A stretch of 64,000 nt of DNA from positions 310,001 through 374,000 of the forward strand of contig VLTN01000004.1 in assembly GCA_008330645.1 (NCBI GenBank). Direction: 5' to 3'. Below the pieces are notes generated by a model, which ran no database searches, had not been told where the DNA came from, and was given only the letters and a program-made list of their open reading frames with translations. Shown piece after piece: positions 1 through 64,000 of the stretch (position 1 is its first letter; every line of letters begins with the position of its first letter). The translations under genes and the position numbers were made by a program. This DNA is from Cafeteria roenbergensis (taxonomy: Eukaryota > Sar > Bigyra > Bicosoecida > Cafeteriaceae).

Positions 1-687
1 TCCCCCAGAGTTCCGGGCTCGCCATCCTCAGGCTGCGCAGGCAGTCGCACGGGCCAGGAAGGCGACGACGCCTGGCGGTCGACTCGGCACCTGTCGCGCT
101 TCGGGCTCCGGCCCTCGAGCCGGCCGCTGGGGCTCACGCTGTCGCCGTCGGGGTCGTCGAACGAAAATGACAGAATGTCAGTGGCGCCACGCTTGCCCCT
201 GTGCTGGGCGTTCAGCCGTCTGATGGCCGACTCCGACACTATCGCTAGGCCAGTATCCCTGCGCCGCACAGCGCCCGCGCGGGCTCCAAGGCAAAGGCCA
301 CAGTGGAGAGCCGCTTGCCCCTGCAGGCTCGCACCACAACGCCCACATGCTCGGCACGCGGCAAGCGTGCACGCCGGCATGCCACGCTCACTGTCCCGCC
401 ACGCCGAGCGCGCGCGCTGCGCCTGCAATGACCGCAGCAAGCGCCGCCAGTCCGCCGTCCTTGTGCGCTCCGGGCACCAGGGCCCCCGTGACGGCGCTGC
501 CCAATCTGCGCACAGTGATCGAGCCCGACATCCCGAAGCCGCTCAAGGCGGGGCGAGTCCTGCGGGCGGCGGCAGGCGGCGGTGCGGACGCGCAGCAGCA
601 GCAGCAGCAGCAGCGGCAGAGCTCTGCCAAGGGAAGCCGCCTGAGTTGGTCAAAAGGCAGTCGCTCGCAACGCACCGCTTGGCGCAA
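1..687. other. 5' flank of the PP2C gene, no certain gene
   Basis: No gene is certain here. The frame of the PP2C gene is open back to an ATG at 175, and a second frame is open from an ATG at 428, so an upstream coding exon is possible. The translations are rich in Arg, Ala and Pro and carry no motif I recognise. A run of seven CAG units lies at 593-613. The stretch may hold the 5' UTR or promoter of the phosphatase gene. Confidence 0.4.
593..613. repeat. CAG trinucleotide repeat, 7 units
   Basis: Seven perfect CAG units lie about 75 bp upstream of the chosen PP2C start. They would read as polyglutamine in a frame different from that of the PP2C exon, so they are probably untranslated unless an upstream exon uses that frame. 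Confidence 0.8.
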
Positions 688-2393
688 ATGGCAGCCGCCG
701 CCGCCTCCTCAGGAGCCCGCAGGGGCCGCGCTTCCAAAGGCGGACTCCGCGGCGCCCGTCGCCGTCTCAGTGTGGTGTCCGACAACAAGCTCGTTGAGGG
801 CCTGCAGCCAATCGGCACCGTGGCGGACGAGTCCGTTCAGAGCAAGGAGATTGACCATGTCGTCCGCACGTACGCAGGGGTCTCCAAGAAGGGCTATGCC
901 CCCTACAACCCGCGCAAGCGCAACCAGGACGCCATCATGATGGTCGAGGACGCCAAGACCATGACCTTGCTTTTCGGCGTGCTCGACGGGCACGGCGAGG
1001 CCGGCGATCTTGTCTCGCACTACATCACCGCGAGGCTCCCCGACCGGACCTTCGCCAACCCCAAGTGGGAGACGGACCCAGTGGCTGCCATCGCAGCGGA
1101 GACGGCGCGCTTGGAGAAGTCCGTCCTTTCAGGTGAGCCCGAAGGGCGGCGAATGCGTCAGGCCGTTGCGCTCTTCCCCGAAGCGCTAGAGCCCGCGCTG
1201 GCCGGCCGAGCCCCGGAACCAGCCCCCCCTGCGGCATCCCGCGCCCGCGCCGTGCCATCTGTCGATGCCCCGGGAGCGAGTCCGGCCTTTCCACCGGGAG
1301 CGCGGCCGGGGAATTTCGCCCAGGCCGGCCTGAGGCAGCGTCAGGTTTGGCGGGGAAGGTAGTGCAGGAGTTACTGGGCCGCGGGCGCAGCGCGCCTGCG
1401 CTCCCGGCGCCCCGGAGCGCCCCGTTGGCCCGCGAGGGCGAGGGCAGCGTCGCTCGCCGCGCCGGGGCCCAAGCCGATGAGAGGCCGTCGCGTGGGGCCG
1501 AGGCCCCGGCAGCGGCGCGGTCAGAGCCGGCCGTGATGTCGGGGTCCGACCAAAACGTGTGTCCCCCTGGCTGCTGCGGCCGCCCGCGCGCAAGCCGCCC
1601 GCTTTGGCGCCCTCCCCCCGCCGCGCCGCTCGCACCCTGCCCCTTCGCCTCGAGTGGCGCGCGTGTGGCCGCTACCGCACAGCGATGCCGCAGCGGCCGC
1701 GCGGAGCGGGGACGCCCCGGGCCTTGGCGCGTGCCGAGCGCTCGAACGTCAGGCGTGTCCGTCACCGGGTTGTCGCCGCGTCTTTCGTCCCTTTTGCCGC
1801 TGCCCCCCGTTTCTGCAGACGCGTCCATCGACACGGACTTCAGTGGCACCACGTCTGTGGTGTGCACGATCCGCGACCGCAAGATCGACGTGGCGAACAT
1901 CGGAGACAGCCGCATCATTGTCGGCCGCGCCGTGTCGGGCGGCAAGTTCGAGGCCGTGCCGCTGTCGGACGACCACAAGCCGGACCGCCCCGACGAGCAG
2001 CGCCGCATTGAGAGTGCGGGCGGGCGTGTGTTCGCCGTGGAGTACGACGACGGCGTTGACGGCCCGCCGCGCGTGTGGCTGGGGCACATGGACATTCCCG
2101 GCCTCGCCATGGCCCGCTCCCTTGGGGACGCGGTGGCCCACTCCGCTGGTGTAATCTCCACGCCCGAGCTGACCCACTACGATATCAAGCCCGAGGACAA
2201 GATCGTCGTGCTTGCGTCCGACGGCCTGTGGGAGTTCATGACGAACCAGGAGGTCATCGACCTGATCGTCAAGACCGGCCTGGACGACCCGAAGCGTGCT
2301 GTTGACGTGCTGGTCGAGGAGGCCAACCAGCGCTGGCTCAAGGAGGAGGCCGTCATCGACGACACGACCGTCATCGTTGCCTTCCTCAAGTGA
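688..2393 (+). CDS. PP2C-type (PPM) protein serine/threonine phosphatase
   Basis: Metal-dependent PP2C phosphatase that removes phosphate from Ser/Thr of proteins, probably cytosolic or nuclear. Two exons are read, 688-1132 and 1819-2393, around a 686-bp intron (donor GTGAGC, acceptor TTCTGCAG). The split codon rejoins as Asp and gives 339 residues. Family motifs appear in order: RNQDA, FGVLDGHGEAGD (metal-binding Asp and Gly), SGTTSVV, VANIGDSR, DHKPDRPDE, MARSLGD, LASDGLWEFM and a final DDTTVIVAFL. All the usual metal-binding acidic residues seem present. The domain fills almost the whole protein, and the size matches small single-domain PP2Cs. The ATG at 688 is the last in-frame one before the domain. 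An earlier ATG at 175 or an extra 5' exon remains possible, so the N-terminus is the weak part. No regulatory domain or membrane segment is visible. Confidence 0.85.
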
Positions 2394-3412
2394 GCGGCCA
2401 AGGCCCCCCCGTCCTCCCCTCGCCTCAGCCGCTCCAACTGTCTCCTTCGGGATTGCATTCGCTGCCCCTCGCTCCTGTCAAAGCCCTCCCGTCCCAAGCT
2501 GCTGGACCGGGTCGCCCCTCAACTCCCGGGCGCGGAGCGGCAAGCGCCGGGCGGTGCGATCGCCGCTGCATGGCGGCCCGTCCTCCCCATCGGTTTCCTC
2601 CTCCAGTGCCGCTTCGTGTGCCACTTCGCTGGCTCTGATCGCTCCATGAATGGGTCCCGCTGCACCTTGGGTCGAGAAACCTGTCGCATCCACCTCGACC
2701 CGGAGCCCCAAACTGCGCTCTCCAGCCAGGCTCGTTCGCGTGTGCCCGCCCTGCCGGCAGCCAGTTGGACCTGCTCGACGATTGCGGGCGCCGATAGGCT
2801 CTTGCTCTCCCTGCACTGGTGTCTCCCCAGCGAGTTCACGCCCCAGCGTCAGATGCCTTCCTTTGTGTTCAATGGTCTTGACTCCGTGGCCGACGGCCCT
2901 GCAACGTGCCGGCTCCGACCCCACTCAGCTAGCCACGCGCGGCTCGCCACAGCAAGGCTCACTCGCGTGCGACGTGTGCGCAATGGCGGGCTGCGGCCGG
3001 CACATTGGCACCACTGGCCCCGGAGCGCAACATGGAGCATACGCCAGAAGCGCTCTCACAGGCCGGCCGCACGGACCGTCTCCGGGCGCCCGAGAAGCGA
3101 CACCGCGGCCGAGGCAGGCACCTTGCGCATGGCGGGCGGCTCCTGTAGCCACGCTTCCACAGTGCGCAAGGAGTGCGTGAGGCGCCTCGGAGCCGCGGCC
3201 GCAGAGCCGGCACTGTGCTGAACGGGACCCGGCTCGCTGCTCGCGCGAGCAAGCAGCCAGTCGGACGAGCGCTGTGAGTCTGTTGCGTAGCGCGGTCCCA
3301 CACACCGGACCTCACACCAAACGGAGATAGCTGCAAGCTCCCAAGCAGGTGCCAGCAGCGGCACGCACAGCACGAATCGCAGGGCACACTGGCAAACGCG
3401 AGCGATGGCGTC
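2394..3412. other. convergent intergenic region, no gene seen
   Basis: This stretch of about 1 kb lies between the stops of two converging genes, the PP2C phosphatase and the PH/TPR protein. Several open frames of 100-200 codons occur on both strands. Their translations are Arg/Ser/Pro-rich, overlap each other and carry no motif, as expected by chance in GC-rich DNA. It probably holds both 3' UTRs and terminators. A small unrecognised gene cannot be excluded. Confidence 0.5.
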
Positions 3413-6161
3413 TCAGCGTGGCCTGCTCATGGCCTCGATCATCGCCGTCGCGCGGCGAGTGGCCTCACTCACCCGCCTGTCGTCGCGGCCATAGGCCTGC
3501 GCGTAGGCGGTGGCAGCCTGGTTGAACCTGTCCATCGCCTCGCTGTACGCCTTGCTTCGCCGGAACAGGCTGCCGAGCTGGTAGAGGGTGTCCGCCGTCT
3601 CGCCCTTGCCCTCGCCGAGGCGCTCGCGGAAGATCTCAAGCGCCTCCTCGTAGGTGGCTCTGGCGTCGTCGTACTTGTGGCTGCGCTTCTGGAGGCCGGC
3701 CAGGTTGTACATGGCGGTCGCCGTGGACACGTCGCGCGCGCCAACGGAGGCCTTGAGAGCCTCGACCGCCTGCCGGGCGCGCTCCTCTGCCTGCGCGAAG
3801 TGCCCTTGCTCGCGGAGCACCGCGGCAAGGTCGGTGAGCGCACAGGCCGTGTTGGCGTGAGTCGGGCCGAGGACCTCAGTGCTGACCTCAACGGCCTCGC
3901 TGTACCGCTCCTTTGCCTCGCGGAACTGGCGCTGGAGGGCCAGCACGCGGCCGAGGTTGCGGGCTGCCGTGGCCACCGCCACCGAGCGCGGCCCGCTGAT
4001 GCGCTTGCGAATGTCATACACCTGCTGGAACAGCTCCTGGGCCCCGGCGAGGTTTCCGGCGCCCTCGTGCGCCTGCGCGTCCTTGTAGTATGGCTCCCAC
4101 TCGTACCTGCGAGCGTCCTCGCCCGCGGCAGACACTCGCGCCGACATGCCGTTGCCGGCGCGACCGGAGCCGTCGCCACGGCCGGCGGCCCCGGCCGCGG
4201 CCGCCCCAGACGCAGTCGTGCTTGCAGCGGTGGGGCCGCCGGCAGTGGTGGTGGTGGTGGAGCCGTCATCGCCGGCCGGGGCCGACGCGGGAGCGGCAGC
4301 GGCCATTACGGCGGCAACTTCCGCCCCCCGGTTTGCGGTCCGGAACGAGGGCACACCGCCGGCTGGCGAGGACGACATGCCTGCGCCCGCCAGGCTGCGC
4401 CCGCCATGCGCGGCTCCGGCTGCGGCGCCGCCGGCGCCCGCGGGCCCTCTGGCGGGAGGCGAAGCCGCTGCCCCCGCCGCAACAGCAGTAGTGGCAGCAG
4501 CAGCACCAGCAGCAGCCCCTCCCAGCCTGTTCGCTGCGCGGAAGGCCTTGAGCTCCTCGTCGAGCGCGGCGCGGGACGCCCGCAGGTCCGTCGTCTGCTC
4601 GCGGGCTCTGCCCAGCTCCGCGTCGCGCCTGGCCAGCTCACGGCCGGCAGCAGCGGCTGCCGCGTCGCTCTCCACGCGCGCCGCCTCCAGGCTCTCGTTG
4701 GTGCGCCGCAGCGCCGCTGCCTCAGCTCGCGAGCTGGCCAGGGCAGCCTGCAGAGCCGCGATCGAGTCCTCCTCGCCCTCCGCCCGCTCCGTGGCCTCCG
4801 CGCTGGCCGCCTCGGCCGTCTCGGCTCGCACCGTGAGCTCCCGCACCTGCGCCTCAAGCCTCGCGTTGGCCGTCCGCAGCTCTGCCGCCTCGCGAGAGGC
4901 GTCGGCGCACGTGTCCTCCAGCTCCGCCACGCGCTGGCGAAGCTCGCGCACGAATGCCCCCTGGCTCGCGGCCACGGTGGCTTCCAGGGCGCTGAGGTCC
5001 TCCGGCAGCGTGCTGGAGCGGTTTCGGGCCTCGGCCAGCTCCTCGTAGAGCCGGCGGCGCTCCTCCATCCACTCAAAGACGGCGTTGAGCGCGTCCTGGG
5101 CAGTGGGGCCGCGCCCGACGGAGGACGCGATGCTAGTGGCGCTGGAGGCCCCAGGGGCGGCGTGGCCGGGGGCGGAAGCAGCGGCGGGTTCGCCAGCTTG
5201 CGCCTCGGAGCCGGCCGCCGGCTCGGCAGCGCCCTCGCCCGCCGGAGCCGCGGCCGCGGCGCCGTCAGCGGGAGCATCGCCCCCTGCCCCGGCTCCTGCC
5301 GCGGCAGGCTGGCCGGCCTCCGCCTCGGCGGCGACGTCCTTGGCCATGAGCTCTGCGCACTTTGCGATGAAGCGCTGAGCGTTCACGGCCCGGGCGGCCA
5401 TCTTGTCGTAGCCTGCGTTGCTCATCTGGCGAATCCACGCCTCGCGGGACTCGGCCGAGTCTGCGGCCAGCTGAAGCTTGCGCATCGCCGTGGTGGTGAC
5501 CAGCATCGCAAACGGCTGAGCCTTGTCGTCCAGCCTCGTGATCGTGCAGCCGTCGAGGAGAACCACCTTCCTGGGGGACGATTCCTGCAGGCACAGAGAG
5601 GCGCCAGTGGGGAGCGGCCTGGCGCAGGATGGGGCGTGGCGCGAGCGCTGGCCAGGAGAGGGCGGCCGGCGGACGGAGGTGCATCAACTGCAAGCCAGGC
5701 AGTCTCTCGCGACCCCGCGGGAGTGGCCGTGCAGCCGCAGCACAGGCAGCAGACAGCAGTGCAAGCCGGCCTGGGCGCTCTGGTCGCGGCTGCTCATCAG
5801 GAAGCGCAGCAGGCGCGACGGCGCGCAGCAGCCGGCCGAGTTCGAGAACGTCGCGCGGTCTCACGGAGGTATTCACGAACTCCAAAAGGAAGTTTCCTGC
5901 CACGATCATGTGCCGCTGGTTCCATGAGTACGGGAAGGATCCTGCCGGGACAGTGGGGCAGTGCAGCGGACAAGCGCAGCGGGCAGTGGCGGGCACGGGC
6001 GCGGCCGGAGTTCAGCGAGACCGTGCGCGAACGTTGAAACGGCGCGGAAGCTCACCACTGCGCTTCTGCAGGGTGCCGCGGATGCGGATCACGAAGGGGA
6101 ACGCGTCCTCAGCAGAAGGCTTGGAGGACAGCTGCCGCAGCTCCGGGCATTCGACGCTCAT
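3413..6161 (-). CDS. PH domain, coiled-coil and kinesin-light-chain-like TPR protein
   Basis: A 784-residue protein joined from three exons (minus strand): 6161-6056, 5941-5865 and 5584-3413. Introns are 114 and 280 bp, both with GTGAG donors. The join rebuilds a pleckstrin-homology domain at about residues 24-115: strand 1 IRGTLQKRSG from exon 1, YSWNQRHMIVAGNFLLEF from exon 2, then the rest including the conserved late Trp in SREAWIRQM. An Ala-rich linker, a coiled coil (about 230-410, heptad-rich in Glu, Arg and Ala), a Gly/Ala/Thr low-complexity region and a TPR array (about 560-782) follow. The TPR helices have kinesin-light-chain spacing, for example ARNLGRVLALQRQFREA and YNLAGLQKRSHKYDDA. 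The PH domain suggests phosphoinositide or protein binding at membranes and the TPRs cargo or partner binding. It is not a true kinesin light chain, because the heptad region and N-terminus differ. Function is inferred from domains only. Confidence 0.85.
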
Positions 6162-6980
6162 CTCCCCCCCCGCGGGCGCCTGTGGGAGCGCGTCGCCGCG
6201 GCGGCGTCGGCCGCAGATTGCTGCCCCGAAGCAAACATTGGCTCCCGGAGCTCTGCACAGTGTTGCTGGCGATCGGCCCGGCGCGGGTTGCGTGTGCGGG
6301 GCAGCCTTCCCAGGGCCGCCAGGGCAAGTCCAGCCGCCGCAGAAGCGGGATCGCGAGGCGTATCCCGGGCCGGTGCTGAGAGGGCGCGCGTGTGCGGTGC
6401 GCGCAGCGTGGGGCCCGGATCTTGCAAGTGCACATAAGTGGTCGGCAGGCGGTGGAGCCCACCGACGCGCTCGAGCGCCCGAAAGGCGCTCTCAGAGCGA
6501 GATTCCAGGGCAACGAGTTCGCAGCGGGTCCGCACACACACGGATTAGCCCCCCAGGCCGCGCTTGCCCGCTCCCGCCGGAAGCGGCGTGGTCTGCCTCG
6601 GCCGGCGTGTCCGGCTCTGCCAGAACTGGCCTCGGCCGGGGAGAGCGGCCTGCAAGTGCCAGAACGGTCTCGCACTGCACTGGCTGGGCAGCCCGGAGCA
6701 AGGAATCCGCCCCACCCACGCCGCCCAAGCGCGCGGTGAGCCGTTCACGTGCTTTTCCCGACGCGGGGCCGCCTTGAAGCCGCCGCGGGTGAAACGCCGC
6801 CAAGCTTGGTCAGTCACGGTGCCGCCGCCGCCTCGCTTTTCGCAGGACCTCCCGAGTTCGCGCTCCCGGGCCGAAGAGGCCGGCGCAACCCTCGCGGCTG
6901 AGACCCAGGCCAGCCGGAACCTCCGGGCGTGCGCCGTGAAGCAGAGGGTGCCGCAGCCGGGGAGCTCTCGCAATTTTGCC
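6162..6980. other. divergent intergenic region (promoters)
   Basis: These 819 bp separate the divergent starts of the PH/TPR gene (minus) and the transporter gene (plus). The frame of the transporter is open back to about 6564 but contains no ATG before 6981. No TATA box or other clear element is visible. Both promoters and 5' UTRs must lie here. Confidence 0.5.
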
Positions 6981-9900
6981 ATGGCTTCGCCTTCGCCTCG
7001 GCGCAGTGCGAGGCTTCATGCGGAGACTTTGAGGCAGCCCTCCCCGGAGAACACGGCAGGGTTCACGACCCCGCCTCGGGCCGGTCGAGCAAAGCCAGGG
7101 CGCAAGCCCATGCTTGCGGCGAAGGATCTGTTTTCTTCTCGCCCAGGCCAGGCGCCGGCCAGGCCGTCGCCCGGCTCTCGCAAGTCGCGAGCCGCTGGCA
7201 GGAACCCTTCGGCCGCCCCACCGTCGAGCATGACTCGCAGCGAGCTGCATGCGCCCGGACAGGCCTCTCCGCCCTTTGCCAGCGCGCGCGGCACGAGGAC
7301 GCCAACAAAGTCGCGAGGCGTCAACGCAGGCGCGGCGGGCGACGCGGCCGTTGTGGAAGCGCTCAAAACCCCGCCCACAGTGCCCGCAACAGTCCGCGGG
7401 CTTCACAGACGGGCGAGCGCGCACCAGGGCCGAGCGCCAGCGGCGCCGTCGTCGGCGCCCGTGCGCCGCCAAAAGCGCCGCTTGCCCCCGCCGACGCTGG
7501 AGGAGGAGGACGACTTGGAGGGGTGCGAGTCCCCCAAGCTGCGCCAGCGCATGGACGGGGCGTCCCCGTCGGGGTCGTCGTCCTGGCATTCGCCCGTTCG
7601 CGCGCGCAAGTCGGCGCCGTCGTTGCCCGCGCCGGCACTGGTGGCCGCGTCCCCAGAGCGGCCGGCAGGCTGGGCGACCGCCTCCTCGCGCAGGCCGCCG
7701 CTCGCCGGCTCCCCCGCCCATGGTCGTCAGCGCCCGCGGCACGCTTCGCCCTCGCTGCTGGAACACAGCCCCGTGTCGACGACCGATCTTGCACGGGGCG
7801 CTGCCGCAACCCTCCAGGCAGCCGGGCGGCGCAGCAGCCACGCCCCCCGACACTTGGAGCAGTCCCCCGTGCGCCGGGCCGAGGGCCCCTCTCTCTCCCT
7901 CGCTCGGGAGGTGTCGACCGGCGCGTGGCATCCGCTGGCTGGCGCCGATCGGCCTCTCGCCCTTGCAGCCCTCCGCCTCAGCCGTGCGCCTGCGGTGCCC
8001 CCGCCGGCCCCCGCTCTGAGCGCTCCCGAGCGCTGGGGCAGGGCTTCGGGAGAGGAGCGGCCCTCTGAGCTGCGAAGGCACTTCTCGCCGTCTCCTGGCC
8101 GACTGGCGCCGCGCCGTGAACTCCTGGACGGCAGGGATGCCCGCGGCATGGTCGTCGAGCGGTCGTCGCACCTGCTCGGACTGGCACCGGCCCGGGAGCT
8201 GAGCTTGGCGGGCTCGGGGACTCTGTGGGACGAGGGGCTGCGAGTACGCGGCCTCACGGACGAGGAGGAGGAGGACGAGGACGATGACGATGACGATGAC
8301 GATGACGAGGACAACGACGGTGATGATGAGGACGATAATGGCGATGGCGACGAGGACGAGGAGGAGCAGGAGGGCAGTGCCGACGAGGACGCAGCTGCGC
8401 GCCGCAGTCTCCCTCGAGAGGGAAGGCGGGCCGCGACCAGGGACGAGGACACTCACACGGGCGCCGTGGCCAGCCAGGCCAGCCGGGGCTCCTCGCATGC
8501 CGATGTCAGCGTCGCCCCGTCCACCGCCCGAGTTGGCGCGACGCAGCTGCTCGGCCGCCCGCGCCTGCTCAGCCTGGACATGGACGAGTCCCCGGCCCTC
8601 GGGCCCATGGCAGACCCCCTGGCCTCGGTGTCCACCTCGCTCCCCATTGGTGGCGCTGGGAGCGCGCTTGGCCCCGCGAACGCGCACATCGAGCTGCTGG
8701 GAAGCGCCTCGCCCGCAGCCCTTCCGTTCGGCCACGCTGCTCGGGACAGCCCCCGGAGCCCCGCCTCTGCCGCTCCAGAGGACCGGGGCGCGCTCTCCGA
8801 CGCCAGCCCCTTCCGCCTGGACCGCTCGCCGGGCTGGAACGCGGGAGCCAGCCGGGGTCGCTTCCGCGCCGGGGCGCCCGACACGCGAGCGCCTGCGTTC
8901 CCGACGTTTCCGCGCACGCCCCCCCGCGCCACCGCCTCCCGCTCGAGGGGGCGGAGCACCACCGCATCAGCCGGGGCCGCGGCCAGCGCCGCCACCTTCG
9001 ACCGCGACCCCGACCACCGGAGCGGCCCCGAGGCCGCGGGCACCCTTGGCGGCTTTCCAGCCCCGGCGGGCCTCGAGCCCCCGCGCGCCACTCTGGAGTT
9101 CGACCCCGCCTCGCCTCCCCGCCGAAGCGGCTTCAGCCCATCCCGCCGCGCGGAGGGGCCCCTCCCACAACGAGCCTCCCCGGCGCGGCGCGACGCGGCG
9201 GCTGGAAGCATCGCCACGGGGCTGGGGGTTGCCGCTCCGCCCGTGGCCGCTGTGCGGCGGGGCGCACGCCTCCCCTCTGCGGCGGACGGGCATGGCCCCG
9301 CCGAGCACGCCGCCCTCCGCTCCGCCTCGCTCCACCGGCGGCGAGGCGCTGCCTCGGCATTGGCCTCCGCCCCGCCTCGCCGCCGGGACGTCAAGCTTCC
9401 CATAGGTCCGACCGTCCGCCTCCTCATGGGGCGCGGAGCTGGCCCAGGCCTCAGCCTGGAGGCTGCGCGCGCCGACGCCAGCACCGGCACCGGCACCGGC
9501 ACCGGCACCGGTACCGGCATCGGTGGCGCGTCTGCCGCCGAGTCTGCGCGGCAAGCGGCAGCCTCAGCGCCCCCCACGGCCAGAGCTGGCCCGGCCACTG
9601 AGGCGGATGTCGACCGAATGGCAGAGCTTGCTTCGCGCGCAGCGATTGAAGCCGTGCTCGCCGCCGGGCTGGGGACTTGGCGCCCGCCCTCGGTGAGCGC
9701 GTTGCCGGCTGCGGTGGCCGTCGCAGGCAGGGCGACCGTCGCGCAGGGGGGGCGCGCCGCCGCGGCAAGCCCTTCAACCCAGGCCAGCGCCCCGGGCACT
9801 GCCCTGCTCCACGCCGCGCCTGGGCCCGACGCTGCGACGCGCCTGCTGGCGCAAAGCCCGCGGCACGTTCTCTCCGCGCTGAACAGAGTCATCGACCCCT

Positions 9901-12324
9901 TTAGCCGGCGCTCCGCCGCGCACTCCGCCGCCGCCGCGCCATCGACGGCCCTGCCCTCGGCCTCGCCCGCTGACAGCCACGCTTCGTCGGCGGTCATGCC
10001 CCCAGTGCTGCCATCGCCCACCCCAGCCGTGGCCGGCGCCGCTTCCGGCCCCGGGGCGTCCGGGGTGGTGGCGCCTCCGCCCGACGTCTCGGCACGCCCG
10101 GTCGCTGCCCGCGGCTCATCCTCCTCCTCCGTGCCAGCGTCGCTCCTCAGCGCGGGCCGCGGCATGGGCGTCTACGCGTCGCCAGCCCTCCCCTCGCTGC
10201 TCGCGTCTCCCATGCCTGCTTCGGCCTCGGCGTCAGTGCCTGCCCACCTGGGCACCCCACAGCAGCCGCAGCACTCCTCGTCGGCGGCCTCCGCCTCCTC
10301 CTGCCCGCTGGCCGCCGCTCTGGCATTCCCCGTCCCGTCCTTCGAGTCCTCGGCCCAGACCGACCGCACGGACGCTCTCGGTGACTCCCTCGGCCTCTCG
10401 CCCGTCTCGGGCTGCCATCACCGGCCAACCTCCGACGCCCCCTCCGCCAGCGCCTTCCACCGCACGCCCCAGCGAAGCGGCCGCGCCGCCTCGCTCTCCG
10501 CCGGCGAATTCGGCCACCAAGGCCCCTCGGCCGTCGGCGACCTCGCCCTCGACCACGCCAGCGTCTCACGGTCCTGCATCGCCGCCAGGTGCGGGTGTGC
10601 TGGCATACCCCTTCGCCACGCAGGCGCAGGGGGTCGTCCTCAACGTTGTGGCCACGGCCACGTGCGCAGCCATCAACGCATTCACGCTGTCCATCGTGGC
10701 CGTAGCGGCTCATGAGGCGCACTGGGGCGGCGCAGGCGCGCTGGGATCCGCAACTTACGAGGCGACAATCGGTGCGTGGCTCGGCCGGGTCTGGCGGCGC
10801 GTCGCGGCGGGCAGCGTGCTGCTGGGCTCCTTGGGAGCACTCACAGGATTCCTGGTCATCATGTGCGACCTGGTGCAGCCCATTGTGCTGGTGGCGGCCG
10901 GGGACTGCGACGGGCCTCAGGGCAGCGCGTCCCCCGGTTGCAACGCCGCGCTCGCGTTCTTCGCTCAGCGCTGGGTAGTGGCTGCGGTGTTCGGCATTCT
11001 TATGCTCCCTCTGACGGCTGCCAGGCGGCTGAGCTCCCTGTCGCACTCCTCGCTGCTTGCAGCCGCCTCGGTTGCAGTTGTGACCCTGGTGCTGGCGCTT
11101 CAGGCGGGGAGGCTGGCCCCCCGCGGCCCGCCGGCCGGCCGAAGGCTCGGCGCGAGCGACCAAGGCCCGTGGCTTCCCGGGCAGGGGGACGGGTGGTCGG
11201 TCCTGTCCACGCTCCCCATCATCGTCTTCGCGCTCGGGAACCACTTGCAGCTCGTGCCGCTCTGGCGGGACATGGTGGCCCCAGAAGAGGCGCTGGGCGG
11301 GGGGAACAAACGCCCCACCTCCGCGCTTCGCAACGCCGAGGACGGAGCAAGCGATGCCGGACAGGCCCTCGCTGGAAGGCGCGATAGCTTGAGCTCCGAA
11401 GGAGCGAGCGGCGACTGCGCAGCGCGGGGAGCAGTGAGCGGGTTGGACGGCTTCGACGCTGGCCCCGCCGGCCACGCGCGGAAGCTGTCGCCCGCCGATG
11501 TTCAGGCCGCGGAGGCCGGCGCGCGGGGGCTCACGGTGGCCATGCTGGGGGCGGCGGCTCTGTGCACGTTGCTCTATTGCTCAACGGGCCTCGTCGGCCT
11601 GCTCGCCTTCGGGAGCAAGGTTTGCGGGGACGTGCTGCGAAGCATGGGAAGCCCCGGAAACCCCGCCGTTGGGTGCGAGCACGGAAGCGCCTCGGACGGC
11701 GTGGCGCCCGTCCAGCCGGGCGAGTGGGCCGCGTGGAACATGGCGGCGAAGGGGCTGATGGCGATTCACATTGCACTGGCCTTCCCAGTGATCCACTTTC
11801 CGTGCAGAGAGACGCTGCTCGAGGCCGCCGCGTGGGCAACGCGCGCATGGGCAAGGAGGCCTGTGCCTGCCGGAGGTGCAGGCGACGACAGCATCGGGGG
11901 CGCTGCGGAAGGGCGGGGCACTCACGGGCTGCGGGCGCGGCTCGTCGTTGCCGTGCTTCTCACCGGCGTTTGCGCTGCGCTCGCCGTGGGGGCCCCCGGG
12001 GTGCAGGTCGTGTTCGGGCTGTGCGGCGCCACCGTCAGCGTGACGCAGATTTATCTGCTTCCGGCGGCGATCCTGTGGCGCTGGGCGGCGATGCAGGGGG
12101 GCAGCCACGGGGAGGGGCTTGCTGAGGGCAGCGCCCTGCTTGCCCGCGGTGGCAGCGCCGAACCGACCGAGTCGGGACTTGCCAAGCCTCGCATGGCGAG
12201 GCTATGGGCGTGCGGGGGATCGCCAGCCGTGCTGCGGGCACAGGCCGTCAGTTTGTGGGTCATAGGCACCGCGCTTGGCGTGCTGGGCACGGCAGTGACA
12301 GTCTGGCAGACGTGGCTCTCCTGA
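6981..12324 (+). CDS. AAAP-family amino acid transporter with long disordered N-terminal extension
   Basis: Probable secondary amino-acid transporter of the AAAP (SLC32/36/38) family in a cellular membrane. I read two exons, 6981-10380 and 10589-12324, with a 208-bp intron, giving 1,711 residues. Exon 2 encodes the membrane part. It begins at LGAGVLAYPFATQAQ, which matches the first-helix family motif (GaGvLalPya), and continues with about ten further hydrophobic segments, including a 70-residue polar loop and the helix near FALGNHLQLVPLW. The transporter frame has no usable ATG before its first helix, so it needs an upstream exon. The frame ending at 10380 supplies one in phase. The N-terminal 1,130 residues are Ser/Pro/Ala/Arg-rich with an acidic run at about 426-470 and a Thr-Gly repeat near 833-845. 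The donor is GTGACT, weaker than others here. The alternative is two genes, with the transporter starting in an unseen exon. The transporter family is fairly sure, the fusion less so. Confidence 0.7.
8257..8390 (+). repeat. GAC/GAT/GAG low-complexity tract coding an acidic run
   Basis: Near-repetitive GAC, GAT and GAG codons encode about 45 residues that are almost all Asp or Glu within the N-terminal extension of the transporter gene. Such tracts are usual in disordered regions and tend to vary in length. Confidence 0.8.
9480..9517 (+). repeat. ACCGGC hexanucleotide repeat
   Basis: About six copies of the hexamer accggc encode an alternating Thr-Gly run inside the N-terminal extension of the transporter gene. 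A similar accggc-rich stretch occurs in the nitrilase gene near 57110-57150. Confidence 0.8.
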
Positions 12325-12523
12325 AGCGCGCGCACGGGTGCGGGCGGGCGGGGCGGCGGCCGAACGAGAGGGCGTGTTCAATCAATGCTTTGCGCCGCCA
12401 GCACACAACACCGCCAAAAGCAGATGGCCGGGCCTGGCTAAAATTGGTTCGCCACGCTCACACCTTGCAGGTTCGACCGCGTGCCCAGTCTCCCACACGC
12501 GTGGGGACAGAGCTGCACGGCAG

Positions 12524-13651
12524 TCACGTGCCCGAGCAGGAGGTCGCAGGCTCGAGCGCTGCGAGCATGGCGTCCCGAGCGGCCGTCCAAACGGCATCGG
12601 CGTCGGAGCTCGACGGCGCCTCGGCCGCCGCGGCCGCCCTCGCGGCGTCCAGGGCGCGCACCTTCGCGGCGCGGAGCAGGGCCCCGGCGCTCGCCTGCGT
12701 CACGGGAGGCTCTGCCGCCAGCATCGCCGCGGCAAGCTCCGCCCCGAGCCGAGCGCCGTCGGAGTCCCCCCCAGCCCCGGCAGATGCTGCTGCCGCTGCC
12801 GAGCCCCGCCTGGCTGCAGAGACGCTACCCATGCACGCAGACACCGCATCCCGCAGTCGCAAATCGCACGCGTGCACCTCGGAACGATGCCGCGAGCCTC
12901 GGTCTGGCGCACCAGCCGGCGCGCTTGGAGAGCCTCGCGGCTCCTCTCCTCCATCGGCACGGGCGGGAAGGGTGTTTCCCCATGCGCCCTCCAGCGCTGC
13001 GCGCGCCAGCGCGAGCACCTCGGCAGGGCTGCCCTCCGCCGGCACCCTTGCCAAGAAGGCCGATTCCCACGCGGCGGCCCCCCGCCCGCCCCGGCCAGAC
13101 GAGCCCCGAAGCACGCTCGCGGTGGTCCTTTGCAGCTGCAGCGTCACGCGGCGCATGCTCTCGCGGGGAACCTGCTCTCCGAGGGGCCGGGCTGCGTTGC
13201 GGGCGCTCGCCACGCTGGCCGGCAGCACCAGCTCCAGCACGAGCAGCGCTGCCCGGTGGTCGCGGGCAGTCGCAGCGATGGACCGCCTCCAGCTGCGGTG
13301 CTCCGAGGTGTCGTCCACGAGCACAACGCGCGGCGCGGCGCTTTCCGCGACTGCCAGTGCCTGAGCAAGCGCTTGCATCGCAGCATGGCGGGCGGAGTGC
13401 CACGCAGCCGCGCGAGCGGCCGCCTCCTTCCCCTCCCGGCTTTCCGGCGCGGCCCCGCCGCCAGCGCGGGCGTCGCTGTCAAGAAGAATCGGGCTGATGC
13501 TGGCCCGCTCGCATGCTCGGCGGAACAGCGCGTCGAGCTCAATGTGGGTCACTGGGCCAGTCGACTCCTTTCGCAAGCCCCGACACAGCCGAGTCTTTCC
13601 CGACCCAGGCGGCCCGCTCAGCACAACAACCAGGGAGTCGGCCCGGCTCAT
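12524..13651 (-). CDS. PSTK-like L-seryl-tRNA(Sec) kinase
   Basis: P-loop kinase of 375 residues, single exon. The P-loop GPPGSGKT lies at residues 13-20 after a hydrophobic strand (LVVVLS). A Walker-B-like VVLVDDTSEHRSWRRSI follows. After that come LELVLPASVASARNAAR and a P..S..R segment, in the order seen in PSTK (DD.xYYRSMR, then a P..xxxxRN.xR motif, then a Pro-led helix). PSTK phosphorylates Ser on tRNA(Sec), the step before SepSecS converts it to selenocysteinyl-tRNA, so the gene would imply selenoprotein synthesis. The C-terminal half is Ala-rich and diverged, and human PSTK is of similar length (about 350). The ATG at 13651 lies just before the P-loop and is preferred; the open frame continues upstream to 13783. 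Another related P-loop kinase (KTI12-like) is possible. The gene converges on the transporter gene, with 199 bp between stops. Confidence 0.65.
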   Translation of the reverse strand: MSRADSLVVVLSGPPGSGKTRLCRGLRKESTGPVTHIELDALFRRACERASISPILLDSDARAGGGAAPESREGKEAAARAAAWHSARHAAMQALAQALAVAESAAPRVVLVDDTSEHRSWRRSIAATARDHRAALLVLELVLPASVASARNAARPLGEQVPRESMRRVTLQLQRTTASVLRGSSGRGGRGAAAWESAFLARVPAEGSPAEVLALARAALEGAWGNTLPARADGGEEPRGSPSAPAGAPDRGSRHRSEVHACDLRLRDAVSACMGSVSAARRGSAAAAASAGAGGDSDGARLGAELAAAMLAAEPPVTQASAGALLRAAKVRALDAARAAAAAEAPSSSDADAVWTAARDAMLAALEPATSCSGT

Positions 13652-13817
13652 TCCCCCGCAGCCATGCGGCTGGCCGCAGGCTGTGTCGGTGCGCTCCACC
13701 AGAGCCGTGCGCAATATTGGCTCTAGGTAAATATCACACGCGCAGCAGGCGGCATCGGGAGAGACGTCCCGTCCCGATGGCATTGCACCTCTTCCGCCCC
13801 GGCCGGGTGTGGGCGGA

Positions 13818-16800
13818 ATGGCCGGTCAGGCGGCCAGCCCGCTGGAGCTATGGATCGCCCGCATCCAGAACTCGTGGCTGCAGGTGCTCGTGCTCGTGAA
13901 CAAGGACACGCGCTCCAGCGCGGCGTCTGTGGCGGCGTCTGAGCTGGTCTCGTTCTTGCAGCTGCTGACCGTTCCAAGTGAGACCCGGCCCGCGGACAGT
14001 GGCCGCGCTGCAGCCCTTCTTGCGCGCCGAAGTGGCTGGCAGCGGAGTGCGAGCGGGCAGCCATGGAAGCCAGCGAGGGTCCTGCGAAAACCGTTGTGTG
14101 CTGCTCCGCCGTCGCAGTCACCGTGTGTCTCGAGTTGGCCAGGCGCGTGCCTGGCTCGGCGCCCCAGACGGCGCTTTCGGAGCTGCTCTTCGGCTTGTCG
14201 GTGGTCAACCCGGACTCCATCAAGCAAGTCTTTGGCGAGACCGTGTTCATCGCGCTGTTCGCACTGGCACTGATGTAAGTGCCGTCGCTCCAGGCCGCCG
14301 AACCGCCAAGCGACCGGCTGCCGCGCGTTGCGCGGCTGGAGTCTCCCTCCGCCGGTGCTTTTGTCGCCACCGCGCCTCTCTGATGCTCCTTGAGGTCACT
14401 CGCCTGCGACGCTCTCGCTGCAAGAGAGAGCGCGCGCTGTCGAACGGCAAGCCGGCAAAGTCAACGCAGCTCCGAGAGTCGGCCGTTTCCCTGCTTCGCC
14501 GCTGGCTTTGCCGTGGCCAGGACCGTGTCTGGCTCCTTCCCCCGCGATGCGCGCCCTCGCAGGAGCGTAACCGCTTTCGTTGTCATGGCCATCGTGGTTG
14601 CCGCAACGGTGGCCTCCAAGACGGCCAAGCACAGCCCCTACCTGCTGCGCACGCTGCGCGCCACGGCCAAGCTGAGCTCTACGTCCCTCTTCCTGCCCTG
14701 GACGTCGCTGCTGCTCCAGGCCCTGGGCTGCGACGGCAGCATCTGGTGGGGGGGAGCGGGGGTCGCGTGCTACGGGTAAGTCGTGCGCAGGGCGCAGCCC
14801 TCCACGCTCGAGGCGCTTCGTCGAGATTCAATCTTGTCGCCGTGGCGCCGATTCCAACGTGACGGCTGACCGTGCGCATGGGGGTTGCATCGCGTTTCGC
14901 AGGCCGGTCCATCTACCGCTGGCCATCTTCGTGATCCTGCTGCTGCCCTTTTTCATCACGGCCTCGCTGACTGTGGCAAGGTGAGCCTGAGGGCCAGTGC
15001 GGCCCGGACTTGCTCGGTGCGCCGGCTGTTTTCAGCTCCTTCTGCTGCTGCTGCGCGACGGTCCTCGTCGTCCCCGACGTTGCTATGGCCTGTTGTCCCC
15101 CGCAGCGTGTACATCGACAGGGTCCCCACTTCGGCCCAGCTTGACGCTCGCACGCATGGCCGCGCGGACGTGTTGCTGCTGATCGTCAAGCTTGTGCTCA
15201 CGGCGCTCCTGACCTACGGCACGTCTACTGCGCCACAGTGGCTCCTTGTGGGCGTGCTGGCAGTTTCGGGAGTCTTGTGGCTTTTCCTCTTCTTGACCAT
15301 GGTTCCGTTTGCGCGCCTGGTCATGAACGCCGCGCACGTGGGGATGGCGACCGCGTTCCTCTGGGCAACCCTGTGCGCAGTCATTGTGTGGGCCTCCGAA
15401 GGCGCGCAGGACGTCGGCGTCATCCTTGTGCTCGGCACTCCCCTCGCCGGCGTCCTGGGTTTCACGGGCGCGTACATGCGTTTCTACGGCATCCTGGAAC
15501 AAGACGACCCTTACGGAATGCGCTCTATGTGGATGGTGACGCTGTGGACCCGCGAGCGCCTCCGAGAAGCCCACAGGTCAAAGCGCCGGCACGAGGGCAT
15601 CCCGATCCCGGGGCTTCAAGTGGCAGAGCCACCTCCGAGCGTCCATGTCAGCCGGTGGGGCATCAAGCCAGCTGAGGGGCAGTCCTGGTCCAGCGCTCTG
15701 GAAGCCTCAGCTGTGACCGGCATCGAGGCGCTCGAGGACCTGTTCGCCAGCGTGGGCATCGCTCACTCCATCGCGTCGACGTTCTACAAGGTCACGACGC
15801 AGCTGTCGCACTACAAGGAGCGCCAGGCGCTGACCCTGGCGCGCGCAGTCAGCCGCTCCTTCGACATCGATTTCTTCTTCTACCAGAGCCTGGAGGACAT
15901 GCAAAGCGGCACCGACGGCGGCAAGCGCGACGTGACTCGCCAGACCATGTCCGTAGTGGACCGCGTGCTGTTTGACCAGTACAAGGTCACGGCCCTGGAG
16001 TCCGAGGCCGACTGCTACGCGGTTCACGTGATGCTGATGAAGCACGTGGCCGGCCGCGGAATGGACGTCGGCTTCCTCCACGCGCAGCTGGGCGCGCGCT
16101 TGGACGACGCGATGCGGACCGCCGCCAAGTCGTTCGAGGCCATGATGCGCATCAACTCCGAGTCGCCCGAGGCGCTCACCTACGCGGCGGACTTTCACCT
16201 GCAGCTCGCGGGCAACACCCTCGTGGCCGCGGACCTGCTGCAGCGCGCCCAGCGCATCGAGGAGAACAACCGGCGCATCAAGGAGCGGAAGATCGGCCAC
16301 CTCGCCTTCAACAGCAGGGCGGACGACGACCTGTCCCCCACGGACGAGCAGAACGCCTCCTTTACCATCAGCACCGACCGGGCCCGCCTCGGAGAGATCA
16401 TCGCGGTCAACGCCGCTGCCGTGCGCATCCTCGGCTCGAGCACGCTGCTCGGCTCCAACATCAACACCATCATCCCTCGGCCCATCTCCGACGTGCACGA
16501 CTCGTTTCTGGCAAAGTTCGTGCAGACAGGCACCAGCAAGTTCCTCGACAGCACCCGGCTCATGGTGGCCCAGCACTCGGCCGGGCACCTGTTTCCAGTG
16601 CGCTTCCGAATTTTCGAGACGCCGCCGTCGGCCGAGGACATGCGGCCCAAGCTCACCGGCCTCATCGCGCCCGTGACGACTGACGACGGCTTCTTCATCA
16701 TCGGCGACGAGTCGTTCGACTTCACGATCCTGTCCGTCTGCCTCAAGTCGGCAAGCATCCTGCAGAGGCCGGTGGACGCGCTGTCTGACAGGGGCGTTCC

Positions 16801-19800
16801 TGCCGCGATCGTTTTCCCGGAGCTCTTTGGGTCCGCCGGGCAGGGCGGAGTCGTGGACGCTCCGGGCCCGCGCGCCCCGGTGCGCGTGCAGTCCATGCGG
16901 CGAGGCGAGTCGGCCTCAAGCGCGGCGTTCGCGGCAGGCCTGTCCGGGGGGGCAGGCAGCCCCCGCCGGAGGCAAGGGCATGGCGTGCGCCCCGGATCCG
17001 CACGTTCGGCGGCCGGAACAGTGCTTGCCGACGGCGAGGGCGACCAGAAGGAGGCAGGGGCCAAGCCGCCGCACGGCTCCATGGTGTCCGACTTCGTCGA
17101 CCAGTTCCCTCCCGTGCTCCGCGAGTCGTTCTCGCAGCACACCCGCGTGAACCTGTTCGTGCCGGCGTTCCTGAGCGAGGACGACTTCGACGGGGGGCAC
17201 TCGGACGGCGTGTCCAGCGTTGGCGACTTCTCGGACGACGGCGGGCAGCACACTCGCGACGACGCGCACGGGGCCGGGATGACGGCGGTGGGCCTGCCGC
17301 AAGTGCAGGAGGTGGACGAGCCCTCGGAGAGCATCTTGCCCGGCGACAGCAGGGCCAGCTTGGAGCCCTCGGGGGGCGACGTGGACTCCGTGGGACCCGC
17401 GATGAGCGATTCGGCAGGCTCAAGCCTCGGCGGCACTGGGGGCGAGCACCCAGAGGACGACGCCGACCCCGCCACGAGGCGAGTGGAGCCACAGGTCATC
17501 CCCGTCTCGCTACGCTGCTTTGCGCTGCCAAAGCGCACGCCCACCATGCCCTCTGGCGTGCTCATTGCGTGGTCGCGGGTGGAGAAGCCTGCGAGGCCAG
17601 GGGCCGGGGCGCGCGCCGTCCCTGCCAGCGCGTGGGGCAGAGACGCAGCGCCCAAGGCCAAGCCGGGCGCAACAGCGGTGAGCCCCGCGGCGGGGGCCGA
17701 GCCTGCCGCAGGGGCGCCCGCAGCATCCGGGGCCAAGGCGCGTTCGGTCATGTTCGCCAGCTCCTCAGACGCTGCGGCAGGCAGCTCTGACGCCAGCCTC
17801 AAGCCGCCTGAGGGTGAGCAGGCGGAGGCCTCTGGCACCCTGGGCTTGTCGCCGTCCACCGCGGCGAGTGCCAAGGCGTGGCGAACAGCTGCAACCACTT
17901 CGGCTTCGGCGCGGCAGAAACCGCCTCCCTCCACCTCGCTTGTGGCCAGCCCCAATCCCAGCGCCGGGGGAGGCCCCGTGGCGCCAGCGTTCTCCGGGGT
18001 GGTCGACCAGCCGCGCGGCATCGACGACCACGAAATGACCGTGGGCGACGCCGAGTCGATGCAGCAGTCGGCGCTCCGACGCTCCCTCAAGCGCGTGCTT
18101 GACGCTATGACAAAGCGGCCCTCCAGCGGAGTGGCTCTCATGCGCCGCGTCCTTTGGGCCACAACGGCCATCTTCATCGTCTTCGCGGTCGTGTGCCTCG
18201 CGGCACTGGGGCCCTGGGCAACCCACATCCGGCGGCACGTGGCCGGTATCCGCCACGCCGGCCACCTCATCGAGGAGCTGCACCAGTCTCACATGGTCGT
18301 GCAAATCCTCGCGACGGAGAGCGCCCTGCAGGCAACCGGGCAGGGAGGCTGGCCCGTGACCGACATGAACGCGACGCGAACGCAGTTGCTGCGGATGCCA
18401 GGAAGGCTGGACGAGGCCGTGTCCGTGTTCTTCTCGGACATCCAGGCCCTGGGAGGCCCGCTTGAGCGGCTCTCCACCGACCCGCAGTCCGCCTCCGTGG
18501 TGTCAGAGACTGAATCCGGGGACGTGACCGGTGGTTCGGCCCTCTCCGCAGGCATCGACTGGGAGTCCAGCGGCGCCCTCCCCGAGCTGGCGAGCGGCGG
18601 CCCCGCCGTGGCTTTGGCCGGAAACACGCGCTCTGGCCGAGAGCTAGTAGCCAGCTCTGCCGGCGCTGCCAAGATTTCAATGAGCCTCTTCGACGCCCTG
18701 CAGACGTGCCAGCAATCGCTGCAGTCGCTCGCTGAGCTCCCCCAAGGCAGCTTCACGGAGACCAACCCCAGCGCCGCGTTTGTGCTCAACAACGCCCGAG
18801 GAAACATCGGAAACGTGGTCAACGCCTCGCTCACGACCAAGCTCGCCGAGCTTGGGAACGAGCTGGCAGCCATTGAGGAGATCGAGCTGCTGACCTTCAT
18901 CTGCGTGATTGCCATCACGGTGGTGGGCCAGCTGATTCTGAGCATGTGGGCCTCCCGCACCCTGTGGAGCGACCAGATTGCGATGATGCGCATCTTCTAC
19001 GAGATTCCGGGTAAGCTGGCGAGCGCCATGGCAGCGAGAGCGGAGCTCAAGCTGCGGAGGCACCGCCGGCAGACTGTCAGCGTGGTGGGCGCTGCTCAAG
19101 AGTCCGCAGTGAACGAGGACAGCGACGGCAGCATCGATCGGCAGCGCGAGGAGGGCGAGGAGATCCGGTGGCAGCTGATGGTGGAGCGCATGTCGCGGGT
19201 GGCGCAGCAGGACTGGGCGCAGGAACAGGCGGCGGCCCACGGGGTGACCGTTGACGAGTATGTTGGCCGGCGGCGCACCACGCGCTCGTCGATTCAGCTC
19301 GATGCGTTCATCAGCGGCAGGCGAAACTCCGTCGGGGGGGCGATGGAGCCAGGTGCAGCAGCCGCGGCAGCGGGGAGATTCGCCGGCGCTGGCATTGGCG
19401 GGCCTGACATGGAGCGTGGTCGCAGAGGCAGCGTGGGCCGCGGCGGCCGAGCCGCTCCAAGCCGCGGCGACCTCCGCATTCGCCAGCAGCTTCTCAAGGA
19501 GCGGCGCGACGGCATCCGCATCGGCGACCCATCCTGCACGAGAACTAACCTTCTTCTGGTGAACCTGGCGCCCAGCCTCTTGATCGCTGCATGGTTCGCG
19601 ACCATCTACAGCCTGGACCTTGCCATGCACAACCGCGTCACGATCGAATCGGAGCGGCTGGTCCACCTGCAGCAGCTCTCCGTGTGGGCTGGAAAGCTCG
19701 CCCATACTGCCGCCGATTCGGTCTTTCTGCCGAGCGTGCGCAGCAACGCGACCCTGCAAGCTGCGCTCCACGAGGACGCGCTCACGGAGCGCGACGCTCT

Positions 19801-21262
19801 CACTCGACGCAGCGGGCTCATCGAGAACGGCGGCCACTCCGCCCTGGCTGTCGCTCTTCAGGCCCAGTCCCGTCGGGACTTCGCCACGCTGACCCCAGCC
19901 CCGTCCAACAGCCCTCTTCAGGTGGTCTTGCACGACCAAGCCTGCCCTGCCGTCCTTGCAGGCGCCGCGGGCACGTACTTTGCGCAGCGAGACATTGTTA
20001 CGGCGGCAAGCTGTCTGACCGTTCACGACGGCGTGCTCAGCCGCGGCCTCAGCGTCGCCATATCTCGCATCGTCTCTCACTCCAGGGCCGCCGAGGTCTC
20101 CTTCGACCGGCTCTGGAAAGCGTCTGGGCAGCTGCAGCAGGCCGAAGCCAACGCCACGTGGGCGAGTGAGAACGGCGTGAGCCCCGATCGGCTGCAGCGC
20201 CAGATCCGGCTGCTTGAGCACGACGCTCGGGACCTGGCTGGCAGCGTTTTGCAGCTGTACGACCCTTGGGTCCGGTCGGCGCTGTCGTCCATGGAACGCA
20301 CCATCGTCGTGAGCGTCGAGGCGGACGTGAACGCGACTTGGGAAGCGCAGCGCAACATCACCATTGGGTTTCTGGCAGTGTTCATGCTGGCCGTGGTCAC
20401 TCTGTTCGCCCCCAGGCTCGCGTGGGTGGAGCGCATCGTCACGGCCACCCGCCGCATGCTGCTGGTCATCCCGGACGAGGTGCTGACCGGCTTCCCCCGC
20501 ATTGCCGAGAGCGTGCGGGAGATGGAGCAGGCGCTGACCACTCGCTCCACCCTCTCGCACAAGCTGGGGTCGACTGCGCGTGCGCGCAAGCGGGCCGGCA
20601 GCGGGGCAGCCCCCGCGAAGCGGCCTCGCAGGTCCGCGATGCGGGTCCGGCCCTCCGCCTCAGAGGCTGGCGACCGCTATGTCGCCACACCGTCAGGCGC
20701 ACGAGCGGGTATGACTGCGTCTGACTCACACACCAGCTTTGGCTCCAAGGCAGTGACTTACCGCCCGGAACTGGAGGGGTCCTCCTTCCAGCAAGGGCAA
20801 GCCTCAATGTCAGCGCCCAGGTCGGCTGGGGCAGACGGCCTCGACCTCACGGAGAGCGTCTCCCAATGCAGGCCAGGAGAGGCTGCTGACGCCAAGAGGG
20901 TCCCTCCGCGACTCGAGATCTCAGGCCCCGCCGGCAGGTCCGTCCTCAGCAGCCAGCACCCGACCGCAGACAGCGATGCCGCGCGGTTTGCCAGCGGATC
21001 CCTGCGCGCGGCGGGGACGGCTGGCAACAGCGGGACGGAGACCCCCTTCGTCAGCAGCGGCGGCCCGCCGGTTGTGTTGTCGCCCGCCCACGCGGCGCCG
21101 GACGGCGCCTCTGGCAGTGCCGATGCGACTGGTCGTCGCTCCCCGCAGGCCAGGCAGCCGGCGCCGCAGGCGGGCGACAGCCCGTCCGCCCTGCATACCC
21201 CGGACGAGGACTCGGACAGGGATGCTGAGACGGGCAACCCGGTTCCTCCTGGGCTGCGCTGA
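13818..21262 (+). CDS. TmcB-like multi-pass membrane protein with TPR and PAS domains
   Basis: Five exons: 13818-13977, 14118-14274, 14563-14775, 14903-14980 and 15106-21262, giving 2,254 residues. All joins keep phase. An acceptor at 14061 instead of 14118 would also fit. The N-terminal 350 residues hold many hydrophobic helices. A helical-repeat region (about 490-590, with YAADFHLQLAGNTLVAADLL) matches the TPR of TmcB/TmcC proteins. A PAS-like domain follows (about 615-710) with NTIIPRPISDVHDSFL, a hallmark of the TmcB PAS. After an acidic, low-complexity segment come two more modules, each a membrane helix, about 220-245 residues of presumed external helical domain, and a second membrane helix (about 1218-1240/1461-1485 and 1683-1706/1950-1975). 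The C-terminal tail is disordered. Family members occur in amoebae, ciliates and oomycetes. The role is unknown, and membrane sensing is an inference from the PAS and paired-helix modules. Confidence 0.85.
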
Positions 21263-21555
21263 TTCCCAGCGGCTGCGCTGCGGCCGGAGTCTTGTTTCGG
21301 TGTGTGGAGCTTGTTCATCAAATTGGGCCGATTCTCAATTGGGCAGATTCTCTCTGCGTGGGCGGCTCGCACCCGCTCGGGCCACAAGCGTTCGTTTAGT
21401 TCACACACAAGTCAACCAGCATTGTATCACGCGCACACCCATCGCGCGAATCGCGAATTCGCTCCCTGCAGCCGGGTCCAACGCGCCAGATCTGCCTCTC
21501 TTCCCAGGCGCGGGCTGCTCCGCCCGCTGATGCCGCTACCTCCCTCCCCAGGCGC
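21263..21555. other. intergenic region 3' of the TmcB-like gene
   Basis: A gap of about 290 bp after the TmcB-like stop. It is less GC-rich than its surroundings and contains a 16-bp tandem repeat. Two strong plus-strand acceptor-like sites (pyrimidine tract then CAG) lie at 21500-21507 and 21541-21551, which leaves open a small plus-strand exon to the right. Confidence 0.4.
21321..21352. repeat. tandem 16-bp repeat, two copies
   Basis: The 16-mer beginning aattgggc occurs twice back to back (21321-21336 and 21337-21352) with one mismatch. It is AT-richer than its surroundings and lies about 60 bp past the TmcB-like stop, probably in the 3' UTR. Confidence 0.75.
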
Positions 21556-22326
21556 TCAGTCGCGGCCCAGCGTGCCTGTGGCCCTCGACGAAGTGGCCGC
21601 GCGCCTCGACGCGCCCCTGCGCTCCCCTGGAAGAGAGCTGGATATCAAGTCCCTGCGGCGCCGCGACCTGCTCGCTTGCAGCCTCTTAGGGCGGCGGGGC
21701 TCAGCGGCAGGGGTGCTGCGCGCCGGATCGTTCCCGCCAGCAGAGCTTCGCGACCTGCCCTCGGACGAGCTGAGGCGCTTGTGTCCGGGGTGCGACGGCG
21801 GGCTGTCACCCCCGCCGCATCGACGACAAACCAGGCGGCACGGCAGCGACGCGTACCACAGCACCCATCGCAGTGCCATGGCGCACTCGCCCCACGCCTC
21901 ATACATGCACGCGCACGAGCTTGCCACCCACACGCCAAAGCAGTCTCCGCGCGCCAGGCGCTGCACCGTGGCCTTGTCGGCATCCACGCTTGCTTCGATT
22001 TCCTTCATGGCGACGCGCGTTGCCGCCGCCAGCGCATCGCGGTTGCGCGATCGGACCCCCTGTCTCGCTATCGTGGTCACTTGCTGCTCAAACGCCGTCT
22101 GCTGCGCGTCCACGCGCGCCCTGGCGGTCGCGTCCAGCTGTTCGGCCAGGCTCCGGATGTCAGCAACCTTTCGCTGCGCTTGCTTGGACGCCCGTTCGAA
22201 CTCCCTGACGCTGTTCATGTGCGCCTCCATCGCCGCGGCATGCTTGGCCGACGGGCGGCCGCGCGCGCGGTCTTGCCAGGTCGAGGCCGCCCGCCGAACC
22301 GACAAGGGAACGGCCGGGCTTGCCAT
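21556..22326 (-). CDS. small coiled-coil protein, 3' end uncertain
   Basis: I do not recognise the family. From the ATG at 22326 the first 130 residues are Arg/Ala/Gln-rich and strongly helical (for example REFERASKQAQRKVADIRSL and AVAMKEI-type heptads ending near RLARG at about 21940), typical of a real coiled coil. After that the frame turns Cys/Trp- and then Arg/Ser-rich down to a stop at 21556. This looks like intron followed by non-coding or antisense sequence, so the last coding part is probably spliced. A GTATGA donor (minus strand, near 21906) and a GGTGACAG acceptor (near 21806) are candidates only. The ATG at 22326 was chosen over one at 22599 because the latter overlaps the stop of the neighbouring giant gene. 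Confidence 0.45.
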   Translation of the reverse strand: MASPAVPLSVRRAASTWQDRARGRPSAKHAAAMEAHMNSVREFERASKQAQRKVADIRSLAEQLDATARARVDAQQTAFEQQVTTIARQGVRSRNRDALAAATRVAMKEIEASVDADKATVQRLARGDCFGVWVASSCACMYEAWGECAMALRWVLWYASLPCRLVCRRCGGGDSPPSHPGHKRLSSSEGRSRSSAGGNDPARSTPAAEPRRPKRLQASRSRRRRDLISSSLPGERRGASRRAATSSRATGTLGRD

Positions 22327-22595
22327 CGTGTTGCCCCGCCGGGCCCGGCCGCCAGTGTCCTCACGATTGGCTGCCGCGCCTTTGTCGGCCTGATTAGAGG
22401 CGATCACCGGCGAGCTGCTAGTCGATTGGAACGAGCTGCGCGTGGAGAGAGCGCGTGTGGGCAGTCGACGGCGGATTTCGGCAACCCAAAATCTTTGCAC
22501 CAGTCTCAATAAGACTTCCTGACGCACGGCTCGGCGCGTCGCAAACGCAGGCCGATGCTCAAGGGGACACTCGTTGGGGCATGCGAACACGCAGG

Positions 22596-25500
22596 TCACT
22601 CATCAAACAGAGTCCCAACGGGGCGGAACGTGCCGTCCGGGCCAGCGGCGTGAGTCAGTGGGCGCGCTTTGCCGCCAAGCACCACGTCCAGCGCGGATTC
22701 GGACATCGTGATGGCGGGGACCACGGGAACGCCCGGCTTGACGGAGCGGAAGGCGATGCCAGTATCACCGCCCCACGAGCCGTCCAGCCCCACGTACATG
22801 ACCCCCGCGTCGAGGTCGACCGCGACGCAGAGGACCTCGCCTGTCCGCACCTGGCGGCCGAAGGCGCCCCGCTCCACGTGGTGCTTGGTCGCGTGGTCGG
22901 CGTCAACGGCCCACGAGTCTGCCTCGTCGCCGAGAGCGGCGCCTGACGGGGCAGTGCTGAGGAATGCCTTCGTCGCCCAGCCCACCCGGGTCATCTTGCC
23001 CGGGCTCAGCACGTGCACTTCGAAGCACCACTTCCCGCCTGCGAGCTCGCAGCCAGCCACGCTGAGCGTGGCTGTGCCGTGGAGCCACGAAATCATGGTC
23101 CCGTACACGAAGACGTTTGACAGGGAGCCTGGGGTGGGCATCACGGTGCCAGCGGCGGCGCCCGCGGCGGCTCGGGCCTCGGCGGCCACGCGAGCGACTT
23201 CCTCTGCAGAGGCTGCCGACTCCGGGCTAGCCTCGGCTTGGGCTGCCGCAGCGGCGCTGGCTGCGCCTCCGGCCATGCCGGCAGCCGCGTGAGCGCGCTG
23301 CATCGCGGCGGGGAGGGCCTCTGCCACCGGCCGGTAGGACGCGTCAGGGGGAGCGTAGCTCTGCACGGCCTCGTTGAACGCGAATCGGGCCTCGAGCGAC
23401 GGCTGGCCCGACACAGTCGGGCGGAGGCCGCCGCCGCGAGGAACTTTGATTCCCGAAAAGGCTTGGCCAAAGGGCGCGCTGTAGTCGCCGTTATGGCCGA
23501 AGGTGGCGGTGCCCGCGTCGAGGTCGACTGCACAGCACACGACCCCAGTGCGGACGCGGCGGCCAAAGGGGGTGGAGGCACCATTGTGCACGGCCGTTGC
23601 CGAGTCCACGGCGAACGCCCAGGAGGTGGGCGTGTCGCCGGCGCCCTCCTCCAAGGCCCAGTTCGGGAAGAAGGCTTCGTCGGACCAGCCAATCCAGGCC
23701 GGGCCGACATTGTCCAGCGCCACCTCGAAGTACCACTTTCCAGTCACGAGCGACACGCCGTCGCCCACCACAGTCGGCTTGTGGGAGGCCGGGGACCAGA
23801 CCGGGTTGAGCGAGAGAGCGCCGGAGAGCCGGCTCACCTCGAAGCCCGAAAGGACGCGAAGGGGCACATCGTACTGCGAGTCCCAGTCCTCTGGGGTGTG
23901 CTTCGTGGACACGCCGCGGCGGAGCACGGGTGCTTGCTCGAGCGCAGCGCCCTCTGCGCTCGCGTCCTGGCCAGCCGCGACAGCAGCGCTCGCTTGGGCC
24001 GCCGCCGCCGCCGCCGCCGCGCCGCCTGCGTCCGGGCTGGCGGCCTCGGCAATGGCGTCAAAGTCGAACGCGGGTGTCGACGTCAGGCCGCGAGGCAGGG
24101 AGCCGCCCGTGAGGCGGCCGAGCGCGGGAAGGCGCTCCTGGAACCAGGACCAGATGGAGCGGTACCGGCCGTCGGGGCCGCCTGGGTGCCTGAAGACCGA
24201 CTGGCCAAAGTTCACGGTGAACGTCGAGCCCTGAAGCGTGAAGCCCGGGGTAAGGCCTCCCTCGCAGCTGAACCCGGACCAAGCAACGCCGTTGGGCCGG
24301 TCAAAGGCGCCGCCGAGGCTGAACTGCATCTCCCGGGTGTCCATGTCCACCGCGAAGCCAATGACGTTGCCCGGGTACCACGGGCGGCCGTAGGGCAGGG
24401 AGCCGTCGTGCCAGCGCACGCAGCGCTCGCCGTCGTACGCCCACGAGCTCCTGTCGTCGCCGACGCCCTGCCCGCCCATGGAGGATCCGGCGAAGGCCAT
24501 GTCCGCCCACCCAAGCTGGGAGGCCTGCCCGCGGCGCTGCACCGTAACCTCAAAGTACCACTTGCCACGCGTGAGCAGGCATCCGGAGAGGACAGCGGAG
24601 GGGAAGCCAGACACCCAGTCGAGGGACATTCCGTCGATGCGGAGGCCGCCGGCGCCGCTGGTGGGCAGGATCCGGCCAGCCATGCGGCCGGAGTCGAGGA
24701 GGACCTTCATCTCGCGGTTGCGCTCCACGGTGCGCTGGAACGACGAGGCGCCCTGCGGCGGCAAGCGCCTGAACGGGGTGCTGCCGAGGTTGAAGTTGAC
24801 GAAGGTGCCAGCGTCGACTGACACAGCCGGGGTGAGCACAGCCTCGCGGTCCAGCAGCTCGTCCATGTGGTCGGCCTGCGGCTCCACACACGCGAAGCCG
24901 CACGAGATGCCGGCAGCCGCGGCAGACGCTGCAGACGCGCCCTCGGCGCCAGCCCAGTCGGCGGCCAGGGGAGCCACGGGCTGCGACCCGTTCACCGAAA
25001 AGCTCACAGTGCCGGCGGCCACGTTGATCACAACCCCGACGACGTCACCAGCGCGAAGCGGGCGGCCAAGGCCGCTGGGCCGCTCGTGGCCGCCGTGGAG
25101 CAGCGTGCCCCGCGTGGTCAAGCCCCAGCCGCGGGAGTCGCTGCCGACGCCGAGACCGTCCAGGGAAGAGCCCTTGAAGCCGGCGGTCACCACGCCAATG
25201 GCCGACGGGAAGCGGCGCTTGGAAGGCCGCGCCTGCCCGACCGGCGCGGGGGCGCAGCCGCCGTCCGCTGTGGCCTCCAGCACCGTCACTTCGAAGTAGG
25301 CGGCTCCGAGGTTGTCCATGACGGAGCACCCTGAGGATCGGGGCATGACCGTCGCGAAGTGGTCGTCCACCGTCGAGACGAAGGAGTGCCCGGAAATGCG
25401 CTCGTTGCCCGACGAGGTGCCGAACAGGGTGCCAAGGCGAACGACGTCGCTCGCGTCGAGGAAGTCGGTGAGGGTGCTGCCGGCTGCGGCACCGCGGGCC

Positions 25501-26816
25501 TTCCCAGCCGCGTCGGGCGCCGTCGCGGCAATGGCCTGGGTGATGGCTCCTGACACTGTGGCGTCTCCACCGGCGGCAGCGCGCGCGATGCGCTCCCGGT
25601 CCTCTGCCTTGAGCTTGGCAAGGAACTCGGCCACGCGCTCCATGGCGGTGGCTGCGTGCTCGTCCTGCTCGTCGCTCAGCAAGGCGCTTGTGGAGGAAGC
25701 CGCTGCTGCAAAGCGCTGCGCAAACTCTCGGAAGTCCACGTAGCCGTCGCGGTTGGCGTCGGCGGTGGAGACCAGCGAGGCGACTGCCTCCCGGCTCACG
25801 CCCGGCACCTCGAGCTCCGCGATGGCTGCCGCCGCGGCCGAGTGGGAGAGGAAGCCCTCGTTGGCGCTGTCCAGGGCACGGAACGCCTCCCTGAGCGACC
25901 CAAAGCGGCGCAGCAGCTCGCGGCGCACGCGGCGCGCGGCCGCCTGCAAGAACATCACCTCGCTGGCATCCTCATGCGTGAAAACGGCAGCGAGTGGTGT
26001 GTCCTCCCAGCTGACCTTGTCGCGACGCAGGCACATGGCGGCCTCGTGCCAGAGCTTGAGGCGCGCGCTGTTCTCGGAGCCCGCGATGGACCGCAGCACG
26101 CGCACGAGCTCCGTCTCGGAGAAGTACAAGTCCAGGTTGAGGAACCGGGCTCCTTGGATTGCGACTGCGATGGCCTCCTCGGAGCCGGGGACGGGAGGGC
26201 CGGCCCTGGTGGCGGCGTCCCGCGCCTCCTGCGAAGAGTAGGCTCGCGCCAGCGGCATGGCAGCGTCGGCTGCCGGGGACGAGGCGGGTGACTGGGGCTC
26301 CGAGGCCGCTGCTGCATCAGCCTGAGCCGCCAGCGGGCCGTCCAGGGGCTCGCCGCCGGGGCCCAGGAGGCGCAGCACCGCGCGGCCGTCGCGCCCGCCG
26401 ACGCGGAGCGCGCCAGCCAGCGACGAGTGCTTGGTGTGGAGGGCGCGGCGGAGGGCCTCGGCCTCGGCCAGGGTAAGTACGACGGCAGCGCGGCGAGGAG
26501 CGGCCTCCCCGTTGGCCACCTTCTCGAGCAGGGCGGGCGAGTCCGGCTCAAGCGAAGGTGGGGCCCAGTCCGCGACGATGAAGACGTTGTTCATGCAGCG
26601 CGCGCCAGAGCTCGGGGGCGTCTCCGTGGCCCAGTTAGCCGTGAGCAGCAGCTCCTGCGAGAAGGGCAGCATGCCTGACGACCTGGTGGGGGCGAACCTG
26701 GAGGCCGGGTAGAGCAGGCGCCCCATGAGAGCGGTCCGGGAAGTGAGGCCGCGAACAGCCCACTGACGGATGGACGAGTCCTCCTGGGCGTAGTTGGGGA
26801 CGACCTCGACGCGGAT

Positions 26817-26859
<43 letters not shown>

Positions 26860-29800
26860 ACCATCTCGCCGTCGAATCGGAGCTCGTCCTGCAGCGCGCC
26901 GCCTTCGTCGGCGTCCGTTGGCGCGCCACCGTCCCCGCCGCCGCTGCCCGCGCGGATCTTGGCGTCCGCCTCTGCCTCAGCGGCCTTGACGAGCACGGCG
27001 GCGATCCCTTCCTGGGACGAGCGGCTTTGCAGAAGCACCGCCCACTGGTCCGCCTGCTCGCGCAGCACATCGGCGAAGGGCCGGGCCTTCTTCACGGCGT
27101 CAGGCACGTCCAGGTCCAGCGCCTCGCGGAACACGCGGATGCACCGAGCAAGCCACAGGGGCGAAGCGGACCCTGGCACGAGCTCGGCCTTTGCCTCGTC
27201 GTCAAGCACTGTCGGCTCACGGCCAAGTTTTGAGGGCCGCAGGCTGGTTCCGTCCTCGTCCTCGTCGCGCTCCTCGTCGCCCCCGCCGGCAGCAGCGGCC
27301 GCAGCAGCGGCCGCAGCACCAGCAGCGGCATCAGAGTCGGAGCCAGCAGTGGCAGTGCCGGCGTCACCTGCAGCAGAGGGCACGTCAGTCCTGGCGGCCG
27401 CTGCGCGCTCTCGCGCCATCGCCTCCTCTTCCTTCACTCGCTGCTGCTCCATCCGTTGCGAGGCGCGAAGCGCAAGCTGCAGCATCTCCTCCTCGGTCAT
27501 TCTTGCAGCTTGCAATGGCGTGATGGTCGAGGGCGTGGTCTCGAGGGAAGCCGCAGAGTCAGTGCCTGTGACTGTCGTACTTCGGAACTGCAGCCGCAAC
27601 CTGGCCAGGTCTGCCTCCCGGTGGAAGCGCGTTCGCAGGCCGGAGCCGCCAGCGGGCGATTGCTTGGCTGCTGATGAGCTGCTGATGTCCGAAAACGCCT
27701 GCTTTCGCCAGACGTACGAGAGGTTCTGCACGGCCAGCTGCATCTGCTGCATCTGCTCTGAGCGAATGCCGTTCACCGCGAGCCAGGCCACGATGTCAGC
27801 GGCGTCGCGCCCCGTGTCGGACACTGCCTGCACGAGCTTGAGCACTTCGGGGACGACCAGCGCAGTGAGCTTTTGCCCGGTCTTGAGTCCCCGCATACGC
27901 CAGCAGCCCTGCGCGTAGTCGCGCAGCGTCATGTCCTTGCCGATGGTTACAGCAGACCGAGCGTCCAGGGCCTGCTTGATGTCCACACCAGTTGTGTGCA
28001 CCTGGTCCCAGAAGGTGAAGCGCTTGTGCCAGGGAAGGCCGCACTGCTCCAGCGGGATGGAGCGGCCCGTGGCGCGCATCACCACGCGCGGCTTGTCCGA
28101 GTCGTCCAGGTACACGCAGCCGTCCAGACCGCTGAGGCCGGCGTCGAGCAGGAAGCGCGCAACCTCTTCGTTCGTGAAGCCAGTGACCAGTGCGCCCGTG
28201 TCGATCAGGCCGTGGAACTGCGGCTCCGCATTGGCCACCTGCGTCAGGAGGCTTTGGACGGTCCAGTCGCTGAGGCGCTTGACCGTGACCAGGCTCGGCG
28301 ACGTCAGGAGGCGGGCGATGCTCGCCTCAGAGCCCGGCTCAAAGTCGCAGGTCATGCCCGTGGGCAGCAGGTTCGAAGGGGTGCCGCTGAACCCGAGCCT
28401 GCGAGCAAAGAGCATGTCGGAGCCGAGGTCGATGCCGGACGCGGTCAGCTTGGTCCTCTGGTGCTTCATGGTGAGCGGGAAGACGCGCTCGGTCAGGTAG
28501 TGCGACCCGACCTCGGGGCTCATTCTGAGCGCGTTCCAGCACCGCTCCATCTGCGCCGCTTCCGAAGGCTGGAACAGTTCCAGGGGCAGCACCTCGCGCG
28601 CCAGGGAGTGGTCTGCCCCCAAGAGCGAGTGCTCGGCGGCCGAGCCCTCCTCCGCCGACTCCGTCCCGCTTGAGCGGGCGGCCATGAAGCGGACGTGCGC
28701 CGAGTCGAGCCAGCGCTGGAAGAGCATGCGAGAGGGCCGGTCCTCTGCGCTGCCGGACTCGGACGCCATCGCGCGCTTGAGCGTTTGCACCACCTGCGCG
28801 AGATCGCCGCGACGAAGGCCCTCGTACCGGTACGCCAGGATGGACAGCCCGATCAGGATGTCCGGGTGCGAGTACTCGGAGGCGCGCGAAGGCACGTCCT
28901 TGCCAACGAACGGGACGGCGAGCAGCATGCGCGACCGAGGCACGGTGCCGTTCAGCCCGCCAGCGACCTTGCCCATGTGCTGCGGCCAGAGCAGCCCGCA
29001 CGTGACGCGGTCGATCTTGGACAGGCAGTGGGGAGCGAACGTGTTGAGCCAGTCCCTGGCAAGGTTGAGGGCCTTGAGAGCCATGCGGTCGCACTTGGCC
29101 TCGACCCACGCTGCAGCCTTGCTTGAAGACGTGCTTGCGCCGCAGATGAATTCCAGCACGCGAGTGCGGGACTCCTCGTCGAGCTCGAGGGGCGCGGCGC
29201 TCGAGTCGGAGTCCAGAGCAGGCACAGTGCCAGCTGCCGGCGGCACCGCCGGCGTCGCTGCTGCTGCGCCACCGGCAGCACCATCCTTGCCAGTCGGAGC
29301 CAGGCAGCCGAGGGGGTAGCTCGTCTCGATGCTGTTGTGCTCCATGCGGTGCTTGCCCAGCAGCCACTCCAGGGCCCACTTGGCCAGCAGGGGCTTCATC
29401 TCGCTGTGGTAAAACTCTGGGCGAAGCAGGACCAGGTGCGGAGACGACTGCAGCGCAAAGGAACGCAGACCCTCATCGATGACGGCTGAGAGGTCCGTGA
29501 GGATGTCATCCGCCCCGGGAGCGAGGTGCACGCCGGCCAGGGTCATTCGCCGGGCCGAGTGGTAGAAGACAGCCTCCAAGAGGAAGAGGGGGAAATCCCA
29601 GCGCGCAGGGGACATGTCCACGGCCACGCGCTCGCCGATGGGGAAGTTCGTCTCGGACTTGAGGCTGTGCAGCAGCAGATCCACCTCGTCCAGCAGAAGG
29701 ATGCCGTTGCCCTCCTTGCCCCAGAGCTTGAACATCTTGGACATGATGTCAGCCTTGCGCGACAGCGCTCGGAAGCGTGCGACCTCGGAGTCGTGCTGTG

Positions 29801-32800
29801 TTGCTGCATCGGCAGCAGCAACGCCTGCCTCCTGCAGCCGGCTCTTGTCCACCAGCAGGTGAGCTGGGACGGCGTCCACCTCTTGCAGGATGTCCACGTA
29901 CTTGAGCATGAAGGACTTGATGGCGTCCGGCGTCGTGCACACAACAGCGCGGTCGCGGCGCGCGCGGTCCATCTTCAAGACGAGCGCCTCGAGCGCCTGC
30001 GCGCCATCCATGGGAGACGCGGCGTTGCGCGGGAAGAACTCGGGCGACTCGCGGTCAAAGCGGAACGTCAGCACCCGCTTGGGAATGAGGGACGAGAAAA
30101 TGAGGCGGAACTGGAGACGGGACTGCTGCAAGAGCGGGCTTGGCATCACGGCCGTGATCAGGGACTCGCCGTCGGCCAGCAGCAACGCCAAGAGCGGCGC
30201 CACCACGCTGGTCTTGCCGAGCCCCATCTGCATCGCCTTGATGGCAGACTGGTCCTTGAGCGCGGACTGCGCGAACTCGGCGGTGATTTGCACCTGGCGC
30301 TTTCGCAGCACGAAGCCTGACATGAACTCGAACACGAGGAGCCTTGGGTCGAAGACGAAGGCAGCCTGCTTGGCCTGCCCGTCGCCGGCCGCAGACGGCG
30401 CACCTCCGAGGCCGCCAGCCGAGTCCAGCGCTGCGAGAGTCGCTTGCGTCGCGGCCATGCCCGAGCTGCCTCCCAGAGCCGACGGCGCCGCGGGATCGGA
30501 GGCCCGGGCCCCGTGAGCGCGCGCCATGTAGTGGCGCCTCGTGGCGATGCTGGCAGCCACGGTGTCGGCAGTTTTCTCGAGCAGGAAGATGGCCGCAGGG
30601 GTGCTCTTCAGGGCCCTAGCGAGCCTGGCGCGGGCTTCGTCGCTGCCGGCAGCAATCGACCCATCGGACGGCGTCGGAACGACGGGCAGCTCCTTCCCCT
30701 CGAAGAAGCAGCCCTGGTCCGCCAGCCGCACAAGCTCCACGGCCTTGACCAGCCCGTCACCCAGCGTCTCTGTGCAAAGCGCCCTTGCCGGCGCCGCATC
30801 GCCCGAGGCGAGGAAGCCCGTCGACGCCAACGCGAGCACCGCCGCGCGAGCGCCAACCTCTGCCGCACCTGCGCCTCCGCCAGCTGCTGCCGAGACAAGC
30901 GGGGCCAGCTCCGCGGCGCAGGCCTCCATCGCCGCGAGCTTCTCATCCGCTGCGGCCGGGTCAAACGCCGCGGCCTCGAGCGCCTGCCTGACAAGCGCGC
31001 TCGAGGGAGCAACCGCCCCTGCTCGGCTCGCCGCGTGCACGGCCCACCCAGCGGCAAGGCGATCCACCGCGAGGGCCTCGAGCTTGGCGATGAGGCTGTC
31101 CAGGCCGTCGAGCGCACGGTTGAGCTGCATCAGCCTGGAGGTCCTCAGGGTGACGCCCGTCACAGCGAGCAGCGCAGCCGAGCACTCATCCTCCGAGAGG
31201 AACGTGTTGAGCGACCGAAGCGCCTTTCGCGGGCGCTGCGTGAGCAGTGCAGCGCTCATGTACTCGAACCACAGACGAGTGCGGCCGCCCTCGCGCCTGG
31301 TGAAGACAAACCGCAGGCGTTCCTCTGCGTCGACAGCGTCCGGGTCGATCGGGACCTCGTTCGCCCCGCGCGTGAGCGCCTTGATGGAGTCTTCCACCGT
31401 GGACGCGTCCCGGGATCGAAGGCGGTCGAGGGCCGAACGCAGCTCCAGCAGGCGGCGGTGAGCAAAGCTGACGGCCGCGGCAGCCGCCGAGTCGAATCCG
31501 CAGCGGGAGTCGGTGCGAGGCTCAGCGTCCCCGCCCTCGCCCCGCTTGAGGAGGGAGGAGCGCAGCGCGCGGATGGCGTCCTCTCCAAGGCACGAGATGC
31601 GCCAGACCATCGCCCGCTCCCTGGCCGACGACGACTCGTTGAGGTCGCGCTGCAGGCGGTCCAGGAGGCTCTTTCCAAGCGAAGAGCGAGCCTCTGCTGC
31701 ATGGGAGATGTCGAACGGCATGTCCGTCGGAAGCTTGCCGCCCGCGTGGTGCAGGTTTCCCGGGGCAGGGACCCGCGCCAAGTGCGGCTGCTCGTCCGGG
31801 GCCGCGCAGGCGTCCACATCGGTGTGCCCGCCAACGCCGAGCCCTAGTCCCGCCAGCGGCGCGCGGGCGAAGGACCGCACGTCCTCCGGGAGGAGGGAGC
31901 AGCCGAACCTCGCCGCGCCGGGCGAGTCCTCGGGCGAAGCGGGCAAGAGCACGCGCTGCCCGCAGCTGAAGTCGGCCACCTCCGGCCGAGTGCCGGGAAC
32001 GTCATCGACCGTGTAGGTCACAACCATCGGCCGCGACACCGCTTCGGGGGGGCTGGCGGGCGCGGGGCGCAGGAAGCGAACGGCGAACTCGACGGGGCGC
32101 GTCACGGCAAGCCCTGCGAGGCACATGCGGACAAACAGCTCGCTGCCGAGCCCAGCGCTCAGCGTGACCCCGCTGTTCTCGAACTCCTCCGCGAACTCCT
32201 CCACGGGGAGGCGAGGGAAGCTGTCGAGGAGCCAAGGGCCTCGGTGCCCCCGCGCCGCCCGCGCCCTGTCGAGCTCCTCGGCGGCTGCCATCGCTGAGAG
32301 CACGGAAAGAAGCGGGTGCTGGGCGCCGTCCTTCCACTCGTTCGCCTGGAACAGCACATTGGCACCGACCAGGCGGGCCAGGGCGGCGTTGCTCCGGGTG
32401 TGGGCCAGCGGTGGCGGAGAGGCGTCGAGCGCACGGCGGACCGCCTTCTGGGCGTCCTGCTTTTGCTTGGCAGCGCGAGACAGGGCCACAGCGGCGGAGG
32501 ACCTGGCGTCGCTGCTCATAGCCGCAAGCGGCGCGCCTCCCGAGGATGCAGCGCCGGCGCCGGCGCCGGCGCTAGCTTCCAGCGAAGGGTCCACGAGGCT
32601 CAGCTGCGCGTCTCCTCGGGCCACTTCGTACAGGAACGCGAAGCCGAGTTGCTTGCGGCTCCCGCTCAGCGAGCGGTCCCCGCCTCGCCACACCTCTTGG
32701 AAAACACCGCGCCACGCTGCGCCGGCAGTCTCACGCCGGCGGTACTTGAGTGACACAGACAGCCCCGGCTGCGACAGACCCATGCTCTGCTCGAAGATGT

Positions 32801-35800
32801 CCAAGTCGCGCAACGACGAGGTGATGTCGTCCGGCTGCGTCGCCATGTGCTCGAACACGGCCGGAAGCGAGATGGTGACCACTTCGCGGGTCGGGCGCGG
32901 CGGCAGGTCAGGAAGGAGCTCCAGGGCGGCCTCTGCCTCTCGGCCGTCAGCCGCTGCCGAGCCAGTCGCTTTGTTGAACGTGCTGCTGGCGCGCCCCAGC
33001 GGGGGAGCAGCCTCGTCAGTCGGCGTGCCCGGGCCTGTCTCCCCGGCCGAAGTCGCCCCGGCCGCGGAGGCAGCACCAGCGCCTCCTGCGGAGCCTCCAG
33101 CTCCCGACCGCACCGAGGTGTTGGATGCAGCTCTCTGGACGGCCGCCGCCTCGTCCGCGAGCGTACCGAAGCCGACCGCTCGCAAGGACCACCGGGAGGG
33201 CGCTGCGCCCTCTGCCCCACGCAGCGCAGTGGGCACTGCCACGGCCGCTCGTCGAGAAAGGTCCCGCGCGGACGGCGCAAGGTCTGCAGGGCCGAAGTCC
33301 GACTCGGGCTGCGCGACCCGTTCCTCAGCGCCTGACGCATGAGCCGGGTTGGAGCTGCGGAACACAACGAAGGCGGTGTCGCCCTCCACTGTCAGGGGCG
33401 GCGAGCCGGCTGCCCCTGGCCACGCTGGCCGGCCATGGGTAGCAGCGTCTGAGATGTCTGGCCTTGCCGGGCCAGTCAGAGGCGTGCTGGTCGCACGCGA
33501 CGTCAGACTGACATCAGTGAAGACCATGAGCTCCTCAAAGCGCGGGTCAATGGAGCTCGAGTCCTCGAACTTGAGCTCGAGACGCGAAGCACCCGGAACG
33601 TTCACGCGAACCACGCGATGCACCGGCGTGGTGGTCCCGTCGAACTCGGACGTCACGAGCACGCTTCCCAGGGCCGTGGTGAACGACTGCGTGTCCAGGC
33701 GGAACGCTGGCTGCGAGTCGCTTGCGCTGCGCACAAGCTGCATGCTGGGAGCCCTGCCGAGCGGATCGTCACCTCCAAGCTCGTCGTCGTCGTCGGCGGC
33801 GGCGGCGGAGGCGTCGCTAGCCGCGTCGTCGTCCACTTGGTCGTCACCGCCAAGCGCAGACTTGACTCGCGTGAGGAACATCCCTGCTTCGGGCTGCGCC
33901 CCCAGATCCATGGCCTCGGTTGCCCCGCATGGTGTCGCTGCGCGGCCCAGCATGCTGTCGCGAAGCTGGCGCCACTCGGCAAGCCGCTGCTCGAACTCGG
34001 CGTCCAGCCGCTCCTGCTCCTCGAGCGCCGAGGCGACGCGAACCAGGAAGGCCTGGCGCGGGTTCGCCTGCCGCAGGAGGAGGAGGAGGTCCAGCTCTTC
34101 GTGCGGGCTGAGGCGCGCAAATGCCGATACGGCGCTGATCTTCTTGGCGTACCCCTCGTAGTCCTTGACGACGTCCTTGCTGTCCAGGATGGGAGCGTCT
34201 CCGGTCGCGCGAGCCTCCAGCTCAACCGCGGCGAGACGGAGCCTGGCTGCGTGCGCATCGGGGTGGCTGTCGCCCATGGTTCGCCGCAGCATCTCGAAGA
34301 TCCAGGCCTCCTCGCTGGAGAACGATACGTCCGTGCGGCAGGCCGGGATGAGCTTGCAAACCCGCTCGTAGTTGCGGGTCATCATGCTGAGCACCGCCCA
34401 GTACAGGGCGGCCCCGGTAGTGGGGGTTGTCACATACGCGCCCGACGGGTGAACGCTATAGACGAAGAACTTGGACGCAGCCTGCGTGTCCCAGCCGTCG
34501 CCATGGGTCAGCACAAGGTCGCCCGCAAACGGGCGCGAGGCGATCTTGGGGTTGTGAACCGACAGCAGCGGCACGAACAGGAACTGCTCCCCGGTGGAGT
34601 TGCCCAGCACCAGCGAGTGCGGGGCGCAGCGTAGCTGCCGAATCAGGCTTTGTGAGCGGCCGTCGGTGATGAACATGGACCCGAAGTCGCTGCTGTACAG
34701 GCGGAAAGCGCTCGATGCCCCGCGACCGGCGGGCTTGGGGACAAAGGCCGTCCCGAGCCGCGGCAGCTCCACCGAGCTGATGGCAGCCTCGTCGCCCACG
34801 TCGGCCTGCGCGCGAGTCCACACCAGCACGTGCGACAGGCTCTCCACGCGGCTAAGGACCTGCGCAATGCGATAGAGCGGCGAGCCTCTGGGCGCACGCT
34901 GGGCGTTGAGCAGGGTGTCCACTCCTTCGCGCGGGGCCGAACCCCTCGCCAGCGAGCGGAGCGCCTCCTCCGTGTACCGGCGGATCACGGCTTCGCCGTC
35001 GGCAACGAACGCCGAGCGTGCCGCGCCGGAGCCTCCCGCTTCTGACCCGCCCTCGTCATCCTCAACCATATCGTCTGCGGCGTGGCGGTAGGCCTTGGCC
35101 CGCACGTCCACCAGGATGTACGTGTGGGCCACCTTGTCGTTGTTGGGGTTGGGGTAGCCGCGGAGGGTGATGCCTGTGGGGTCGCCTGCCTTGGCCGACC
35201 GCCAGAAGCTGTACGAGTCCAGGAGGGCCTCGGGGATAATGCCAGTGAGGCCGTCCCGCACGCAGTAGGTCTCGGGGTAGTTCTGGAACAGCTCGCGGTC
35301 TCCGCCGGCCACCAGCTCGCGCGTGACCTCGATGGAGTCCACGACGATCTGCACATCGTCGTCTTCCAGGTCGCGACGCGAGATGCCGTAGTGGCGCCTT
35401 GCCGAGGCCTTGGCAGCGGTGCGAGCTTCCACAAGCGCGCCACCGGCGAGGGTGCCCGCCGCGTACCGGGCTAGCACGTCTGCCGGCGCCTTCCGCTCGT
35501 CAGTGCTCGGCTCGAGCGCCGCCAGGCTGAAGCGCCTGTCCGAAGAGTATACAAGCGCGCGCATCGCACGGCGGGCCACAGTCACGATCTCGAAGCACTC
35601 GACGATGCGGCGGTCGGCCCGCACCTCCAGCTCGAACCAGCGGCCTTGCTTCGTTGCCTGCTCCTCCTTGCTGGTGGCATTCGGGGCGAGGAACATCATC
35701 ACAGAGCCCAGCACGTGTCTGCGACTGGAAGCCGGCTCCAGGGGCAAGGCCCCGTCAGCAGGGAACTTGGATGCCGCCGCTGTGACCCGGGGGCGGTCTT

Positions 35801-38800
35801 GCTCGCCCGGCCGGCCGGCCGCGAGGGCCTCGGCCTCGGCGGCGGCGATGCGATGCGCAAGGCCGTCCTCCATGTAGAGCGTTGCGTCCATTCGCCGGCT
35901 CTTGCCTTCCGGGCGGCCGGCCTCATCCCCGTCTGCCTCGTCCTGGCCAAGGGCCTGGCTCAGAAGCTTGGACGCCTCGTGCATGGCTTGCTCCACGACG
36001 GGGCCGGCCCATCCACACCGCGCCGGAGTGTAGTGGCCATTGAAATGGCGGCCGCCCCAGAACACCTCTCCCGTGCCTTGCACCGGCAGGTTCCAGCAGG
36101 TCTCCGCGGGCAGCGCAGAGGGCCTGCGCCAGGGAAGCACGGGCTGCCCTGCGCTCTCGCCCAGGCCCAGCAGCGGATCGAGCTCGCCCGAAGAGACCCG
36201 CTTCGACACCAGGCGCGCTGTGCCCGGAGGCGGCGGCATGGCCGGCGCCCAGGCCCGCACCGAGTACCTGTGGGTGCCTTGGAAGATTTCAAACACCGAC
36301 TCGCGTTCCCTGTCCTGGTCGCGGCTGCACAGGGGCGACACCTCGCCAAACACGGCCTTGAAATCGCCCCGGCCAGCCACAGCTGCGGGCGTGGGCATCC
36401 TGAGCCGGCCGCGGATGTAGACTTCGCAGGTTTGCAGGTCCACCTCGACAGTGTTGGACGCATCGCGGAACAGGCCGTTCACGTCGCTCGAGTCGCCGGC
36501 CCTGTCTGCAGCATCCCACTCGGCAAACTCCTCGGCCTTGGCCTCGAGGCGAGCAAGGGCGGCGTCCGAGTCGTTGCAGGCCTGCGCCATCGCGCGCTGG
36601 CACCACCGCAGCGGCCAGGTCCCGCTTGTTCCGTCGGTCCGCGGCAGGAGCGCAAGCCGGGCCGCCGCTGGGGCGTCGATGGGGGCCTGGAAACGCACTC
36701 GGTAGCCCCAGCTTCCCTCCCGCGTGTGGTCGCTCTTGAAGTGCAGGACGCAGCTGTCTGCCGGGATGGTGAGCGGCTTCTTGGACGTCGCTCCGGGGAA
36801 GCGGTCGGCCGGCCCGCTGTAGGTGGCGTCGCCCCATGTCGCAGTGCACGACGAGTCCTTGTAGACGGCGACGATGGCCGAGTCGCGTTCCGTGCTGGAC
36901 AAGGGGTCGAACGATGCGATGATGTAGGGGGCGCCCGGAAAGCGCACCGTCTCGAACGTGGAGGACCCCGCGATGTACGGGTGGTCAGACTCCAGCTCCT
37001 GCACGCACGTGAAGGCAGCGCGAGACGCGGATTCCCAGTCGCGCGCAACGAGCGTAGGGTTGCGGAGGGCTGCCGCGAGGGAGCTCTGAAGCAGGTCGTC
37101 CACCTCGTCCCGCTTGGAGCGCTTGACGAGGGCCATCACTGCAGGACGCAGGCGCTCCAAAGCCGAGAGCAGGTCCACCGCCGGAACAGCAGGGGTGGTG
37201 CCGTCCTCGTCCGCGAGCGGCGACGACACGTGGGCCTGGAAGCCGAGGGGCACTTGGCGACGCCGCCCCACGGCTCTGCTGGAGGAGTCTGACTCCTCCG
37301 CTTCCTCGCCCCCCTGCACAAACCAGGCCGTGACGTAGGCCGATGAGGCCAGGAAGGCCCGCGCGGCTGCGTGGTCCAGCTCGGCGCCGCGCGCGTTGGC
37401 AAACAGCAGGGCGTGGTGCGCGTGGAGCCGCGTGCCCGCCCGCACGGCCGCGCCGGCCTCGGACTGGTCGGTCTGCCGAATCAGCATCACCAGGCGCTGG
37501 CGCGCTGGGCCGCGCAGGAACAGTCGGATTCGCTCCAGCTGGGCGCGGGCCTCGGCGTCCGCGGCAGCTGAGACCGCTGCCGCGTGTCCGCCATCCACGA
37601 CGTCGACAAGGAACGCCTCGACGCGGGTCGTCATCCTCACCACAAACAGGAGCATGTCCACGAAGGACGACGTGAAGTCGCCGGCTACGAGCTCCGCCAC
37701 TTGGTGGCCGATGTGCAGCAGCGGGGCGACAGTGCTGGCCGGAGCGTGCGTGAGCTCGTTGAACAGAAGCCCAAACTTGGTGCCGAGGACGGCTCGCGCG
37801 GCACCCTGCAGGGGCGCCACGGAAACGAGGTCACGGCCGGTCGCCTCGTTTGCTGTCTCGTCAAAGTGCGTCCGTGGCTCGAAAAGGACGCGCTCCAGCA
37901 TCACTCGGAGGCGCTTGTGAAACAGTGCGCCGAGGCGGTCCGCAGCGAAGAAACGCAGGACCAAAGGAATCTGCACGTACGGCGCTGTCAGGAACGACAG
38001 CAGCTGCTCGCTGTCCTGCCACGAGAGGGCGTCGTCGAACGTGGGGGGGTCCTTTGACCGACGAACGTCCTGCTCGGTCGTCTGCACGGCAGCCGGCGGA
38101 GCGGCCCTCCGGCGTCGCCCAGAGCGGCGGCCCGTCGCGGTCGCCGCCGACAGCTTCTCAGCGTAATTGCCAGAAACGTACTCGTGTGGGTCAGTGATGT
38201 GGGAGGGGAGGTCCGCCTGCGCTGAGAACATGCTGAGCTGCTTTCCCGCGACCAGGGCGGTCACCGACGCCACGGCTTGCTGGTCCCCTCCGTTGACGCT
38301 TGAAACGCCGAGCAGAAGGCGCATTTGGCTCGAGCCCCAGATCTTCCGCTCGAGGATCCGGCCCAGCGGGTCGTACAGGGCGCCCAGGCGCATGGTCGTC
38401 ACGAGCGAGACTGCCAAGGGAAGCTCCGGCGCCTCCTCCAGCTCGTCAGACGCCATCCACCGGAAGGCCCGCTCGACGTCCGTCGGGTCGGCGCCCTCCG
38501 AGTCGCTCCGAATCGTGCGCTTCGGCAGGTCGAACCTGTGGCCGGTCAAGCTCAGGAGCTTGAGCATCAGCTTGAACTCGGGCACCTGCGCGTTCATCTG
38601 CAGGCCGCGGTAGCTCGCGTTTGCCGGGTCGAACTCGAACACTGCTTGGCCTTGCTCGCCGGTCACCGTCCAGAATGTGAGCAGCCGGGACCTGGCCTTG
38701 GCGATGGTCGGGTCCGTTACAAGCATCCTGTCCGTCAGAGCTGCAAGCGACGCTCCCCCCACGCCTCGGAACGGCAAGTGAAACTCCGGCCGCGTCTCCG

Positions 38801-41448
38801 ACACGGCAAAGTCAGGTGGCGAGGCATCATCATCGCCTTTGCCGCTGGACCCTGGACCGGCATCTGAGTCAGCTGCGCCACGGCTGGCTGCGTCGGCCGC
38901 AGGCGCTTCCTCGCCGGCCTTGCTTTCCGCCGCCGACTCCTGCTCGCTGGACGCCATGGAGGCTGCGATGGCCGCTGCCAGCTGCTCTTCCTCGGACATG
39001 GGCGGTCCGCCTGCCGCGGCGCCGCGCGCGCCCAGCACGACCCCCGAGTCTGCAGCGGTGTCGACGTCGCTCGCCCCCTCAATGAGCACGGTGGTCAGCG
39101 GCGAGGGCACCGGGCCCGCTCTCAGGAACAGCACGTGATGAACGCAAGCGCCGATTGCCGCGGCCGTGAGCAGCTGCCGCACGTAGCCGTCACGAGAGTA
39201 CGGCACGGAGCTGATGGCGGCAGTCTGGATGCGCAGCAGCTTGGTGAGGAGGTCGAGGGCTCGGCGCTGCACCGCGAGGTCAAGCGTGAGGGGCTCCCAC
39301 AGCATGGCGCGCTGCTCCTCCATGGGCAGCGAGGCGATGCCGCAGGCCTTGGCGCGGCGAGCGCGCTCCGGGGTCAGCGGGCTCCACGGCTCGGGGGTGG
39401 GCAGCCGCCGCAGGAAGGTGGCTTCCAAGTGCGCCATCAGCTGCATCAGCGGCACGTCCCCTGTCGCGGTTTGCGCCTTTTGCACAAGCTTGTTGCACCT
39501 GGCCAGCGTGCGCTGAAGGAGCTCCACCAGGTCAGCGAACGTCTCGGGGACGCTCAGGCTCGGTCGGGCGTCGTCTCCTGCCGGCGCAGCGGACGCGGAC
39601 GCGGGCCCGGCAGCTGCAGCGCTGGCGCCCGACTTGGCGGCAGCGGCAGCAGCAGCAGCTGCAGCTGCTGCCGCTGCGGACTCAGACCCGGAAGACGCCA
39701 GAAGCTGGGAGGCAGCGGCTCGCCGAACGTCCTCTGCCTCCACCAGGTCGGTGAAGAGGTCGGTGGCCTTGGACGTCTCGGCCCCAGCGAACACGTCGGT
39801 CTGCCGCTGGTCGGCGAGGCACGCGAATCCCGGGAAGGTGTCGACCACGGCCCCGATGCTGTCGAGGGCAAGCGGGGGAGGCGCCGCGCCGTCGGGGAAG
39901 TCCACGTCGGCCGCCGATTTGGCCGCCAGCTCGGCGGCCAGGTCCTGGAGAGCCTCTGAGGCTCCGGTGTCGAGCATCGCGCCGCGAGCGTCCGCTCGTG
40001 CCATGAGGCCTTGCAAGCGCTCGAGGGAAGCGTGCAGGCGCAGCATCCCCTCCTTGCCCAGAGAGCCCCGCTTCTGCTCCTTGACAGCGGCGCTGGCGGT
40101 CTGGCGGCAGCCGATGTCCAGCATCTTGATCTCGTGGGGCAGCAGGACGTACCCGGTGGCAGCTGGGCACTCGCGCTCGGTGGCCGCTGCCCCGCTGGAC
40201 GCGCCCACGGTGGCAGCAGCGCCGCCGCCCGCTGCGGCCGAAGCTGCCGACCCGCCGCCCTCGAGAGCAAACGCAAGCTGGCGGCACGCGATGTCCATGT
40301 AGGCCACCCTCAGCGCAAACGTCACCTGCTTGCGCTGCGCCTCGGTGAACCCGCGGCGGAACATGAGGTACTTGAAGGCGGCCTGCACGCACTTGAAGTA
40401 GCACGTGCCTGAGCGCTGCTGGGTCGCCAGAGGGCCGTGCATAGAGTAGCCGTCGGCGATGGCGTCGGCCAGCGGCCTTCCAGCCAGATGCGGGAGCACC
40501 ACGCTGTACACGGCGCCAGGCTGGTTGGCGTCTTTGGGGTCGTTGCGCAGCTGGCTCAGCAGCCACCACGGAGCGGGGTCGGTGATCCGCCCCTCGGGCA
40601 CCTCTCGAAGGGTGATTGCCGTGCGGTACCGCTGCGGCTCGCTTGGCTGGTCGCTCGCCGAGGGATGGTGGTTCAGCCCCTGCCCGGTGTTGCACACCGT
40701 CACAGCAAAGTCCTCCTCCGAGGTGCGCTCCACGAGGAGGAAGATGGCGTGCCCTCCCTTCTTGTCGGCCCACCCGCTCGGAAAGCCGAAGATCCCCCCA
40801 ACCTTGGTGGAACGCACCCTTTCGCAAATGTCGGCCAGCAAGGCCGCCTGCGCAGCGTTGGCGGCCTCGCTGTCCGCACCCTCCGCCTCCGCGTCATCGT
40901 CGTCGTCGTCGCCGCCGCCTCCACCGCCCCCGCGCAGTTCCATTACGCGGGAGCCCACGCGCCCTGCATCCTCCAGAACCTGAGCGATCGCCTTGAGCTG
41001 CGCCTTTTCGGCATCCCCGAGCAGCGGGAGCTCATGGTCGTGGTCCGCGAGGACGCGGCGAACGACCGCGACCAAGCTCGTGATGGACGGTTCGATCTGC
41101 CCTCCCTGGGCCTCCGTGTCTGCGCATCGGCATCGGTTGGCAACACAAGTTGATTGCAGGCATCACACAGCACGCCGTGGAGTCCGCCCCGCAAAGAGTT
41201 TGCGCTGCGCCCCGCGCATCGGCCCAGGGCGCGATTTGTGCGCGGCGCACGTGCGCGGCAGGGCGAGAGAACCGCGCGGCGCGCGCCTCCGCGGGTTGCG
41301 CTTGCGCTGTCCGGCCAGCCGCAGCCGCGCATGATCCAATCTCGTGCCCAAGCTCACCTGCAGTGAACAGGTCGCCAAAGAGCCCCACAAAGGCCGCGGT
41401 GGACCAAACCCGCTCGTCCTCCCCGAGGCGGGAAGCCGATCGCTCCAT
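22596..41448 (-). CDS. giant DUF3638/DUF3645 helicase-like protein with EF-hand and four SPRY-like domains
   Basis: Two exons, 41448-41358 and 41119-22596, joined in phase across a 238-bp intron, encode 6,204 residues. Exon 2 is an uninterrupted 18.5 kb. The DUF3638 core lies near residue 3660, with the P-loop QMGLGKTSVVAPLLALLLADG-type motif. A Walker-B-like LLLDEVDLLLHSL lies near 3840. DUF3645 follows (AVPFVGKDVPSRASEYSHPD), then FSGTPSNLLP and an arginine-finger-like QGCWRMRGL near 4437, as in SF2 helicases. A beta-sandwich segment occurs at about 1407-1515 (WGYRVRF and ATWGDATYSGP, as in ZZ/HECT proteins) and an EF-hand (DANRDGYVDF) near 5150. Four SPRY-like repeats run from about 5290 to the end, each with a GKWYFEV-type strand. 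Near the N-terminus are GGHAIFLL, NTGQGLNHHP and QRSGTCYFKC, which look like peptidase residues. Such proteins are often labelled ubiquitinyl hydrolases, and I infer a link to ubiquitin or RNA handling only from that. Poly-Gln/Glu and poly-Ala runs occur. Confidence 0.9.
26818..26858 (-). repeat. CTGCTC hexamer repeat coding a Gln-Glu run
   Basis: About seven units of the hexamer ctcctg (plus strand) encode alternating Glu and Gln in the giant DUF3638 gene, between the helicase core and the EF-hand. Confidence 0.8.
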
Positions 41449-41753
41449 GGGGGGCGCAGCAGTCTGCGGGGCTGTGCCAGCCGCGAGTTCCGCGAGCCGT
41501 CGTCAATCCATGGCTCCGGCTCAGGGTGGCTCTGCCGGCATCGGCGAGGTGGGGTTGCAGCGTCGTCCGTCGGCGCGCAGGGAGACCGTTCGACACGCGG
41601 GTTGGGGCAGGGGAGGGCGCGTGCGTGGGATCGGAACCGCCAGCCAGTATGCGTGCGTGGGATCGGAACCGCCAGCCAGTATGCGTGCGAGGCGTGGCAC
41701 ACTCGGGGCCTGCGTAGCGGGTTGGAGGGCAGGGGCGACGTTGCAGCGCACAC
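41449..41753. other. intergenic region between the giant DUF3638 gene and the S41 peptidase gene
   Basis: About 305 bp upstream of the giant gene's start and just downstream of the S41 peptidase stop, both genes being on the minus strand. It contains a 32-bp tandem repeat at 41619-41682 and otherwise no recognisable element. It must carry the promoter of the giant gene and the 3' end of the peptidase gene. Confidence 0.55.
41619..41682. repeat. tandem 32-bp repeat, two perfect copies
   Basis: The 32-mer beginning gcgtgcgtgggatcgg is repeated exactly at 41619-41650 and 41651-41682. A third copy starts (gcgtgcg) but decays at once. It lies about 170-235 bp upstream of the giant gene's ATG. Confidence 0.9.
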
Positions 41754-44700
41754 TCAGCCAACGTCGCTTGCTGCGAGCATCTCCTCGACGAGCGTCTTCC
41801 CAGCGGGCATCGGGTCCTGACGCGCCCTGTTGGGCGTCACCTTGCTGTCAGAGCGCGCATCGCCACTGCCCCTCGCGGACCGCAAGCCTGGTTCGAGCGC
41901 CAGGGAAGGAGGCTCGGGCGGGGCCTCCGCGGCTCCGGGGTCGGGTGTGCTGTAGGCGGCGCCCAGGTCCACGGAGGAAGCCAGCGCGAAGCCAGGCGCG
42001 CTCGGCCGCTGTGTTCCGCCGCCCTCGCGAGCACGTCCGCCGCGCATTGCGCCCGGGTGCCCGCCCCTGTCTGCGTCGCTCGGGCGGCCACTTGAGCGCG
42101 ACCTCCGCCGGCTCTCCTTGCGAGAGGTCCGGCTGTGGTGCTTCCCCAGGCCGCGAAGGCTGTCGTCGCGCCGCCCCTTGGCCCTCCGGTGCGCGGCCCT
42201 CCGGTCTCTGGAGAGGACCCGATCGAGGTCGACTTGCTCCGCAATCGCGGCGTGGGTGTCGGTTGACACTTTGCGGTGGTTGCCGGAGCAGCAGACGCCC
42301 ATGCACATGGGACACCGCGCCCAGACCCGGCCGCTGGTACGAATGTGCGCACCGCAGAGCACGAGCGTGACAAACATCAAGAGGCACGTGGCTCCGAGCG
42401 AATAGAGCAGCACTTCGTGCGTGCTGAGTCCTGCGAGGGCGGAGGGCTCTCCATCCAACGCCCGCCTCGCTGCCTCGAGCTGGACATCGAGCGTGGCCCC
42501 GCCGGAGGACCAGTCGTAAATTCTGGCGTCAGCGGTGACTGGAGCGAACTGCATCGGCGTTTGCCTCCGGGAATGCGACATTGCCATGGCCTCATTGAAG
42601 CTGAAAGCCGCAGATGTTTCGGGCAACGGGGCGACTGGCCCTTCGTAGCCCAGGTCGGCGAGGGCCCGACCCTGGGCCACGACAGCTTCTGCGTCGGACA
42701 CGATGAACCCGCCAGCAAAGGCCGTGGTGTCGCCCTGAAGCGCGCCGAGGCCGCCGACGCCAATCACCCTGGCTTGCCCGTGCTCCTTGACAGTGTGAAC
42801 GACCTGCGCGCACATGGAACCGCAGAGAAGATCCGATATGACAACCGTGTTGGTCTCGTTCCATACAACGCCGCGTGCTAGCTGGGCGCTGGAGTCGACC
42901 ATGGTTGCGAGGTTTGCCAGGCGAATAGCGTCGGAGACGCGAACAGGTCCAGCCCCGAACTGGGCCGTGCTGCCGCTTTTGTACCACTGAAAGGACGCAA
43001 GCGACGCGGAGGACGTCATCTCGGCAGCGTCCTCTTCAGCCTGCCCCTCTTTTGGCTGGAGGACCTGGACTCCCAGAAGCGAGAAGCCTGGGAGCACGTC
43101 TTGCAGCGACGCCGCGCCAGATTCTGCTTTCTTGCGTTCAATGAATGCTGCCATCTCTGAAAGGCTCGGGCTGATCCGAAACCTCATCGTTGCGCCGGCT
43201 GCGAGAGGCTGCCTCTGCAACGCCGCAAAGTTGTATGCAGCGAACAGCTGACCCAGCAGTACGTTCCCGCCGCGGTTGCCGGTCAAGTCAATGATGAGCT
43301 GGTGCGCGTGGTATGCGAGGGCTGCTTCGGCCGGAGTCGTGACTGTTCGAGCAAAGAAGCGCTCCATGGCCGAGGCGAAGCAGGCCTCCGCCTCCGCCAA
43401 TGCGGCCGCCGAGGCGCAGAGCGAGTCGCCAAACGACTCGAAACACTCGGCAACGTAGGGCGGGTTGAATGTGCTCAGCCGAAGAAGCACAACTGGCGGA
43501 GCGTCGGCGCGCTGGATTATGGAGACCGACACGCCGTCTTCTGCCAGAGAGTCGTGAATGCGGACCACTTGCTGTCTGGGGACGGAGGGCAGCGCCGCCA
43601 ATCCACGGGATGGCCACGCGAGCTCTGCAACCGCGCCAGGGCCCAGTCCAGCGGGGCTGTGGCCCGCAGAAAGCATCCGAACTCCTTCGCGTGGCGTGGC
43701 GCCGCGCTCGCGCCCAAGGCCCACCGCGGCTCGCGTCACTGCATCAAGGGGCACAATGCCTGCCGAAACTAGGCTCTCTACGAAATAGGGCGGCACCGAG
43801 CTCTCCAAGAACTTGCCGGTTGGGTCCCCAACCTGCGAGAGCCGGCCGCTGGCTGCATATCCGAGAGAGAGATGTCGAGCGTTGCCGCGGGCGCCGAGCA
43901 GCCTTCCTCGCGACCACGCCTCCAAAGCGCTGCTCCAGTGCCCCCGCGATGCGGCGTCCAGCGGAGACTCTGCCACCGCAGCGGCGGCTCGCACGGCAGA
44001 CGCAGCGGAGCCGCCGCCTGTCGCCTTGCGGAGCCTCGCCATGTGACCCGCAGCCTCCTGTGACAGCTCCCTCTCGGACGCAGCTCCACGCAGCTGTTCC
44101 CCCCGCGACGGCCTGGGTGCGGGCGCACTTGCTTGTTGGCAAGCTCCGGAGCTCCCGCGAGGGCTCGTGCCCGTCCGGCGGCAGCGCTGCAAGACAGAGT
44201 CCATGCCTCCGAATGGCGTCGCCAGGCTGGTCATCCACGGGACAACCACCTGCTCCGATGCGCCAGATTCGGGGTTGATGAGCACGAGGGTGGAGTTGTC
44301 TCGCTCGGGGAGCGGCAGCAGCTGCAAGCTGCGGGCCGAAAAGGAGAGCTCTCTGGCCGCCCCGGTGAACCGCGCGGCCGCGTCGTTGCTGTGCACGCTG
44401 AACTGCTCAGCAAAGTTGTGGATAGCAGCAACTGCTTCGACGCCGTCGATAGTCGCCACTCGCCATCCGATTCGCGCGGATAGGCCGGGCGAAAGCGCGC
44501 TGGTGACGCTTGTGCCGGCCACGCTCAGTGCCTGGACATTGGCCTGAAGCTCGCCAGTCGCCGAGTCTGTGGCAGCCAGGGAGGAACAACGGACCGGGAG
44601 ACACCTGTGCTGCAGCAATGGCCAGCGGAACATTGAGCCGCGCAATTGACACTGGGGCCAGCGGCAGCCAACTTACCGAGCGCCACCACGGGGGCCAGCG

Positions 44701-45220
44701 GCAAGAACGCAAAGCCAGCGTAGCACTGTGGCTTGAGGTAGACGGTGTGCCGGTCCTGGAAGGCCCGAATGGGAGCTGCCACAGCCTCCTGCGCCGCCTC
44801 GAACGACTCGCACAGTGCCCGCAGGTTGGCAGCGCGAGTCGCAAGCGTCGCCGGTGCCACCCCCCCCCCCTGCGGCTGCAGCAGCCGCCAGTGCAAGCTC
44901 ACCTGAAACTCGTAGTCGCCGCGGAAGGGCGCTGACGCCGCCGCAGCAAGCATTGCCGCTGCGTCGTGCCGATACTGGTAGGGCAGCGTTGACGCGGCGA
45001 ACAGGTCCAGAAATGAGTACCGCTCCAGCGAGGCCTGCAGGAAGCCCACCGTCGAGGCCTGCCACGTGGAGTTGAAGGGGATCGCGTGGAAGCACTCCCG
45101 CACCCTGCTCATGGCAACGAGGAGCCCCGTTTCGCTGCAAGGCAAGCCCGTCGCGACCGCGAGGCGAAATGCCAGCTGCAGCGCGGCCCCGGCCAGCGCG
45201 GCGCGCCTCAGGGCGACCAT
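41754..45220 (-). CDS. secreted/membrane-anchored S41 family peptidase, fungal CPAF-like type
   Basis: Two exons, 45220-44677 and 44566-41754 (110-bp intron, donor GTAAGT), give 1,118 residues. A hydrophobic N-terminal signal (about residues 8-28) precedes a Cys-containing N-domain with features of the fungal S41/CPAF-like group: IPFNSTWQ, PYQYRHDAAAML, GDYEFQVSLHW and DRHTVYLKPQC leading to FLPLAPVVAL. The peptidase core has IIDLTGNRGGN near residue 610 (oxyanion region) and DLLCGSMCAQ near 764, whose Ser is the likely nucleophile, followed by GGLGALQGDTTAFAGGF. A membrane helix at about 897-922 leads into a Cys-rich then Arg/Ser-rich basic cytoplasmic tail. The protein is thus probably a type-I membrane peptidase at the surface or in the endomembrane system. 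The family is clear from motif order; the substrate is unknown. Confidence 0.8.
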
Positions 45221-45498
45221 TGCTGCTGCCGAGCGGCCCAGGCCCCGGGCGTGGAGCAGGCCTTCGGCTCGACGCGGCTGGGTCACGGAGGGTCGCGGCA
45301 ACAGCACGACTGGGCGTGTGCGACTCGGCAGTCGCGTTCGGCAGCGCCCGCGGAAACAGCAATCACGCAGCTCTGCAACGGGCGACCTGTGGCAGGCGCG
45401 TTCGCCGCACTTGCTCGGATCGCGAGGCTTCGCCCGGGCAGCGGGGCCAGCCTCGGCGCGCAGACGAGAAAGGCAGCGACCCGCAGCTTGTCGGCGCC
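45221..45498. promoter_or_regulatory. short bidirectional intergenic region
   Basis: Only 278 bp separate the divergent ATGs of the S41 peptidase (minus) and the epimerase (plus), so the two genes must share or abut promoters here. No TATA box or known element is visible. Confidence 0.5.
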
Positions 45499-46926
45499 AT
45501 GGCGGCCGCGCTGTCGCCGCTCGCCTGGGCGGATGCGCTCGACGCTGAGCTGTTTGAGTCCGTGCTGCCTTTCTGGCTGGCGCATTCGGAGGACGCCGCG
45601 AACGGCGGCTTCTTCGACTGCCTGAAGGCCGACGGCGGCGTGTTCGATCGCACCAAACACGTGTGGCTACTGGGGCGGGAGGTGTTCATGCTGGCGCGCA
45701 TCGCCAACGAAGCGACAGACGCGCAGATGCACTTGCTGGCGCGCGCCTCGGCTCGAGGCCCGGCGCCGGAGGGCGGCGATTCGGGAGCCGCAGCCGACGG
45801 CAGTGCTACCGTCAGCTCCCCTTCGATCAGGACCATCGAGCCGTCGCGGGAGGGGCTGCTCGCGGCGGCCAGGCGCGGACTGGACTTTCTGCGGCGCCAC
45901 GCCATCGACCCCGCCACCGGGCACGTTTGGTTCGCGCTCTCGGAGCGCGGCGAGGCCGTGGCTGCACAGCGCAAGCCCTTTTCAGCGGCCTTTCTGTCCA
46001 TGGCCATGGCCGAGGTGGCACGCGCGGACCGGGACGAGACGCTGTTCGCCGAGGCCTGCGCGTGGCTCGAAACGTTTTGCCGCTGGTCGGAGGACCCGTC
46101 GCTGTTGCGTGGGCCTCCCCCGCCCGGCGCGCCGGCGTTGAGCCCGCTGAACGTGCCCATGATCGAGCTCAACCTCATCTCTGAGCTCTCCAAGTTCTTC
46201 GGCGACGCCAAGGAGCGGGACGGCTGGCGGGCGGAGCAGAGAGCAAAAGCGGTGGCCGCGATTCTGGAGCACTGGCACCCGGAGCTCGGCGCCACTCTTG
46301 AGCACTGCGCTCCCGGTGGCGGCGTGGATGCGTCGACAAGCTTGGGCCGCTTGCACAACCCCGGTCACGCCATCGAGGCCGGCTGGTTCGTGATGGAGGA
46401 AGGCCTGCGCACGAAGAATGCGGAGCTGGTGTCCACTGGATGTGCCATGGCAGCTGCGTCGCTCCAGGCTGGATGGGACGGCGGCCTTCCGGGCTGCGGG
46501 AGCAAGGCTTCCAGCGGCGAGAAACCCAGCGCTGCAGGGTGCGCGCCCGGCGGCAGCGGCGGCATTGTGTATTTTCTGGACGTGCTAGGAAGCCAGCCAA
46601 CGCAGCTCGAGGCGGACATGAAGCTATGGTGGCCAGTGTGCGAGGCCATGATTGCCCTCAGCATGCAGTTTGCAGCCACCGGCGACGCCGTTGCAATGGC
46701 GCGGTTCGACGTCGTGGCCCGATTCGCTCTCGAGCACTTCTCCGACGCCAAGCCGGGCCGCGCGGGGCCGGGGGCGGGCGAGTGGGTGGGGTACCTGAGC
46801 CGGGACCTGCGAGTCACGCACTCGTTCAAAGGAGGGCCGTACAAGGGCTGCTTCCACGTGCCGCGAGCCTTGTTCATGTGCGCGTCGCTGCTTCGCCAAG
46901 GTGCGGCCGCGTGGCCTGCGAAGTGA
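45499..46926 (+). CDS. N-acylglucosamine 2-epimerase (AGE/renin-binding-protein family)
   Basis: Single exon of 475 residues with an (alpha/alpha)6-barrel pattern. Members interconvert N-acetylglucosamine and N-acetylmannosamine, an entry step for sialic-acid metabolism. Family motifs are in order: FWLAHSEDAANGGFF, KHVWLLGREVFMLA, LNVPMIELNLISEL, LGRLHNPGHAIEAGWF (catalytic His region), ADMKLWWPVCEAM, and SFKGGPYKGCFHVPRALF near the end. Human RENBP is about 427 residues; the extra length here is two Ala/Gly/Pro-rich insertions (about 85-115 and 330-360). The ATG at 45499 places the first helix correctly. Further open frame lies upstream to 45169 but would overlap the neighbouring gene's start. 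Related cellobiose epimerases exist, so the exact sugar is not certain. Confidence 0.85.
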   Translation: MAAALSPLAWADALDAELFESVLPFWLAHSEDAANGGFFDCLKADGGVFDRTKHVWLLGREVFMLARIANEATDAQMHLLARASARGPAPEGGDSGAAADGSATVSSPSIRTIEPSREGLLAAARRGLDFLRRHAIDPATGHVWFALSERGEAVAAQRKPFSAAFLSMAMAEVARADRDETLFAEACAWLETFCRWSEDPSLLRGPPPPGAPALSPLNVPMIELNLISELSKFFGDAKERDGWRAEQRAKAVAAILEHWHPELGATLEHCAPGGGVDASTSLGRLHNPGHAIEAGWFVMEEGLRTKNAELVSTGCAMAAASLQAGWDGGLPGCGSKASSGEKPSAAGCAPGGSGGIVYFLDVLGSQPTQLEADMKLWWPVCEAMIALSMQFAATGDAVAMARFDVVARFALEHFSDAKPGRAGPGAGEWVGYLSRDLRVTHSFKGGPYKGCFHVPRALFMCASLLRQGAAAWPAK

Positions 46927-47264
46927 CGAGGGAGTGCCCTCTCTGTCCCTTGCTCCCCTCGCCTCGCTGGTCCCGGCAGGCAGGGGGCGGCGGGCGTGAT
47001 GCAGACTCTCGCGACCCAGGCCGAGCAGGGCGCGGCTGGCGCAATCTCCTTGCTTTGCTGTGTTCGTTCTGTGTGCCTGGGGAGCAAAAAGCGAGGCCTC
47101 TCGTTGAGTGCGGCCCGGTGCTGTTCTGCCAGGCCGGCCACGCTGGCGGCAGAGGCGGTTCAATCGTGGCGTGGGGAGTCGGTCAGTCAGCGAGTTGCCC
47201 TGAGCGAGTCAAAGTCAACTCAGGCTTCGCCCTGCGTGCACCCTTTTGTCAAAGGCCGGCTGCC
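46927..47264. other. intergenic region between two plus-strand genes
   Basis: 338 bp between the epimerase stop and the TrhO-methyltransferase start. It contains short T- and A-richer stretches but no clear gene. It should hold the epimerase 3' end and the promoter of the next gene. Confidence 0.5.
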
Positions 47265-49889
47265 ATGGCCGCCCGCGTCATCTCCTTTTATACGCTGCAC
47301 CGCCCGCGCGCCCACGTGGCCCTGTCAAAGCTGCGCGGCGCGCTGGCGCCGCTGGGCGCGACGGGGAGGGTGTACGTGGACGACGAGGTGAGGCCGCCCG
47401 CTTCGAGCACCCAGCGAGCCTCAGCTGGGGGCTGCCCAGGCACGGGCTAGCGGCCAGGCATGGGGTGCGTAGTGATCCTGTGTGCCAGCGTCCTGCCTGC
47501 CCCCCGTCCGCTTGCCGCTGCCTCGCAGGGCGCAAACGGGCAGCTGGCCGTGCCGAAAGGCAGCGAGGGCGCCCTGCGCGAGGCTCTCCTGCGCCTGCTC
47601 GTCACCGAGGGGGACGTGTTCCAGTGGACGCCAGACAGCTCGCTGGAGCTAGATTCCCCGGAAGAGGCCTTCCGCACGCTGCGTTTGCGGTCGCGACCCC
47701 TGGTCGCAGAGCCCGGCCAGGTCCGCTCAGAGGTGCAGTTCGACCCCGACGACGGCGCCGCCGCGCTGCCCGGGGACTGGCACGCAATGCTGGACGACGC
47801 GAAGCTGGTGATGGACTGCCGAAACTACTACGAAACGACGATTGGCACGTTTGACACCGGAGTGGACAAGGACAGGTTTGTCCCGGTGATGACCGATACG
47901 CACATGGACGCCTTCGGGGTCGTGGAGGACGAGCTCCAGCGAAGGGGCGTCGACAAGGACAGCACTGTGCTTCTCGCCTGCACGGGAGGCATCCGCTGCG
48001 AGCGGCTGGTGCGGCAGCTGCGAGGAAAGGGGTACTCCAAGGCGACCGCTCTCCGCGGCGGCATCGTGGCCTACACCAACGCGGTTCGGGAGGGGAGCCT
48101 TCCCGCTTCCGGCTTCACGGGGTCGAATTACGTGTTCGACGGGCGCGGTGCCGTTCCCGTTGACGGGCAAGACCTCGCCCGTTGCCAGCACTGCGGGGCC
48201 CCGGCAGCCAAGGCGCTGAATTGCTCCAACAAGGCCTGCGGGCTCGTGCTGGTGCAGTGTGGCGCGTGCGCAGCCGCCCTCGCCGGCGCGTGCTCGCCGG
48301 CCTGCGCCGCAACGAGCCTGCTTACCGAGGAGGCTCGGCGGGAGCACGCCGCCGGCACCCTCTCCATGGTGGTGCGCGACCGCGTTCACAGCATGGCGTG
48401 GGGCGCGGTCTCCACCGGCCTCTGGATCCTCGACCCCGCAGCCCTGGGCGGCGACCGCAGGGGCATGGGGCCCTCGCCCGCCTTTTCGGCCCCTGGGCCC
48501 GCCTCGCCTGCCTTCCTCGCCCGCATGGCGACGCAGGGGGGCTTCCAGGCCGACCGCCTCGGCGCCTACATCCAGGGCCTCCACGAGGCAGGGGGCCACG
48601 AAGACTCTGCGCTCGAGGGCTCCACGTCGGGCAGCAAGCCAAGCCAAGGCTGTTGCGGGGGCGGCGGCTGCTCCTCGCGCCCTGCGCTGCCCGAGCTGCC
48701 GGCGGAGCTCGCCCAGCAGGCCCAGAGCGCGCTTCCCAGCCTCAACGATGCCATCCCGGAGGCCATCGCAGGGCAGACGGTCCACAACCCCGCGCTGCGG
48801 CGCTTCGCCTGGTGGGCGCCCTCACAGGCGGACGGAGGCGAGTGGCGCCGACCCGAGCGAGTGGCGCCGCCCGCGCACGCAGCGGCGCAGGTGCAGCGCC
48901 GCGTGCGATCGGTGGCCATGTCGCACATTACGGCCGTGGCCTCGGCCGCCGTGGCCGGTCAGCCGGGGAGCGGCCGCACCTGTGCGTCGGGCGCGCGGCG
49001 CGCGTCCACGTTGGCCTCTGCATCCCGCGGGGAGCAGGCCGGCGAGGTGCCTTTTGGCGGCTGGGCGGCGGCCATGGAGGCGCCGCACCCCGTCCTGGCC
49101 ACGGTGATGCGGCGGGCAGAGGCCGCGTGGGGGATGCGCGCCCGCACCAACGCATCGCACCCTCACACCCTGCGGCTGCTCTCGGGACTCGCGGCCTCCG
49201 CCGTGGCGAGGGCCCCGGCGGCGTCATCCTCGGGACAGATCGGGCGGCGAGTGATGCTAGACCTGGGCACCCTTGGGGGCGCCTCGGCGGCAGCGCTGTC
49301 CATGGGCGCGGCAGCTGCGGCAGGCGCGGCGCAGCTGGGGGTCGTGTCCGTCGACCTGGACCCAAAGTGCGGCGCGGCGGCAGCAGAATCTCTGAGGGCT
49401 GCCGAGGAAGAGGCCGGGATGACGCCGGGCGCCCTCTCAGGGCGCGTTCAGTTCGTCACGGCGAGCGCCCTGGATGCGGTGCGGGCCATCGCAGCGGAGG
49501 GGCGGTCTGTTGCCGTTGCCTTTGTCGACGCCGGGAAGCGCGACACGCGCCCCCTGCTGGAGCTCCTCCTGGACCCGGAGGGTGACCAGCCGATGCTGGA
49601 GGTCGGCGGCGTGCTGGTCTTGGACGACGTGCTGGTGGGAGAGCGGTCCGTGCAGGACGCGGAGGGCGACCCCGAGGGCGCGGCCAAGGCTCGCAGTGTG
49701 CTTGCCCGTGCCGGTGCTAGCATGGACGAGGCCGTCGCCTGGCTCGCCGCCTCGCCGGCGATGGACCCATCCCGGGCCACGGGCAGCGGCAGCGATGCTG
49801 GGGCCCCGTTCTTCGTGTGCGTGCCTCTGTGCTCCGTGCGGGGCGAGGCTGCGGACTCCGCCGCGCTGCAGGTGACCCGCGTGCGCTGA
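47265..49889 (+). CDS. TrhO-type tRNA uridine hydroxylase fused to an O-methyltransferase (TrmR/OMT-3 like)
   Basis: Two exons, 47265-47387 and 47529-49889, join in phase 0 (donor GTGAGG) to give 827 residues. The first third is TrhO (YceA/UPF0176; human TSTD2 is related). It has an N-domain VISFYTLHRPRA...RVYVDDEGANGQL, split by the intron, then a rhodanese domain with VMDCRNYYETTIGTF and the active site CTGGIRCE (Cys192), then a Cys-rich tail (CQHC...C..C...). TrhO makes 5-hydroxyuridine at tRNA position 34. The C-terminal 270 residues are a class I methyltransferase of the OMT family 3 type, with LDLGTLGGASAAAL (motif I), GVVSVDLDPK, VQFVTASALDAV, VAFVDAGKRDT and GGVLVLDDVLVGE. Bacterial TrmR, of this type, methylates that hydroxyuridine to 5-methoxyuridine. 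The fusion is one open frame with no break between the parts. The coupled tRNA role is inferred; the methyltransferase could act on another catechol-like substrate. Confidence 0.85.
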
Positions 49890-50123
49890 CGCAGCGGTGC
49901 AGAGCAACGGCGGGGACCCGGCAGGAAGCAAGCACATGGTGCCTCGGCTCTCAGCACTGCCCATCGATGGAGGCGCGGGCAGGAACACACACAGGAACAC
50001 ACACACACCTCCCAGACACACCCAGTCGCGCACAGACACGCAAAGACACACGCACAGACACATGGGTACGTACGAAGGCAGCCGCTCTGCCGTGGTGGTG
50101 GTCCCGGCCGCACGGAGCCGGGC
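49890..50123. other. convergent intergenic region with CA-rich tract
   Basis: 234 bp between the stops of the TrhO fusion gene and NIP7. It contains an imperfect CA-rich tract at about 49984-50068, built of acac and agacac units. Presumably both 3' ends lie here. Confidence 0.6.
49984..50068. repeat. imperfect CA-rich microsatellite
   Basis: Runs of acac, aggaacac and agacac units, strand-biased to A and C on the plus strand. The tract is low in GC compared with its surroundings and lies between converging stops. Confidence 0.75.
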
Positions 50124-51035
50124 TCACTGGAGCGCCTCCTCCTCGCGCAGGTACTCACCCACGTCGCTCTGGTGCAGCACCGCCATGGCCGTGCCATCGA
50201 GGTCCTTGAGGCGGTCTGCGGCCTGCGCGGCGAGGCCGAAGCCAAGGGGCGCGTTGGACATGGACAGGACGATCACGCCCGCGTTCTGGGGCATGTCCTC
50301 CGTGATGCGCTGCACGCCAGCCTTGATGATGTGGTTGCCGTACAGGAAGGTCATCTCGCTCGAAGGCTTCACCCACACCTTGTGCTGCGGGAATCGCGAC
50401 GTGAAGGCAAGGGAGAGGGCTCGGGGGCAAGCGATGAAAGGTGGGCGCGACCTCTGTTTCGGCGGGAGCGAGCAGCCGGACGGCCACAGCACAGCGCGCG
50501 CAGCAACACTGCGGGTCGAAGCATCCAGTAGGCGGCACCCAGGGCACGGCGGGCAGGCCCCGCGCTCACCTTGGCGTACTGGGCCAGGTACTCGAGGCAG
50601 GTGACCTTGAGGTGGAACTTGCCCGACTTGGTGAACTTGCCGAAGCAGGTCCCGGCCGAAGCGAGGTGCTTGCGCGGGAAGCTCGCGGCAAGGCGCATCA
50701 TCCTCTCGGACAAGTAGAAGACACGGTCGCGGTGAAGGCGGAAGCAGAAGCGCTCGTCCTTGCGGTCCACGAGGAAGCGCACATTGCGGCCGATGCTGCG
50801 AGCACGCAACGGAGACGGGGAGAGCTACCAACGGCAGTGAGGCATCGAACGCAGCCAGAGTGCTGCTGCGACGAGGCGAGCCTCGCGCGCAGCCAGGCGC
50901 GAGGACGGGCGCTGGGACGAGACCACAGCGAGGCGCTGGCCTTGGCCTGTGGCGGCCGCGACCCCCCCAGAAGACTCACTACAGGGCAAGCTTCTCGAAC
51001 ACCTTGCGGGTCTCGTCGTCGGTCAGAGGGCGCAT
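50124..51035 (-). CDS. NIP7: 60S ribosome subunit biogenesis protein NIP7
   Basis: Three exons (minus): 51035-50980, 50795-50570 and 50384-50124, with introns of 184 and 185 bp and GTGAG donors. The joined protein is 180 residues, the same length as human NIP7. It begins [24 protein letters not shown] and includes [31 protein letters not shown] and HKVWVKP, then [20 protein letters not shown] and a C-terminal [13 protein letters not shown]. It has an N-terminal domain and a C-terminal PUA RNA-binding domain. NIP7 acts in the nucleolus in late pre-60S maturation and 27S rRNA processing. Identity is clear along the whole length, which also confirms the splice sites. It diverges from the short-chain dehydrogenase gene. 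Confidence 0.97.
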
Positions 51036-51202
51036 GCTGACCCGTGCAACGGCGGCGTGGCGGCCCAGCCCGCGCAAAGACGGCAGCTCGAGCAGCAGAG
51101 CCGAGGCGCCGAGCTTGCGGCTCTGCCCGCGGGGCGAGCAAATATTGCGGCTGCTCGAGCGGCGGTGACGTGGCTGTCGGCCGGGAGCGCACTCGGGAAA
51201 CC
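51036..51202. promoter_or_regulatory. short bidirectional promoter region
   Basis: Only 167 bp lie between the ATGs of NIP7 (minus) and the dehydrogenase (plus), so one bidirectional promoter or two tightly packed ones must lie here. No TATA box is visible. Confidence 0.55.
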
Positions 51203-51943
51203 ATGGCAGCGGCAGCAAGCGTGGCCAAGTCGATGCTCATCACCGGGGGATCCAGTGGCGTGGGGGCCGCGCTTGCGGTCCAGGCAGCGACCCGGGGGTA
51301 CAAGCTGATGATTGTCGGTCGGAACGCTGACGCTCTGGCCAAGGTCGCCGAGGAGTGCCGCGGCGCAGGCTCCAGCAAGGTGCTCACTCAGGTTGCGGAC
51401 GTCAGCAGCGTGCCTGACACGGAGCGAGTTCTGGCCGCGACGACGGAGGCGTTTGGCTCTCCATCCGCAGTGATCCTGAACGCCGGCATGAACCGCCCGG
51501 GTGCCGTGGACGCCACTACCCCCGAGGACTTTGACGCAGTCATGGGGGTGAACGTGCGCGGCGTGTACCTGTATCTGCGGTCCGTGCTGCCGCTGATGAA
51601 GGAGGCAGGACGGGGGCAGGTCGTGGTGACCTCGAGCGTGCTGGGCGAGCGCACCAGCGGCGGCGCCTCCCTGTACTGCGCGTCCAAGTTCGCTGTGCAG
51701 GGCATGGTGGGCAGCGTCCGCAAGGAGCTGGCTGGCAACCCGGGGGTGAAGGTGGGCACCGTCATGCCCGGTGCCATCGCGACGGCGTGGTGGACTGACG
51801 AGAAGCGCGGCGGCAAGCGCTCCTCCACTCCGGACCTGTCCAAGATGTTGACGCCGGACGCCGTGGCAAGCGCGATCTTGACCATGGTGGAGCAGCCCGA
51901 GTCCAGCGACATCGACAGAATCGTGCTCGAGCCCGCAGCCTGA
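51203..51943 (+). CDS. short-chain dehydrogenase/reductase (classical SDR)
   Basis: Single exon, 246 residues, a complete classical SDR. Motifs: cofactor-binding TGGSSGVG near the N-terminus, VGRN at the end of strand 2 (Arg there suggests NADPH), ADVSS, LNAGMNRPG (NAG motif), N in MGVNVRGVYLY, catalytic Ser in VTSSVLGER and YCASK (Tyr and Lys), then a P-G-AI stretch. The ending DIDRIVLEP resembles the YdfG/serine-dehydrogenase branch. It would reduce or oxidise a small hydroxy or keto compound in the cytosol; the substrate cannot be told from sequence. No signal peptide or membrane helix is visible. Confidence 0.85.
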   Translation: MAAAASVAKSMLITGGSSGVGAALAVQAATRGYKLMIVGRNADALAKVAEECRGAGSSKVLTQVADVSSVPDTERVLAATTEAFGSPSAVILNAGMNRPGAVDATTPEDFDAVMGVNVRGVYLYLRSVLPLMKEAGRGQVVVTSSVLGERTSGGASLYCASKFAVQGMVGSVRKELAGNPGVKVGTVMPGAIATAWWTDEKRGGKRSSTPDLSKMLTPDAVASAILTMVEQPESSDIDRIVLEPAA

Positions 51944-52444
51944 AGCGGCCATCTGCTCCCTCGGGGGCCGCTTTGCCCGTTCCGAATGTCGCGATCGCCG
52001 GCGCTGGCCCGATGCACCGGCTGAAGAGCTTGCTTGCAGCTGCATGCCGCCCTGCACTGGTTTCGCGCGCCGGGGTTGCGTGCTGCGCTCGGCGCTGCGC
52101 CTGCAGTCGCGGCCGTTCTCCAATGCCCGATGCGGAGATTCTGTTCAACTTGGCTCGCACGCAAGCAATGCCTGCTGCGATTTGCACAAAACAGGCCGCA
52201 GCGCCACGCCGAGGTCCGGCAGGGGTCCGAATCCGACCCCCCGGGTTCGTCGGCGCTCCCTCCTGGCGCTGGGGGAACGGTCGCGCGTTGCCAGCAGCTC
52301 CGGCACTCGAGCTCCTTCAAGATGGCCAGCGATTGGCAAGTTCAACTCGGGCCGGGCCCTTCCCGCGAACACACTGTGCAGTGCCGTGGCAGGCGGCCCA
52401 GTTGCCCCCCGCCCGTACGTGCCAACGCGCACCGCACGTCAGCC
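51944..52444. other. intergenic region, no gene seen
   Basis: 501 bp between the dehydrogenase stop and the lipocalin-like gene's ATG, both on the plus strand. Open frames occur but have no ATG-led protein with a motif. A short inverted repeat at about 52220-52240 (ggggtcc/gacccc) was checked as a tRNA T-arm and rejected. Confidence 0.5.
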
Positions 52445-54462
52445 ATGCGTTTGCCGGTGGCGTTTGCCGCAGTCGTTGCTGCGGCCGCCCAAGTGCGCGC
52501 GCTCAACCCGTGCTCCGACTCGAGAGTTGGGCCCACCGAAGCGGTGCAGGCCGTCGTCGCCGACCACGCGTGGGCGGCGGGCGTGCTGGTTGCTCCGGGG
52601 TCGTCGTGCAACGACACGCTGGCTGCGCTTCGGTCGCAGGCCCCGGCGTGGGCGCGCCTTCTTGAAGCAGAGGCTGTTGAAGAGGCGCCGAACACTGGCG
52701 CCAGCAGCGTGGTGCCCGGCTGGTCGCTTCGGACCGCTTCGGCCGCAGCCGCCAACGAAATCTCCGTGGCGCGCAACGCGTCCTTCGCGGCCAAGCTGGC
52801 CCCTGCGTGCATGGCAGGCATTTGCTCTCCGGCGCAGGCGCTGGCAACTGACGCTCTCGCGGGCAGCCTTCGCCTGCGCGACGAGCCCGGGTGGAACCGC
52901 GTAGGCCCCAACAGCGCGCCGCTCAGGTTCCCCGTCGACCACTTGCTGCGTGAGTGCTGTCTTGGCCGTCGTTGGCGTTGCTGGGCCCTTCGGCGGGCGG
53001 CTGCGTCGCCCGCCTTATGGGCTTTGCCCCTGCTCCATCGCGCCGCGCCTCCCGCTCCGTGGCATGGTTTGGAGCGTCCGCAGACGAAGGGGCGAGCGAC
53101 GAGTGGCACTACTTTGTTGCGTCCGGCATGGCCGAGCCTGAGGACGGGTCCTCGGGCGAGGTGCCCTGGTCCGCCATCGTCCTCCTCGACTTCCACTTGC
53201 CTGGCCCCGTCACCACGGCAGTGGACGCCTTCGGGCCGGACCCCACGCTCTCCGTCGCTGGGCCGGCCACTATGGCCCGCAGCAGGGTCCTCGACGTGCG
53301 CGTGTCTGTGTCCGTGGGCGGGAGCTGCCCGGGCCACACCGCCGCCGGAGCCGTCGTGTACGGCCCTGCAGCCCCTGTCATTGCAGGCATCACCGACCAG
53401 GTCGCAGGCGCCGCGGGAAAGCCTGCCTTCGTGGTGGGCCTGGGCACAGCCGCCACTATCAATACGACAGCCGCCACTGCCAGCATCGTCGCCGACGACC
53501 CTGTGAAGCTCAACGACGTGACCGTGCGGACGCGCGACGTGGCGACGGGCACGGGCACGACCCTGCGCGCCACCCGCACCACCCCCAGCATTCTGCAGCG
53601 GGGTGCCGCTGGCGACAGCATCATCGGCCAGGACGACACTGGCAACGGGTACCGCTACTACAGCGTGCCCCGGTACGCGCTCTCCGGCACGGTCGACGCC
53701 CGCGATTGCAACGGCACGCTGCGCAGGATGCGCGTGACCGACGGGCTGGGCTGGCTGGACCACCAGTGGGGCACCATCGCGCTCCCCTTCACGCTCAAGC
53801 AGAGGCAGGAGCAGGCTCTGTACGTCAGGCTGGGCGGGAAGGTCCCCATCGTGGACCGCGGCTTCGGCATCGTCGGCGTGGAGACCTGGTTCGCCTTCCA
53901 GATCACCGACGCTGCCACCGGGATGCCCGCCTTCCTCAAGGGCGCGGTGCTCTCCGGCAACGTCGTGGAGATCGGCCCCTTCGCGAGCCTCGTGAACCTC
54001 CCCGTCCACGGCCGGGTGGGGTTCGCGAACGGCACCTCCACGGTCTTGACCGGCGTGCTCAACGTCACAGGCACCACGCAGTGCCCCCTGGCGCGCGCCC
54101 GCGCGGGAGAGTGCGACCCCCTCAAGCCGAACAGCAGCCATGCGTTCTACTGGACGGATGTGTCCGTTGACGTGCCGGACATGGGAATCAACGCGGAGGC
54201 TGGGACCCGCCTGCTGGCTTCGACTGTGGCGCCCGACCACGTGCTGAGCTACGGCAGTGGCCAGCCGCTGTGGGAGGGCGGCGCCGTCGCGCGCTGCTCC
54301 GCTTGCGACCAAGGCGCCCCCCCAAGCGCATACGTCTTTGTGGAGCAGATCAACTGGGATCCCAACGGCACCCGCGACATCCTTGCGGTGGCGGGCGTCC
54401 CGGACGCTTCGGCCGCCTTGCAAAAGGCGGCGGAAACGGAGTACAACTTTGCGAACTCCTGA
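52445..54462 (+). CDS. secreted AttH/CrtC lipocalin-like protein
   Basis: Two exons, 52445-52949 and 53084-54462, with a 134-bp intron (GTGAGT donor), encode 627 residues. The first 20 residues (MRLPVAFAAVVAAAAQVRA) look like a signal peptide. The C-terminal part has the AttH/CrtC fold pattern: FPVDHLLHEGASDEWHYF at the exon join, YRYYSVPRYALSGTVD, and WLDHQWGT near the middle, followed by paired beta strands. This fold includes CrtC (carotenoid hydratase) and AttH-like secreted proteins. Most of the typical Trp and His residues are kept. NxS/NxT sequons occur (NGT, NTT, NSS), fitting a secretory route. The N-terminal 150 residues are Ala-rich and unrecognised. Function is unknown; the fold assignment is by motif only. 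Confidence 0.7.
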
Positions 54463-54821
54463 GCCGTCAGCGACCCAGCGCGTGTGCTTGTGTGAGTCGG
54501 TCTGCATGTCCCCGGCGCGCTGTGCTCGAGGCTAAAATAGCGAGTCGTCGGCTCCAAACGTGTGCGTTGCAGCAGTCCACGCGCGCGAGCACTGTGTGGA
54601 TGACTGCAAGGTTGGAACAGCGCCGGCCTTGGGCCAAAGTGCGCCGCGCGGTGCTCCCAAAGCGAACAGAACGAACAAAACCTGATTGCGATGGATTTCT
54701 GGGACGGTGGAGGGTGGGGATGGGGGACAGCCAACGCAAAGCACTCTAAGCAGCCCTTTGGAGAACACATGGAGCCGGGGGGAAGGGGGGGGGGGGGGAG
54801 CAGCCGACCGCGGCAACGGCG
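54463..54821. other. convergent intergenic region
   Basis: 359 bp between the lipocalin-like gene's stop and the EB1 gene's stop. It contains an AT-rich island around ggctaaaat (54532-54540), which may be a 3'-end signal, and a run of 14 G at 54785-54798. No gene is seen. Confidence 0.5.
54785..54798. repeat. poly-G run, 14 nt
   Basis: An uninterrupted run of 14 G lies about 25 bp past the EB1 stop (read on the minus strand, a poly-C in its 3' UTR). Confidence 0.85.
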
Positions 54822-56624
54822 TCAAATTTCCTCGGCGTCGACGAGCTCGCCGTCCTCGCCGGGCTCGACAGTCCCGAACGAGTCCTGCGGCCTGTGGCCA
54901 GGGGCAGCTTCCCCTTCGGTCGTCGTGAGGACTGCATGCTCCTCCGCAGGGGCCTGCGCCTCGGTTCCCGCGCCAGTCGCTGCGGCCTGGCCCTCGGGCG
55001 GGGCCTCGAAGTCGTCCTCCGTGGCGTAAAGAATCTTGAACACAGTCTCGACCAGCTTCTTGTCCGCGCTCTTGGTGGTCTGGAGAAGGATTTCAACCTG
55101 CACGAGCACAGCGGGCGGGAGGGGGGAGGCGGGGGGGGCAAGAGAGAGAGCGGAGCACACGCACGCGTGGAACGTCGCGCGGTGGCGGTGGCGAGCGACG
55201 CTGCTTGAGGGTTGGAGCCGCGTGACGCCGCCGCGCAGCGCATGCTCGCCGGAGGAGCAGCTGCGACCATGCAAAGCGGCGCGCCCCAGTGCAAAGCAGG
55301 CCACAGCATTGCCTGCTTCTCACGTCTCTGAGCTTGCTGAAGTAGAACTCGCGCTCGCGCTCCAGGGCCTGCATGCCCTTGCGCAGCTCCGCGTTTTCGG
55401 TGCGCAGCTTGTCCAGCGCGCGCGCGGCAGCCGCGCTCACGCCGCTCCCAGGCGTGGCAGCCCCGGAGGAGCCCGAGCGCGCGGCCGCCCTGCCTCCCGA
55501 GGCGGTGCGGCCAGCCGGCCTGCGGCTCGAGGGCGGAGCGCCCGCCGCGCCGGGGCGCCGCGAAGCCCCAGCCCGCGCGGAGGGCTTTGCTCCGGCGCCG
55601 CCACCCGCGCCAGGCTGGAAGATGGCCATGCTCGCCGCCCCCTTGCCGGCGCTGCGGCGCCCGACCGCGTCGTACTCGTCCAGGGCGTGGCCCGACGCGT
55701 TGGAGTCCCAGAGGCTCTTGAGGAACTGTGCGAACTCGAGGTTGTGCTGGTACTTGGCGCGGATCAGGGTCTCCACGTCGATGTGCTTGGCAACACCGCT
55801 CTTGCTGATGCGGGGGCGAGCGGGGAAACAAAGGGGCGGTTGCCGGGAGAGGGCCGGAGCCGGGTGGACAGCGCATGCAGTGGCTCGACCACACGGGCGG
55901 CGGTGTCCCCCGACAGCGGGCTTCCCACGCGAGGGGAGGCGCTGTGCGAGCCCAGGGTACCACCCGGAGCAGGGGAGGCGCTTCGCCGGTCCAGCCGCCA
56001 GCCCCTGAGGGCAAGCGTTTCAGCCGCCGCGGGCGTGGGAGGGCTCACTCGAATGCCTGCTGCAACAGCTTGTAGTTGGCCATCATTTCGGGGGCCGTCC
56101 GGGCGTCCCAGCGGACCTTGGACATGGGCACTGAGCCTGGGAACAGGGCGTCTGTGATCTGAAGCGCGACGGCCCCGTTGGCCATGTCCTCAATCTTGTT
56201 CAGGCTCATGGAGAAGGTCGTGTTCAGCCACTCAAGAATGGCCTTCCGCCCCACAAAGTACGCGGAAGACATCATGCCTGCGAGGCAGGATGCCACACAC
56301 CACCAAGGGACGTTCAGGGCGGAGCGCATCCTGAGCTTCGCTCCGGCCAGGCAAGCGGGGCCGGGCAACGGGCCGAGTGCGCCTTCCCTGCGGCTGCCGC
56401 GCCCCGGGGTCGCTGGGCTAGCGGGCGCGCGGCACTGCCTCCCCGCAGACAGGGAATGGTGTCACACGGGCACCCTTCTGCCCGCGCGCTGGGGCTTTTC
56501 GACCACTGGCAAGGCGCCATCCGTCGCCGCAAGCGCTCGCCGGCCGTTACCGAGGCGCAGACGCGCCCGAACGCGACCGCCAGCACACCCCGGGCTCACC
56601 GATGTTGACGCCGGCGACGGCCAT
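54822..56624 (-). CDS. EB1/MAPRE-family microtubule plus-end binding protein
   Basis: Four exons (minus): 56624-56600, 56277-56049, 55804-55324 and 55097-54822, introns 322, 244 and 226 bp, all with GTGAG donors. The joined protein is 336 residues. A calponin-homology domain (about 10-125) has SAYFVGRKAILEWLN, KIEDMANGAVALQITDALFP, VRWDARTAPEMMANYKLLQQAFD and AKYQHNLEFAQFLK, all at EB1 spacing. A Ser/Arg/Gly linker follows, then the EB-homology coiled coil with EREREFYFSKLRDVEILLQ (about 230-260). EB1 tracks growing microtubule ends and recruits partners. The C-terminus ends in EEI rather than the EEY/F that binds CAP-Gly proteins. Exon order and phases match the family at every join. Confidence 0.95.
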
Positions 56625-56828
56625 GGCGAAGCAAGACCTCTGTGGCAGAGAGAGAGGGAGCGAGTGTGTGTCTCGGGACGGCGCCAGACATGGCGGGGCG
56701 CCAACTGCGGGGGGGCGCTGCCGCCGCCGAGTTCGGATGCGCTGACTCTGCCGGAGCAATGATGCAAACTCGTTTGGGGCATTCGCCAGCCCGAAACGCC
56801 CCACGCTGGACGCCACGCACGGCCACCG

Positions 56829-58157
56829 CTACTGTGGCTTGTATTCCGCAGCTGCGGCGCGCGATCGCTGCACGTTCAGACGCAGAAGGTCCGGCCTCGC
56901 GTAGTGCCCCGCGGGGTCAAAGTTCTGCCTGGCTCCACGCACCTCCGCCAGGTCCACGGTGGCCACGATGAGGCGCTCTGCCCCGTCTGACGTGTCGTCG
57001 GGGGATACGATCCACCTCCCATCGGGGGCAGCGATGCACGACCCGCCGTTGTGAAGCACTGTGTCCAGCCCGCCGGGGGCGGAGCTTGCCGCGCTGCCGC
57101 TGCCGTCAGCACCGGCACTGGCACCGGCACCGGCAGCAGCACCGGCGCCAGTGGGAGCGCCGCCAGACCGGTGCCCGCGCATGCAGAGCTCCCGAAGGGG
57201 CACGACACGGTCCACGGTGGCAGGGCTGGGGGCGGCTCGCAGGACGGGCAGACCGGCCGCCGCAGCGGCGGGTGGAGACGCCGTCGCCGCTGCGGGTGTC
57301 GCCGCCGGGCTGGAGGCCGGTGGCGACGGCGCCGCGGCCGACGGGCGGATCTCCTCCGGGATGTCCCTCATGCTGAGAACGCAGCTGGCGGACAGGACGA
57401 AGCTTCTGCCCTCCAAGGCGACGAACCGCGTGCAGTCGCGCGTGTTGCGGTCGCTGCCTGGCCAGAGCGAGACGTGGAGGTCCTCCCCCTGGCCGTGCAG
57501 CGCAGCGCGGGCTAGGGGCATCCACGTCTCGAAGCACAGCGTGCCGCCCACGGTGAAGGGCCCCACCGGCCAGGTCACCAGCCCCTCCGTGTCGCCGTGC
57601 GCCCAAGCCAGGCGCTCCTCGTACGTGGGCACGAGCTTCCGGTGAACGGACAGGACGCGCCCCCCGCCAGAGGGGCTCACGTGCACCATGCTGCAGTAGA
57701 CAGAGTGGCCGGAAGCCCCGCGCGCCGTCCGACGCGCCGCTGTGCCGGGGTCTGTGGCGGCAAGCGCGGCAGTCGCGCCGGCGGGCCGGAACTGCGCGTG
57801 CCGCGGCCGCTCGATGATGCCCAGCACGACGTGCACTCCGTGCGCCGCAGCGGCCTTGACGATGGGGTCCAGGTGGCCGTCCTCGATGCACACCGCCTCG
57901 CGCAGGTACACAGCATGGATTGCCTTTTGCGTCGGGCTGTCAAACACTGCGCCTCCGGTTCGCTCTAGCCACACGGGGTACCCCGGAATGCACGCCTCCC
58001 CAAACGCAAGGAGCTCGACTCCCTGCCGCCCCGCCTCGGCGATCGCGCTCGCGACCTTGGCCACGCACGCGCTGCGGTCAAGCAGCGGGACGGCAACTTG
58101 CGCAATGCCCACGCGAAGCTGAGTCCGCTCCGCAGGCGGCGCGGCGTCGGCCGACAT
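56829..58157 (-). CDS. nitrilase (carbon-nitrogen hydrolase family)
   Basis: Single exon, 442 residues. The catalytic triad is in place: Glu54 (LLAFGEACIPGYPVW), Lys174 (SVHRKLVPTYEE) and Cys208 (GGTLCFETWMPL). The sequence around Glu and Cys resembles true nitrilases and aromatic/aliphatic nitrilase branches, which hydrolyse nitriles to acids, more than amidases or beta-alanine synthases. Other conserved pieces are ASCVLSMRDIPEE, NGGSCIAAPDGRWI and the closing NFDPAGHYARPDLL. An Ala/Pro/Gly-rich insertion of about 80 residues (near 268-345) contains accggc repeats and interrupts the core between the Cys and the C-terminal strands. The substrate is not determined. The gene lies 204 bp downstream of the EB1 start on the same strand and diverges from the IQ-motif gene. 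Confidence 0.85.
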   Translation of the reverse strand: MSADAAPPAERTQLRVGIAQVAVPLLDRSACVAKVASAIAEAGRQGVELLAFGEACIPGYPVWLERTGGAVFDSPTQKAIHAVYLREAVCIEDGHLDPIVKAAAAHGVHVVLGIIERPRHAQFRPAGATAALAATDPGTAARRTARGASGHSVYCSMVHVSPSGGGRVLSVHRKLVPTYEERLAWAHGDTEGLVTWPVGPFTVGGTLCFETWMPLARAALHGQGEDLHVSLWPGSDRNTRDCTRFVALEGRSFVLSASCVLSMRDIPEEIRPSAAAPSPPASSPAATPAAATASPPAAAAAGLPVLRAAPSPATVDRVVPLRELCMRGHRSGGAPTGAGAAAGAGASAGADGSGSAASSAPGGLDTVLHNGGSCIAAPDGRWIVSPDDTSDGAERLIVATVDLAEVRGARQNFDPAGHYARPDLLRLNVQRSRAAAAEYKPQ

Positions 58158-58404
58158 TGCGAATATCTACTCTTGCCCGCGCCCGTGCAGTGCGATCCGC
58201 CCGCCCCCCTGCCCTCGTCTGCTCCGCGGCTCGCGACCTGCAGTTTGCCGTCCGAGCAGCAACTGCTCGGCTCTGCCACAAGAACCCGTTTCAGCAGGCG
58301 TTGTGCTGCCGCGGGTTGTCCGCCGCCTGCAGCGCCGACTGGCGCGCGGGCCGGCACACAAGCTCGGCCCCCGAGCGCGGGGCTTGCTGCACGGCAGACT
58401 CGCA
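58158..58404. promoter_or_regulatory. divergent intergenic region
   Basis: 247 bp between the ATGs of the nitrilase (minus) and the IQ protein (plus). The plus-strand frame is open but has no ATG between a stop near 58120 and 58405. Promoters of both genes are expected here; no motif is clear. Confidence 0.45.
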
Positions 58405-61400
58405 ATGCAGCTGCCCGAGGCTTGGGGCCAGGGAGGGGCCAGGCGGCCGCGGCTGAACCCTGGCAGCTCGCTGCCGTCCCTGCCCGCGCGGCCACTGGCC
58501 CCGGAGGAGTCCCTTCCAGAGGGCCGCAGGGGTCTGCCCCCGCTCGGCAGCACAGTCGGCGCGCCCGCAGTGCGGCGCGGCCTGGGCGGCGCTGGGGCAC
58601 CGCCCCGCGGGCATGCCCGCACGGCTCGTGCCAGCGTGGACGGGCGTGCCGCGTCAGCGTACGGCGGCCCCGCAGCGTCGCGCACCGGGCGGCCTGGGCG
58701 ATCGGGCCGGCCCGTGCGCGGCGGCACGCCGGGTGCGCTGGGGAGCAGGTCCAGGGACGCTGGCTTTGTAACTGCGACGGCCGTTGGACGCGCGGCGATT
58801 CCGCAGTACGACGCCGCCGACGACCCCAGCTGCCCGCTGACGCAGAACCACGAGTTCCAGATGCGCAGGGCGCGGATGCTGCAGGCGGAGCGCGACGAGC
58901 GCGTGCGGCGCCGCAGCCGGCAGGACGGCCCGACGCAGTCGCAGCGCGGCCGCCAGGCCGGCGGCGGCACGGCGCAGGAGCGCGACGCGGACCCCGGCGA
59001 CCCTGGCCCGCACGACCGCATGCTCACGTCGTCGATGCTCCTTGCCTCCGTCACGGCCGGGCCCGGCCAGCGCGGACCCAGCCCGTCCATCACGTGGGAG
59101 GACCCGGCAGAGCCGGCAGAGCCGGAGGACGGGGGCAGGCGAAGCACTGGTGCCTTCGGGGGCTCCCTCTCGTGGGGCAACGCCTCCTGGGCTGGTAGCG
59201 CGGCGCCCCGCGCGTTGCCCTCGCTAGACGGCGGCAACGGCTTCGGCGGCAGCGGCCTCAGCGGCGGGGCGGGTCGGGGGCATTCCGCTCGCGACGGCGG
59301 GGCTGCCGGGGCCGGCGGCGGGGACCCGCGGGGCGACGAGGAGCTCTTGTCCAAGGCGGTGCGTCTGGCAGTGCTGCGAGAGGAGTACGTCACGCGACTG
59401 CTGCGCCTGGCGCCGCCCCGCCGGCTGAGGCGGCAGGGGTGGCGGCTGGCGGGACAGGGCCTGTCGGCCGCGCTGCCGCTGCTGGAGCTGCTCCGGGAGA
59501 CGACGGTGGAGCTCACCGCGGCGGTGGTGCGCTGGCGGGGCGGCATGGGCCACGCGCGTGTGTCCGCCCGCCCATTCATCCACGAGGGCGTGCCGTACTT
59601 GCTCAAGGCAGCCAGCGACGCCGGCGCCATTTCAGCCCACGTTCCCGGCATCGAGGCCGCGCTGGGCGTGGTGGGGTCGCTGGAGCGCTGCCCCGCCCTC
59701 CTGCCCGACCACGTGTTCGAGGTGGGGGCGGATCCCCAGGCGGCCGACGCCGCGGACCCCGACTTCGGCCTGTACACGCACGAGTCGGTGGCGCCTCGGG
59801 CTGGGGGCGGGCCGTCAGGCGGCGGCGCCAGGGCCTCTGGGGCGCTGGCCGGCGCGGGCGCCGAGGCGCAGGCCAGCGAGGCGGCAAGGCTCGCGCGGGC
59901 CGCAGCAACCCGGGCGCAGTCGCTGGGGGGGGGGGCGGCGGCCGTCGGCCTGGTGGGGGTTGAGCGCGCCAGGGACGCTCTCCGGGTCCTCGCGCAGGAG
60001 GAGGCAGCCTACGGCACCGCCAGCGTGCTGGTGGTGGACCCCGCGTCGCTGGACCTTGAGGCCCCGCAGCTGGTCCCCTTTGCAGCGCTCGTTGAGCGAG
60101 CCGAGGCGCGCGGGGAGCCGCCCCCGCCCCTCCCGCGCGCTCTCTTCCCCGTGGGAACGAGCGCGCCGGCGGGGAGCCTGGCCGATTCCCGGGCGCAGAG
60201 CAGGGGGGCGGGCAACGGCTTCGGAGCCAGCATCTCGGGAGCCTTCAGCGCCGGGGACCCGGCAGCCAGCGGTCACGTGGGGCTGGAAAGCGTGGACGGC
60301 GTTCGCGGCGCCTCCTTCATTCCCGGCCGGGGCCCCGGCGGCGGCGCAGGCGGAGACCACCGAGGCGCGGAAGGCCACGGGGAGGCGGTGGCCGGCCCGT
60401 TGCGGTCACGGGCGCCCACGTTCAGCTGGGCTGACGACGGCGTTGCGAGCGCGGGGCAGTTTTCGCCCGCCAGCTCGGCCGTGGGCCGAACGGCTGAAAT
60501 GGGCCTCTCGAGCATCGTCGGGGAGGGCGGCGCCGACGGCAGCCCGTTTGTCGACCGCGATCACGACCGGGACTCCGAGGGCGAAGGCGAGGCCGGCGGG
60601 TTCGCCTCCACGGACCGGTCTGCGGACGCGGACGCGGATGCGGACGCGGGCGTGGGCGTAGGCGGCGGTGCCTCATCGCTCCGCCTGGCCTCTCTGGAGG
60701 ACCTGTCGGCGGCAGACGCGGGCCGCCTTCGCGTCGCAGCCGCGGCCGAAGCGGCCCGCGTGATTCGCCCGCTTGGAGCCGCAGACGTCGTGTGTGGGCC
60801 AGTGCCCTCCCCCGATGAACCGGCCGCGCCGCGCGCCGACCACGAGGGCGACGGGGCGGAAACGCCTCGGGGCGGGCCCGCTGCCCACCACTCGGGGCTG
60901 CCGAGCAGCGGGCCCGGGGGTCGCCAGCCCGGGACCGGGGCAGAGCTTGCCGGGGCGGGAGCGGCCGGCGCGGACCTGTCTTCGGGGCGCACGGTGAAGG
61001 GCATTGCGCTGGATCCGGTGCTCCCGCCGCCGGCAGGAGCCTACGACTGGCGCGTGGCCTTCTCGCGGTACGGGCGGTCCGTTTTCAGCGCCGACGTGGG
61101 TGCGAGGCGCGCCGCAAGGCTGCAGCGAGCGGAGGCCCTGAGGCGGCGCCGGGCCGGGCTGGTCCGCGGCGTGGCCGAGGCGGAGCCGCCGGAGGAGGAC
61201 AGGGCAGTTGCGGCTCGTCGCAGGGAGGTCTCCGACGCCGCTGCTGCGGAGGAGGCCGCGCGCCCGTGGAGGAGGGGCAAGCCGCCTCCGAGGGTGGGGC
61301 TGCCCCCCTTCACGCCCGCGACGGTGCAGGCCCTCGAGGTGGCGCTGGACAGGACCCGCGAGACGCTTGCGGCGCGCCGTGCCGCCGCCGCCGCCGCCGC

Positions 61401-64000
61401 CGCCGCCGCTGCAGGCGCTGGTGCGCCAGGTGCTGCGGCCGCTCAGGAGGGCGGGGCGGGGCCGGAGGGCTCGTTCGCGCGGGCCGCTGGCCTCGACAGG
61501 GCCGCGGTGAGCATGGCTGCCGCCAAGCAGGCCGCTGTGTCCGGCTCGCTGGAGGAGGCCGAGGAGGCCATGGCCGCAGCGGACGGAGCCAGGTCGTGGC
61601 AGCTGGCCGTGCCCGCCACTCTGCCGCTGCCGTCGGCGCTGCCCCTGGAGCTTCCCGGCCGCCGGCGCGAGGTTGGCGTGACGATGGACCCAGCAGAGGC
61701 GGCGACCGCCATCCAGGCCGCCGCCAGGGGCGTGCTGGTGCGCAAGCGCTGCGCCCTGCTGCGCAGGCGGGTGCTGGAGCGGGCGGTCACCATGCAGCGC
61801 CTGTGGCGCGCCCACGTGGCCCGCCTCTTCGCCGCTGTCCTCCGCCGCCGCACCATCGCCGCCATCGCCATCCAGGCGCTGCAGCGCGGGAGGGTGGGCA
61901 GGAACAGGGCGCGGGACGCCCGCTACGCTCTGGCCAGAGAGTGGGCTGCCACGCAGGTGCAGCGGGTCCTCCGCGGCTTCCTGGGGCGCAGGAGGGCGCG
62001 CTACAGGCGGGCACTCGCCGCGTCAGCAGCGCTCTGCCAGGAGGCCGCGGCAGCTGTCACCGCTCCAGGCCTTCGCGCCCTTGCGGCCCTGCCTGCTCCC
62101 AGCCCGGAGCTGCTCGCCGTCGTGCAGGTTCTGGCTCTGCTCGCAGCCCCCGTGCGGCCGCTGCTGGCAGAGACTGGCGCAAGCTCCGGAGCCATCGCTG
62201 CGCCGTACGACCCCGTATCGCGCAAGCTCGTGCTGGCAGGGCCAGGCGGAGCGGCCACGCTCGTGGGCGTGACCGAGGGCCGCGGCATTGGCGTCGAGGT
62301 GGGCAGGGCGCCGCTGTTCCACCCGGCAGACGAGCTGCGGCGGCGGGAGCTGCTCCGGCGGGCCGCGCGAGCCGACGCCGCCCAGGGCTTTGCGGGGGCG
62401 CGGCAGCGAACGCGGACCCGCCACGAGCGAACAGAAGCGGCGCGGCAGCGGCGGGCAAGCCTGACCATGGCGTCACAAGGCATGGCGGACGCGGCGGCGG
62501 CCGAAGCGGGGAACACGCACGGGGCCGCTTCCTCCCAGGCCGAGGCGCGCAGCGCGCCGGGCTCCGAGGCCGGGGGCCCCGCAGGGAGCGAGCAGGAGCG
62601 GGCTGAGGCGAGCGGGGACGCCGCGCCGCGCGGCGACGCTGGCGGCTCCTCGGGCGAGGGCGGGTCGTGGGGCCTAAGCCACGTGCTCAGCGGGGCTCTG
62701 GCTCGCGGCGCGGTGTCCGTGCTCCTGCCCCCCGCGGCAGCGGAGCGGCAGACCGCGACGGCCGTGCTTGCGTTGCCCTGGGCCAGGCTGCGGGAGGCGC
62801 TGCGCCGTCCGGCGCTGCTCACACGGGTCCGACGGCTCGCCGCCGCTGCGCGCGGGCTGCGTCTGGCGCTGCCAGAATCCCGCCTTCGGGCCGCCCGCGC
62901 GGCGCTGCTGGACCCTTCCATCACGCCCAGGTCGGTGGCTGCGTCGGCCTCTTCGCCGCTGCCACGAGCTCTGCCCGGCCAGGCGGTCGCGGCCCTCGGC
63001 TGGGGCCAGGCCCAGGATTGGGCCACACCCCTGGACTCCGAGCCGGACGCCGCGGCTCGAGCCGTGGGCAGGGCAGGGCCATGGGCCGGAGAGGAGGCGC
63101 CCGGCGCGTCCGCGATTGGCCAGGCGCCCGGCGCCGCGCAGGCGCCTCGCTCGCTCCCCCGGCCCGCGGGGGCCGCGGGCCCGGCTGCGCACCTGATTGC
63201 GGCAGCGCGATCCTCTGGCGCGTGGCACGGCGCGCGCGCCGGAGCCGGAGGAGCGAGAAGCAGGCGCGGCTGGGAGCAGGAGGGGCTGGCCGTGTCCGGG
63301 CCAGGAGCGCTCGCCGCGGACTGCGCGGCGTCTCTGCTCGCCTGGTGCCGCTGCCTTCTGGAAGTGGCGCGGCTGACGCCCCCGTTCTGGCTGTCCCCCG
63401 GCGAGGTCCTCGGCGCTGTGGAGGACGCTGTGAGGGCGGAGGAGGCCGAGGAGGCCGCGGCTGCTCGCGACGCGGCGAGCAAGGGGCTGCCGCCCCCGGC
63501 CAGGTTGCGGCTTGCCGCCGCCGCCGCCGCCGCCGCCCCTTCTGGAGCGGGGGGAGGGGCGTCCGGAGGCGCGGCCGTGCTTGAAATCGCCGAGGCAGAC
63601 GAGGACAAGCAGCGCCGGTACATTGAAGGCGTCGTGGCCGGCGCGCTCAGCGACGCGGGGCTGCAGGCCGAGGAGGACGCCGCCTCCCCGGTGCCCGATG
63701 GAGCCACCAGCCACGCTGCCGCCGACGCGTCTGGCCCTGGGGCGCTGCCGGCGGGCGGCCGCTCCGGCCGCGAGGCCGAGGCGGCCGACGCTCCGCGAGT
63801 GCTGCCTTGGGCGCCCGCCTCCGCCACGCTGCCTTCACCCCCGCCCCTCCGCTGGATCGAGCCCTCGGTCCTGGGGCCCAGCCCGCTGCCGCCCCGGCCG
63901 TCAATCGTCCTGGTCGCGACTGACACGCCGGCTCATGCCGCTGCCCGCCTGCCCCGCGCGCTCCTCTCTGACCTGCCCGGGCTGTTCACCCACCTTCCTC
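58405..64000 (+). CDS. IQ-motif protein, 5' part, cut by window end
   Basis: A single open frame from the ATG at 58405 runs without a stop to the last base, at least 1,865 residues, intronless. The N-terminal half is Gly/Ala/Asp-rich with a short Arg-rich helix (MRRARMLQAERDERVRRR). Around residues 1100-1200 lie four IQ-like calmodulin-binding motifs: TAIQAAARGVLVRKR, TMQRLWRAHVARLF, IAIQALQRGRVGRNRAR and TQVQRVLRGFLGRRRARY. Farther on, LDPSITPRSVAAS and later ADCAASLLAWCRCLLEVARL resemble the stalk segment of dynein heavy chains and other ciliary proteins (F.P..V...S.a...L..W). It could be a calmodulin-binding cytoskeletal or ciliary protein. I do not recognise the exact family. A stretch of about ten GCC codons (61380-61410) encodes poly-Ala. 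Confidence 0.7.
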   Translation, partial: MQLPEAWGQGGARRPRLNPGSSLPSLPARPLAPEESLPEGRRGLPPLGSTVGAPAVRRGLGGAGAPPRGHARTARASVDGRAASAYGGPAASRTGRPGRSGRPVRGGTPGALGSRSRDAGFVTATAVGRAAIPQYDAADDPSCPLTQNHEFQMRRARMLQAERDERVRRRSRQDGPTQSQRGRQAGGGTAQERDADPGDPGPHDRMLTSSMLLASVTAGPGQRGPSPSITWEDPAEPAEPEDGGRRSTGAFGGSLSWGNASWAGSAAPRALPSLDGGNGFGGSGLSGGAGRGHSARDGGAAGAGGGDPRGDEELLSKAVRLAVLREEYVTRLLRLAPPRRLRRQGWRLAGQGLSAALPLLELLRETTVELTAAVVRWRGGMGHARVSARPFIHEGVPYLLKAASDAGAISAHVPGIEAALGVVGSLERCPALLPDHVFEVGADPQAADAADPDFGLYTHESVAPRAGGGPSGGGARASGALAGAGAEAQASEAARLARAAATRAQSLGGGAAAVGLVGVERARDALRVLAQEEAAYGTASVLVVDPASLDLEAPQLVPFAALVERAEARGEPPPPLPRALFPVGTSAPAGSLADSRAQSRGAGNGFGASISGAFSAGDPAASGHVGLESVDGVRGASFIPGRGPGGGAGGDHRGAEGHGEAVAGPLRSRAPTFSWADDGVASAGQFSPASSAVGRTAEMGLSSIVGEGGADGSPFVDRDHDRDSEGEGEAGGFASTDRSADADADADAGVGVGGGASSLRLASLEDLSAADAGRLRVAAAAEAARVIRPLGAADVVCGPVPSPDEPAAPRADHEGDGAETPRGGPAAHHSGLPSSGPGGRQPGTGAELAGAGAAGADLSSGRTVKGIALDPVLPPPAGAYDWRVAFSRYGRSVFSADVGARRAARLQRAEALRRRRAGLVRGVAEAEPPEEDRAVAARRREVSDAAAAEEAARPWRRGKPPPRVGLPPFTPATVQALEVALDRTRETLAARRAAAAAAAAAAAGAGAPGAAAAQEGGAGPEGSFARAAGLDRAAVSMAAAKQAAVSGSLEEAEEAMAAADGARSWQLAVPATLPLPSALPLELPGRRREVGVTMDPAEAATAIQAAARGVLVRKRCALLRRRVLERAVTMQRLWRAHVARLFAAVLRRRTIAAIAIQALQRGRVGRNRARDARYALAREWAATQVQRVLRGFLGRRRARYRRALAASAALCQEAAAAVTAPGLRALAALPAPSPELLAVVQVLALLAAPVRPLLAETGASSGAIAAPYDPVSRKLVLAGPGGAATLVGVTEGRGIGVEVGRAPLFHPADELRRRELLRRAARADAAQGFAGARQRTRTRHERTEAARQRRASLTMASQGMADAAAAEAGNTHGAASSQAEARSAPGSEAGGPAGSEQERAEASGDAAPRGDAGGSSGEGGSWGLSHVLSGALARGAVSVLLPPAAAERQTATAVLALPWARLREALRRPALLTRVRRLAAAARGLRLALPESRLRAARAALLDPSITPRSVAASASSPLPRALPGQAVAALGWGQAQDWATPLDSEPDAAARAVGRAGPWAGEEAPGASAIGQAPGAAQAPRSLPRPAGAAGPAAHLIAAARSSGAWHGARAGAGGARSRRGWEQEGLAVSGPGALAADCAASLLAWCRCLLEVARLTPPFWLSPGEVLGAVEDAVRAEEAEEAAAARDAASKGLPPPARLRLAAAAAAAAPSGAGGGASGGAAVLEIAEADEDKQRRYIEGVVAGALSDAGLQAEEDAASPVPDGATSHAAADASGPGALPAGGRSGREAEAADAPRVLPWAPASATLPSPPPLRWIEPSVLGPSPLPPRPSIVLVATDTPAHAAARLPRALLSDLPGLFTHLP
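61379..61411 (+). repeat. GCC trinucleotide repeat (poly-Ala)
   Basis: About ten GCC units encode a run of Ala in the IQ-motif protein, upstream of its calmodulin-binding motifs. Confidence 0.85.

Follow-up and report, generated by a model that had tools for sequence, protein, structure and literature searches.

TrhO is the tRNA U34 hydroxylase and TrmR the ho5U34 methyltransferase, and a locus of the marine bicosoecid flagellate Cafeteria roenbergensis in which one open frame joins a TrhO-type region to an O-methyltransferase raises the question of whether a single eukaryotic chain could convert wobble uridine first into 5-hydroxyuridine (ho5U) and then into 5-methoxyuridine (mo5U). The locus was analyzed in a window of 64,000 nucleotides (VLTN01000004.1, positions 310,001 to 374,000) on contig C4 of a 36.3-Mb host genome, and the GC content along it is 66-78%. 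The available passages of PMC6972860 give 34-36 Mb and 70-71% GC for the published assemblies of C. roenbergensis.

Structure of the Fusion Gene

The ORF reading of the window revealed an 809-amino acid open frame at 47460-49889 on the plus strand. The earlier note had claimed that TrhO is followed in this frame by a methyltransferase, and the frame, the Pfam matches and the related proteins P0005 and P0006 confirmed that the fusion within one Cafeteria gene is real. The spliced gene encodes 828 residues in two plus-strand exons, the exon at 47265-47387 being joined in frame to that at 47529-49889, with the following features.

47265..47387, plus strand: exon 1, encoding the first part of the acylphosphatase-like domain at the N terminus of TrhO, MAARVISFYTLHRP...VYVDDE (spliced frame, UPF0176_N match, strain protein P0003)
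47388..47528, plus strand: predicted intron, GT..AG, 141 nt (frame kept on splicing, identical junction in P0003)
47529..49889, plus strand: exon 2, remaining TrhO, linker and methyltransferase, up to the stop codon (spliced frame)
47688..47696, plus strand: R-S-R, with Arg where E. coli TrhO has K112 and R114 (alignment to E. coli TrhO)
47781..48080, plus strand: rhodanese domain (PF00581, residues 108-207 of the 809-amino acid frame, 24.5 bits)
47979..47999, plus strand: CTGGIRC active-site loop, C200-C206 of E. coli TrhO (alignment to E. coli TrhO)
48120..48308, plus strand: cysteine-rich Rhodanese_C (PF12368, 59.3 bits)
48345..49076, plus strand: linker of about 244 residues (alignment A1, predicted model of the 809-amino acid frame)
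49077..49886, plus strand: class I O-methyltransferase domain, OMT-3 fold
49257..49280, plus strand: motif I LDLGTLGG (SAM binding), with Ala for the Tyr of the next GYS
49527..49538, plus strand: DAGK, counterparts of TrmR D133 and K136 (alignment)
49623..49628, plus strand: Asp-Asp, in contrast to the Asp-Asn of TrmR (D159-N160) and of the remaining rows shown from outside the bicosoecid type (alignment)

Exon 1 aligns with ISFYKY..GRVYL of E. coli TrhO, and P0003 (FNF27_00842), the protein of a C. roenbergensis strain, agrees with the window in start and junction, its N terminus differing by one residue. In alignment A3 the other Cafeteria proteins were 97-99% identical to the window protein, and P0005 (51%) and P0006 (41%), each in a single frame, showed both domains and a similar linker; the window protein, P0005 and P0006 are referred to below by the working label bicosoecid-type. 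The pLDDT of the linker was mostly below 50 in the model of the 809-amino acid frame. The linker blocks HSMxWxAVxTGLW and LRRxAWWxPS are common to these three proteins in alignment A1, and they were absent when sought in the red algal and diatom rows of the same alignment.

The epimerase-TrhO fusion of strain model P0002 was rejected on the grounds that a separate stop closes the epimerase frame at 46926 and that the TrhO N terminus lies in exon 1 of the window gene; the merging of the epimerase with the fusion gene is probably a gene-model error. No Met is present in the frame 46440-47450 from the epimerase stop to MAAR. The linker intron of P0003 was set aside because P0002, P0004 and the window all retain the stretch that it omits, part of which also matches P0005.

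The genes around the fusion gene include an N-acylglucosamine 2-epimerase family gene just upstream on the same strand (45505-46926; PF07221, 100 bits), a NIP7 pre-PUA domain on the minus strand (50369-50809; PF17833, 62.7 bits), which is part of a NIP7-like gene convergent with the fusion gene, and a short-chain dehydrogenase gene on the plus strand (51206-51943; PF00106, 150.7 bits).

The TrhO-type Half

The rhodanese and Rhodanese_C matches of the 809-amino acid frame were above the Pfam cut-offs, and UPF0176_N reached 25.3 bits once exon 1 was included, just below its cut-off of 26.2. The CTGGIRCE site that had been described as intact is indeed present in the window protein. Mutational work on E. 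coli TrhO found C200, T201, G203 and R205 essential, in contrast to G202 and C206, and K112A rescued activity barely and R114A not at all (PMC6599085). The counterparts of C200, T201, G203 and R205 are all found in the window protein and both basic surface places are occupied by Arg, that is, five of the six residues with a mutational effect in E. coli are kept and the sixth, K112, is replaced by Arg. The NCBI TrhO equivalog model NF001133 scored 94.6 bits without exon 1 and 109.2 bits with it (residues 1-318), missing the cut-off of 170, and therefore the Cafeteria half is named here TrhO-type rather than NCBI-grade TrhO. With eight other fusions, P0012 (179.7) was the sole pass of this model, P0008 reached 169.7 and the rest 79-161.

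The TrhO half shares ancestry with other fused TrhO halves: in a 58-row TrhO tree, 17 fused and three bicosoecid-type TrhO halves formed one clade (98/99), which includes red algae, diatoms and bolidophytes and is joined to E. coli-type TrhO (100/98). The Cafeteria fusion and E. coli TrhO (YceA) have in common the CTGGIRC loop, the basic surface residues and the Rhodanese_C region, but the E. coli protein stands alone whereas the fusion carries a methyltransferase; in E. coli, ho5U is processed onward to cmo5U (PMC6599085).

Six TSTD2-like eukaryotic rows, one of them from a second Cafeteria gene, were placed elsewhere in the same tree. TSTD2-like proteins resemble the fusion in their TrhO-type core and CTGGIRC loop, but no methyltransferase part was seen in them and the R114 counterpart is missing in both rows aligned. 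The second Cafeteria TrhO-core gene (L004, C21:257423-257560) is TSTD2-like, with CTGGIRC present and the R114 counterpart absent, and no methyltransferase part was found in its 550-amino acid frame. No functional information was available for TSTD2, according to passages of PMC10135228.

The Methyltransferase Half

Methyltransf_24 matched the 809-amino acid frame with 27.2 bits, above the Pfam cut-off, and P0005 with 22.9 bits, below the cut-off of 26.3; Methyltransf_3 gave no match with the window protein at E values up to 0.1. The class I O-methyltransferase fold, which was well predicted, together with the SAM motif and DA.K, places the Cafeteria domain, as modeled, in the OMT-3 fold class. 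The statement that the domain has all its motifs held in part: relative to Bacillus subtilis TrmR (YrrM, 5zw3), which is of the same class I OMT-3 fold, the domain retains the motif I core, D133, K136 and D159 but has Asp for N160, Ala for the motif-I Tyr and Arg for the Asp in the C-terminal DG. D133, D159 and N160 of TrmR are what we take to be metal ligands; the N160 counterpart is Asp in the three bicosoecid-type rows, and the five further fused rows shown retain all three residues. The Cafeteria methyltransferase lies on a long branch, the bicosoecid-type branch having a long stem. A separate Cafeteria OMT-3 gene (L001, C12:522079-522702) has the usual DADK and DN motifs, with a hydrophobic stretch ahead in frame.

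In direct scores of the Cafeteria methyltransferase, the SynOMT/caffeoyl-CoA-type OMT-3 enzymes ranked above B. subtilis TrmR, and SynOMT (3cbg), SafC (5lhm) and human COMTD1 (2avd) were among the best-scoring solved relatives, although no tRNA activity is named for these among the matches. In a quick 106-row tree, 23 fused and three bicosoecid-type methyltransferases formed one clade (99) with TrmR apart, whereas a careful 60-row tree placed the bicosoecid-type rows beside TrmR (52/91), and tests on the latter rejected neither fused plus bicosoecid-type (p 0.30) nor fused plus TrmR (p 0.34) nor fused alone (p 0.40). A careful 90-row tree, built on an L-INS-i alignment, grouped the bicosoecid-type rows with fused P0008 (93/66) and with diatoms (93/66), TrmR being next to these rows and inside the fused set (93/78), and left fused, bicosoecid-type and TrmR rows on the same side of one branch (92/96.6); the corresponding p values were 0.31 for fused plus bicosoecid-type and 0.29 for bicosoecid-type plus TrmR. 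The bacterial rows of the methyltransferase trees had been picked by likeness to the fused methyltransferase, and Firmicutes were represented by PDB chains alone.

Because the three trees differ and the groupings of fused with bicosoecid-type, bicosoecid-type with TrmR and fused with TrmR all went unrejected, the choice between TrmR and the catechol or caffeoyl-CoA methyltransferases fell neither way, and the trees, with long branches in play, neither show nor reject TrmR as the closest relative. The earlier interpretation was partly supported; the domain shares the OMT-3 fold and D133, K136 and D159 with TrmR, but the label TrmR is not established and the scores favor the SynOMT/caffeoyl-CoA types. 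A TrmR homologue without a known hydroxylase is mentioned for Mycobacterium tuberculosis in passages of PMC10531406.

O-Methyltransferase Genes beside Bacterial trhO

An OMT-3 gene adjoins trhO in five of 38 bacterial trhO loci (L104, L106, L125, L131 and L132, of which L131 and L132 are near-copies). The 38 loci came from 12 of 35 genomes and from 27 of 98 genomes of the phylum of G001, with one locus shared, and the count is partly biased because the 35 genomes, two of which hold L104 and L106, had been chosen for an OMT-3 resembling the fused methyltransferase; outside them the proportion was three of 26 loci. With few OMT-3 genes among thousands, we estimate that well under one such neighbor would be expected by chance. 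All five adjacent methyltransferases scored 134-202 bits with the best SynOMT-type reference, 53-73 bits with B. subtilis TrmR, no TrmR row giving more than 88 bits. From the OMT side, trhO was found within 1.5 kb in two of 80 loci, namely an alphaproteobacterium single-cell genome, in which SynOMT-type OMT-3 and trhO frames abut on one strand (L007:1450-3034), and a Phormidium MAG, in which they are convergent (L020:1384-3048).

Distribution and Earlier Mentions of the Fusion

Other eukaryotic proteins with the TrhO-methyltransferase order were found in red algae, diatoms and bolidophytes. A methyltransferase part was present in 17 of 22 TrhO-fusion search matches (16 by precomputed Pfam and P0005 by alignment), three Cafeteria strain copies included, and a wider search gave 348 matches at 1e-20, the best 120 of which all had Rhodanese_C and Methyltransf_3 in the Pfam column. 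The sources among the matches listed were Gracilariopsis, Gracilaria, Agarophyton, Chondrus, Pyropia, several diatoms and Triparma, with one row labeled Alexandrium tamarense (label taken as given, contamination being possible) and six rows named mmetsp transcripts with both domains (P0055, P0088, P0101, P0112, P0130 and P0131). A partly conserved N-terminal region, about residues 40-200, precedes the TrhO domain in red algal and diatom fusions such as P0012 and P0009; the Cafeteria protein lacks this region. A scan of viral_contigs for a viral origin, with P0005 as sole query, gave two pattern matches, neither of which encodes a relative.

Phytophthora sojae, P. ramorum and Phaeodactylum tricornutum are eukaryotes. 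In the available passages of PMC6599085, which call these species bacteria, YceA(TrhO)-TrmR fusions were noted in them in 2019. A single sentence and the legend of a figure mention the fusion, which served there to point to what TrhO does, and the architecture is therefore not new. Those fusions resemble the Cafeteria gene, as far as described there, in that the same two activities are named in one gene and that their hosts are stramenopiles, but the Cafeteria methyltransferase appears much more divergent, and the linker blocks are missing from the red algal and diatom rows of alignment A1, the rows in which they were sought. The Cafeteria gene is a real, conserved and divergent member of this already noted fusion family, which is common in algae.

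The modification had been held not to be established in eukaryotes. This agrees with our literature search, mostly of titles, abstracts and passages, which found neither a report of mo5U in a eukaryote nor a study of the TrhO-OMT fusion itself. The available parts of PMC10298058 list ho5U at position 34 of coconut tRNA in a form that leaves detection and prediction indistinguishable, name two TrhO homologues, one predicted chloroplastic, and mention mo5U a single time, as a purchased standard. Passages of one review assign ho5U to Bacteria and Eukarya (PMC7694415), and the abstract of a recent paper describes 5-hydroxyuridine derivatives as specific to bacterial tRNA (PMC10516636).

Proposed Function

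We propose, with a probability of about 0.58, that the fusion protein acts as a bifunctional enzyme on the wobble uridine of tRNA. Its TrhO-type half would hydroxylate C5 of U34 with O2, yielding ho5U34, the OMT-3-type methyltransferase would accept ho5U and methylate the new hydroxyl with SAM, yielding mo5U34, and the linker would hold both steps in one chain. Against this two-step reading are the long methyltransferase branch, the three replaced residues, a kinship with TrmR that the trees neither show nor reject, the scores favoring other OMT-3 groups, the NF001133 score below 170 and the partial bias in the count of bacterial neighbors.

The replacements at N160, the motif-I Tyr and the C-terminal DG Asp, as well as the long stem of the bicosoecid-type branch, would also fit an active TrhO half joined to a methyltransferase that in Cafeteria has changed its job or weakened, making another ho5U derivative, using another substrate or serving mainly as a tRNA- or SAM-binding domain; we consider this rather unlikely, since three divergent sequences all retain the motif I core, D133, K136 and D159, the fold is well predicted and the fused order is maintained. 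That the protein is no tRNA enzyme but a sulfurtransferase of the rhodanese type joined to a caffeoyl-CoA-like O-methyltransferase for small molecules seems improbable: Pfam names the domain simply rhodanese, the NCBI TrhO cut-off is missed and small-molecule OMT-3 enzymes outscore TrmR, but the TrhO half is placed next to E. coli TrhO in the tree, the tested TrhO residues and Rhodanese_C are present, and SynOMT-type genes adjoin trhO in bacteria. Finally, two adjacent genes, or a gene-model artefact, might have been read as one frame, given that the Cafeteria gene structure is known here from DNA and strain proteins alone and that P0002 doubtfully merges the upstream epimerase and P0003 omits part of the linker. 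The single open frame in the window, P0004, P0005 and P0006, the linker blocks conserved in frame across three sequences and the six mmetsp-named transcript rows of other organisms with both domains make this very hard to believe.

With a conserved hydroxylase-methyltransferase fusion in culturable eukaryotes, tRNA mass spectrometry can test directly whether eukaryotes or their organelles carry mo5U. A tRNA mark known from bacteria may thus also be made by eukaryotes and, if so, two steps of RNA modification would be carried out in one chain and ho5U O-methylation would perhaps have been adopted by more than one OMT-3 branch. A more speculative extension, which we regard as possible but somewhat doubtful, is that red algae, diatoms, bolidophytes and bicosoecids make mo5U34 by a single two-step enzyme that is directed to the plastid in many algae and works on tRNA of the mitochondrion or the cytosol in Cafeteria. 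The methyltransferase of this enzyme would come from a SynOMT/CCoAOMT branch recruited independently of TrmR, and the bicosoecid form, in which the metal site is changed, may make a further ho5U derivative.

Possible Sites of Action

The enzyme would likely act in the plastid in at least some algae and in the mitochondrion or the cytosol in Cafeteria. Among 120 fused proteins starting with Met, some of which are perhaps cut at the start, a hydrophobic stretch near the start was found in 43, the stretch together with an ASAF-like motif in 12, and FVP or FAP near the start in 15. These features are presumably plastid-targeting signs and suggest a plastid location for some of the algal fusion proteins. 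In Cafeteria the protein lacks an N-terminal extension, and its first 38 residues include five Arg, one Lys and two His with no Asp or Glu, features on which mitochondrial import is considered possible. The mitochondrial contig C167 carries 20 tRNA genes in five stretches covering 42,000 of its 43,160 bases, among them U34 tRNAs for Ala, Val, Pro, Ser(UCN) and Gly, single U34 tRNAs being found in these 42,000 bases for the Ala, Val, Pro and Gly boxes. This shows only that suitable U34 tRNAs exist in the Cafeteria mitochondrion. On the same contig (L133-L138), cox1 contains 11 in-frame TGA codons and one tRNA has the anticodon TCA, which fits a reading of TGA as Trp.
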